A DNA stretch of 64,000 nt from Lunularia cruciata (Eukaryota > Streptophyta > Marchantiopsida > Lunulariales > Lunulariaceae). Shown here piece by piece: positions 1 through 64,000 of this stretch (position 1 is the first letter of the stretch; the number at the start of each line of letters is the position of its first letter). The stretch lies in the NCBI GenBank assembly GCA_948567375.1, contig OX419758.1, positions 38,207,473 to 38,271,472 on the forward strand, in the 5' to 3' direction. A model generated the notes under the pieces. It saw nothing but the letters and a program-made list of their open reading frames with translations. It was not told the DNA's origin and did not search any database. The position numbers and the translations under genes are program-made.

Positions 1-2900
1 GAAACGATCATACAATAACAATCACAATAAAACACTCTACACTGCATGCGAGTTTACATTTAGTTTTAAGAGGACTAAGTTACATATTACAAAAAGTGTA
101 CTAGTATCTTGACCACAAAATGATAAAAGTCAGAAAGATCAATGAAGTTATTAGAGACAGAGTTTAATTGAAGATAAATATTTTCTCGACTTTCTTCAAC
201 AATTATTTATTCTCATGGTTTACCTTTTACGGTCCTCCCGAGCACTAACCATTAGAGTAGCTTCTCTTTCCTTGATGCTGCAGGGTCCAAAGTTAAGTAA
301 AACCGTGTCTCCGAGTCTTCATCACCCATTTCTGTTATTATCCAATATGATTCAACGATGTTCTATGTAGACATAAAAGTATAGGCATAAAAGTAGACAT
401 AAAAGGCGACCGCGTAGAATAACATGGGAAGACCAATCAAGCAGTAGAAGGATAAGATAGGAAAGGTAAAATGAGGCTAAGCATGAATACTATTGGTATG
501 AGAAATCTACACTACTGCATCTAAAATATCACTAAAGATATCAAGGAGACCACTTGAATCATGCGGCATGTTGACTTTTGGTTACAACCCGCGTTGAGGG
601 GAGGAGGTAGGAGATGCCATGTGTGGCAGGACGTTAAACTTCAGGTGCCAATGGTTTCAATTTCACTAATCGTCTGTACTGGGGATGAAGACAATCGAGT
701 TGCCCTCTACGGACACCCTCTGAATACCATTTCACATCTTGCAGGCGATCTTTCTTAAGTGCAACCTTCTGCTTATGCTGTAGAAAAATTATGGAGGCAA
801 GAATTTGCTCTTCTTGCCGTCTGTGCACGTCTTGAACACCTATATCTGAGCTGAAGATGATTGAGCAGGCCTATAAACGAACGAAATTGCACTTTATAGA
901 TCCTAACTCAGGTCTTATCCCGAAACGTTTGTATGATAATTCATAATAACAACGACTTATTCATCCTCCATAATCTGCATGTTTAACGAAACTATGTATG
1001 CAGATAATTCACTTGAGCTATTTCTCCACAATTACCCTTGGTAACCGACCACCTCCTTTGAGGATGCTCCGATGTGTTGAATTGAGTTCAACATTATGTC
1101 TGAGCATTAACCGTGACTTCTTACTGAAACCTCGCTTTGAGTGACAACAAATTGTCACATGGCTGTAAGATTTTCTCAGCTTTGAATCCTTGACAGGCAA
1201 AATACTGCCGTACAACAAGATTACCAATGATTGAACGTCAACTGACTTAGGCAAGTTATCTGCATGGTCTAATGTTTCTGCTGTGACATATTGAAACTCC
1301 GTTGTAATGGTAACGGCCCAACTTCAGTCAACATAACCGCGCAGAAAGAAATGCCATATACGACGGTGCAAGTAAGTTTGATGATTTGTATGTGGTTTAC
1401 AGGGATCGGCCTGTTTCAGGCTACCCTGGATTGCTGGTAGTCCCGTGAAACTTTACCTTCGAGTCAATGCACCATCACAAGCAGGAGCAGCATCAAGGAC
1501 GGTCTCTCAAGTGTAAATGCCGTACTTCTTCTAAATTTATTTTTAATTTGCATACAAGAAAAGCATTCTTACCTTGTCGAACTCAATTGCTGCGGTTTTG
1601 TGTTGTTAAATCATTGTAAGGTCAAACTTAACTTTTACATAAATCGAGGTTGAAGAATGATACCGTACGTAAAATGTAATCCATTCTTCAGGCCTCAGTT
1701 CTTTATCTGGTAAGCAATGGATGCTATGCTAGCAGTCATATTAAACCTCGACCTCTTTATATTAATTCAGTCCATCAATGCTCCTGCAACGAACTATCAT
1801 GATGGACAGCGAAGTTTGTGGGTCCGTATTCATGGTCTTATTCTCCCTAATGACAGCTTGTTCTCATTGCTTATGCTCTCCAGCCCCTTCCAAGGGCTAC
1901 ATTCCTCCAAATTCCTCCCGTCTTGATGTTATAAAATGACGTCTAGTCGGGATGGTTGGTGCATAGCATATTCTGCTTGGTTTCGAAGTACATGATTCTT
2001 GTTGTCTTTTCTTCAGTGACGAAATAAGTAAAACGAAAATTCAGTACAATTTGGATAATCTCATGAACGTGAAGCTGAATGAGTATTACAACACCAAATT
2101 GATCCTAAGAAGAGTATATTTTATACGTGAATTTTGCAGTGAACCTCAGCATAGGGTGTGGCAGCCATCGACGACCTGGTCTATCTCTCCACTCTTTTAT
2201 TAGTTTGCGTGGGCACTGATGGAATTCTTACTCTTGTTTCTTCTCTCATCAGACATTACGTGCTGAATTGAATATACCGATATATATTCCATCTTCTCAA
2301 CCGCTCGTATGGCAACCGCTCGTATGGCTCGTTGACATGTTCCCGATACAATAGGGGTTTCAAATTCCAAATTTTCATAAAATATTGTACAAGTTGTCAT
2401 AAGTAGTGGTCCCAGTAATGAATGGTCTCCTATAGATTTGTATGGATACCAAAAAGTATTTTGACGGAATACTTTGATGGAGGGGGTTCAGTTTTACAGT
2501 TTACAGCTAGTTTTTTAGGAGGACGCAGGACCTTTAACTAACTATGTGGAACTTAATTACCGAACCAATCTGGAGTTAATTCTAACCACCCATGTTATGC
2601 TAACCACCTGTATTAAGCCAGATGGAAGCAAGAGAGAGATTGTAATGGAAAACTACATGTAAAATCCAGTTTGAAAATCATCATGTGTCCTTAGTCAAAT
2701 TTGAAAACATTGTCTTGTTTCCTCGGGTTCACATCTCATTGTGCACATCAAGCGGGTTAGAGAGGATTGACATGTCAGGCGGGTTAGAATGGTTCCAAAT
2801 GGTGCACAGTGAGTTGGAATGTTTTGTTATTCCTTGAAGGTGTTAGAATTGGTGAGTATACACACCGCCTATCACCCAACAATCCTGACATAATATAGTA
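1..2900. other. Gene-free left flank
   Basis: No open frame longer than about 80 codons and no recognisable protein motif is present on either strand. Short open frames (561-758 plus, 1018-1254 minus, 1717-1926 plus) have no domain signature and no convincing splice structure. The only structured element I see is the small double-hairpin repeat listed separately near 395-540. This could be distant upstream or downstream sequence of a gene outside the window. Confidence 0.5.
395..540 (-). repeat. Double-hairpin repeat, copy A (degenerate)
   Basis: On the minus strand this matches the family seen best at 15820-15970 and 35203-35340. It has the GCGGTCGCC block (here the plus-strand complement at about 400-412), the degraded hairpin around GGGAAGACC, the pyrimidine-rich spacer, the degraded GGGGCTTAGCCCC palindrome, and the adjoining stretch containing TCTCATA and ATATCTTA-like words. 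It is more diverged than the other copies: both hairpins have lost pairing. Confidence 0.55.
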
Positions 2901-4560
2901 ATAGAGGTCAATCGGGCAAATTGAAATCAAAATCTACATTTGCTTCTTATACCTTGGAAACATGGAAGAATCTCCTATTCCATCGTCCACCTCTACTTGC
3001 AATCTCAATGTCTCCCAGCCCTCATCTCCATATTCAACTTCAAGAATTACTTGAGAAGATGGTTGTGTCTTTCCCACTTCCGCATTTGAATGCAACAAAC
3101 AAAGGATCAAAGGATGTTTTTGTTCAAGCACATGGTAAGAGTGGGCCTGGGGTTACAATCCACACACCGAGTAGTAGCTCGAGCAAAACAACAAAGCGTG
3201 AAGATGACCAATTTAGGATGGCTTATCACCACTACTCACAAATAATTGATAATTTGGAAGATGTAGAGCACTTTAGTCAAATTTATGGAGGAAAGAGTAA
3301 AACCCAATCCAAAAAAGCACCACATTCAATTACATGGCCACTTACTTCATTTGGCATGAGCAAGGATTTCCATCCTTTATGAACAATGACTAGCTTTACA
3401 AAAAAATGTACAAGATACTTGAAATTGTACAAAAGATACTTGAGAATTGATAAAAAATTGCACGTAGGAGGGTCTCATCAATAAGGACTTAAAGTAAGGA
3501 TGGAGAACAATAGATGATAAACTCAATCATCTTTGTCCATGTTTTGCAAGAATGGATTTATTGTTGGGGTGTAGAGCGAATATATCTCCCATTGCATTGG
3601 TTAGTATTGGTAGTATTGAGGAGGAAGTTTGGTTCATGTATAGAACATGCCTTGTTGTCACACTAGAGGAGGCAAATGACAATATGGGAAAAATGAAGAA
3701 TCTTTGTGAAGAATGAATTCCTATTAGCATCCTGAGCACCCAAGTGCCCTTGGATGATTTTATAAATTGCATGTGTACATCTGGAAATTGTGAATGTGGA
3801 TCATTGGGACTTTGGACAAGGGAGTTGTAGATGAGGATGAAAATCCATCCTTGACAAGAGAAAAAGCCAAGCAACACTCCCATACTTTGCAAGCAAAAGA
3901 GAATCATTCAAGAGGAAAAGGAGCACCAAGAGTGACAAGAGTAGAGGAGAATCAAAGAGTAAGAGCAAAGAGAATCAAAGAGAGGGAGAGAGTCAAGAAA
4001 GTGAGGAGCCAATTAGAGATGCATCCAAGGAGAAAGAGGAGCAGGAGAATGTAAAGGAAACATCTAACAAGAAGGAAGTTGATTCTTGAAAGAGGAAAAG
4101 GAGCTCAAAAGCTTCCAAGATGGCCCGACCCTTACACCCGCTCTTGCTTTGTTATTGGAAAACCTAGCATCTAACAAAAAAAAGATTGAATCAATAGAAT
4201 CTAAGGAGAATGCAAAATAACACAAATTAAAGCTTTGAAAGTGGTTGATCTTAGGAAACACAAGAGAGAAGTAAAGTCAAAGAAGATCTTAAAGGTGGAG
4301 AAAATCAGGCCAAAGCAAGAAAAATTTCCAAATCAATAAGAGTGAGGCCAAATCAAAATGCTTTTATGCCATGACACTTGAACTAGCTTGTGCAAGAAAA
4401 TCTCAAAAGGTAATTAAATGTATTATTACCATGATATCCAATAAATATTCAAACAATTATGGTGGCTCTAGTAACAATTACAATGTGGACTCCAAGTTCC
4501 TTATACCTAATTATACTCCCAATTCAGCTCCTTGTGCTAGTTGGAACAAGAGTGAAGAAT
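2900..4560 (+). mobile_element. Degenerate lysine-rich transposon-like remnant
   Basis: A 153-codon open frame at 2921-3382 is followed on the same strand by broken frames. The last part (3794-4350) encodes a strongly basic, Lys/Glu/Arg-rich stretch. No catalytic domain is visible and I do not recognise the family. The composition (AAG/GAG-rich, repeated GAGGAGAAAG-type words) resembles the coiled-coil remnant at 41.9-44.2 kb, so both may come from one element family; that is inference. Several in-frame stops argue against a working gene. Confidence 0.35.
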
Positions 4561-5290
4561 AGTCAAGAGTTGGAAAGTATAGTTAATAGCCCCAATATGC
4601 TCACCTTGTGCTTGTTGGAACAAGAGTGAAGAATAGGCAAGTTTCTTGAGAGTTTAGTAAAGAGCTCTAGTATACCCAAGGATCTTCCAATCTAAAATTA
4701 TGTTATATATGAAGTTTACAGATTTGTGTTGTGTATCCAAAATACCACATGTTTTCTCTTTGGTAATGATTATTTCCATGTGAATCATTGTGCAGTTCTC
4801 TTGTTGTAGAATTCACCTATTTGTATATGCATAACATATTTGATTATGATACGAGAACTGCAAAACTACAAAAGCTACAAACTATAAAATGCCAAATGCA
4901 CCCTTTTCTTGAATGAAATTCATGTTTGACAAATTTTTAGATCTTATTATTTAATAAACAAAGCATCAAAAAAATTTTGTGCCACTAAATCAAAACTTGG
5001 TTTGCGTTGATAGGTTGAAACGGCACAAACCGCACATAAGTTTTCATGGTTGTGCAGTTTGAACCATCCACATTTCACCCATTTACATGTGAGGATACTC
5101 TACACTCTCCATCTTAGAATTGATTGGAACAATATAAGCTCTACACATTTTCACATCAATAGTGTCCATCAAAACTCAATGGTTAAAAAATCAATATTGC
5201 AAGTTTGAAAGAGAAATATATACACAAGAAAATTATGTAAAATATATAAAGGCACTAAAGGCTAGGCATAAGGTCTATTGTGCATTTTAT
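4560..5290. other. AT-rich spacer
   Basis: No open frame or known motif. A short phrase is repeated: a segment around 4545-4580 (GAGTGAAGAATAG context) recurs at about 4617-4640, a local duplication of about 75 bp. Confidence 0.4.
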
Positions 5291-8200
5291 CCATGTCATC
5301 AAGTGATTGCCAATATAAGGTAGGTCTAAGATGAGATGGATGTGTTGCTATAGTCCTTTTTTATAAGACCAAGCTTATATTGGCAGGTCTAATAAAGAAA
5401 TCACTATAGCACCACATCCATCTCCTCTCTAGAGCATGCACCCAAGGCTCATTAAATGCTTGCCCTAAAAGCTCATAAAGGTTAGAACTATAATCCCTCA
5501 ATCTACAATTGGTCCACTCCTCCTCTAGGACCTAATGGCTGGAGCTACGGAAGCCCTAAATCTATCTAGAGGTGATACAAGGAGCTGAAATAATAAAGTG
5601 TACAAAGTACTAAGGATATCTCTTGGTGAACACGGTGGAGGATATATAGCTCCATGAGGATGGTTCTTGCAATAAGGAAGAGCCTCACTATCCAAAAATA
5701 ATATATATCAGATAAATAAACCTAATGAGGTAAAAAGTACTGTACGGTCTAACCTTAAAACCTCAAAACTCATTAAAATAGCCATCCATCTCAATGAGGC
5801 ATGCCATCTAACATGAACATGTGTGAACTCCTACCGGTAAGTGACCACTCTCACATAGAATGCAATAGGATCTTTGCATCCCATTTTGGACCATTGGTCC
5901 ATATGATCACCTCAAAGTGTTTGATACAATACTCCTTAAACTCTCTAATGCTAAGCTATGGAATATATCATGAAGTACTACTTGCGGAAAAATAGTATCA
6001 TCTTCTCTTCAAGGTATCGAAATACCACTCCAATGAGGTCTACTAGGATCTCTCACAACTACTATATTATTCAAATCTAACACTAGAATCCTCATCTTCA
6101 AATCTGTATGGAAAATGATACAAGGATGAATAATGTAAATAAACTCATTTTCTCTTCCAAACTAGTGAGATTTTGTACCTCATCACTCAAAGATGTATTT
6201 TTCTCTTGAATCTACAAGCACTTATAGTAAGTACCTCAAAATATCAAATCCTCGATGCAAGGTCTCCAAGATACAATATCCTCTCCCAAACACAAATAAG
6301 GTTCCTCTCTTGGGCCACCTACAAGTGTCAACCAAGTTTGACTAGATCATGTGGCTTGCAAAGATGATGCTCTCTCCATTTGATGGAGTAGTAGTCTCTC
6401 TAGCATGACCCACTCTGGATGAAGAACTTGAAGTCTATGTTGTTGTTGTTGTAGTAGGGGCTTGCTCTATGGCATGATCTCTAAATTGACTATGGGTTTG
6501 AGTCCCCATATGTGTTAACAAAGCCATCCTTAGGGTCTAAGTCCCTATATCAACTAAACTAGCCTCTCTCTAAGCCCCTACCACACCATAGGGGACATCA
6601 CCATGATCTTTCTGAGTCCCTACCTCCTTTGGAAGAAAAACCCAAGGACATTGTAACACACCTACCTCTAACCACTCTCTAGTTGGCTGCCAAGCATCCT
6701 CATATGCTACCCTAAGAGTATCTAGCTGAGTCTTCATCTCATGTACTTCCTTCTAGGTCTTCTCCAATAGTTTTGTAGTAACGGAGAACTCTCTCATATA
6801 CCATATCTCCTAAACTCAATATCCTTCTACTCTCACCCTACTATCTCTCATGAGTCCTTCCAAATCAGTGAGTCTCTCCACTTGTGCTCTCACATCTACC
6901 TTTGTCTCCCAAATAAGTCTAACTAACTTTGCTAACCATTTTCTTGTAGTACTCTCCTCAATACATAGATGTGTCTCATGCTCTACTAGTCTACTCTCTC
7001 TCAAAGAAAATGTGCTCCTCACAACGGAACTGCTCCTACCTTTGTGCACATATACTCTCATGCTCAGCTAGGTTACTCAAAAGGTGCTCTTCTAGCATAA
7101 TATGCTCTTCTCTCTCTCTCTCTCTCGGGTGTGCTCTCTCTCTCTCAATCTCTTCTCATGATAGGCAATTCCATTCTCATCTGTAATGCGGATGTGCTCC
7201 TCTCCAAGGATACTCAAAAAGTGATGGCAATGGAGGTGGCTCAACTCTCATTCTGTGTAGACTATATGGATGATCATGCTCATGGGTACTAGCTTCTAGT
7301 ACATCAACACTTTGAGATGCATGGGGAGGATCATGAAGAGTGTGATCATCAAGGTGCTCATGGGAATAGGGTACTCAAACATCATGAAGGTGACTTGTAC
7401 ACAATTTTTCAAACCATATCAATCCAAGAAACAAATCCATATAGTACTATTCATAATCCATGAAGGTTTATCCATGAGCTCCCAATTATAACAATAAAAA
7501 AAATGTATATAAAAATAGAAATATCCAAACATGTGCATAGGGCTAGCTAACCCATACTCAAAAGGTGCACTAAACTAAAACTAAACACTCACTTACCCAA
7601 TTACTCATCATATGCAAGCTCTCCCTTGTTTGCACTCTTGTGAATATAAAAATCCTCCTTCACACCACCAATATTATATACAATCTCATTCTCATTGAGG
7701 AATCCACTCTCCATGACCAAATGGCTGAGAACCTATACCACATGGGTCACACAAAAGTGTCTACCATTAGGGTGCCCAAGCTACCTCTAGACTACAACAA
7801 GCTCTGCCTCAATAGACAACAACATAAGCTCAGCCCAATCATAGTTTGCTAAAGCAGATTGTGCCATCTTACTCTTCATTATGAGAATGATACTCCTATG
7901 CACAACACTAGGACACCATGCAAGAATAAGTAGTAAACATAAGAGCTAAAAAATGGTCTAATTGTAGGATATGCACACTACCTACCTAAATATCTCCTAG
8001 TTGTCCTATCTCTTATAGGAAACTAGTATTCCACCATGCTTTGTGGAAATGTCTTCCTCATCTCTATAATACACACTCACAAATAAAATGCATGGCAAAT
8101 AATAATTATGGTGAGAGAAAAATCTCTCCCTCTAACTATCCCTCTCTCAAGTGTGTGCAAAATCTGTGCACACTACTACTACAAATATATCAACACACAA

Positions 8201-9350
8201 ATATGTCAATATTTAACATCTCCAAATTCCATATAAAAAATAAACTCTCAAAATCCAAACTCTATTTCCCTAGCCATGCAAACAAAGCAAGGAAACCACA
8301 CAAACCAAGGCACATGAGCCATGCAAACCACTCAACTCCAGCTCAAACCTGCTCCATTGGTTTGCACCATCTATGTGTCATGGTTTGCGTGGCGGGCACT
8401 AGTTTGCTTGGTGGCCGCGTTTAGGGTGTCAGTGCCTGTTGTATGACTTGCATGCAATTTCACTCACTATGCATTTTGCAATTCAGGCTTGGCATTCAAA
8501 ATTATGCAATCAGAAAACATATATTGAGAGAAATTCAACTATTAGTTACATACGGTTTTGGATATTCAATCTAAAGGCATCCAAATTGATTTAAAAAATG
8601 GCCTCTGCACTTCTTTGATTTGAACTTTATCCAACAAATAGTACTTCATGTATAACATATAATCAAAAATTGTATGAAACCTGATCAGCTAGTGTCATTT
8701 GGACGTCTCTTTTATATGTTCAATTTCATCTTCTCTCTCATTCTCCTCAATTGCCATCTTGCATTGCCCATGCAAAATGCTTTCAATTTTCAATCTCTCC
8801 TCTTGATTCCTTCATTTGTCCTCTCTTTCCTTGAATTGCATGCTCCTTGCACTCACTAGTCCTCTCTCCTCTCCTCTCTTTCCCAATTCACTCACTTGCA
8901 CTCCTCCTCTCATATCTCCTTTTTGATTCCCTCACCCATCCTCTCTCCTCTCTTCTTTGTGCAAACCTCATGCAATGGTCTCCTCTATGCAATACTTGTG
9001 GTTAGTTGACATAAATGAATGATGGCTGTGAATTGCTTTTGTACTCCTTTGTTTCTCTCTTTGATCAATGTCCTCTCTCTTCCTTCTTCTTTCTGAAAAA
9101 TATATTGTGTATCTCCCCTTGTAGTTTCTTTCAATTTCAAACTTGCCCTTGTTTTCACTCTCTCCAATTTCTATCAATTTTGAATTTGTGCTCTCTTGGT
9201 CCTCTTCAAAAAATGTCTTTCCTCTTTCCCTCTTCTTTCTTTCTCTCAAATTTGTCCTCTATCTTGGCTAGCAGTTTATATTGTATGCTTATCCCAAAAC
9301 TCAAGCTCTCTCCCAAATTTCCTTAAAATCTCTAGATTTTGACCAATGCT
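5290..9350 (-). mobile_element. Coiled-coil retroelement-like ORF remnant, copy 1
   Basis: The minus strand carries a long broken frame from about 7.9 kb down to 5.3 kb. It is rich in Glu, Arg and Leu (for example 6816-7061, which reads as an amphipathic helix) and is interrupted by many stops. Its N-terminal part reads ANYDWAELMLLSIEAEL and is followed by LGHPNG. The same parts, in the same order and orientation, recur at 52.6-56.5 kb, so this is a dispersed repeat family. The plus strand upstream (8.6-9.35 kb) is pyrimidine-rich. No reverse transcriptase, integrase or transposase is visible inside it, so it may be the gag-like part of a larger element or a non-autonomous one. Confidence 0.55.
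7105..7146. repeat. (TC)n microsatellite
   Basis: Two TC runs are separated by a short GGGTGTG interruption. On the minus strand the run encodes an alternating Glu-Arg tract inside the coiled-coil remnant. A matching run sits at the homologous position of copy 2 (54143-54164), so it is probably ancestral to the element and not a new expansion. Confidence 0.8.
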
Positions 9351-10040
9351 CTTCATCTCCTCCCTAGTTCTCCCCCTAGTTCTCTTCCTCTTTTCTATTG
9401 GTGTAGATTAGTACCCTTAAACTCTTCATGACCCTTCAAACACCAATGACATTGCAATTATATTTGTTTCCAATCTGACCATTCAAATATTTCCTAGACT
9501 CACTCATACTCTGGATATCATGCATTTTCAAATTACTCACTCATTGCTCTAGAGTTCATGTATTTCCAACTTAATCATTCATTTCCTCACTCCCTACTTC
9601 TACCAAAATACTCACCTTCTCCTCCCAAAATACTCACTTCATGCAATCCATGTCACCTATGCAAATACCTATGCATACTACACAACCACATTATGTTCAC
9701 CATGCCAATTTAACAAAGCTAAGCGTTTTCTACATTTTAACCAAGCCCAAGTGTAAAATTACTCTTTTCAAATACATCAAACACACTCAAAGTACATCAA
9801 ACAGAGTTGGTTGAATCATAACATACTCAAAGTAAATCAAAAATATTACATTGATTTAGAAGTTATAAAATATATTAGATTGACCGGGACTTCAAGTAGC
9901 CAAAAAATTTTAATTACATAAGTTTTTGTTTCTTCTCTATTCTATCCATGATACTTAGAGGCTACTTGGTCCACACTTTGCTCTTCATTTCCTATATCTA
10001 AATATGAGTCAAAAAGCCTTCTTCTAGCCAATTATCTGCT
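9350..10040. other. Gene-free spacer between transposon remnants
   Basis: No open frame with a recognisable motif. Short repeats such as ACACTCAAAGTACATCAAA occur twice near 9780-9840. Confidence 0.4.
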
Positions 10041-10161
10041 TGGTCAATCAAAAAGTTATGAAGAATAATTCTTGTGCATATATACATTTCTACACAACAT
10101 CATACACTATAGAAGCACAACTCACACATAAGTCATACATGAACTCTAAAGTGCTACAATA
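10040..10161 (-). repeat. Truncated LTR head joined to the next LTR
   Basis: On the minus strand this begins with TGTAGCACTTTAGAG at 10161 and runs about 120 bp. It matches the first part of the LTR that begins identically at 10714. It is joined directly to the end of that LTR, giving an LTR-LTR style junction. Confidence 0.6.
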
Positions 10162-10714
10162 ATCAATTTATTTTCAATTTGAATCACACTCAATCAGATC
10201 AATACTTGATCTATCACTCAATAATCTGCCAACAATTGGACATTAATTACAATCAAGCCCCATCCACTCTAATTAAGAGACTCCAAGTGATGCTAGCCGG
10301 CCTCTATCCACCATAGCCAAGAACTCAAAGGCTCAACATCAAAGAAGAAAGCACTTTGGAGCTACACTTTAAAGCATACTCCTTGATCTTGACCTAGGTC
10401 TCCAACCCTAACGGTCCCACTGATGGCATATCCGATAGTGCAAATAGTGCAAGTGACGATAGGCCTCACCATTTAGTCAATACCTCCAAAATGAAATTTG
10501 ACCATCAACAAGTAGTTTGTGAGTAACTACCAAAATACTTTTGACTACCAACACTTCTACTCCAGCACTTGAGCAATCTAGGTGCAATGCTACAAATGGC
10601 ATGATAGTTGTTGAGCATATATACATCACTACACAACAAACATCGTTATCAACATCATACACTATAGAAGCACAACTCATACATAAGTCATACATGAACT
10701 CTAAAGTGCTACAA
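10162..10714 (-). repeat. 3' LTR of the PHD-finger Ty3/gypsy element
   Basis: On the minus strand the LTR begins TGTAGCACTTTAGAG right after a purine-rich tract (GCTGGGGGTGAT, about 10715-10726), the expected polypurine tract position. It is roughly 550 bp long. An LTR of the same family lies in plus orientation at about 54205-54790, which supports its identity as a mobile terminal repeat. Confidence 0.65.
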
Positions 10715-10869
10715 TCACCCCCAGCTAGCAATTAGGTCTCTCTAATTCCAAATAGCCATCTAATCCAAGTATATGGTGTACCCTATGGTGGGCAAAGATC
10801 TAGAGGACGGGTGCTATCAAGCTCCATCGTTAGTTGCAATCTATACCATATACTAGCTAGGATGAACTA

Positions 10870-12100
10870 GCTATAGGTCCAGTACATCTAGGACATAACC
10901 ACTGTCTCTAAGGAACCACCATGAGGGGAGGAGTCAAACATGGCATATGCCATCCTCTTGAACAACTATTACACACTAACATAGTAGCAGCTCCACCAAA
11001 AGAGCCACATAACATACATGACAAGCCTGCACATACAAGTGCTAAGCTTGGGTCCATAGTACCATCAATGTTTGGGAGATGACGTGGTTCAGAATTGCAC
11101 ACATGATCCTTCCACATGCACCATTATGTCCTTCCAACACAAGGATGCTAGAAGGCAAAACCTCATGCACTCTCAAGATAATGCGGCCCATAGTAACATC
11201 AAGTATTGTGGGTGTTGTTTGTTGTAAATATACATAGTCACTTGGATGAAATTGACAAATTGAGGATCTATAACCTCCTCCTTGAATGGTAGCATAGCGT
11301 GAGGTATCTTTATGCTCATCAATCACCAAGTTCTCAAAGGTCATTGGCATCACTCTCCAAAAGATCTCTACCTATTGAGAACATGCGCTCATCCATACAT
11401 CTAGGTCACCAAGTCCAACAGTATAGTAACATCTTGACAAATGGCACAAGTAAATCTGGATCTTGTCTACAACGGAGAAGTAAGGAGAGAAGGATCCTAA
11501 GGAGGCTTGCCGGCTGAATTGATAGCCCATGGCCACCAAGGTAAGTAGAGACCCCAATCTCCTAAGTGGCCTTGCTGCAAACCATACTTCCACAATCCTC
11601 TCTTCACCATTTGAACCACTCTCTCTACTAAGCCATCTACCTAAGGGTGATCTTGAGAGGTACTATGATGATCAATCAAAGCCTTATCACACAAGACCTA
11701 AAATTCATCCAAGAACTTTGTACCCTGATCAGTAAAAAATTCAATTGGTGCACCAAAATGACTAAGAACTTGATCCAAGGATGAGTAAGCTGTCCCTTCA
11801 TTGGAATTGTTAGGAAATGTTACCAACTCAATCCACTTGGAGAAGTGCTCCACCGTCACCAAAAAATACTAATGATATCTCAAAATCAACAATAAAGGAC
11901 AAACAAAGTCCAATGGTAACACCATCCCATGATAGGTAATGGGTGTAAATGTGGCATAGGAGCATTGAATCATGCTCTAACTTGGTCACAAACCACACAT
12001 CTGGCAACAAATTGTTGTACATTGATCTGCATACCGCACCACCAATAATGACTTTGGAGTAAGCTATATGTAAGCTTAACTCCAAAATGAAAAATTAACC
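10870..12100 (-). mobile_element. Ty3/gypsy integrase with C-terminal PHD finger (decayed)
   Basis: Read on the minus strand, the segment shows a retroviral-type integrase: a CVVCDQV zinc-binding end, then VEHFSKWIELV, FFTDQGTKFLDEF and DGLVERVVQMVKRGL, which are the D-D-E core landmarks of Ty3/gypsy integrases. About 150 residues later comes a PHD finger (10884-11018), then the polypurine tract and LTR. In-frame TAG/TAA stops and at least one frameshift show it is dead. The 5' part (gag, protease, RT) is missing: the sequence above 12.1 kb changes character, and another element begins near 12.63 kb. Integrases insert the cDNA; an added chromatin-reader domain at this position usually steers target choice, which is inference here. 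Confidence 0.75.
10884..11018 (-). other. PHD finger coding segment at the end of the retroelement pol frame
   Basis: On the minus strand all eight zinc ligands of a Cys4-His-Cys3 PHD finger are present in order: CMLC, CNSC, HMPC and CPRC. The conserved aromatic comes just before the His (GWH), LTPPL lies between, and W stands two residues before the last Cys pair. One TAG stop lies between LTPPLMVVP and the last Cys pair. PHD fingers typically bind histone H3 tails. Confidence 0.75.
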
Positions 12101-12632
12101 AAATAAACAACAATGTCCAGTAAACATCCTGACTCTAACATCCAATTGCCTTGTCACATATTGCACCAACAAATGGCCATAAATACACACCCAATGTACA
12201 AGAGCACATACTAGCACATCCTAATATGCACAAGTGCAGATTGCCCAAGACCTAGGGTTGTACAAGCACATACCAGAGCATACAAGCCCATATAAGATGC
12301 ATAGAAGCACATATCAAGCACATATAACTGTATACAAGCAATCATTTTCAAAACTAACGTGTATGTATTTGCAAAATATGCACAAGACACACAAGAGCAG
12401 AAAATGTGAAACCTCTATGTACATACTTTAAAACATACAAAAAACACACAAGTGCACAATATAGAGAACTCACATTTTGGATTAAAGGATCCTAAAGGAT
12501 TGAGTAGTCCACCTTGTTGTAAATTATAAGCAAGATAATGTTGCATGACATTATTTCTAGTTTCCTCTCTACTTAACTGAAGTCCATGCATGAGGATTGT
12601 CCCTTCTATATCCATTTAAAAAAAAATCCCCA
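12100..12632. repeat. Short imperfect tandem repeats
   Basis: The plus strand at about 12180-12440 is built from variants of ACAAGCACATA and CATACAAG, spaced 10-25 bp apart. No coding signature. A run of nine A residues lies at about 12616-12624, just before the non-LTR element. Confidence 0.45.
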
Positions 12633-12682
12633 TCTTGCACTACCCATAAGTCATCTTGCCGAGAGTGGATCAAGAAACACCA

Positions 12683-12745
12683 TGCCCGGTGTGTCACCGA
12701 CGCTTCACCTTGCAAGGGGTAAAGACCCATGTGGGAAGGATGCAC
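12683..12745 (+). other. N-terminal C2H2 zinc finger of the non-LTR element
   Basis: The frame beginning near 12656 reads CPVCHRRF, then HVGRMH: C-x2-C-x11-H-x4-H with the usual hydrophobic positions. In RLE elements such fingers recognise the DNA target. Confidence 0.7.
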
Positions 12746-14224
12746 AAGGAATATGATCAACTCTTGGGATGCCCATGTGAGACAAGCAACCACTTCCACA
12801 ATAGTGACACTTGGGATTACACCCGCTTCTTCTATACCTTTGTTGATCGTTCCAGGGATATTGATCGAGTCATGGGAGTGGTTAGCTTCTTAGGCGGGTT
12901 GCATTTTGGGGTTATTTGAAGCTAGTTTTCCATGTCCACATCTATTCCATAGGCTACCCCGCACACTCCATGATAAGGCTAGATAGGCTTTTTGCCTACC
13001 ATTGGATAGTTTGGCACGTGATCCCTTGGATGAGTTAGCATGGTTCCTATTCCTCCTACTCCCTCGATGGTGTCTTTGTTATTCTAGAGGGAGACGTGCG
13101 GGGCATAGAGAGGTGGCTGCTAAATTTTTTCTATTTTGAGTGGGGGATTGGGCAGCCCTTCAAGAGGAGTCTATCAAGGCTACATGATTTAGGAGATAGG
13201 CATTGCCACAGGATACCACAAATTCCACTTGATTACGACAATGTAGGACATTAGTTCAGGCGGGAGAGTTTAGTAAAGAAGCACGAGCACTACACCCTTT
13301 GTCTATAGTGAGTCCTACTGATGAGACCATCTCTTCCTTACGCTCAGTGCATCCTATAGTAATAGAGGGACTACCACTAGAGGTCTTAGATTATCAGCCT
13401 GAGCAACCTTTATGTCTTGATAGGTCGCTATTTGCACAAGCATTGTGCATTGCCCCTTGCCTTTCCTCAGGAGGCTTGTCAGGGATGGTTTATGAGCACC
13501 TAAGAGATTGCTTCCAGGCAGATGATCCTTCTAGTGGTTTTACCAAGTTGTTTTAGGTGGTTGTAGCAATAGCAAGAGGAGACATCCCTATGTCTGTTAG
13601 TCGGGTGTTAAGTGCTAGTCGACTTCTCACAATGGAGAAGGATACGAGAGGCATTAGACCAATTGCTATTGGAGAGATCTTTTTGCATTTGGTTAGTCGT
13701 ACCATTGTCCTTCAGCATTGTTCTCACTTTTGACAACACCTTAGTCCACATCAGTTTGGAGTAGCTACACTTGGAGGATGTGAGGCTATATCTTTGAGCA
13801 TTAGAGCACTCCTAGATATCCATCCGGAGTAGGTCGTCCTACAAGTGGATGTTGAGAATGCTTTTAATAACGTCTCACATGCATCCATCTTTAGAGAGCT
13901 TAGGGAAGCTGGTGGATCCTTGGCAAGTCTCATTCCTTTTGTGTGGTCTTTTTATGGGTCTCCTGCTTCCCTTTACTACCAGCATGGTGGTTCACAAGAG
14001 GGAGTCACTATCTTGGAGTCAGCTGTTGGTACATGTCAGGGAGATCCTTTGGGAGGGCCCTTATTTGCCATGGCTCACTTTAAAGCTCTCCTATCTACTA
14101 CTTTGGCCAAGCCAAGTTGTGTATTTCCCTCCTTGGCAGATGATACACACATTGTAGGCCCTGTAGATTAGATTGGGTAGACCTTTGACTACTTGACTAC
14201 CGAGCTACATCTAGTAGGCTTGAG

Positions 14225-14316
14225 GGATTCGCAGTAACGGCCCCAACCAGCGCCGGCTCTTGAGAACGACAAGGAACCCCCCACGCCAGCTCCCGGCCCC
14301 CCGCTGCTGCCGGCCG
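14225..14316 (+). other. GC-rich 92-bp insertion in the reverse transcriptase frame
   Basis: The related copy at 51.8 kb reads without a break from the residues matching GLR to those matching SKC. Here about 92 bp rich in GCC/CCG lie between them, flanked by GAG on both sides. By eye the G+C content is far above the surrounding roughly 45 percent. It adds an in-frame stop (TAA near 14236). I do not recognise its source. Confidence 0.6.
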
Positions 14317-15396
14317 GAGTCAAGGTGTCAAAGTGTAGGGCATGGTCCCCTTTAGGTATCTCTCCCCACCCTGAGCTTCTAGAGGGGTGTATCACATCCA
14401 CAGATGGACTTCCTATTTTTGGAGTGCCAGTAAGATGGGAGGATTTTGTCACATGCTTCTTAGACGCTGCCCTTGCAGAGATGTTCTCCATGTGGATGAC
14501 CTTCCATTACTAGGAGATCCGTAGGTGGCATTTGGTATACTCTCTTCTAGTATTGCTCGTTGACCATCCTACCTCATCCGTACCGTTCCTCTCTCATTGT
14601 CCTTCCTATCACGTGTGAGAGCATTTGATAGGAGGATTATGGGAGTCTTTGGTGATATTATTGGACCATGGACTTTTGAGTGTGTGACAGGGGATTTGGC
14701 ACGTAGATAGATGGCTCTGCCAATCAGATGTGGTGGAGTTGGCTTGCTTTCTATAGAGCAGATGGCACCTATAGCGTTTTTGGGTAGTTGGGCTCTCTTG
14801 GCTCCCCTACTTTCCTCTCATTTTGTGGTTGCTGATAGGCCGGTTTTGGAGACTTATGTGATAGAGGTGGAGGGAGGATCCTTTTCTCTCTAGGTGTTAT
14901 TGCGGCAGACAAGAGATAGTCTATCCCCATGAGCACAAGAGGATTTTCCACCGTTTGCTTCACTATCATCATATTGGACTAAAGGTTTACAGTCTTCCTT
15001 GATGGAGTGATAGTGTGAGCATATGCTACATTCTCTCTTAGTCGACTCGTCCATTCCTCAGGCTACTAGAGCACATCTATGCTCTTGCTCCGACAAGGGT
15101 GCAAGCTCTTGGATCCTAGTTTGACCGTGCATTAGGGCTTTTCGACTCGCACCAACTACTTTCTCTACAGCAATGAGGTTTTGCCTAGGTTTGGTCCACC
15201 CATCTGCATCTTCATTACTCACTTGTGAGTGTGGTTCTACACTAGATGCAACAACAGTCCACATGACACGGTGTCCTTTTGGAGGACAGAGGATAGCTAT
15301 CCATGATGCCATTAGAGACATAGTGTTTGCTATGGCACGAGAGAATGGATACTTGGCTTGGAGCGTTTGTATGCTTTGCAGACGACATGTGTCAGG

Positions 15397-15550
15397 GCAG
15401 ACTTATACTTGGTCAGAGATGATCAGGTGACAGTAGTGGATGTCGTGGTTACGGACCGTATGCGGGATACTGTTTTGGAGGGAGTGATTACCCATCCCCT
15501 TGGATGAGCGGCGAGTGCAGCAGCAGATCGCAAGGTCTCCAAGTATAGGG
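15397..15550 (+). other. Restriction-like endonuclease (RLE) domain segment
   Basis: The frame reads RADLYLV, then VVDVVVTD, then KVSKY. The acidic residues encoded at 15400 and 15439 and the lysines at 15532 and 15541 fit the PD-(D/E)xK arrangement followed by KxxKY seen in RLE non-LTR elements. One TGA stop (15505) lies between the acidic motif and the lysine motif. Confidence 0.7.
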
Positions 15551-15819
15551 GCATGCAGCGAGGTCACTTCTTTGTTCCTTTGGCCTTGGACTTATATGGA
15601 GCAATGGACACGGCATTTGACACATTTGTCAGGGAGTGCGCAAGAGCTTATCATGTTAGGCGTCAGGGGTACCACCCTCACTCTCATACTTTGTAGCATA
15701 TTTTAGACAACATGTGTTCATTACTCTACAGAGGGCAGTGGCTGGTGCAATCCATAGGAGAGTAATCACATTAGGTGATGTTTCTTCGTGTTTGATGCTC
15801 CAGTTGTGTGTAGACCGGA

Positions 15820-15970
15820 CTACTTGAATAGCTCAAATATCTTAAATGCAATAGGGCAGATTTCTCATATAGACTCTATTGGGGCTTAGCCCCATGTTCC
15901 CTTTTTTCTCTCTCTCTTGTAAGGCTTGATGGGGTCTTCCCATCCTTTCAGAATTTCCTACGCGGTCGCC
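15820..15970 (+). repeat. Double-hairpin repeat, copy B
   Basis: About 150 bp. AGCTCAAATATCTTAAATGC and ACTCTATT come first, then the palindrome GGGGCTTAGCCCC, a pyrimidine-rich spacer, the hairpin GATGGGGTCTTCCCATC, and the end block ACGCGGTCGCC. Copy H (35203-35340, minus) matches over the whole length, so the unit is at least 140 bp. It directly follows the non-LTR element, so its 5' edge there is uncertain. Confidence 0.75.
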
Positions 15971-16587
15971 TTTTCCTTTCATTTCAAATATATTACTTCA
16001 GAATGGCAAGCACGACACGTCATAAACGATCAGGCAGAAGATGTCACGCCACCGGCCCCTCTAAACTGTATGCACGACCGATTGTCCGTATCCTCCTGTC
16101 TCTCGAAGTCATGTCAAGCTTCAAAACCTCCGTATCGGGCTCTCGGAAAGCTTCACATTTGAAATGGTGAAATATTAATACTTCAAGGAATGTTTAAGGA
16201 AATTTAATTAATGATTACGAGAAACCCATAACCATAAAATTTCATGAGAAAAGAAAAAAAGTGACCAATACAATTGACGGAAGTCCGTTCTATTCTCGTC
16301 AATTTCGTAATCTCACCGTCCATACTTCAATACCCATAAATATTTATTGACTACCCGTAAAGTTATTTAAAGATATTATTGTGTACCAATCCAATTATTT
16401 CTGAAACCCAAGATGACTTCACTCTTGTACCCTTTCCGTCAAATCTGGAATTGAAAACCCATTATGTAAATGTCTTGTTATCCTATGCGGTCGCCTCTTT
16501 CCCATTACTAAAGGTATTGCAGACGGACTCTTTATTTGTCCTTCACCCTCCATACAGGATATATCTCCATTTGTTTCGTTTGCTTTA

Positions 16588-16682
16588 TTTGGGCTTAGCC
16601 CCATTTTACCTATTTCGTCTTTTCCCCCACGTCGGCTTGATGGGTCTTCCCATCGTTCGTGTCTTCTATGCGGCGCACCTGA
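16588..16682 (+). repeat. Double-hairpin repeat, copy D
   Basis: Begins GGGCTTAGCCCC, followed by ATTTTACC, a pyrimidine tract, GGCTTGATGGGTCTTCCCATC and an end block reading TATGCGGCGCACC. A separate fragment of the end block (TATGCGGTCGCC) lies about 100 bp upstream at 16482-16494, which suggests tandem or nested insertion. Confidence 0.7.
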
Positions 16683-17109
16683 TAAAGGTGCGCCACATTA
16701 AGGTTTGGTAAAATTCGTTTAAAGTCCAGTCCTACTCGATTTTGTTAAGGGATTTGTCCACTGTCCAATGATAACGGACATGGACATGACATAACTGGAA
16801 AAAATATGCAATCCTGTGAGAACATACACCTTGTAGGGGGTTATGCATTTATGATTCTTGAAATGCCGGGACGATCCGCGAAATCAAGTGCCTACTACCG
16901 ATAGTTTACAATTTGCACTCTAAATTGACTTCTATATCCCAAATTCTATTGTCCAACTGACTAGCGATTCGTCTATGTGACTTCGTTACCGTATCAAGAA
17001 TTCGCTTCCCGGAATAGCAGTACGGTACCCATATTGTCATATGTTGAACTTGAGATTGTGAGCTTATATAACCACTGTAAACCCATCAATTAAACACAAC
17101 TTATGAAAC

Positions 17110-17212
17110 TAAGAAAAAGGCCGCCGCGTAGAGAACACTAAGGATGGGAAGAACCCCATCAAGCCGTACAAGGGAGAGACGAGAAAGGTAAAATGGGGCT
17201 AGGCCCCATTTT
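17110..17212 (-). repeat. Double-hairpin repeat, copy E
   Basis: On the plus strand this reads GGCCGCCGCGTAG, then GATGGGAAGAACCCCATC, CCGTACAAGGGAGAG and TGGGGCTAGGCCCCA. It is the reverse complement of copies B and D, so B/D and E form an inverted pair about 1.2 kb apart. Confidence 0.7.
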
Positions 17213-18466
17213 ATGTTCACCTAACATATGAAACAAGGAAAGGGATTCAAAGTACGTCATGACGATGTACGCTGCAGCAGAATATTGATTCTATTGACTG
17301 GGTCTAGTTGGGGTGCAAGTTAAGTTTGCAATTTATTTCCTGGCCATTTTATCGGAGGTCCATAGGGTTTTGGACACCGGCCTCACTCACTGTCAGGTTG
17401 GTAAATGTAAACGGGTGAAATGGTGCCGATTGATATCTGGAAGATCCCCATCAGATGAAGTGAATTACATGGATTCATTGCGGTTGTATTTCCACTCTAC
17501 GGATCTTGGCTTAAACCCGGTAGATACCGTAGCCCAACTGACAGGCATATGACTTAGCTGAGACGCAGCAAGTTCACTGTTGTGCTCAAGCAGAAGCACG
17601 GTTCGTCTTATCTCGCTTTAGGGATTTGTCTACTGGGATCATCACCAGATCTGTCGGTTATCAGCGCCGTGACGATGTCACTCCGTGTGAGTGGACTTTC
17701 GAACCTGAAGTTGATAAGTTGCTGCATCATTGTGCTAAATTGGAAATCCAGGGCCTCCCGTACAGAGTGACACTAGGATCGTGGGAGTCTGCATGATACG
17801 TCTTCCTTTTCAGGGGAGATCTCGCGGGGCCAAGAGAGAAGGTTGACTTCATGTCCAAAACCATGCCGCCATCTAAACAGCGTCATAACTGGCACAGATT
17901 GCAAGCAAAGCTCAGAGATAGACTATAGCCATCTCCGTGCTAGACATCAGTATTTGAATATCAATCGGATTGATAGAAGAATCGAATCAGCTTCAATTCC
18001 CATTGGAGATAATAGCAGATACAGCCTTCAATCAATTACCATTTCGTGTCTAACATGAGCATTTTATCCACGCTGTCTAGGATTTATTTATCAGGACATT
18101 CAACATAGACAGTAGTTTCATCTTCCTCAAAGGTTTTGCAGCGACGTTTCCCATTGTAGAGTACTTAGAAGAGTCCGATATTACACATGTAGCGTGTTGA
18201 GTATCCGTAAATGGTAGAATAAACGAACCAAAGCTTGAAAGCATGGGCATACAACATCAAATTTGCCTGGTTGCTAGACGTAAGTAAGTAAAGAAAGAAA
18301 GAAATTGTTCATCTCAATTCAATTCCATAATTTGTCCCGATTGGTTGACGAGCTGAACTAGACGACCAACACGACAAAAGCATAGAGTGATGAATGCCTC
18401 CGTCGTCGATCTCTACCTGCGATAGATCGACATCGTAACAATGGCACAACCCTTCCCACAAATAAC

Positions 18467-18904
18467 ATGTGCATCATGTCAGTCGTGATGTACGTAATTT
18501 TTTATCAACAAAATGAAAGTACAGGAGCCATGCAATTTCAAGTGAAAGCTAATACTCCGGAAGATCTCTTGACAGTGTGGAGACAGTTCGTCATCTGCAA
18601 CTATTCTGGACAAAATTTCAGCGGATATCTGCTTAACGTCGATAGGGAGAAGACCGAGCCACAGTGTGGTCCCCTCACGCTCAGGCAGATCGAGATCCCC
18701 AAACTATGGTATTTGATCTCATGCGAGCTATCTGGTATATTCATAGCCACCATGACCATTGTGAATCATATTCAGGCTACATGCAGTAAAAAGCTCTTTG
18801 TAAAGTTGACATACCGTCCATCGTACTATGTCTTAGTGGATACCCCGTTTTCCGAACAGCTTCCACTCTCATTTCCTAACATATCTCAGAGGAATTTAAA
18901 GTAG
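18467..18904 (+). pseudogene. Unidentified 145-codon open frame
   Basis: The longest uninterrupted frame in the 16-21 kb interval. It has one hydrophobic stretch near residues 80-100 and several Cys residues, but no family I recognise. Upstream and downstream sequence gives no obvious partner exon. It could be an exon of a decayed gene or chance; coding status is unproven. Confidence 0.2.
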
Positions 18905-19029
18905 TACTCCCACCTCATAGACAAACTGATAACGAACTACACCCAGGTTTGTTTCCATATGGGCGAACATTCTTTACGGAAACAAAAGAAATATGGATTC
19001 AGGAACACTAAGTCTTACATGCGTGGCAT

Positions 19030-19441
19030 TTGTTGAAAAAGCAGTTGATTGCCTCTAGCACCGAGGAGTATACTTTAACAACTTTTCTCATCACTTATGA
19101 ATCAATTAATATACACATATGGCATGGAAACCTTACAAGTAAAGACGCAAAAATAAATATTTCGCACAAAGAAGTTGCCAAGAATAAGCTCCAAGTGCGA
19201 AAGACACTCCCATTCTGGCAATCTTTATCCTTAGTGCAGTGGGTATCCACCGGAGGAGATGAACATCCCACCCCACCTCATCAAATTCATAGACCTTGGA
19301 GCAATGGACAATGCTCCATCTGAACTGTTTAGCTTGCTTCCGATCAGTTACCGGTCTTTACCCACCGGGTTCAGGATGTTCTACGTTGATCTGTGTGCGA
19401 GGTCAGTATGCAGTACTGTAAGAGGTATAATCAACTCATAA
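19030..19441 (+). pseudogene. Two overlapping open frames, possible gene remnant
   Basis: The frame 19030-19323 overlaps 19259-19441, and the second reads IPPHLIKFIDLGAMDNAP, which looks like real protein composition. A frameshift may link them. I do not recognise the family. They lie about 130 bp downstream of the previous candidate, so the two may be parts of one decayed gene. Confidence 0.2.
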
Positions 19442-19559
19442 GATAATTTCCTGAAGGGGCATTTAGTTTTGTACAGCAACAGATGCAACAGAAAATGCAG
19501 GCAAACCTACTACTGTACCGTACGTTTGAGGGGACTGATTGAGAATGTGGAAAAGGTTT

Positions 19560-19605
19560 CAATTTAGCCCCCTTTTACCTTTTTCGTCTCTTGCAGGTCG
19601 TATCT
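19560..19605 (+). repeat. Double-hairpin repeat, fragment F
   Basis: Only the first part is present: a degraded TTAGCCCCC followed by TTTTACCTTTTTCGTCTCTTG. The second hairpin and end block are missing. Confidence 0.5.
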
Positions 19606-20949
19606 GGGCACCAAACATTCGAGATTCTGCGGTAGATTGTGTCACTTAAAATCAAATCCAAAATGAAAGAACTCATTGTCCTTCTCATGAACACGAGAGT
19701 GGACTCCATTTAAAGTACCGACAGTTTTTGACAAACTTTACAAATCGCTATTACCTGAATCGTTTCTTATAGCATGCGCATCAAATTACTTGAAGTCAAA
19801 TATAGCTTATTAATCGTCTTTCATTGACAAAGAAGAAGTTCATAAGTTACCTTGTCCTTCACATGTTATGTTCCCATCGTGTACCTTTCGCGTCACAGGG
19901 ATGATCAACGACTTTCTCCGACGATTTGCATCTGGCTGGAGTAACGATCGCAACTAGGCTATAAACTACAGATCAGTACAAGAACGGGCAATTTTAGACA
20001 TTTTTTTTCTCAATTTCTCTTGGAAACAAGTCGAACCGGAAGCTGAATCCTGTACTTCATTGGGGGGTGTATAAATGAATTATAACTGTCAAACTCATGT
20101 AACGCGAAATTGATTGCATATCACTTTGGATTTGATTTCTATATAACAATATCCCTTGGATGGCATTAGCATATGAGATGGAGAATATTGTAGTTGATGC
20201 ATATGAAATATTGACATTGTGGCGATGTCTATTCGGGAAGGTGTTCACTGTGAATCATTCATGACTAACTTACATTTTCCAGCAATATTAGGGAGCCTTT
20301 CAAGAATTTGTACCAAAGGTGAGTGCGCTCATTAAGAAAGTGATTTGCGGATTGGCAAAGTTTTGTTGTTGTCAAATTGACGTCATCTCATCCCCTCTAG
20401 TCAAGGAGTTCACAAGCTAGAAAGTCGGAGCAGCTGCTTACGAAATTGAACGTGCTTGGTTAAGTTTCAAAGCGAATCCAGTTGTTAGGGAGCGTTGGCC
20501 GATTCTGCAGTCGTTCTTGGGTTGTGGATGGCGTCATCCACTTGGTATCTTTACGATAACAAGTGGGTGTCTCCTAGCGACGGGTTTGTCATTTTCTGGT
20601 TGTTGTCCCCGTCGTACGCTGTGAGGAAAATGAGCGCGTCGACACTGATAAGCCACCTCATACACAATCATGGCTTTTATTAGTTGGATTATCACTTGGA
20701 TTATCGAAAATTCGAGGAAGATTTCACACAATTGAGAAAGAAGTGAAGATTTGATAGGAATCCCAACGACCTTTCTTCCCACTGTAACTGATTCTTGCAA
20801 GCAAGTGATTGAGAAACAAGCACCACTCGTCCGCTCTTAAAAACAACGAAAATTTTACTTGAATGGACCCCTGTACAAAATCTTGTCTCAGGCTGTGCTC
20901 CCGCGCTTAGGTGTGATTTAAACGGACTCCGCATTTTCCTAATGGCTGT

Positions 20950-21058
20950 TTAAATGGAATTTAGCCCCATTTTACTTTTTTTTCCTTTTTTCCTTTTTCT
21001 CTTGTACGGCTTGATGTGGTCTTCCCATCCTTTGTTTTTTCTACGCCGTTGCCCTCTT
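20950..21058 (+). repeat. Double-hairpin repeat, copy G, upstream of the receptor kinase gene
   Basis: Reads TTAGCCCCATTTTAC, a long T/C tract, CTTGTACGGCTTGATGTGG, TCTTCCCATCC and an end block CTACGCCGTTGCC. It lies about 0.9 kb upstream of the receptor kinase start codon, in or near the promoter. The first palindrome has lost its left half. Confidence 0.65.
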
Positions 21059-21059
21059 T

Positions 21060-21975
21060 CCATGGTTGTTTAGCTGATAGAACTGGACTTAAAAATGATG
21101 AGTGTTGTCCTACTGAACCGGCCATCTTTAGTTTTCCTTGGTCGGGCCTTGTCCAGTGCTGGGATTCGGTCTGTTCACGTAGAAAGCTGCCAAAAGGACA
21201 GAGATTCCCCCGGATCTGTTTGCGCACCACAGTAGAGCAGCTAGATCATGCGCAGTTTAACATGAGTTGACGATCATTAACAGGACAAGCCCATGGAGGG
21301 GAAGAAGGGAGGACGCAAGGGAACGGGCGGTGTGGAAGGGGAAGAAAGTGGGAAAGTTCAGTCGCGCGACGAAATGGCACTGACGGCGCGCTCCATTCGG
21401 CGGCAGAACGGGAGGACGACGCCGGGTCCGAGCGCGGAGATCCGGCGAGTCCGGGTTTCGAGTTCCGGTTTAGCCGGCTGCCGCCCTGTCATCCTCTCTT
21501 TCACTCTCTCTCGTCTTCAAGTCAAAGGCAAGTCCTTCTCTCTCTACTTATCGACTGCGCGTCAGCAAGTTTCAACGAGCGCTCGCTCCATCCGACTGTG
21601 TCTAACCTCGAGACATGAAAACGAGGTCTGTGTCTTCGGGTTCAAGAGTCTAATAGACAACGATGGGAACAAGCAAGCAGCGAAGCTCGAAGCTAGGAGG
21701 CCAGAGTGCCCGCTCGCTAGGGGAAATGTCGGTTTGCAGCAGCTGGATGTAGCGCAGCGTACATGGAATTTGCGTCAGCGGGTGGCTGTCATCAATACTT
21801 AGTTGAGCGGCAGGGGATTGTATTCTGCTTCTGCCTGTAGTGAAACATACAGGTACATGGTATTACAGGTAGAGTGATCGATAGGAGGTGACATAGTTAG
21901 ACAGGTAAGAGAAGCAGATTCTTAAATCATTAGTGCTAGTAGTGGACTTGGGGACTTCAGGTGAGCGTGCTGGAT
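21060..21975 (+). promoter_or_regulatory. Probable promoter and 5' leader of the receptor kinase gene
   Basis: A GC-richer stretch than the flanks. It holds a pyrimidine-rich patch (about 21490-21545, TCTCTTTCACTCTCTCTCG) of the kind common at plant transcription starts, and a 169-codon open frame (21293-21802) of low-complexity basic composition that I read as leader sequence, not a gene. A strong donor-like CAGGTGAGC at 21958 just upstream of the start codon could allow alternative leader splicing. No clear TATA box is seen. Confidence 0.4.
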
Positions 21976-22144
21976 ATGGTGGTCAAGCCACGGATGGCCA
22001 CGAATTTCGTTAGGCTGCGCGATATGGCAGGCGCTGGTAGTAATCGGCTGGTCGTGGCTGCATTGTTGGTGTGCTGGATTGGATGTCTATTGCAGCCGGC
22101 TTCTGCTGCGACAGCATCTGAAAGTATTCCTCGTTCTCTGTCGT

Positions 22145-22184
<40 letters not shown>

Positions 22185-25100
22185 ATTCCAACCAATTGTC
22201 AATGTTTGTGGACCTGTACAATCCCAGAGATAGCTCGAGTCCCAAATCACAAACCGACAATTAAGTATTCCAAGTTAGACATAATAGTAGTATACAGGAA
22301 ATGACACAGATTGCCCTTTTCATACAACCTCGAAGCGTCTCGTTCTGCTTATTCCTTTTGAAATTGCTCAATCTGGGGGCGTCTCATCGTTTCATATTCG
22401 ATCGAGCCGTCTGAATGAAGTCTAAATCTCATGCGCATGGCATGAGTGGACGGACATCGTACTCCAGGAACTAACTTTTTCGTGCTTTGATCTTGTAGTT
22501 CAAGCGTTGTTGGCTGTAAGGAAGTTGGATAAGAATCAGAAGCTTACCTGGAATGAAGGGGACGACCCGTGTGCATCGCAGTGGGTTGGAATCACTTGCA
22601 GCGGGTCTGCTATCACCGTTCTGTAAGACTTGAACTGGCCATATCAAATTACTAATGCATCATGTTTGCTTATTGGGCCTGGCTGAAGATTAGCTGCAGG
22701 CGTACCTATTCGGAAACTGAGTTCTTTTGGATCCGCTTTCTGACAATATGTGTAATACATTTGGTGGCCACTCAGGAGTTTGATGGATATGAATCTCACG
22801 GGTGTAATACCACCAGCCATAGGGGACCTCGTCAATCTGAAGTCTCTGTAAGTCACTAGACTATTTAATACTCCTCTATCCTCACAGGCCTCCGGAATTT
22901 CGCTGCTATGGGATGGATGTCAAGAGATATTGCCAAGAGGTACTACCATGGGGTGACTGCTCTTACGGTTCTTCGAAGCAAAATCTGCCTGACATAGAAG
23001 TACCAGTAGTCTTGTAACTGAGTTTACTACGTGTTGCTTACAGGGAGATGTCCCGCAACCCGAGACTCACTGGTCCGCTGCCAGCCGAGTTGGGGAAGTT
23101 GAAGGAATTGACAGCTTTGTAAGTATTTCATCCATACATTTCGGTATGTTGCTGCCTGTGTCAGGTGTTTGCTCTTTGGGTTTGTGCAATTCGCATTGGT
23201 TTCATATACGATGACGTAAACTTTGGTAAGCTAACGAATGGGTGTGTGCCTTCCCGTATACAGGAGTATACAGCAGTGTAGTATTACAGGGAGTATACCG
23301 GAAGAGCTGGGCAAGTTGAGGAACCTTTCGTTCTTGTACGTATGAGATAAGAAATGTGCATGTCGAGTTACAAAAGCTGGCTATGAGGAATAAACAACCC
23401 GCTTTTCAGTTCAAATAACCTACTCACATCAATGTTTTCCTACAGAGCACTGAACGGGAACCAATTAACGGGTCCGATTCCATACGAGTTGGGAAACCTG
23501 GAAAATGTGTATTGGTTCGACATTTCCCTGAACCAAATCAGTGGTTCATTGCCAGTTTCGACAGACGAAAACGTCTTGACCGGCATTGATAAAATGCGCA
23601 AAATTAAGCATTTGTGAGTGCCAATCTATTTTGTCGGTGGCGCAAAACTGTGGTTGAATATAATGCGTACATGCAATATTGTTTACCATTTTGATGACAA
23701 AGACGATTCGTTTCCCGTGCAGTCACTTCAATGACAACTTGATGACAGGAGAAATTCCTCGTGAAATGTTCGACCCGCCTGCCCTGATTCACTTGTAAGT
23801 TGCCACGCTCCTTCGGCTGCTCTGAGTAACGTTCCTGGAAATTTGTCTTAAATTCACGGTTTCTTCTGTGTAATATTTTCTCGTGTGGCCGCAGATTGCT
23901 CGATCATAATCGGTTCTCTGGTAGCCTTCCAGCTAATATCACCAGCCGGGATCACGAACTTCTTATCATGTAATGCCTGATACCGATCTGCCTACATTTG
24001 GATGATATTTGGCAATGTTAGAAAAGCCTGCTCATGACATGTCCTAATCTGCGATTGCAGGAAACTAGATCATAACAGACTGAGCGGAGATATTCCCCCC
24101 TGGGTGGGGAATTTTTCGAAGCTTACTGAACTGTGAGTAATACTTCTCTTAAGGGTTTTACGTCTATGACTTTCCTCATTTCCAACGCTGATGCCTTTTG
24201 CCCTTAAGAATACGGCCCATAAGGTGATACAGTTATGTTTTCGTTTTCGTGCAGGCACTTGAATGACAACTCGTTTGCAAGGGGCGGAGGCGTAACCATG
24301 CCAGATCTTAGCGTTCTCAGTGGAACTCTCAAACTTCTGTAAGCATCTGCCTTCGACCGAAATATTTGGAGGCGGCTTTAAGCCATGTAGTCATGGGTCA
24401 ATCAGATTGTCATCTTTTCGCATTTCGTATATCTAATGAACATAGCTGCAATCTTGTTGGCAAGCAGGGATTTAAGCATGATCCCCTTTGTGCCGGACGT
24501 AATACCACCTTCCTGGCAAGAGATGCGTGCCGTTCAGACTTTGTAAGTGATACTTCTTCGGGAACCACCATTGTATCAGGAAAAAGTAGAAGGAAAAGAC
24601 TTCAATGCAAATTTGTTCACTTTTCCGTTCATGAAGGCGAAGATGTGCCATCATCTACATTGGATTTCATTCACTTATCGAAGCATACTCCGCACCCACC
24701 CATTGTAGATCATGTTCCGAATGCAATTTAAAGGGAGAATTGCCGGGCGTGTTCCTCGAGAAGCTTCCGGCCCTCTCAACATTGTAAGTACACTTCCTTG
24801 TCTTGATGTATTTTGGCCTATTGTTTCTCGTGACCGCAATACGTTATCCTGAGGTCTTTTTGAAGTTGTAAGAAGCGTATGACTTGTCTGACAGAGAACT
24901 AAGCGGAAACAACCTTGAAAGCGTCGGGCATGTTGAGGAACTGGGAAAATCCCTTAAGATTATCGACCTCGAAAATAACCAGATCGAAGAGTTCGAGATT
25001 CCAGCAGATACAGAGAGTGGTGTACTCTCGAAAGGACTCTTGTAAGTTTGCTCCTGTTTCCCTTGTCTTCAATATTCCTGCTAGAATTGCAGGGGTGAAT

Positions 25101-27780
25101 TATTCTGGATTGACCTGTCATTCTCACTGCTGAAATCTGGGTGCAGTCTTTCCGGAAACCTGCCGCTCTGTGCACAACTTGAAATCGAAAATATCAAAAA
25201 ATATTGTGAAGACAGAAAAGCCATGTACCTGAGGAGTTATGAGGCGAGTTGTGGACGGCAAGTGGACCGTTGCGGTGAACAGTCTCAGCACGTCAATTTT
25301 GCGACAAATTGCGTGTGTGGATATCCGTTGACTTTTTCTATGAGGCTCAATGCCCCCCCTTTCCGACTTATTGATCAAGAAACTGTAGACCAACTTCGAG
25401 TTGCTATAGCAGACATGTTCACGACGCAGAGATTCCAAGGAGAAAATCCTGGTCAGTCACTACCAGTTATCCTGTCTTCTGCTCAGGTTTCGATTGTGAA
25501 GGCCAATTTTACCGCTGATGACCGCCTGGAATTTACCCTCGACATTTTTCCCCCAAGGGAGAAGTGGACGGAGGAGGAATTCGAGTTCATAAAAACCTTT
25601 TTCATCTTGAACCTTGTACATCTGCCTGCAAATCAGGGGCCTTACTCGTTTAACGGAACTTTATCTGCACCCTTTGGTACGTGTTGGTCTCTACTGGAAT
25701 CACTTTGTGCATGCATATTTCCTCTCGAATACATTTTGGGCCTTGCAATTTGGACTTGAAATCTCTCTGGCCCGTCCGTTTCTGTTTGTTCTTGTAGGTG
25801 TGTCTTTCTCTTTTTGTCATTTTGTGCCCATTTTTGTTTTGTGATTTCGTGTCCAGCTTCTTCAAAGTCCTATTCCTCATTTGTTTCATTTACCTTCACT
25901 TGACAGCCCTGAGCACGGAGAGCAGTTCGTTGGGCACGGGAGCAATAGCTGGAATTATTGGTGGTGCTGTCGTCGTTCTCCTCATTGTTGGTTTGATAGC
26001 TTTGTATGCCATCAGACAGAAGAGAAGGGCTGACCGAGCTGAGATCATCACAAGGCCATTCGGTACGTCTGTAGCTCACAACGGTGACAGAATGTAGTCT
26101 TGGGAAGGACATCGCTATGTTCGCTACCGTGTAGTAGACATCGCTACCATGTAGAACTGAGGGCTCAGTAGATATCAGAGTAACTGAGGGTCGATGGATG
26201 CACCGGAATTTGGCAGCCAACTCGGCTTTCTTACGATATTGGCTTCTCCGTGTTGTTTGTGCCCAGCTTCGTGGGGTACTGGAGCAGGTACGGACAATGG
26301 GGCCGCTCCTGTTCTAAAGGGCGCTCGCTGGTTCTCCGTGAGTGAGCTTAAGAAGGCAACCAACAACTTTAGCGAGAACAATGAAGTTGGCTCCGGTGGT
26401 TATGGGAAGGTATACATAAGCTGTTTGGTCGTGATTTTTCCTAGCTGCCACTAATGTATGGTATCTGGTATTAAACAACCAATACCATACGTTGATTGTA
26501 ACATGTTTCATTAAACGGACGGTTTTCACAGGTGTACAAAGGAGTGTTGCCTTCAGGGGATGTGGTGGCAATCAAAAGGGCTCAGGAGGGCTCTATGCAA
26601 GGAGCTACGGAGTTCAAGAACGAGATCGAGCTCCTCTCTCGTGTGCACCACAGGAACCTTGTGGGTCTCATTGGCTTCTGTTACGAACAAGGAGAGCAGA
26701 TGCTTGTCTATGAGTTCATGACTAACGGAACTCTCCGTGATCATTTGCTTGGTAAGTCCTGTGAGAAGGAGTCCTGCATTCGCTACTACTCTTGACCTCT
26801 GCATATATATATTTTGTCTTCAAGTAGACAGATCACAAAGTTGATATGACTGATGTAATCTTTTGCGTTTAACAGCTCGTTCAGGGCGTCCCCTCACATG
26901 GCAGAATAGACTTAACATCGCTCTTGGTTCGGCCAAGGGGCTTTCTTACCTTCACGAGCTGGCCAATCCTCCCATCATTCACAGGGACATCAAATCGACC
27001 AATATTCTATTAGATGAAAGAATGACAGCGAAGGTTGCAGATTTTGGTCTTTCGAAGTTAGCACCTGATGATGGAGCTGGCAAAGCCCATGTATCCACTC
27101 AAGTCAAGGGGACTTTGGTAAATCCTATGTGCCTGCAAAACCTCTGAGCTTCAAGTTTCGGCTACTTACTAAATTGCATCACTCGCTGACCTGTTCCCTT
27201 CATCTACATATCCTTTGACGAAAACATTATTCGTTAGGTTGAGACTTTTACATGTTGATGGAAACGTATGACTGAATAAAACTCTAATTTGGAAGACACC
27301 ACATGTGGACTGCAGGGTTATCTGGATCCAGAATATTACATGACCCAGCAGCTCTCGGAGAAAAGCGATGTGTACAGTTTTGGCGTGGTACTATTGGAGA
27401 TCTTGACGGCAAGAGCTCCAATCGAACGAGGCAAATACATTGTTCGAGAAATTAGAACTGCTCTCGACAAGGGTGGAATAGCAGCAGGCCTCCCCCCATT
27501 GTTAGACCATCACATGAGCGATTATCCCCCTTCAGAGCTGGAAGATTTTCTCACACTCGCACTGCAATGTGTTGAAGAGGTTGCAGCGGATCGACCTAAC
27601 ATGAGTCAAGTTGTACAACAACTGGAGAAGATTGGCGGCAATAGTTTCACCGGGTCTGAAACGGGCGGTCGATCGGACGCGAGGACAAAAGATGTCTACA
27701 ATGATACCGATTTCCTGGGTAGAGAAACCCAGTTTCAGTACAGTGGTGGTTTTACCCCTAACGCTATCGAACCTAAATAG
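21976..27780 (+). CDS. Leucine-rich repeat receptor-like kinase (LRR-VIII type), 19 exons
   Basis: Exons: 21976-22123, 22499-22622, 22776-22847, 23044-23118, 23264-23335, 23446-23613, 23723-23794, 23895-23969, 24061-24132, 24255-24338, 24468-24542, 24709-24783, 24895-25041, 25147-25676, 25907-26062, 26267-26409, 26532-26751, 26876-27117, 27316-27780. All introns are GT-AG, phases match throughout, and 1004 residues result. Order: signal peptide (hydrophobic core about 25-45), LRRNT_2 cap ([13 protein letters not shown]), LRRs (about 91-420) on 72-84 bp modules, a Cys-containing juxtamembrane domain (to about 596), one TM segment (about 607-631), Ser/Thr kinase. Kinase landmarks are [23 protein letters not shown] and GYLDPEYY, so it is an RD kinase expected to be active at the plasma membrane. 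In-frame ATGs at 21994 and 22024 are alternative starts; 22024 gives the most compact signal peptide. The architecture fits the Arabidopsis At5g49760-like subgroup. Ligand unknown. Confidence 0.93.
22148..22180. repeat. (GA)n microsatellite in intron 1 of the receptor kinase gene
   Basis: A run of 16 GA units lies about 25 bp after the intron 1 donor at 22124. GA runs can bind plant GAGA-binding (BBR/BPC) factors; an effect here is inference. Confidence 0.9.
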
Positions 27781-30302
27781 GAAAGTCAGTTAGTTTCGTC
27801 ATTTTTCATGGTCCGTACTTTCTATTGCAGATACATTAGGTTACATTGTAGGTTAGGTTTCTCTTCCGGAGAAAATTTGCCTGGAAAGGACGCAAGTCAA
27901 TACCACCTCCTTTGATACATACAACCCAAGCCAAGGATTGGATTGCACCGCAGCCACTGTGGGTTTTGTTGAGACCTTTCCAGCGATGAGAACTTATTGG
28001 TAGCTTCTCAACCGTGTGTACAAGAACTGATCGTGGTGTGGAAAGGTAAAGCAAACGTCTCAAAGGCTGTCCTGAAAATAGATGGCACTGCCAGGGACCC
28101 GCGAATCTGGTCAGAAGGGTCTTCGCAACTTCAGTAACCAGATTCAAGCTGATGTCGGCGGTTGGAATATCATCCAATCTCGTATTGTAGTCACAGGGAT
28201 GTTGGACAGAGTTCTCCCGAAAAATGTCATACGGCGTAGTTAAAACAGAGGGTTCCGAAGCTGTCGCATGGATCTTAAAAGTTCACAGAGAAACAGCAAG
28301 AACTTGATACAAGCATGAGGACTTTAGAAGCTTGTACAGGCACATATCGTCTTTTCTAACCTATCAGTTTCTTGACCAGTGGGTGAGACGAATTCGCGTC
28401 TATAGATGGTTAACCTGCTTTTTTTCATCAAGATGTATTGATCTCTTTGAGCTTTCTTAGACCTGAATCTTGAGACTTGGAAATTTCCCCAAGCTTTATA
28501 TAGCATGAATGAAAGGGTTCGTAGATCTAAGTTGAGGCAAATCTGATTACGAGTTTGGACTCGACAGGGTCTTTCGATGGCATTCCCTTCATCTCCTGAT
28601 GTTTTGATGTGATGTGGACGTTTTCCCAAGTGCGGAGATGTTTTAATGCTTTTGCTATTGAATTGTGATGCTTTTTCAACTCAACCATGTGCGATGCGCA
28701 GGCATGATGTTTGGCTTTAGTTGCAGATGGTTGAGCTCCACACCAAGCATCCGCAGTCCCATTTTGTCCATCCTATGCGTCATCACATGCATGATCTGTA
28801 GTTCTGAACTTTCAACCGCTTCTCATCTAAGCGGGTCTATTGTCCTGATCATATGTTAAGTTATTTGAGTGTCCCACCATCAAACTCGTCTGTAAGGACG
28901 GTACCCGGGGGAAGCCATATTGCATAGATTAGGGCCTGTTCACAGCATGCCATAACCCAGTAGGAACTACGAGAGAACACGAGAGTTGAACAAAGAGATT
29001 GCAAATCATAGCTGCCGTTTTGGCCGTCATGCGTTTGTTCATCTCAAATAATGTGAGACAATCACTTCAACTCATCTTCGCGGTATAAACATGGTGAGTA
29101 GAAGCCTCCTTCTATGGAGAGAAGCCCTGTTACTGTGGGGGCAAACCCCTAAGACTGTTCTTGGAGATACTTCCAAAAGGCGTTTGCTGAAATCGAAATC
29201 TGCCTTGTTTCCCCAAACGCCTGTCCGCCTTCATATTGACCAAGGAACCATGTTTTCCACCATCCTCACCAGTTGAGAGGAGTAGGAGGAGCTGTCGAAC
29301 GTTTTACTGGACAACTACGATCTCCAAAATAGTATCTGTTTACCCTGAGAGCTGCTCGGTATGTTTTAATGTGACCTTAAGTACAAGAGACATAAGTTCT
29401 GGAGCACCAGCAGCGAAATTGGAAAGACAAGTTCTTCCTGTTTTAGGAATGGAGACAACAAGCAGAAAGTATGGGTATTATATGGGTATTCGGACCTAGA
29501 GATAGTACAGGAAATCCACCTGGAAACAATGAGAAAGAGAACAATGAGAAAGGTTCAGGAGGTTCATGAGGTTCTTGTACCTGCTGCCTGTACCTTCAGT
29601 TCTGAAATTCGAGGGTCCGGACGAATGATCCATCGTGAAGTTTCAGAGGAGCAAGGTCAAAGCATGAGATTTACAGATCCTGAACACAGAGTATTCGAGT
29701 TGCACACTTGGCTATGCAAGAAGGAAGGAATGCTGACTAGACGACCACATGTTTCAATGGTTGGATTCTCAGCGACATGAATAACTGCTGCAGGACAAGA
29801 AACAGCCAGAGAGCAAAGCACAAAAGAATGGAAGCGATCGGAGCTTGTGCATAAGAACAGGTGCAGAAGTGACAGCGAATGAGACCCAGCCTGATTCAGT
29901 CCCTAGCGATTATGACTGAATGTAGGCGTGAATGATGATGATGATGATGGCGGCTGGAAAATTTGGACGGATCCGTGATAAAGAGCAGGAGTAGCCCGGT
30001 GGTGTAGAGAGAGGTCGTGCAAGAGTGTCAGGATCTGGGAGCAAAACAGAGAGATCCACCTGCGGACGACAGACAGACCGGAGGAGGGCTTGTTTCAGAG
30101 AGGAGGGGAGGGGCGAGGAAAAAGAGAAAGAGGAGGAAGAAGACGGCGGAATGAAAGCGTTGTCTTGATCGGAGATTGTCAAGATCAGTAGCTGTGCTCT
30201 GCTTCGCTCGGTCGGACCAACCTATCGTGCACTTGCGAGGATCTGGAGTCTGGACAATAGAGGGCACTCGTTGGCTTTGAACACCCCGTCCAGAAGTCCA
30301 GC
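27781..30302. other. Intergenic region between the two large genes
   Basis: The first few hundred bases are probably 3' UTR of the receptor kinase gene, though I see no clear AATAAA. Frames such as 28324-28629 (minus) and 29529-29780 (plus) show no domain. A (GAT)n run at about 29930-29950 and a purine-rich tract at about 30096-30147 (pyrimidine-rich on the minus strand) lie in the last 400 bp, in the presumed promoter and leader of the dehydrogenase gene. Confidence 0.45.
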
Positions 30303-33300
30303 ATGAGGGGCCCTCAAGTGCTTGCTCGAACGCTATGGCGTCGTGGAGCTGGTGCCTTATGGGGAGGTTTGCCAGTGAAGGAGTCTACTATACGGCAAGG
30401 AGCAGGAGGTGGTAGTGGCTTCGTGATCTGGGAAGGCTCCGGAACTGTCTCCCCCTATCGGTTCCTCCTACCCGTATCCTCCTTCCACATCGCAGCTTGG
30501 GATATGGCTCCAGGGTTGGATGTCGTTGGGAAGCACGGTGGACTTCTGCCCAATTTGCGTGACTTGGACCTGGACCGAGTGGCTGTGATTGGGAGTGGGA
30601 ATTGGGGGAGTGTTGCTGCTCGTCTTGCAGCAACGAATGCTCGCCGTCTTCCATACTTTCAAGGTGAGAGGAAGCCCAATTCAGCTTCTTTGCTGCTTCA
30701 AGCAGTGAAACTTCTCTAAATTTTAGTAAATTTTACACCAAGCCTTAGCTTTTCGGCATGATAATGCTGTATACAAGCAGCAATTGAGCTTTTCAATAAA
30801 CTGAAAAATGTCGCCACCAATAGAACTTTTCTTTCCACCTGGAAGAAACTTTCGTATGGGCCGTGGCCGGACCCTCACTCTTTGTGCCATAGTTGTAAAA
30901 ACTATCTACTGTGTCAGAATATATTTTATACAGCTAGAGTACATCGTTTGGGAGAATTCTGTTTTCATCTGTTAGTTGGTAATTCATGTGCGTCGAGTCT
31001 GGTGGAAGGCTCCTCTCGCTGAAGTCTCCAGTGCCTAATTAGAGTAATTACGGACTGAGTTGAAGTCTGAAAGTGGCAGACGAAGTGCGAGTATGGGTAT
31101 TTGAGGAGAAGTTGAGCAGCGGCGAGTTATTAACCGATGTCATGAATAAGACCCAGGTGCTCTTCCGCTAAATGATTGGTGTGTGAGTTGCTTTAGGTAG
31201 GATCTATCTCCGCTACACTTCTCTTCATTAGCTCCAGTGAATTTGCAATAGTTTGTGAACTTTATATAAATTGTGGTCCTGGTACTCGTTTTGGCTGTGC
31301 AGGAAAATGTGAAGTATTTACCAAATGTGAAGTTGGGGCCCAATGTTGTGGCCGATCCTGACCTGGAGTCCGCTGGTACAGAAACTCCGTTGAGCCACTT
31401 GAGTATCTGCATAGACGAGTAATGAATATATCTAGAAATCTTCGAACGGCTCCCATTTCTCAAATATCTGGAATTCGCCATCTGTATGCAGATTGTACAT
31501 GTACTAACCGTGTATCTGTTGTATGATATTAGTGAAGCACGCTACAATGCTAGTGTTTGTTACTCCGCACCAGTTCATCGACGGAATATGTCAGAAGTTG
31601 AAGGGAAAGATTCATCCTGACGCCAAGGCTATATCTCTCATTAAAGGGATGGAGGTAGGGAACATGTCACGGGTTTAAAGGTTGGAAGCACCTAAGTCGA
31701 GTGCAGCTGCTTAGAATAGTCTGGTGACAAGCTAGAGCAATTGAAGTTTTCGCAGAAGCAAACAAAAGGAATAAAAGCACCTGCTAATATATATATGATA
31801 TATGTACCTGATCAAGTCCAGGTTAGGAAAGATGGTCCGCACATGATCTCCAGGGTCATCACCGAGCAGCTAGGAATCGATTGTTCAGTGCTAATGGGTG
31901 CTAACATCGCCAACGAGGTCCGTACACTCATTTTGGAGCATTTTCTGTGTGATATCATCTATTACGTTTGTTTGTAATTTCTGCTTATTTAGTTATACAT
32001 TTTGGCGTCCTTTCTATATGCTGATATCCGCGCTTGACACTCAGGTGGCCGTTGAGCAGTTCAGCGAGGCAACCGTAGGCTTCAGAGAAGACAAAAGAAC
32101 TGCAGAGAAATGGGTGGAAGTTTTTGGGACCCCGTATTTCCACGTCAATCCTGTGAGTAATTGCCTCTATGCAAGTGAAAGCAAGTATCTCTGTGACAGG
32201 ATTCCCAGTACGAGACCTGTTCTTTATAGTTGAAAGTCTCTGAGAATCGATAGCATTATCACAGGTCCAAGACGTCGAGGGAGTAGAGCTGTGTGGGACA
32301 TTGAAGAACGTTGTGGCCGTAGGGGCTGGTATGAAACCTATTCCAACATATACGTGAATTGTCGAAAGGCATAGATTTTCTAGCTGGTTCTGGTGCTACT
32401 TCATTCTATTTTTGTTGAGATTTGTCAGGTCTTAGTTTATGCTTCTTGAAGATAAACGTGTTAGCATTGTTCCGAGCGTCCATCTCTTGTCGTTTGGAAA
32501 AGAATTTATATTAATTTGAAACATTGTTTGGATGGCCAGGCTTGGTGGATGGTCTGGGGTTGGGAAACAATACAAAGGTACTCTACTACATAATCCATTG
32601 AATCTCATAGTCAACCCAGAGCAAACTTGGGGATTTCCCAAGTATTAGTTACTTCGTTTGATAGGCTGTCATATATCACTTTGTTGATGCTGAAGAAAAG
32701 AAAATATTCTTCCTCTATCTCTACTTTCATTGTTAGAATGTTGAGGTGATATCTCTACAGCTTTTCTCTTTTCTCATGAAGTTGGTGTGAAATCATGCAG
32801 GCTGCTATCATGCGAGTTGGGCTACAGGAAATGATCAAATTTTCGAAAATGTTGTTCCCATCTGTGCAGGATGCAACTTTCTGGGAAAGTTGTGGAATCG
32901 CAGATCTCATTACCACTTGCTGTAATCATCTACTCATAACTTGATTCTTTTCAGACATTGCTTTGCTGAAATTTTTGTGATGTGCTGCAAAGAGCTTCCT
33001 GCTCTCGAATTGTGGCAGCTGATAGTGGAGAGAGTTTTTTTTCTCCCGCACGAGACCTGATCACGTGTTAAAATTGTCACAGTTGGGGGCCGCAATAGGA
33101 AGGTTGCCGATGCGTTTGCCAAACATGGAGGAAAGAAGTAAGCGATGTCCTGTTGTGGTAGTGACAACTTGGTATGATTAAGCTTGATGGAGAATAGTGA
33201 TGAGGAACAGCACACTTGGTACCACTATTTTGTGATCGCCCTGACGTGTTGATACAGGTCTTTTGATGAGTTGGAAGCGGAGCTGCTCAATGGTCAGAAG

Positions 33301-33751
33301 CTGCAGGTATACCCAAATTTAAGCAGTACTCGATGTGCGGGGTTCCATAAGTTCAAGAACCTTGTGAATATGAAGATTGAAAAGAACATATTTTTGATTT
33401 CGCTAGATAAGAGTCTGCGACCTCTATAGCAAATTTGGAATCGCAAAGCAGTTGCGAGTGTGGTTTGGCTGTATCTATCTAATGCTTTAGCCCTAGCTCC
33501 AAGTTCATATCGCAGCATTCGGTCAGCGACCTGTTGGCTCCTGACCACATGTTCCACAAACCTTTTTGCAGGGAGTGTTGACAGCCAAGGAGGTGCACGA
33601 AGTTTTGCAGGCAAGAGGCTGGGAGGAACTATTTCCTCTTTTTACAACTGTCCACGCGATAGCATCGGGAAGTTTACCCCCATCAGCAATTGTGCAATAT
33701 ACTGATCATACTTCTCGCAAAATTGTGGGTATTCCTGACCTTCATGTGTAA
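30303..33751 (+). CDS. NAD-dependent glycerol-3-phosphate dehydrogenase, GPDHp type, 12 exons
   Basis: Exons: 30303-30663, 31080-31156, 31303-31375, 31533-31654, 31822-31917, 32045-32152, 32265-32328, 32540-32577, 32801-32921, 33083-33137, 33258-33306, 33572-33751. All are GT-AG with matching phases; 447 residues. It reduces dihydroxyacetone phosphate to glycerol-3-phosphate with NADH, supplying the glycerol backbone of lipids. Visible: dinucleotide loop GSGNWG (97-102), FVTPHQF, catalytic-site LIKGME (K208), [10 protein letters not shown] (K293), D348 and T352 of ADLITTC, and GGRNRK (R357, N358). It resembles Arabidopsis At5g40610 more than the cytosolic clade. About 90 residues precede the Rossmann fold, rich in Arg and Gly and poor in acids at the start ([17 protein letters not shown]), which suggests an organelle transit peptide. 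An internal ATG (30504, Met68) would give a shorter form. Two donors are weak (GTGCTC, GTCCGT). Confidence 0.93.
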
Positions 33752-35200
33752 GTAGTCCTGGTTTCAGATACAGTAGTTTAAGCCAGTTGTAGACAAAGTC
33801 ATCAACAAGATGTTCATGGGACGTGCTCTCGCCAGGTAAATAGAATTAGTAAGAGTTTTACCGCCCAGTATACAATACCCTTTACAGTGTATCATTTAAT
33901 TTTCTTGGAGGGTTGCAATAGTTAAGCAACTTGTAACTCGAACACAGTCAGTGTTGTGCAACTTAGGTCCTTTTGTATGCCACTTAGCAGCACTCGGGAG
34001 CTCGTTAAAAGACTTTCCCAGACGACCTCAGAAGTTGAGCGGGTCTGGAAGGTCATGATCTTTATATTGCCGTAGCCCGTCTTTAAAGCAACCAGCTGTG
34101 GAGTTACATATCACAGATCTACGTCATCTATCAATGCAATATAATCAGGGATATTTTAAAGTATGTCTACTAATTCAATACTTATTTTCTTCAGTTGTCT
34201 ACTTTGTGATGAGCGGCTAACAGTTTCTCACGAGCGGGTTCTAGTGGAGTAAGGGTCTCTTAGAACAAATGACAATGGCTATAAACATAAATGCGGCCTC
34301 AGCCAAAGTGTAGGTCTTGCTAACTCAGTTCTAGACCAATGGCTGACGTGAGTACTTTCACAGTGACTAGGTGGTTCCTTCATAGTCATTGAAACTTTAT
34401 ATTCTAGATATCAGCAAAAACGTCAAGATGTCTGGTTAGCTTCGAACTGAAGGCTTGCTCTCACGAAGATACTGATTTCTTAGTCCTGAACGGTATCTGT
34501 ATTGTGTGTACTGTTTATGGATTTTTGTCCGAGAAACACAGGTTTGAGTATTACTCACCATCCCCTTCCTTTTCTTTCTGGTTTTTGGCAGACGTTATAG
34601 CCTACTGCAAGTACCGGGCAGAGCTTCTCGTTCTGGAGGAACTTGGATCACATCGTGGTACCTGATAGGTTTGAATATGAAGCCTGTTAAAGTCTTGTAA
34701 TTAAGAAATAACTGGAATACACCGAACACGGACACTTTATGTCTGTCACGCTTGTTGGGTAATGAGGTTGGAGCCAGAAATCATGGTCTTTGATTCAATC
34801 AACTACGTGTGTCGACAGAGAAAAGTGCCCAGACGTACGAGTTGAGTTATTGAATGTTTGTTAGGTGTGCGTATTTTATGTACAGAAAGGTTGATCAACA
34901 TGTGATGTATGCGTCTCGAATGTATGTGGCACACACGCATGCATTAGTAAGGTTTATCTTCACGCTCAAAGCTGCATCTCGTGCCATTTATGCAACGGAT
35001 GTCTCCAACCTCTATTGTTCTGCAAAATGGACCAGCAAGAAAACCTAGCCAAATGGATGTTGGACATAACAGGAACATCTCCTGCACACCACCATGTCTT
35101 TTACATCTAGTGACTATAGGTGCATGAAAATTAATGCCAGATTTTTCCACATTTTATCATCTTATCAAATAGAGTTGCCAATATTTGTGACTTAATGTGT
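33752..35200. other. Downstream flank of the dehydrogenase gene
   Basis: Probably 3' UTR for the first part. No open frame above about 70 codons with a recognisable motif, and no repeat family seen. Confidence 0.45.
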
Positions 35201-35202
35201 AA

Positions 35203-35340
35203 AGGGCTACCGAGCAAAAAACATGAAGGATGGGAAGACCCCATCAAGCAGTACAAGGGAGAGAAAAAAAGGTAAATGGGGCTAAGCCCCAATAGAGTTT
35301 ATGAGACATTTGCCCAACTGCACCTAAGATATCCGAGCTG
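35203..35340 (-). repeat. Double-hairpin repeat, copy H
   Basis: On the plus strand: GATGGGAAGACCCCATC (perfect hairpin), CAGTACAAGGGAGAG, then GGGGCTAAGCCCC (perfect palindrome), AATAGAGTTTATGAGA and AAGATATCCGAGCT. It is the best preserved copy together with B. The terminal GCGGTCGCC block is changed here (GGGCTACCGAGC). Confidence 0.75.
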
Positions 35341-35440
35341 TGCAAGTCAGATGGTTCTCTCCGAGAAATATCATCCTAAGGTATCCGAGCTATGCAAGTC
35401 AGATGGTTCTCCCAGAGAAATATCATCTACTGTGATAGTT
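35327..35440. repeat. 54-bp tandem duplication
   Basis: The phrase TATCCGAGCTGTGCAAGTCA with the following GATGGTTCTC and GAGAAATATCAT is repeated 54 bp later with few changes. It starts inside the end of repeat copy H. Confidence 0.7.
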
Positions 35441-35732
35441 TTTTTATGGACTGCACCAGCCACGTCACTCTGTAGAGGAACGGACGCATATTGTTTAAAA
35501 TTGCAACAAAATATGTAGAGCAAAGGATACATATTGTTTAAAATATGCAACAAAATATGAGAGTGAGAATTGTACATTTGGTGCCTAGCATGATCCGAGA
35601 AATATCATTTATTGTGATTGTTTGTTTATGGACTGCACCAGCCACGTCACTCTGTAGACCAAAGGATACATATTGTTTAAAATATGCAACAAAATATGAG
35701 TGAGAATTGTATACTTGGTGCCTAACATGATA
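35415..35732. repeat. 182-bp tandem duplication
   Basis: A unit starting GAGAAATATCAT and containing GGACTGCACCAGCCACGTCA and ACATATTGTTTAAAAT occurs at 35415 and again at 35597, the second copy shorter. No coding capacity. Confidence 0.75.
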
Positions 35733-35865
35733 AACTCTCATGTATTCAATGACAAATGTGTTAAAGCTGAGGCAATTGTTCCATATAACTCACAAGGATA
35801 AACTCTCATGTATTCAATGACAAATGTGTTAAAGCTGAGACAATTGTTCCATATAATTCACAAGG
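35730..35865. repeat. 68-bp tandem duplication
   Basis: Two nearly identical 68-bp units start at 35730 and 35798 (ATAAACTCTCATGTATTCAA at the start, CACAAGG at the end). Confidence 0.85.
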
Positions 35866-35899
35866 CTGGAAGAACAAAGAGATGACCTCATTTCATGTT

Positions 35900-36065
35900 C
35901 CTACACTTGGAGACTTTTCCTAACTTGGAGACACTTGTCACCCATCTACACTTGGACACACTTGCTACCCCTCTACACTTGGAGACTTTGCAACCTGTTG
36001 CTGCACTTGCCATCCATCTACACTTGGAGACTTTGCAACCTGTTGCTGCACTTGCCGCCTATCTA
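35900..36065. repeat. Minisatellite of TACACTTGGAGAC units
   Basis: Imperfect units built on CTACACTTGGAGACTTTGCA repeat four to five times; the last two full units are about 48 bp apart. On the plus strand they read as repeated HLETL phrases, which reflects the repeat and not a gene. Confidence 0.75.
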
Positions 36066-36224
36066 GGGGATGGGGAATCGCCGGCTCTGAACTGTATCTC
36101 CACGGACAGTCTGTAAAACTTAATCATGGGTGACAAATCAAACTCTCAACATTTATAAGCCATGACTTAAAGATTGAAAATATTCTGTTCCATCAATCAG
36201 TTTAAAGTGATAGTGTGCAATGTT

Positions 36225-36760
36225 CTTGGTCCTTGTCCTTGTTCTTGTCCTTAAGGTTGTTGTTACCTAAAGTTATAGGTACTAGATGCAGAAGTTTACA
36301 AACATCATCTTTACGGTTGCGTAGTGAAGTTTCTTGGCTGCAGTTCACATAGATGTATGAGTTATATAAGACAAGGATGCATAGTGGTACACTTGTAAGA
36401 AGTAGGCGAAGAATGGAAGTGAAGTTTCTTGGCTACAGTTCACATATCTTGGTCCTTGTCCTTGTTCTTGTCCTTAAGGTTGTTGTTACCTAAAGTTATA
36501 GGTACTAGATGCAGAAGTTTACAAACATCATCTTTACGGTTGCGTAGTGAAGTTTCTTGGCTGCAGTTCACATAGATGTATGAGTTATATAAGACAAGGA
36601 TGCATAGTGGTACACTTGTAAGAAGTAGGCGAAGAATGGAAGTGAAGTTTCTTGGCTACAGTTCACATAGATGTATGAGTTATATAAGACAAGGATGCAT
36701 AGTGGTACACTTGTAAGAAGTAGGCGAAGAATGGAAGCGTCTATATATACAAAGAGGCAA
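36225..36760. repeat. Nested tandem repeat: 223-bp unit with an internal 95-bp unit
   Basis: CTTGGTCCTTGTCCTTG begins at 36225 and again at 36448, period 223. Inside each unit a segment beginning GAAGTTTCTTGGCT repeats with period 95 (36326/36421 and 36549/36644). The two 223-bp units are almost identical, so the outer duplication is recent. Confidence 0.85.
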
Positions 36761-37570
36761 AGACGCAACCTGTAAAATGCGATTAGGCCCAACAGTGCAT
36801 CGGTGGGAGGTATTTGCCCTACATTATCAATTAAAAAATAAGCAGTTGTTAAGACAAGTATACATACTAGGTCAGAGCGGGCCAGTAGTGGCAACATTCT
36901 TTCAATTTCAGTGTATGTAAAAGCTTCTGAAAAAGTATTCAATTGAAGCTCTTTGGCCACAGGTTATTTTGTTACTTCAATTGTAAACACAGAAATACAC
37001 ATGGTGGTAGTAGACAGTTGTAGATTATTGTGTACATATGCTTGTTTTTACATCCTCTTGAATGAAAGCCACAATTCATGTAGATACTTCAGTAGTAGAG
37101 ACAAATACACATAGTCAGTAGGAGGATGTGCTCGTACTAGTGTGCTCTCAAACAGATGTCACTTATTCCTCGCGAGGCTGTGTCCTCGTGTGAGGATCTC
37201 CTGCCAGAGCCCACCGCGGCCTGAGGCCGAGTTTGGTCCAGTCGTCTGTGACGAGGCTGTCGGGGACCGAAAAGGAAATTACTCTGATACTGCTTGGCCG
37301 CAGTTCACATACTCTCTTAATCCGCAACGACAAATACACACATTTAGAGGATGTTATCTTACTGAGCATCCCGAAACTGCTTGCCCACAGTTCATATTGT
37401 TCCTTATCGTTTGTGAAGACAAATACACCTACGGAGTCAATGCACCCTTTGGAAGGCACTGGTAGGAGAGCACACTAAATTATGTGTATGCTTGCCGTTA
37501 AAGCTTTTCACGTGGAGTTTTAACACTTACAAAGTAGAGCTCTTTGAGTTGTAAAGACAAATACTCATAA
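36760..37570. repeat. Diverged array related to the 95-bp unit
   Basis: Phrases like CTTGGCCGCAGTTCACAT and GACAAATACACA recur at irregular spacing (about 36955, 37080, 37300, 37380, 37430, 37555). They look like old, diverged members of the array at 36.2-36.8 kb. Frames here (for example 36568-36960 minus, 37142-37465 plus) are by-products. Confidence 0.5.
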
Positions 37571-37899
37571 TGAAATAGAGCTGGCAATCGAGAGCACTTT
37601 CCAAGGAAAGTTAATAGGAGCCAACTCTATATCACTATGTGAGTTTATCTTTACAACTTTTGATCATAATTTCAAAAGTAGGTACTGAATTCCTTACAGC
37701 TAGAATACAAGTCATAATCTGAAACCAAGGACTTACTAGCACTGCCTACCTCTCTCTACTACACAAATGCTAGCTCTACCTCTCTCGACCGCTGCTCCTC
37801 TCCCTTCCCTGCTGCTGCACCCTTCTCGACCCCACCCTGCTTTCCACCGTCTTCGACTCCGCTTTCGGTATCTTGATGAAATAAGTGTGCTCAAGTAAG

Positions 37900-38030
37900 A
37901 CTTATATAAGTATTTGGTGCTTTGTACAAACCCTAACCCTATCTAGTGCTGCAGCGGCGGGTGCTTTGCACGAACCCTAATTCTAACCAATGCCACTGCT
38001 GCTGGTTGCTTTGTACAAACCCTAACTTCT
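37900..38030 (+). promoter_or_regulatory. Telobox cluster behind a TATA-like element
   Basis: A TATATAAG lies at about 37905. Three telobox-type motifs follow at 37928 (AAACCCTAACCCT), 37973 (AACCCTAA) and 38017 (AAACCCTAAC), each within a 44-46 bp tandem unit that begins GTGCTTTG. Teloboxes are known promoter elements of plant growth and ribosomal genes and bind Polycomb-recruiting factors. No clear gene follows, apart from a 71-codon frame at 38040, so function is uncertain. Confidence 0.45.
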
Positions 38031-38039
38031 ACTATAGAT

Positions 38040-38255
38040 ATGGTAGCTATGCTACATCAACTATGTCACTATGTTGAATACTGCCCTATGTATTATTGTT
38101 CCAAATGCAATTTCAGGAGCTTTTGCGTTTTTGGCTATCAAGTCCATCTCGTCTACCATCACAAATTTAACCACAGTAGTAACATTCGTGAAGCTCTTGG
38201 CCTGAAGTGGCAGGACTGCCACACCCTATACAAGTCAAAGATGGTTTCCAAATAA
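38040..38255 (+). CDS. Possible 71-residue single C2H2 zinc-finger peptide
   Basis: The frame opens 14 bp after the last telobox and contains one C-x2-C-x12-H-x3-H motif (CSKC, then HLVYH). Part of its sequence (GCTCTTGGCC..AAGTGGCA region, about 38190-38230) is repeated in degraded form at 38405-38450, so it may be transposon-derived. No intron needed. A chance match of this short motif cannot be excluded. Confidence 0.25.
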   Translation: MVAMLHQLCHYVEYCPMYYCSKCNFRSFCVFGYQVHLVYHHKFNHSSNIREALGLKWQDCHTLYKSKMVSK

Positions 38256-38499
38256 TAGTTATACTAGTCTCCATTATAATATATCGCGATGTACTACCGT
38301 CTAAAATATAATGTTGACAATTCCCACATTTCTTACTGTGAAGCTCTTGTCTACCGTCACGATTCTCGCTGCCAAGCCCTTCTCACCCCACCATAGTGCC
38401 GGTTGTCATAGCTCTTGGCCGCAAGTGGCAAGACTGCCACACTCTATGTGAGTGTGGCAGTCTCCCCAACCACGACCATATGAAGAGGACAAGTGACAG

Positions 38500-40677
38500 A
38501 CAATAACCACAACCACAGTAGGTTATATACAAGTACATCACGTCTTTGACATTTTCATAGTCTCATCTGGAAGAAGAAGAAAATAAATTCGTCCGCAAAT
38601 TGAACGCAACTTTTTAACTGCCCTATAACAACATATGGAAATGATTGTTTTCCAATAACACTACTTGGATGCACATGCTATGCATGAGCTTATTTGCCTT
38701 GTGACTTTGCAAATTTTTTATGAAGAAAATGCTATCTACAATTATAATATAAACGAAGATAAATTCTAAAATATGACTATTAGGACTATTGAATTTATTC
38801 AATTTCAAATATATTAACTCATATTTGGATGAGAGATGTCGTAATTTATTGAATTTATTATCGAGATGTGAAACAAAGGGAGAAGACAAAATATTAGGAA
38901 ATTAGGTCTTTGATTACACTAATTCTTTTATTTATAAAAAAGGAATAGATATTGAAACTTCCTTTGAAATTTGGTATTTAAGTTTGAATGGATGTAGTAG
39001 AGTTTTCCCCACAAAAGATTATTGTGATCAGTAATCTAAAATATCAAGATTATTTTGAAAATCTTATAAAATATTATAATCATGGAAAGAAAGTCCATAT
39101 TTAACTTGATTTGATGTGATTTAGTATACAGTTATCCTTTGAAAAGCTTAACAGATTAAGATCTTGATTTGGATGAAAAATGTTAATCTTTATTGTATAG
39201 TTCTTGTGTCTAATGTAATATATGCCTCTAATAATTATTAGATTTCTACAAACTTTTATTCATAATACGTACCTTAATTTACAATTATTAGATAGTTAGA
39301 TCTATCACTTTAGTGATTTAAATTTATAGAAATGATTGAAAAGGAACATGAGATTTGAAATTAAACTTCACCTTAAACTTCCATATCTGATATTCAAAAA
39401 TTAGTATCTCCACTTTTCTTTCAAATTTTAAAATATTTTACATGAAAATATTCATATAAAATAAGTGAAATTGAAGAAGTTCATAGATTATAGCACATAA
39501 GATAATCACTCAGAGTTACATCTAAACTTATAATTGTTTCTAATTAAAATTTCAAAACCACCCAAGGGGATACGCGGTGAAACATGCTTTCGGATGAACC
39601 GTCCTTTTACTCGTGGCAACCCTTGTTTCTCTTCGCTGAAGCGAAATTTGTAGATTAATGTCTATGCCCAAAGCAATTGTGAGACACTTGTACATGTATA
39701 TTTCTTTTTCTTTCGGAGCTTTGAAAATATATAGTATGTTAATCTTATGAAAATATATAGTAAATTATTTGTCTTTAACATACTCCAGAATTTTACCAAT
39801 TTTTATTTTCTTCAACACATAAAACCTTTGTTTTACCTCATCTCATTGCATGCTTTCATACAAACGTCGAGCGATCACGACACATCAAGGGACATTTGGA
39901 GGGCTGTCGAAAAGTTTTAATTCAAGGGCTGTCTTTGGTTGAAAGTTCATTCCGTGATATCATTATCTTGAAATGATTTCAATTAATATAATATTTTCAG
40001 CACCTTCTTATCCTTGGGTTTAACCTGAAGTTGAAAATTGTATTATATTTTACATTTTTATTAGTGTGCTTAATTAGAGAAAATGAAACAATAAGTACGA
40101 CCATAATTACGGAAAACCTAAACTAATGCTTCTTCTCCTTATCATTGATATTTATAATTCAGATCAAATATAGAAAATTTATGAATTTTATATCTATACC
40201 TCAATTCATAAACTCTCTTAACCCTAGTATAATGTTAATTTTACAAGAATAATTAATATTTTACTCTCCTTCAAAATATTTCCTACTTCCGTGGTATTAT
40301 TGGTTATTTTATCGAAGTCCCTTGGCTTTTCCGTAAACCTCATCTTTACGTTAATGCATGGGTTTAGGGTCATCTTCACATTGTATCACGGAATTAATTC
40401 TAATGGGGGAGACGAATCCCATGGCAGTCATTGGGGTGTACAGTACCGTACACCGATCCTCCCCTAGGGTATATGGGTAGACCGACCCTCCCAACAGTTA
40501 CTCATAAATTGAATCCAAAACCCTTACTATTAATTATCCTTGTTTAACTCATATTCAAATGGATGGTTCACATTTCTTACTATGTAACTTTGTGACTTGT
40601 TTTTTCATGGATCTCCTATTCCTTTGATAATATGATAAATATGTAATAATAATAATAATAACAATAATAATAATAAC

Positions 40678-40708
<31 letters not shown>

Positions 40709-41900
40709 GTTCAGTGAATGATATGTATAGTCAAAAAAGGACCATTAGTCAAAATTTAATCACACTCATAAAAGAATGCTAAGAATTACTATAGAGAAGT
40801 GAAGAGTGGATGAAAGAGATAGAATCCTGAGAATAGGCAAGTAACTGCCTTTTTTAAGTTTTGCTAAACTCTTTAGGATTTCAATTATGGTTGTCAAGGT
40901 ATCCATAGAAATTTAGAGTTCAACCTTTTTTATATAGATGCATACCCATAGCCTTTAAAAACTGTAGGTTACCTCAGGAAGTGACCATACCCAACAGATT
41001 TTTACAGCTATGGCTATGGGTCAGTTCTAGAAATGATTCGAAGCTTTTTATGATTTTCATGAGTATGCAAACCTTCATAATCTCATATGTGATGAATTTT
41101 TTTTACTATCATCACTATCAAGGATGTAGTTAGGAATCTAGAATTTAAGATCAATTCTATAACTACTATTGTGCTGCCCTACCTTTTCAAAAAACATGAA
41201 ATTTTCTTTCATTTTACCTACTTTTCTTAAAGAAACAATAAGTTAAAAGCTTGCAAAGATTGTAAGATTATTTTACACCATTTACCTTTGGCATAAAAGG
41301 AAATAGCACAAAACATAAGGAAGATGAAGGAGGGAGAATGTGGAAGGAATAAGCCTTTGTGGAAGGAATAAGGGGTTGTGTATGAAAGAGACTTTGTGCC
41401 AAAGAGGTTTAAGGACAAAATCTTTGCCACTATCAACCTTTAGCTCGAACAACTTTGACTTGGGGACCCTTTGGCATCATAAATTTTTGGTGTTGCCAAC
41501 ACTCAGCTTGTTAGATCTTTGGCTTTGGAACCCTTTGACCTAGGATTCAGTCAATTTTAAATAGGATTCCAATGGCTTGAATGTGCCACCACCTAGACAA
41601 ATACTTCTACTAAATAAACTTTTTGATTGTACTAAGATGCTCACATGTGTGAATTGCAATTGCTCATCCATGGCACACCCACCAAAATCTTGTAAAAAGC
41701 TGGACTAAAACTCTAAAACAAGACTTCGTCAGTCATTTTTCACCTTTCCTAAATCTAACAAGTGCAAGCTTTGAACACATCAGAATTTAGTTTTTTGCAT
41801 AATTTTTAATTTTTTTTGCACCTTTGGTAAGGAATGTTTGAGAGATTGAGTGAATGGGTGTTTGGGTAGTTTTAAATTCTACATAGTAAATTCCCTCTTA
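38500..41900. other. AT-rich gene-free region
   Basis: Low G+C, no frame with motifs. Contains the AAT microsatellite listed separately and, near 40437-40456, a near-palindrome GGTGTACAGTACCGTACACC. Short frames at 41227-41543 are antiparallel by-products of one another. Confidence 0.5.
40644..40709. repeat. (AAT)n microsatellite
   Basis: About 21 AAT units with two AAC interruptions. Confidence 0.9.
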
Positions 41901-44490
41901 CCTTCATATTAAACATCAATATGCAATGTGATGTTCAAGTTGAAGCAACATAGACAAGTGCATGAAATAATCCTCAAATCACCCAGGTTGAATAAGTGGG
42001 TGTTCTATTATATGGAGGAGTTAGTTTGCAACAAGAAACTAAAATTCTTGTTGTGTATTTGGGACTTGAGTGACTACACCATGCTCCAAAAAATTAGAGG
42101 CAATAGGGACCCAAGAACAAGAAACTTGAGAGGGAATGTTTTTGCTTGGATAAAGAAGAATTGGCAAGATATCCTTTGTCCTAATAATTCACCACCAAGA
42201 GTAATAACCTTGGAGACTCAATGGGCTTGCCCAAATGTGAGTATGGAAGTGAGACTGAAGGCCTCCTTCAAAGATGAGAAAATGAACAATGGATGACAAG
42301 TGGGAGCCTATAATGATCCTACCAAAGAGCCATCACAAAAGTAATAATGAAGTTCTTCAAGTCAAAGTAGATGACTTACTTGAACAATAGCCAAGCAATT
42401 TTCCTTGAGTACACATACAAAGGAAGGCCGGTGAATTGGGCTAAAATATTCTATGCATGAGTTTAGTGTATGTGTAGGCATATGAACAAGGATGGAAGAG
42501 TAACCCACTTAGCTCTATTTGGAATACATCTCTAATGAGTATGAAGATGTTGACTTAGGAGGAGAAAAGGAAGTTCATAATCCATTCTTCCCCAAGGGAT
42601 CCTTCTCCATATATCCAAAGGCAAAGGTAATGTACAAGAAGTATAGGTTAGCTAACAAAGAATTTTCCAAGACAAAGAAGTATGTCCATGTGGAGGAAGC
42701 CAAAAACACCCTTAGCTCCAGCAAGAAGATGAAGTTGGTACTTGCCATGCCAAAAGGAAAAGCCAAGAGGGTAAGGAAGAATCCTCAAGTGGTCAGATAT
42801 TCTATAGATGAGGAGCTTGAGGACTCAAAAAAGCATTGACTTTGCAAGAAAGGATTCCTTCACTCACATAATCATATCTTTGGATAAGGAGGGAAATGAC
42901 TATAAAGAAAGAGATGCTCAATCTGCCTCAACTAGAGTAGACCAAAGAAGAGAGTCTCCAAGCCAAAGGCAAAGATCATTCTAAAGGAGAGAACAATAGC
43001 AAAGCGGGGCATTTTAGGTTGAAAGACAAAGAAGAAGAGATACTTGACACAAAGAAGAAGTGAGACTCAAGGCCAAAGAAGTATATGAGCCCAAAGGGTC
43101 AATGCACAACAAAGATGAAGACATGTCCAAGGCCAAAGACCTAACAAACCAAAGAAGAAGAAGGAGTACAAGAGACCAAAGGACTAGCACTTGCCATCAA
43201 AGAATAGATCAAACTAGAGAAAGAAAATGGCAGGCCATTGAGACAACAAGGTCACAAGAAAGAAGTTGCGTTCGGAAGGGATGAGAAGAATTGGGAAAGG
43301 ATGCCTATTTCTTGGTTTGCTATTCATATAGTAGGATCAGTGTTAGAGATGATGGAGTATATTCTTCCCTTGTACCAAGAGCTTCATGAAGACATAATTG
43401 ACTATGAAACACTAATGAATAAGCTCTATCAGACCGCTCAAGTTATCCAAAGGAGAAGGCAAAGACTTGGAAGAATTAACTAGGATCACCAACTTGTATG
43501 TTGCCAAAGGACAACAGAATAAAGACTTAGTACAAGAGACCTTTCACTTGAAGAGTGAAGAAGAAATTGCCCATATGAAGTACAAAGAAGGCATCCAAAA
43601 TTTGTTAGGAGAAATGAGGGTGCTCTATCTTGGGCAAAATCAAAGGCAAAAAGACTTTGAGGAGCAGTTGAATGTTCAAGGCAAGGCAGTGTATATCCTT
43701 GAAGGCAACTCAAAGAGGGAAAAGATAATAATAATCACTATGATAGTCCAACATAACAAGTACCAAGAAATGGTGAAGACCTAAATCAAAGACTTATTTT
43801 CAAAATCAAAAAAGAAGAAAGAGGAAGAAAAGGCCAATTGGGCATGGAAACAAGAGGAAGTGATGGCCAAATTACAAGCCATTTAGATGAGCTTGGAGGA
43901 TGAGAAGGAAAAATCTTCATGAAGATGGAGGAGACAAAGGACCAATTGGTAGGTCTTGTGGAGAAGGTGGTCCACGCATAGCCACACCGGATGAAGTTAT
44001 GGGATGTGAAGGTGCAGATCCATGCCTTAGAGGCCAAAGTCAACACCAATTAATGGCTTGCCCAATTATTGGTTTGGTTGAAGGAACACACCAACCAAAA
44101 TTTTTAGGAATCAACGGATACCTTAGAACTCAAACTAGTAGATTATAAGGAAAGGTAGAATTGCTAGTTAGAAAAATTGTAAAGGAAAAGGTAGTTCTTT
44201 GCAATAGTAGATTGAAGGTTCTCAAGACAAAGAGATGACATAGTAAAAGATAGATAGTGTAAAATATTCTAAGTGGAGGAAACCTTTGGCCTAGGATAAT
44301 CTTTGGGGAGGAAGAAAACCTTTGGTGCCAAAGGCCATGTAGTTGTACTAAGGTGTAGAACACCTTTAGTGTAGTAGGGAAGTTTTCTAGCCAAAGGCCT
44401 TTTGGGTTGTAAACTCATAGGTAAAGAAGGAGTAAAAAACAAATTGAGTGTATGATCTAGCCTATGAAATGAAAGCATTCTTTCTTAAGC
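41900..44490 (+). mobile_element. Coiled-coil, lysine-rich transposon-like remnant
   Basis: Several frames on the plus strand (41928-42296, 42519-42839, 43060-43284, 43238-43483, 43467-43784) are separated by stops and shifts. Together they would give one long protein: a globular N-terminal part, a Lys-rich middle and a Glu/Lys/Gln-rich C-terminal coiled coil. No enzyme domain is seen. Its composition resembles the 2.9-4.5 kb remnant. It abuts the left LTR of the next element. Confidence 0.4.
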
Positions 44491-44594
44491 ACATTAGGAT
44501 AGGATGAGCAGATATGATTAGCAATAAGTGATGTAGGCGTAGTTAGAAGATTTCCAACATTTCACTTAGCTATTGTTGATTGTGAAGTGGGACT

Positions 44595-45095
44595 TCTAAA
44601 AGACCAAGGAAAGAAATAGGAGAATGGGGATCAAATTGAAGATCATATTGGGATTCTTGAATGAAGGAAACTCCAAATGCCTAGTATGAGCTGGCTTTGG
44701 TATTTATAAGGAAGCATACAAGGCTCTCGAGATTTTGAAGAAGCCTCCTTACAGCCGCCTTCTTAGAGTACAAGCCAAGCTAATTAGGAAGCTTCTCAAG
44801 AAGCTTTCTTCTAGAAGCTACCTACTTGGCATACAAGCTAAGTTAGTTGGGAAGCTTCCTAAGAAGCTTCCTTCTAAAAGCCATCTACTTGGTATGGAAG
44901 CTAAGCTAGTTGAGAACCTTCCCAAGAGCTTTCCTCCTAGAAGTCACTACTTGGCATGCACATTATTCAATACTTGGAAAGTTCCAAGTAGCTTTCTAGA
45001 TGCTTCTAGAATATTTTTATAATTCTTGGTTGATTTGGTCTATTTTTTACTTTTTTAGTCTCAACTAACTCATCCATAAACTCCATATTGTTACA
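44595..45095 (-). repeat. 3' LTR of the Ty3/gypsy element (left copy)
   Basis: On the minus strand the LTR starts TGTAACAATATGGAG, directly after a purine-rich tract (ATGGGGAAATA) at about 45096-45106. It aligns over its whole length with 49760-50283. Inside is a threefold tandem module (period about 66 bp) built on AAGCTTCCTAAGAAGCTTCC. Confidence 0.8.
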
Positions 45096-48000
45096 TATTT
45101 CCCCATTGCTAGTTGGTGATATCCTTGTCACCATGGAAGCTTCAAACTCTTGGATAGCCATTTTTTCATTTTGGAGATGAGAAAGAGGTTCCCAAGTGGC
45201 ATCATGAAGAGGATACCCTTTCTAAAGGACTTTGTACTCAATATGTTGTTGGTGGCCATGTTGAATGTGAGGACGTGCAAAGATATGATCAACTTTACTA
45301 TCCTCATCATTGTTGATAGGGATTGGAAGAGAGAGAGGTTGGACATAAGAAGAAAACAAAGATGTATTAGAAACAAAGGGTTTCAATTTGGAAATAGGAA
45401 AGATAGGGTAGATTTGCATATGACAAAGCAAAGCAAGGCAAGTTGATAAGAAACTAGAGAAATGATTTAGGTGAAATCAAATGGATCTATCCAATAGGAG
45501 TAATTTTATGGGCTTGAGTATCAAGTGGGAGGGATATGTTACTAGAAGAAAGCATGACCTTATCATCAAGTTGAAAGGTGAGATTACAACAATTTTGGTT
45601 TGCGTATTGTTTTTGATGATTTGAGCAACAAAGAGATGAGATTTGGCTTATTGTAGGGATTGGGATATTGTGGTCAAGAAGGTGGAAGTATGAGGTACAT
45701 GAGATGGAAGAGGAGAAAGAGGGGAATTTGGAACAAGTGGATCTTGACCAAAAATTAAGGAATAAGAGAGAGAATGTGGTGCTTGCATATTTGGAATTAT
45801 TGTAGGAAAACTTAGGAATTGCAAGACATTCATCTCAATTAGTATCATGAATGTTGAAAAGAGTACAAAGTACATCCTCTAAGGTGCAATTTGCATGTTT
45901 GGTTTGTCCATCAGTTTGAGTATGATAGGCCATGGACAAAGTAAGCTTGGTGATGAGTATCTAGAAGAGTGCTTGCCAATTTTTTTTGGTGAATCAAGGA
46001 TCACAGTTAGAAATGAGTACACAAGGTATCCCATGATGCTTGAAGACATTGTCAAAACAGATTTAGGCCAATGTTGGAGCATCTAATGTATCAATTTGGT
46101 GCCAAATAGATTTACTTACTAAGCTTATCTAAAAACACCACAATTGTTGTGTGATCTTACTTTGTCTTTGGCAAGGAGATGATGAGATTTAAGCTCATGT
46201 GTTCCCATCAAGCAGATGGGATGGGAAGTGGTTGATGGAGGCGACTCGGTTTTTGGTTGTTGGCCTTCTTATATTTGTAGTTCTCACAAGATTAGACAAA
46301 CTCTCAAACATCTCATGCCCTATTGGGCCACCACCATTAGTATTATAGGGTACCCAAGGTCTTGTCCACACCTATATGACATGTTCATGGGCTTCTTGAA
46401 GATGCGCAAGTCATAGATCACCCTTGGCTAGAAAATAGATTTGGTTCTCATAGAATAGAAGGCCTTTCTTGAAGGAGGAGGTGTTGTATTCCTTGTCATG
46501 TACTGCAAGATGACTTTATACCATCTAAAAGGAGTCTTGTTGTAAAGTTGTCATAAACTCAATTTGGACTTATGAGTCAACTAACATTGTTATAATTACC
46601 GCCACAATGAGAGCAAGAGACTTCAAATCAGGTCATTTGATAAAGCATTGGGGACAGCATGGAACCTATCAGGTTTGTAATCAAGTTTGAGATCAAACAA
46701 CTATAATTGTTCCTCCCATTGATGATGCTGACTCTTCATGTGCTCCAAATGTAATATCTACAACAAGCATTTGTGAATGGTTTGCGTGATCACTTGTTTT
46801 CACAAGAGATAATATCTCCATACCTTGGTGGCATATACCATTGCTAATTGTTCTCAATCTCAAGTAGGGTAATTTCTTTTTGTGGTGTTTAGTCAGCAAG
46901 ACACAAAGGCAATGGGATGTAAACCATTTGGAAATTCCTATTGCAATATAGCTCTAATAGCAAAGTTAGAAGCATTAAAATCAACCACACAAGGAAGTTG
47001 AGGATCATATAGTTGAAGAATAGATCTTAAAGATACCATATATTTCAACTTCTAGAATGCTTCTTTGTGCTGTGTGGTCTACTAAAAGCTTAAGGTCTTC
47101 CACAAGAGGCCTGTCAATGGTGCGGTCACATGAGTATAATAGTGGATGGTTTCAATGGTGTGGTCACATGAGTATAATAGTGGATGAATCATTGGTAAAA
47201 ACTTTCCAATCCATTAAATGCCCACACTTCTATTGGTATCCTTTAGAGTAGGCCGATCAGCAATGGCCTTGGCTTTTTCCTCTTCCATATTGATCCACTC
47301 TGATGAGATCTTATGACTCAAGATGGTAACCTCTTTTTGCTAAAAGGTACACTTTGACTTCTTTCAACAAAACTTCCATTGAAGTAGTCATCTTAAGACT
47401 TCTTGCATGTGATTTGCATGTTCTACCTCCATATTGCTATAGATTAAAATATCATCCAAGAACACTATCATGTACCGGTCCAATAGTCCATCCAACAACC
47501 AATGCATCTAACCCATGAAAATTACTGGAGTAGTAATGAGCCCGCAAGGTAGAATTTTGCATTCAAAAAACCTATACCTTGTGCAAAAGGTAAGTTTTTG
47601 CACATCTTATCTCAATGAGAATCTACCAATAGCCACCTCAAAGGTCCAACTTGGAGAAGTACCATGATCCACTCAATTGATTGAGTAAGTCATCAATTTG
47701 AGGCAAGGGATATACATTCTTCACTATTTGTTTATTGAGTCCACAATAAATCAATATAGAAGCAAAGTCCATCATCCTTCTTTGGAATGAAGAGTATTAG
47801 TGCTCCCCAAGGTGATGTAGTGTGTTGTATGAAATCCTTCTCCAACAACTCCAACAATGTTGTTTGAAGCTCATCCAACTTGTTTAGTGAGATTTGATAA
47901 ATTGGTCTACTCATTGGAGTACTTCTTAGCAATAACTCAATCTTGAAGGGCATACAATGATTAGAAGGTAATCCCTTTGGCAAATCATCCAAAAATACAT

Positions 48001-49751
48001 CTAAAAACTCCTAAAAAATTTGATCAGCCATTGCTTGATGAGGCTTTTGGTCCTCATCAGATTCTCCATGCACAATTAGCTTGATTCTCACTACAAAAAT
48101 AGACTTATTTTCTTGCAAAGCTCACTCTATGGTTGCTTTATTGACAAACTTCCCATCTTGAGACTAGCTATTCTTTGGTGTCCTACTCAAAGGTGCCAAA
48201 AAATCTAATTGGTAACTCCTACCTTGGTGTTGTAATGGAATTTGTTGTCGGGTCTAATGAAATCAAACTTTATGACCTAAAATGACATCATAGTGTAGAG
48301 GTGCCACTAAAAACCTCATATATTTACTCCTTCTCAATCTTGAATGTAATATGATGTGGTGTATGGAATGTAAAACCCTTTCTATTGTCTGTCATCATCA
48401 ATCTACTGGCTTGATTGGAATATCTAATTTCTTTGCTAATTGCATGGACATGCAATCCTTTTAAATTTTAGAATCCATGAAAATCCTACAACCATGATTA
48501 GATATCATTACCTTGCAAGTGAAGTAAACTTGCATAGGTCAAGCCTTCAACCCATTAGAACTAATCAATAGGTGACTCAAATTCTCCTTCTAAGATTCTT
48601 TGTTTCCTTGATCATCACACTCCATGATCTCCATTTGGGAAATTTTCTGGGGTCATCTATTATTCAGTGTACATTCAACAATACAATGTCTAGTTTGGCA
48701 ATAATAAAAGCAACCACCATTTTATTATAAATTTTCTCTATCTACTGTGCTAAGTGATCTCTATTAGATAGGATCAATCTCCATTGGTGTTGGCTCCTCC
48801 ACCAATGTATAGTATGTTGGCAGGTGTTGTGAAGGTTGAAGTTGAGACCAAGTTGTTACAACCAAGGAATCAAAGCGCTCAATCAATTGCATTGTTTCCT
48901 CTAAGTGTTTGGGCTCTTGCATGCACACTTCTAATTTGGTGCATGACTTTAAACCTATCACAAATTAATCTAGAGCTTCACCTCCTAGTCTATCTAAAAC
49001 TTTCATTATGGTGTTTTGGAATTGAATGATATAGCTTCTTACAAAACCAATCTACTTCAACTCTACTAACCTATCTTGTGCTGCTCGTGTGACATTTATA
49101 GCTTGGAATTGCATAATTATTGCACTCTTGAGTTCTTCCCATGTTGAGATTTATGTAATAGATTGTCATTCAGCTTGCTCTATCAAAACCTCCACTATGT
49201 TTTTGCCACTCTATCTAATTGGCTTGAAGCCAAGAGAATGTATCTTTGTTCATCTTGAAGATTTATAGCTTCAAAATAACATTCATAATCAAACAAAAAA
49301 TTCTCCACTATACTTGTGAGATTCTTATCTTCAAATACTTTGGGCTTGGAAATTGGATTCACTCTTCTCCTTCTTAAAATGGTGTTCTCTCTATATGCTC
49401 TTGTCATTGATGGTCTTGTTCTTCCAAAAATTGAGTAAGGTGCTCAATTTGTTACTTCATGCATAGCAATGATAACTTTAGGCATTGTCACCATGGCTAT
49501 TATTCTATCAAACTACCTATAATTTAACTAAGTCAAGATGTAAGGGCAACATGTCCACCATACTCCATAAGTTACAATCAGAAGTACCAAAGGTTCATTG
49601 AACAAGGTGATGGCATTCAAAAAAATTACCAAAAATGTGAGATGATAAGTTGTGTGAAATGATGTTTGGGTAGTACATAAACATGAAAATCCCAATGGTT
49701 TAGAAAAAATAGATTTGGTGGTCCATAAATTCAATCCATCCCATTGTAAAA

Positions 49752-49759
49752 GATACCAA
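49752..49759 (-). other. Primer-binding site remnant
   Basis: Minus strand TTGGTATC immediately inside the 5' LTR. It matches the first bases of the TGGTATC-type site for initiator tRNA-Met; the following bases (TTTTAC) no longer match. Confidence 0.55.
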
Positions 49760-50283
49760 TGTAAAAGATCAAGAAGAGAAATTAAAGAAATAGAAGATCA
49801 AAGTGAAAGATCATATTAGGAATCTTGAATGAGAGACACTCCAAACCTAGGCTTTGGTATTTATAGGGAGCATAAAACGCTCTTGAAAAGTTTCTCAAGA
49901 AGCCTCCTAGTAGCTGCCTTCTTAGAGTGCAAGCTAAGCTTATCGTAAAGCTTCTCAAGAAGCTTCCTTCTAAAAGTTACCTAATTGGTGTACAAGCTAA
50001 GTTAGTTAGGAAGCTTCCTTCTAAAAACCACCTACTTTGTGTACAAGCTAAGCTAGTTCAAAAGCTTCCCAAGAACCACCTACTTGGATGCAAGTTAAGC
50101 TCACTGAGAAGCTTCCTAAGAAACTTCCTCCTAGAAATCTTGGCTTATGCATTACCCAATACTTGGAAGGTGCCAAGTAGCTTCTTAGATATTTCTAGAA
50201 TATTTTTATAATTCTTGGTTAATTTGGCCTATTGCTACATTTTTAGTCTTGACTAACTCATTTGTGAACTCCATATTGTTATA
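49760..50283 (-). repeat. 5' LTR of the Ty3/gypsy element (right copy)
   Basis: Aligns with 44595-45095 from AAAGATCAAG to the CTCCATATTGTTA end on the plus strand. Many substitutions and small indels separate the two, so the insertion is old. Confidence 0.8.
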
Positions 50284-51510
50284 GGAATTGTATAAAGAGC
50301 TTCAATACCAATGTAATATTTTTTGCTTACATAATGAAAGATTAAGCTCAAAAACCTACACAATCCTTAGTGCATAATTGATTGCATCTTTGCTTAAGTA
50401 AGTGATGAAGAGTTTGGGAGTAGGAACACAAGTGCTTGAGTGTTGGGAAATTTTTTTACTTGCCTAAGGTGTTGGATCCCTAGGGTTCCAAATAAGCAAT
50501 GCAATTGTTGAAGGGTGAAGAGTAATCAAAAGCATTAACAGTACCACAAAATCAAAAGGCATGATAATAGATCAATTCAAAGACTACTTTGGGATTGTGA
50601 TTTTTGGGAAGTATATTGTACCCAATATTCAAAGTTGTGGGTATCAACTGAAAAGCCCTCTTGGGTGAAAAGATATTTGGGGTGGAACCAACCTTTAGAG
50701 AGGAGTTGATCTTTGAGGAGAAGTGACCTTTATAGGAAAGTGAGCCATCACCTGTAGCAATACTTTGGAATATATTTGTAGTGATAGTGGTTTTAGTTTT
50801 CCCTTTTCCATATTGTGTCATAAGGGTGACACTACACACTTTTGGGAGTAGTTTTTCCCAAGAAGTTAAATAAGAAATAATAAAGAATTACCATTTGTGA
50901 GATTTCTTTTCAATTGTAGTTATTTCTTGCACACATCCTCAAGGGAATAACTTGTTACTTGCATTTTACCACATTTTGGTCAATATTGAGTCACTACAAC
51001 TATTGCACCATAGAGTTAGGAATCTATCTCCAACAATGCTTTTATTATACTCTTTATTTTATCCAAAGTCTTCCATGCACTTGCTAATTTGAGAGTCATG
51101 GAGTAAAAGCATTTTGATTTCTCATTTTGTTCCTTGATTTAGAGATTATCTTACTTAGAGCCTTATTTTTTCCGTGATGGAAATTGTTTACATTTTCAAG
51201 GCCTAATTCATCCATTTAGGCCTCACATATTAGCTTTGAAGGTTTTTATGTTGTTTTCTACTCCTAACCTATTAACATATTTACTCTTTTGGTGATACCT
51301 CTATCTGATATACTTATATAACATCCTTCTAAATGTTACTAAGCTAAATTTCACCTCTAGATAATATTTCTAGCTATTAGTATTACACAAGAGAGCACAA
51401 ATACCTAAAAACAATATAGGTACCATCATCTTTAGATGATAGGCCTATCAATCCATATAAGATTGGTATAGGTGTTTGTCTATGTGCCAAATCCCTTATT
51501 ACAAACTAAA
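50284..51510. other. Spacer with one arm of a dispersed inverted repeat
   Basis: No gene. The part 51185-51400 is, on the minus strand, related to 57265-57630 (shared words GGATGAATTAGGCCT, TATCACCAAAAG, AAGGATGTTA). The two lie in opposite orientation about 6 kb apart, bracketing the transposon block between them. Confidence 0.5.
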
Positions 51511-52570
51511 AAACTCCTTGGTCCAATGATATATCACCAAAAGCTATCATGATCTTTTTATCAAAAGCTCTCAAATATGAAAAGGTCAAAGAAAGAAGGA
51601 TTGCACAAAGCAAGTAAGTTAGTTGATTTGTAATACTAGAGAAGAGTATACCAAATTCTACCTATGGATCTCCTAATAGAAGAAGGAAATCCACATGAAT
51701 AATTTCTTTTACAAGAGAAACATCTAAGAAATATGTGACAAAATCCTTGGATCCTACTAGTACTCCAAGAATATGTAGGCCATCTATATATATGATATAG
51801 AAATTGGAATTGAGGAGGGATACCTAAAGGAAACTATGCTTTACAATTTGACACATTGACTCTCAAGCATACAAAAAGAAGCTTGATAGTCAAGTGGTCA
51901 AAGGATGGCCTAATCTGATCAACTAGGTCCATGATGTGTGTATTGTCTGCCAAGGAGTGAAATATGCAACCTAGAATGGCCATATTAGTATATAAGAGAC
52001 CTCTAAAGTAATTCATAGCAAAAAAATCCTCTTAAGGATCTCCTTGTTGTGAACCAACAACCAAGTCCAAGATGGTGACTCCTTGTGAAAATTATGTTGG
52101 TAATAGTGGGAAGAAGGAGAACCATAGAAGGACCTCATGAAAGGGATGTCTAAAGATCCATTGGACTCTGTAAGCTCCTTAAAGATAGATGCACATGAGA
52201 AGCTAAAAAATTATTCTCAACATTAATTTATAGAACAACCCATTCCAAATGGATTTCTAAGAGTGCTCTAATGCCTAAAGAGATGGCCTCAAAACCTCTA
52301 AGAGTAGCAACTTCAAATATATATATATGGATGTAGGTGCTATTAGAAGTGAGAATGATGCTAAATTACAATGGTAAAACTAAGAAGACCCAAGAAGACC
52401 TCATAATAGTAGTTGTTCTAATGCTCCTTGTGTCCTTCTTTATCACAAGAAGTTTGCTAGCACTTAGCACTTGACTAATTGACCTAGGAATCTCTCTATC
52501 TCCCATAGAGGCAATGGCATGGAAAGAAAGGACAATATGTCCACATCCATTCCTTCTCTAAGTGATGTAT
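51510..52570 (-). mobile_element. RLE-type non-LTR retrotransposon, copy 2 (fragment)
   Basis: Minus-strand frames match copy 1 piece by piece: SQVLSASKLLVIKKDTR, AISLGIRALLEIHLEWVVL, a decayed active-site box SLADNTHI (52.0-51.9 kb), LRVNVSNCKA, and then the thumb region to about 51.5 kb. The zinc finger and endonuclease are missing. Copy 2 keeps Trp where copy 1 has a stop (IHLEW versus IHPE-stop) and lacks the 92-bp GC-rich block, so the two complement each other for reconstructing history. Confidence 0.75.
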
Positions 52571-54142
52571 AGTGGGATCATGAAAACATTGTGCTAAACT
52601 ATCATATAGTCTGCACTATAATCCCTAAGATGACCCTAGGTCCACTCCTCTAAAAATGTAATAGTAGGCCAACATTCTACTCTAAATCTCTCTAGAAGAG
52701 CTACAAGGAGGTCTAATGGTGAGGTGTGTGAGGTCTTGGTTGTATGAAGAGGAGTACATCTAGGAAGATATGCATCACCATGAGGATGGTTTGTACAATT
52801 TGGAAGAGCATCAATATCAACTATCAATTTATCTTGAATAGATAGACCTAGTGATGTAAATGTGCTATAAGGTGTAACCATGAAACCTCTATACTTATCA
52901 ATATACCCATCCATCTCATCGAAGCATCCCACGAGGCATGCACTCATGTGTACTCCAATTGATAGGAGACTACAATCACATATGGACCAAAGTAACTACT
53001 CTACTTCCTTCCTTGTGCCGCTAATCTAGATGATAACCTCAAAGTATGTAACACAATACTTAATAAACTCTCTAATTCCAAGTTGGTTGATATAGTAAAA
53101 GTACTACTTGCTCTATATTATCTCTATCCAAGGCCCATGGTTGTCCTCCACCCCATCACAAGAAAAGAGGATGTTTAGCCTACCTAATAATCCACCAAAC
53201 AATCAACATCCAAACTAGATTCTTCCTCCTTATATCAAATGTGTAAAGGATACAAGGTATGAACTCTCTTGGTAAACTCATCCTCTCTAAAACATCTAAG
53301 TCTAGATACCTCATCTCTCAAAGTCATCTTTCTCTCTTAAAGCTACAATTAACTCCTTGGCATTACCTTTAAACCAAGGTGGGGGAGTGAGATCATATAA
53401 AGCATGCGGTCTCCAAAAACAATACCATATCACCTATTCACACATAAGGTTCCTCCTTAGGTCCTCCCATAAGAATCAAACTTGTGTATGTTGCTTGAGT
53501 CTGAATAGCTTGCCCAATTTGAGTGAGTCTTGTTTGTATGGCTCTAGTATGAATCTTATGAGAGTGCATCTCTATCCCACTAGTCTGAGACCCTTGAGTG
53601 ACTCTCTTTATACTCAAGGTCTAAGTCCCTATATGCATTGCAATATTTGGGTATCTCTTAGCCTTTCTAAAACTAGTATGACCTTCTACATCCTTGGTTT
53701 GAATTCCTACATGCACAAGAAACTCTAGAGGGTATCTCATAGACTCATCATGAAGGAAAGTCCTCACCTCCTCATCAACTTCTCTAGTTAAGTCTTCACA
53801 TTGTCTAGAGTCCTTTAGGTTGCTACTAACTCAAACTTGGTCCTCTCCAATGTCTCTATAGTAATCCTAAACTCTTGTGTGTAGGATATTTCTTGAACTC
53901 AATATGCCTCAACCAACACCTCTCTTTATGACACAAGCCTATCTAACTCAACCATTCTCTCAACTCTAGTGCACTTGTTTGTCTCTTTTTCCCTCATAAG
54001 CTTATCTCACTCTGTATATATCTCAACTCTAGTACTCTCATCAACAATGAATGCATCTCTTGCTCTATTAGTATACCCTCCCTCTCAATAAGAAGGTATT
54101 ACTTTGTCCTAAACTTTGCCACATGCTCTACTAGTTTTTTTT

Positions 54143-54164
54143 TCTCTCTCTCTCTCTCTCTCTC
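54143..54164. repeat. (TC)n microsatellite
   Basis: A TC run following a short T run, at the position homologous to 7105-7146 in copy 1. Confidence 0.85.
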
Positions 54165-54204
54165 AATAAGAAGACCCTCTTGCTTTGCTAGTCTACTATA
54201 TCAC

Positions 54205-54790
54205 AACATTTGTAGCACTGAAGCTAGTTTGCTCAAACATTGGAGTAGTAGCGTTGGCACTCATAGTTATTTTGGTATTTTCTCAAGGACTACTAGATAT
54301 TGGCCACATTTCATGCTAGGAGTATTGATCACATGGTGGGACCCACTATCACTTGCACCATTAAATGTGCCAACCATAGCACCGTGAGGGCTGGATACCT
54401 AGGTCAAGTAGAGGGGTATACTTCCAAAGTGCAGCTCTAGAGAGCTCACTTCTTTGATGTTTAGCCTTTGAGTTTTTGGCTATGAAGACAAAGGCCTGAA
54501 AGTGTAACATGGAGTCTCTTAGCTAGAGTGGATGTGGCTTGATTGTAATTAATGCTTGATTGTTGGTAGATTTTTGAGTGGAGGATCAAGTACAAATTCA
54601 ATTTGAGTGTGATTCAAGTAGAAGAGTTGAACTTATTATTGTGGTACTTTAGAGTACATGTATGGCTTATGTATGAGTTGTGCTTTTATGGTATATGATT
54701 TTGTGTAGTGTGATGTATGTTGCGTATTGATGTATATGCACATGACAACTCTTGTGTTCAATAATAACTTAATCCAATTTTTCCAAAGAA
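54205..54790 (+). repeat. Solo LTR of the PHD-element family, inserted in copy 2
   Basis: Matches, on the opposite strand, 10040-10630: shared TTGCTCAA..TGGAGTAG, CTAGGTCAAG, TTTGATGTT.AGCCTTTGAG, GGCTTGATTGTAATTAATG, and the junction TTATTGTGGTACTTTAGAG. No internal pol region accompanies it here. The first bases of the LTR are missing, so the copy is incomplete or recombined. Confidence 0.6.
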
Positions 54791-57264
54791 GGTGGTGTCT
54801 CCTCATCATGGCCTAAAGTTCCTATATGAAGTGTCTCAAGTTTATGAGACACTTCATCCAGTTCATTTGTTACTATATAATAGGTCATTTATATTGTCTC
54901 TATGGAGACTCACTACTCTACTATCAAAACTAAAGTCCTCTATGGGGCCAACTTGGGGATGGTGACTTGTGCACAAACCCTTTCCAATATCAAATCAAGT
55001 ATAAAAATTAAACAAATAAGGTTTTAAGATAAAAAATAACTATCTTATTGTATATGAGAAGATGTTAAGCACATTCCAAGAAAATATAAGGTTTTCATAA
55101 GCTACATGTTGGTCATCTTCATGATCCTCTCTCTTGGCATCCTCAACCTCCTCTACATCATGGATGAAGACCTCCTCTTCCTGACCTATGTTGTTGTATC
55201 ACCTCATCCTTGCTTATGAACTTCTCTCCATGCATAAATGAGTGAGAAACTATCCTAAAAATTTCACCTTAAATTGTTACCCATCCATATGGTGAAGTTG
55301 CTATATAAATAACCAATCCTTGTTCAATTGCTACAACATCATCTCAACCCAATTATAATCCACCAAAGGTAGATCTAGCCATCTTGGTCTTCACAACCAA
55401 GATAATGTTCCCATGTACCACCTTTGACCTTCTCAAAGGCATGAGAAGGGAAAAATCATCTGAAAACTAGTCTAAAGGCATGATATGCACACTATCATGC
55501 CAAATACCTTGTCGTAAGCTCTCTCATAAGGAACCAATCCTCCACCAATCTCTCTAAGGCATGGTCCTCCTCCTTCCTATCCTACCCCTTTGCACAAAAA
55601 AGGCCTCTCAAATCATGCTTGTGCTAAGGGTGAGCCTAGGTCTCTCACTAACTCTCCTTGAATGTGTAGTCTGGTCCAAACAACATGCAAAACTCCATAC
55701 AAGATGGCACCTAAATAACACAACATCTCTCAAATCATAAGATCCTAAAGAAATGCAAAAGAATGATTAAGGAACCCATGCAGTCCATGCAATCTGCAAA
55801 AGCCACAAGTTAAACATCTTGTGCAAAACATATGTTGTGCACTCCACATTTGCAAAATTGATAAGAAAATCCAAGAGCAATTTGTCTATCAATTACTTAG
55901 AAATTCAATTTCAAAAGAAAATCTCTTATATGTATCCAAGGATATTGGATTCCGATTGAGGCTGATTGTAGCTAGGTTGATTTCTCAAATTATGTTTGCT
56001 ATTGACTTGATCTGGTGCTATCTAACCAACATCATTTTAATTAGGTCATAAAATCTGAAATGGTGTGGAACTAAATTAGGGAAGAACACTCTTGAGTTTC
56101 TTCCATGTAATCTTCTTTCACCGCTCTTTGATAATATGACATCGTCATCCTTAAATTTGAGATATGAGCTTCTTTTTGTCCTTCTTCTTTTTTTCTTTCA
56201 AATCACCCCCTCTTTTTTGAAACACTCTTGTCTCCTTTCTCACTTAAATCCTTCTACAATCTTCTATCTGTCCTCTCCTCTCAAAACCCTAAACTCACTT
56301 CTCTCATTGTCTCTTGCTCCTCTCCTCTTATTGAAATCCTTCCCTCTCTCACTCTTTCTTGTCTCTCTCTCCTCCCCTCTTATATAAATCCTTATGTCTC
56401 TTGCTCTTTCCTCCTTCCTAAAACCTCTTCACTCAACATTCACTCCTTTGGCCTTTTATTCTTTGTTAACATGTGTGACTCATTAAGATATCAAAACCAA
56501 CACTACTTCCCTCTACCTAAAACCTTCAATGAGTTCTTGAGCTTTCAAAACTCTTCTCTAGAAAACCAAAATCGAAAATATTAGTGTTTGAATCCACATT
56601 TATAGAAATCTCACTTACATGCACAAGTATTTATACTCAAAGGTGATTCCTCATCTAATTGGACACCTTTTTCAAGAACTAATAATATTTCTTTTAAACT
56701 CTATATTCCATCTTCATTCACATTTTCTTCTTGATCTAAGAATACATAAATATTAAACCATTCACATTGATTTCACAATTTGAAGAACCATATCCTACAA
56801 ACTAAAATACATGTAATACATGTGATTCATAGTTGATATGACAGATTTTGTGTGGACAACATAAAATATCACTAAGCATAAAATCACTATGCATGCTACA
56901 TATTCCTTTGTGATTATCCCACACCAAAAATATACATCACAAGTTAAAAGATATTGTGCATTTATCAAATATAAAATAAAATATGACACACATGTTTATA
57001 TTTCACCTAAGTCATATATTACTCTCACATATGTTGCACATCTTGTGTATCTTCTACACTCACAAAACTAAGGCTTGCCACACATCCAAAAATTCTTTTA
57101 CAATTTAACAATTTTTTGATTTCAATTTTCAGTTTTTTTGTTGCTTAATTGCAATACAATACAATATAGAATAACATATCTACAATCTTGGATTCAACAA
57201 GCCACCTAGTTGGCTTTTGAACACAAGATAGTGGTGCAAAACTAAAGTTTTATTCTCCCATTGT

Positions 57265-57630
57265 AATACCAAGAGCTAGCCATATGATCTAGATGTGAAA
57301 TCCTGTTCGGCAACATCTAGAATGATATTATACATGATGGTCAAAATAGATCAAATAGAAGTATCACCAAAAGAGTACTTATACAAATAGAGTAGAAACT
57401 GAAATAGACTTGAGAACCTTAGAACCAATAGCTCGACATATGATTTAAAGGTGAGAATTGGTTTGGTAATATCTGGAAGGATGTTACACATGATGTACTA
57501 AACAGATCGGAAAGAGATATCACCAAAAGGGGACTTCTACTAATAGAGTAGTAACTGAAATATGCTTGAAATATGAGGGCAATTTTGGAAGCCTAAACGG
57601 ATGAATTAGGCCTAAAAAATGTGCAGATCC
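57265..57630 (+). repeat. 155-bp tandem duplication, other arm of the dispersed inverted repeat
   Basis: Two units, beginning near 57269 (GAGCTAGCCATATGATCTAG) and 57423 (AGCTCGACATATGATTTAAA), share TATCACCAAAAG and AATAGAGTAG phrases. The second unit is the one related to 51185-51400 on the minus strand. A run of 14 C residues (57629-57642) follows immediately. Confidence 0.6.
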
Positions 57631-57639
57631 CCCCCCCCC

Positions 57640-58060
57640 CCCACAAAGAGAAGGTTGTCCTTCCCTTCCCTCTACTTTATCTCATCAAGAGCTTTCCAAC
57701 AGTTACTCACGTGATTTTGAGACTCTTATAGGAAGATTCCCTAAAAGATTCCTTCCGGTCAAAGCTTGTTTGACCAACCAGATAGGACCTAGACTGACAT
57801 GTCACCCATCCAAGTAAGTAATCCAAAGGTGGAGCTTGCTGATATGTCACCTATCTGTGTGCCTAATCCTATGGTGGAGCTTCCTTGGAGGAGATCATCT
57901 TTGTCTATATAATAAAGAGAAGATGCTCCTTTGGGGGCACCGAATGTTGAGTGTGTAATTTGTGTTTTCTCTCTTATCTTGTCCTCGGAGTATTACAATA
58001 CTCAAAGTATACTATATATTCTATGTTTGGAACGAGAGTTCAAACCTTTCCAAAACAAGT
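57640..58060 (+). repeat. Possible solo LTR with TATA element
   Basis: A CTATATAATAAAGAG TATA-like site lies at 57914, followed about 40 bp later by TTGAGTGTGTAATTTGTG. Upstream are two imperfect repeats of a segment containing ATGTCACC.ATC and GGTGGAGCTT. The layout resembles an LTR promoter, but no partner LTR is seen. Confidence 0.3.
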
Positions 58061-60076
58061 GCAACTTGGATCCACACAAGAGTTTTATTTCTCTTGGATG
58101 AATTTTTAAACACACAATGATCCTTTATAACATCCACTAAGGCTTGAAACTAGAAAACATCCATCCTAGTGAGTTGTCTAAATGTTGCACTCTTTAATTC
58201 CTAAAAGAATTTCATAACAAACTCAGTACTCCAAGCATATTATATTCTATATTACAAATGCCGAGCATTGTGGACGAAGTTCCACCACCTTAGCAACAAA
58301 ATTTGGTGTATAGTCTTCCTCGTCTTCTTCACTCCAAACATCATCCGCGTTGTTATTAATATTCCATTCATCAAGGTTACTCTTCATCTCATTGGTTATC
58401 CCACAAACGCATTTCACTGTTCTGTTTTAAAGGTATAGGCAGATACTAGTATAGGATATCTTCGTTGAGCAAAATTGAAAAAATGTAGAAAGCAATGCAG
58501 ATCCATGCTCCACCAAGGCAGACTCCATGATAATGAGTAAGAAATGAAATGTGAAACATTCTATTTGCTCTCTAATGCATAGGTAATGAAATGCAAATAC
58601 TCTTTTGATATAGAAATATGAGATAACAACCTCACGATTTTACATTTCAAATTTGAATCACTAATTAATGTTGATCTACAATACTTATAACAGTTAGAAT
58701 ACACCTATTTATGGTTTTAATATATATAATCTTATTTGTACCCTTTTGTATCCCACTTCCTTGCACATATTCGTACTCTTTTGTACTCCCATCTTCCTGC
58801 GCTTAACAATTTTATGGGTTGCCCAATTTTTTAATTTCTAATGTACTCTGAAAAGCTAAATCTAAATCCCCCTTGTGTCTTTTGAATAGTTTAGCTGATT
58901 CAACTTAATGCTAAAGTGATTTTTATGTTCTTTCACTTTGTTCTTGAATATATGCAATTTAGTAGTGATTGTAAAGAGAGTTATTGGTTATTAGATAGAT
59001 CATAATACAAAATTTGCTAGTTTAACTTTATTTATTTTTGAAATATAGTTTTTCTATCCCAACAGATTATTGAATTAATTTCATTTTTAGTAAATAAATA
59101 GTATTAATTAAATATTTGATTAATAATGTTATAATATTTTAAAATTTATTATGTATAATCTTTAAATAATATATAATATTTTAAACACACTATAAAGTTA
59201 TTTTAAAATGATTTATCATGATCGAATTTATTTCAAATAAAAGATTTAACATATAAAAAACTGTATGAATAATTTAAAAATAATATAGAATATTTATCAT
59301 TAATTATATACTTAAAATATAAATAAATTTAAATTTAAATATATATTATTGATTACAGAATAATACATGTGAAAAATTAAAAAATTAAAAATTTCTTTAT
59401 TACACTATTTAATAAATATATTCGAACGTTGATCGAAGTCAGCGATGATCTCGATAGCAGTTGCTGGTTACATGATATGGATAAAATCTATCGTCGAATG
59501 TGTAGCTTGTAGACTTGTCATTGTTTCAATTCACTTCAAAAAGTTTTAAATTTAAGCAGTTCTGGCTTTTGTTCCTTACGATCTTGATCTTCAAACAAAA
59601 CTAGAACACTTATACCAGTAAGTTAGGATCTTCAGTAGAAGAATCTTGTTCTTGTGGACCTTGACTTTCAATCGAATGGCAGTGCAGCTGCATGCGCATG
59701 TGTATTCAAGGGATATGGCAAGTAGAGAGATCTAGCATTGTACTTGATCGACTGCTTAACTGGTCCACGCAGCTTGCACCTCCGGCGCTTCATTTCAGTC
59801 ACACGCATCTTTCCTTGAAATCTGTGGGCGAAACCGGTCTATCTTCCACTAATCACTCTAAAGAATACTGTGCGCACCCTGAAACTTCTGATTCTCATGA
59901 CACGGTAATTCTCTCCTGATTTCGGTTAAACTAATGGCTAGATAGTGGGGAAGCTTGTTCTACACAGTGGGATGTGATTCGAGGCGTTCTGGCTTCGCGT
60001 GACATCCTTGAATGAAGAGCTGAGGAAGAGAACAGATGCTTGCAAATAAGAATGATTTGGTCAAAATTTTTCTTCC
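58060..60076. other. AT-rich gene-free region
   Basis: Very low G+C at 58.9-59.4 kb, with runs of A/T-only sequence. No frame with a motif. The last 500 bp may include 3' UTR of the minus-strand membrane protein gene. Confidence 0.5.
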
Positions 60077-60724
60077 TCAAGAAATTGCTTGTTTCACAAC
60101 GCTAAGGTTTGCCGTCTCTCCTTCTACAAAAGCGGAACAATGTTGGCCTGCTAGTAAAGATCCAACAATTGCTAAGAGTCCGAGAAAACCAACCCAGAAT
60201 GCTTGCAAAGGTATAGCCCCGAATCGCACTTCTTCCAGCATGATATTGTAGATGACAAACTCTTGTTCCTTGACATTGGATTCCCCCGCCACGACGCCCG
60301 CAGGTGCCACAGTAACCAGAACCAGGGCCCGAATATTTTGCTCGGTTGCAGTATTTTCGAAGATGATTTTCTCAGTGTTGAGTAGCTTTCTTCTTCTTCT
60401 TGAGTGCCCGCTTTGATTGTCCTCGTCCGCCTCCTTCAATAGAGACAGAGAAAAGCTCGAAGGTATGGTAGCCGGGTAAGATATCTTCACTTCATATGAA
60501 ACGGACTCTTTCATATCCAACAGCTCATATAGACACTTTCCGCCTCCTCCTCTTAGAGGCAGCTTGTCTTCTTTCCGTTCCTGTCCCACTCTGAGCACGC
60601 GGGCTTCCACATTTCTCGCGAAATTATCTGCTACAGCAGAATCCAACACAAGCCCTAATGCCCCAACGAAGAGGATGCCAATTCGGGGCCAACTTGCACT
60701 AGGAGGACAATAATTCATCCACAT
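60077..60724 (-). CDS. Small type I membrane protein, uncharacterised
   Basis: An intact 215-codon frame with no intron needed. Residues 14-32 form a hydrophobic signal peptide (GILFVGALGLVLDSAVA). The lumenal or extracellular part is about 140 residues, includes KCLYELLDMKESVSYEVKIS, and has a basic SRRRRK loop near the middle. It is followed by VTVAPAGVV and KEQEFVIYNI, then one membrane segment (about 175-196) and a 19-residue tail. The composition is clearly that of a conserved secretory-pathway protein; I believe plants carry an uncharacterised family of this layout, but I cannot name it. The start codon lies about 185 bp from the edge of the palindrome. Confidence 0.75.
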   Translation of the reverse strand: MWMNYCPPSASWPRIGILFVGALGLVLDSAVADNFARNVEARVLRVGQERKEDKLPLRGGGGKCLYELLDMKESVSYEVKISYPATIPSSFSLSLLKEADEDNQSGHSRRRRKLLNTEKIIFENTATEQNIRALVLVTVAPAGVVAGESNVKEQEFVIYNIMLEEVRFGAIPLQAFWVGFLGLLAIVGSLLAGQHCSAFVEGETANLSVVKQAIS

Positions 60725-61013
60725 TCTGTCTCAATATCAAAGGTTTGCGGCTCCCCTGATCTAAACTCGCTTTGACGACTATATAGTTACCTATTCTGTC
60801 AATGTCCGTACTTTAACACAAGCACACGGAACACTTGGGAATGCTTGGGGCCAAATTCGGTGGCAAATAAATTCGGGGCAAAATCCAGAACTGGTGCATG
60901 TACGAAACTAAAACTCAGCTCCTTGAGGCGGACAGTGCATTTTTACCGTTTCCTGTAATTTATTTGCGAGATGAGGTCGTTATGTGAATGTACATCACTG
61001 GCATTCTTATTAC

Positions 61014-61542
61014 CAGCCGATCTAGCGGAAGAGAAGGCAGCACCAAAAGTTCGTGAAGCGGGCTGCAAAACAGATGGCAGGGGGGCTGCAGGTTGCCTCC
61101 GAGATGATCGGTCCTAAATCTCTGATCCTATGCCACAGAAAAATACCACCAGAAGTCAATGCTTACTACTGCTTGCGACGATCCATTCCGGGTAAGCTTC
61201 ATACCTGAGTTTTATATTTCCATTCTCTTTTTAGAGAAGACTTCCGTCTTAGCTTGACAAATCTTTCACCAGAATCAAGCAACCATAGTAATTTCAGGAA
61301 GTTTCAGCAGCTGATCTCGAGCTGAGAACTTGCAAATCCCAATGAACATAGCTCTGTAGACTCCACATTTTTACGAAACAATCACAGGAACTAAAAACAT
61401 TTTTCGTTTGACAATCCAAATTTCCAATCTCATTTCTATCAAAATTCGTACCGGACAAAAGCCCTGACTGCAGAGAAGGGCACGAGACTGCGGATGATCG
61501 CCGTGAAGTCCGCTGCAAATGGCGCAACGCGATCGCTGCCAT
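61014..61542 (-). pseudogene. Left copy of the presequence gene, stop in exon 2
   Basis: Exon 1 (61452-61542, minus) encodes an N-terminus nearly identical to the right copy (MAAIALRHLQRTSRRSSAVS). The donor is GTACGA at the same phase. Exon 2 (61014-61127) has the same length as its partner, but its fifth codon is TAG (61114-61116) where the right copy has TCG. Beyond 60909 the similarity ends, so the rest of the gene is absent, or was never duplicated. Both changes point to a non-functional copy. Confidence 0.65.
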
Positions 61543-62253
61543 GTTTACTTCCAGGACCGTGCGCAAACAACACGGAATTGGACCTCGATCGATCAGTCGA
61601 TGGACCACAACCAAGCTGACGAAGAGGATTTCCAGAAACGAAACCCCACCCTTCTTGTGGTCTGTTCTCTTCAAAGGGAAAGTAAAACCTTGAAGCTCTG
61701 TTCGGGTTTCGCTCTGAACCTAATCCGTGTCCCAACTATACCACAGTACAGTTTACTTCCAAGTCCAGCTCCGCCAAAGTATTTAGTCATGACCAACTTA
61801 GAAACTCTGCTGCCGTTATTCAGCATGTGCTAATTATTTTAATTATCAATAGATATTTTTGTGCATGATATTTTCTTCAACGCTCAAGCCCAGCACGTCA
61901 AATCCAACGTGTTATGTAACAATCTAGTCTGGAGTACATGGCAAATTATAGTCGATCTCTTCGATAGTTTCGATTATGAAATTCAGTGGCGTTCGTTAAT
62001 GAGTTCTAACTTGGGTTAAGTTGAAGTCGGTTTAAATTTTGGGCAACAATAGCGTGTAAAGAATGTCCTCTCTTCCACGTAGAGAAAATTGGATTTCCTC
62101 TGCAGGATAAGTTGGATCTCATAACAGTAGTATTCTGTTGCGTAGAGAAAGGGATTTGTGAGAAAAAACCAAGAAGCAGATCAGCTGCATCTCACCCGAA
62201 CAGCTGATCTCAATCGAACAATGTAGTGAGAATTACTAAAGGAAGAGCCCGTC

Positions 62254-62900
62254 CTTTGATGGCACTTGCAGCATCCACTCATCTTCATAGATTCAACAAT
62301 ATCTCAATAATGACCTATTGCCGGACGGGCGAGCTCTTCCTTTAGTAATTCCCACTACATTGTTCGTTTGAGATACAACTGATCTGCTTCTTGGTTTCTT
62401 CACACAAATGCTTTTCTCTACGTAGCAGACTACTACTATGAGATCCAACTTACAATCCAGAGGATAGCCAATCTTCTCTGCGTGGAAGAGAATACATACT
62501 TTACACTTCTTTACATGCTATTGTTGCCCAAAACTTAACCCGACTTCAACTTAACGGTCGCCTTCTTTTTTACTTCAACTTAACCTTTGATGGCACTTGC
62601 AGCATCCACTCATCCTAATAGATTCAACAATATCTCAATGACCGACCTGTTGAAAACCTACTCAAAGGACGGGCTCTTCCTTTAGTAATTCACACTCCAT
62701 TGTTCGTTTGAGATGCAGTTGATCTGTCTCTTGGTTTCTTCACACAAATTCCTGTCTGTACGCAACAGAATACCTCTGCTATGAGATCCAACTTACCATC
62801 CAGAGGAAATCCAGTCTTCTCTACGTGGAAGAGAAGACATTCTTTACACGCTATTGTTGCCCAAAACTTAACCCGACTTCAACTTAACCCAAGTTAAAAC
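62254..62900. repeat. Centre of the palindrome with nested direct and inverted repeats
   Basis: A segment with GATGGCACTTGCAGCATCCA occurs at 62259 and again at 62588, in direct orientation. The arm tip (from CTCTTCCTTTAGTAATTC to CCCGACTTCAACTTAAC) is present twice, at about 62330-62556 and 62667-62886. A small inner hairpin pairs 62230-62256 (ACTAAAGGAAGAGCCCGTCC) with 62323-62350. Confidence 0.75.
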
Positions 62901-63366
62901 TCATTAACGAATGCCACTGAATTTCATTATCGAAACTATTGAAGAGATCGACTTTAATTTGCCATGTACTCCAGACTAGATTGTTACATAACATGTTGGA
63001 TTTGACATGCTGGGCTTGAGCGTTGAAGAAAATATCATGCACAAAAATATCTATTGATAATTAAAATAATTAGCACATGCTGAATAACGGCAGCAGAGTT
63101 TCTAAGTTGGTCATGACTATATATATACTTTGGCGGAGCTGGACTTGGAAGTAAACTGTACTGTAGTATAGTTGGGACACTGATTAGGGTTCACAGCGAA
63201 ATCCGAACAGAGCTTCAAGGCTTTACTTTCCCTTTGCAGAGAACAGACCACGGGAAGGGTTGGGGTTTCGTTTCTGGAAATCCTCTTCGTCAGCTTGGTT
63301 GTGGTCCATCGACTGATCGATCGAGGTCCAATTCCGTGTTGTTTGCGCACGGTCCTGGAAGTAAAC

Positions 63367-64000
63367 ATGGCAGCGATCGCGTTGCGCTATTTGCAGCGGA
63401 CGTTACGGCGATCATCCGCAGTCTCGTGCCCTTCGCTGCAGTCAGGGCTTTTGTCCGGTACGAATTTTGATAGAAATGAGATTTGGAAATTTGGATTGTC
63501 AAACGAAAACTGTTTTTAGTTCCTGTGATTGTTTCGTAAAAATGTGGAGTCTACAGAGCTATGTTCATTGGGATTTGCAAGTTCTCAGCTCGAGATCAGC
63601 TGATGAAACTTCCTGAAATTACTATGGTTGCTTGATTCTGGTGAAAGATTTGTCAAGCTAAGACGGAAGTCTTCTCTAAAAAGAGAATGGAAATATAAAA
63701 CTCAGGTATGAAGCTTACCCGGAATGGATCGTCGCAAGCAGTAGTAGGCATTGACTTCTGGTGGTATTTTTCTGTGGCGTAGGATCAGAGATTTCGGAGC
63801 GAGCATCTCGGAGGCAACCTGCAGCCCCCCTGCCATCTGTTTTGCAGCCCGCTTCACGAACTTTTGGTGCTGCCTTCTCTTCCGCTAGATCGGCTGGTAA
63901 TAAGAATGCCAGTGATGTACATTCATATAACGACCTCATCTCGCAAATAAATTACAGGAAACGGTAAAAATGCACTGTCCGCCTCATGGAGCTGATGTTT
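63367..64000 (+). CDS. 5' part of a gene with a mitochondrial-type presequence (runs off window)
   Basis: Exon 1 63367-63457 encodes MAAIALRYLQRTLRRSSAVS and on to a phase-1 GT donor. Exon 2 63783-63896 continues in phase with SEISERASRRQP, then QPASRTFGAAFSSARSAG, followed by a GTAATA donor. The result is Arg, Ser and Ala rich with no acidic residue in the first 30, and it ends in RTFGAAFSSA, the composition of a plant mitochondrial presequence. The mature protein lies beyond the window, so I cannot name it. The gene points away from its inverted copy at 61.0-61.5 kb, and both would share the central 1.8 kb as a promoter. Confidence 0.55.

Follow-up and report, generated by a model that had tools for sequence, protein, structure and literature searches.

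What kind of event places two copies of the 5′ end of one gene head-to-head, and what has become of each copy since? The question arises from a palindrome at the right-hand end of the 64,000-nucleotide stretch of Lunularia cruciata DNA that we analysed (hereafter the window). We conclude that the palindrome is real in the sequence and is probably an ordinary local inverted duplication, one half of which looks like a decaying partial copy.

The preliminary description of this DNA reported two head-to-head inverted arms of about 1.3 kb sharing a centre, and alignment bears this out.

60911 to 62259, minus strand (the strand of the partial gene copy): left arm, delimited by repeat detection and by aligning it locally with the reverse-complemented right arm; its outer limit is seen only within the window.
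62662 to 64000, plus strand: right arm, delimited by repeat detection and local alignment; truncated by the end of the window.

The left arm and the reverse complement of the right arm are 94.3% identical over 1,357 columns (BLAST, E = 0.0), a similarity far above chance. Of the columns of the local alignment, 1,282 are identical and 26 contain gaps; the 49 substitutions in 1,331 aligned bases comprise 27 transitions and 22 transversions. The preliminary description also places the end of the left copy in intron 2, which is not established: the homology continues to base 64000, the final base of the window, so that its outer end lies beyond view.

Each arm was also said to hold the same two exons of a gene that encodes a presequence. 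The exons stand as a prediction made from the sequence alone, and their coordinates, with that of an upstream motif, are as follows.

63118 to 63127, plus strand: TATATATATA run, a putative TATA box, preceding the right copy; the alignment shows the left arm to be 4 bases short at this point and without the run.
63367 to 63457, plus strand: predicted exon 1 of the right copy, with start ATG, splice donor and an ATG-free leader of 239 nt.
63783 to 63896, plus strand: predicted exon 2 of the right copy, frame open.
61452 to 61542, minus strand: predicted exon 1 of the left copy, with ATG and GT donor.
61014 to 61127, minus strand: predicted exon 2 of the left copy, with AG acceptor, GT donor and a TAG codon (TCG>TAG relative to the right copy).

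The first donor, first acceptor and second donor are preserved in both copies, and the right and left ATG alike lie in the context AACATGGC. In the right copy the frame is open across 68 codons. The 239 nt that precede its ATG (63128-63366) contain no other ATG, a condition matched in 35 of 5000 mononucleotide shuffles, which supports this ATG as a real start codon. The TATATATATA run may be a TATA box, and the TAGGGTT at 63185 in the right arm may be an element resembling the telo box of plant promoters. The presequence fares less well than the exons: the 68-residue predicted peptide, with nine arginines and lysines to two acidic residues and a maximum hydrophobic moment of 0.55, is compatible with a mitochondrial presequence, but that identity is not established, as two protein searches returned no relative at E ≤ 10 (200 and 409 candidates, with lengths of about 163-520 and 351-1118 aa, shorter and longer proteins falling outside this coverage).

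The left copy has fared differently. The TAG codon noticed earlier in its second exon is there, at codon 35, and it is one of five non-synonymous changes among the seven exon differences between the copies. By raw counts the exons differ at 7 of 205 positions and the introns at 6 of 427 (4/324 in intron 1 and 2/103 in intron 2 as far as the window edge); the predicted exons are thus no less diverged than the introns, as expected of an unconstrained copy. Upstream, the arm alignment shows the left arm to be without the putative TATA run, and in the 470 bases 5′ of the left ATG TAGGGTT is replaced by TTAGGTT. A broken frame and the lack of any sign of constraint mark the left copy as a pseudogene, insofar as the predicted gene model is correct, and it is probably a partial copy that is decaying and functionless.

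The centre of the palindrome is more intricate than the preliminary description had it: the inner unit is present a third time, and there is a step in divergence, neither of which appeared there.

62015 to 62259, minus strand: inner unit of the left arm, 9.25% diverged from its right counterpart (21/227).
62327 to 62555, plus strand: the inner unit in its third (middle) copy, which forms a tandem with the inner end of the right arm.
62556 to 62583, no strand assigned: 28-nt filler at the tandem junction, repeating ACTTCAACTTAA of the adjacent unit.

The inner unit of the right arm starts at 62667, and the two members of the tandem pair, 62253-62555 and 62584-62888, are 82.9% identical. Judged by the repeat that it contains, the filler between them looks templated. 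Divergence between the arms is 2.2% over the outer 1,038 bases (23/1038) and 8.9% over the innermost 293 (26/293). The best change-point lies at 61949 (approximate support 61876-62087), and a step this strong occurred in 0 of 500 permutations; placing the step at the repeat-unit boundary, 62015, gives a somewhat worse fit (deviance about 4.7, beyond the approximate 95% limit of 3.84). Among the three inner units we counted 11 private differences in the left, 14 in the middle and 9 in the right (columns 86-354, numbered from 0), leaving out three-way differing sites as well as spacer and post-junction columns, where homology does not extend to all three; no pair of copies groups clearly. The outer arms may be younger than the centre. 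The step and the third unit would fit either seeding of the duplication at an older core of inverted repeats or gene conversion from arm to arm, and conversion would also be expected to hold the divergence of the outer arms low. A search with the core (61900-62700) of a plasmid collection, where plant nuclear DNA is hardly expected, gave no match.

We think it probable, on balance, that a single gene had its promoter and exons 1 and 2 copied in a local inverted duplication, that the right copy belongs to a working gene, that the left copy is decaying, and that an older repeat probably seeded the event. Direct observation covers the arms, the stop codon, the loss of the motifs, the divergence step and the third unit; the gene model, the parental copy, the mechanism and the sequence in which events took place are inferred. 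In this reconstruction the promoter and exons 1 and 2 would have been duplicated head-to-head adjoining the original, probably from an older inverted repeat at the centre and by fold-back template switching during replication. The third inner unit may have arisen by tandem duplication at the same time or earlier, and the right copy would now be the 5′ end of a gene that runs on beyond base 64000. In favor of a local duplication, the right copy retains an open frame and both upstream motifs. Against it stands the predicted peptide, for which the searches made detected no relative, and the standing of the right copy as intact parent is presumptive, its later exons lying outside the window. An interrupted, asymmetric centre with shorter inverted repeats is a likeness to palindromes of the ODIRA and template-switch type, as portions of two reports describe them (PMC10766186, PMC4689423). 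There are also differences: the yeast ODIRA model employs short repeats, whereas those at the present centre measure about 245 bp, and ODIRA yields triplications, whereas the two arms visible here, within the window, make a duplication.

The duplication might be longer than the window reveals, and this is the alternative that survives best, although we consider it unlikely. On this account the right arm would run past 64000 to include a copy of the gene that flanks the left arm, and the predicted exons would be the 5′ exons of that gene.

60077 to 60724, minus strand (the direction of the left copy): uninterrupted 215-aa open reading frame in the left flank, with liverwort relatives by protein search.

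Nineteen proteins among 2053 candidates matched this frame at E ≤ 0.001. A protein of Riccia fluitans had the lowest E-value (54% identity over 93%); the other named liverworts were Marchantia polymorpha and M. paleacea, each with 52% over 97%, and, with 50% over 81%, Calypogeia fissa. These matches point by themselves to a liverwort other than those four. The names of two relatives begin 'Translocon-associated protein' and 'ER membrane', and the frame matched nothing in Pfam at E ≤ 0.001 and nothing in PDB at E ≤ 1. A longer duplication would agree with the unbroken run of homology up to the window edge and with the position of this frame, which follows the left copy immediately downstream, is read in the same direction and is separated from it by 186 bp. 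However, the frame aligns over nearly its full length with relatives of 219, 220, 225 and 245 aa in four liverworts, so upstream coding exons are not needed, and the reading frame of the left copy is halted by TAG. The outermost 14 alignment columns hold one gap and one substitution, as might be seen near an end of homology, and argue weakly in the same direction.

A slightly less likely alternative, to which we would give rather little credence, is that the palindrome is a hairpin-RNA locus, in which transcription entering from outside would read through both arms, and the resulting long hairpin would be diced into small RNAs directed against the intact gene. Its structure is suitable, being an inverted repeat capable of the long duplex that characterizes a hairpin siRNA locus: the predicted fold of 60725-64000 has a minimum free energy of -2535.6 kcal/mol (a value for the native sequence only), 1275 of its 1437 predicted pairs lie near the palindromic register, and perfect duplex runs extend to at most 191 bp. 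Rightward transcription could conceivably leak from 60725-60910, between the neighboring open reading frame and the left arm. The predicted promoters, however, lie between the exons of the two copies and are directed outward, so that both predicted transcripts are sense; they would not pair with each other, and double-stranded RNA would require a promoter outside. We therefore reject a hairpin that arises by default from the gene's own promoters. No Rfam family matched across the window at the gathering score, a result that says little about siRNA loci or a new MIRNA family, and no tRNA was found in the window at the default threshold. A small-RNA function of the palindrome is possible but unsupported.

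There are precedents for such a locus in PAI1-PAI4 of Arabidopsis, the soybean I locus, the inverted-duplication model of MIRNA origin and inverted T-DNAs. In the Ws strain of Arabidopsis, PAI1-PAI4, like the present locus, consists of adjoining inverted copies of one endogenous plant gene; its double-stranded RNA is reported to result from transcription that starts at a heterologous promoter upstream and passes through the tail-to-tail repeat (PMC3203196). The arrangement differs here, where the copies are head-to-head and the predicted promoters are inside rather than outside. MIRNA genes have been proposed to arise from inverted duplications in convergent or divergent orientation (PMC3237417), and the present locus resembles that model in having two adjoining segments of one gene, in divergent orientation. 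Inversion and duplication of CHS genes at the soybean I locus, for which siRNAs are reported (PMC12750495), likewise constitutes an inverted gene duplication. Unlike these two, the present locus is known from its sequence only, and its arms, at about 1.35 kb, are unlike those of the MIRNA model in including promoter and introns. For inverted T-DNAs, passages in two reports link convergent read-through to silencing (PMC6196474) and the inverted arrangement to often low expression (PMC4564723).

An improbable further reading is that the left arm serves as a transplanted promoter for the conserved neighboring frame, which lies 186 bp downstream in the same direction and has relatives with ER-protein names. 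The left arm retains both splice donors. If promoter capture were true, transcripts that start there could extend, or be spliced, into the neighboring frame, and the TAG codon would terminate the potential presequence ahead of any fusion to an ER protein.

Still less probable, in our judgment, is a transposable element with long terminal inverted repeats and a captured gene fragment. Gene-capturing elements do have long inverted arms with gene sequence inside, and the present arms, which enclose gene sequence, resemble them, but a search of positions 1-60850 of the window with 60851-64000 found no further copy of the arms at E ≤ 0.1, and no transposase family was detected in the six open reading frames scanned, all six of which lie outside the arms. 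False palindromes are known to arise from fold-back chimeras, but an artefact of assembly (a fold-back read built into the contig, for example) should yield near-identical arms, and we reject it as scarcely credible in view of the 49 substitutions and 26 gap columns, their uneven spread, and the asymmetric centre with its tandem unit.

Inverted gene duplications are a proposed raw material for new small-RNA genes in plants and for natural silencing alleles. A partly decayed palindrome in a liverwort, with a centre that may have formed in two stages, could exemplify how palindromes form and whether such structures turn into small-RNA loci.

Other repeats and one further gene were noticed elsewhere in the window. 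The segments at 13579-14800 and 51388-52496 form a diverged inverted pair (71-72%), and an open reading frame in the first has a weak match to RVT_1, the reverse-transcriptase family (20.5 bits, under the curated cut-off), so the two are probably old retroelement copies. A probable receptor-like kinase gene lies in pieces at 25223-27780, where there are kinase-domain matches and a match to ALE2_N under the curated cut-off. A direct pair, 44597-45093 and 49762-50281 (74%), overlaps degenerate tandem repeats of 47-63 bp in open frames. Finally, 36224-36737 holds a perfect tandem duplication of 223 bp (100%), overlapping a 95-bp tandem (about 98-99%), and looks recent.
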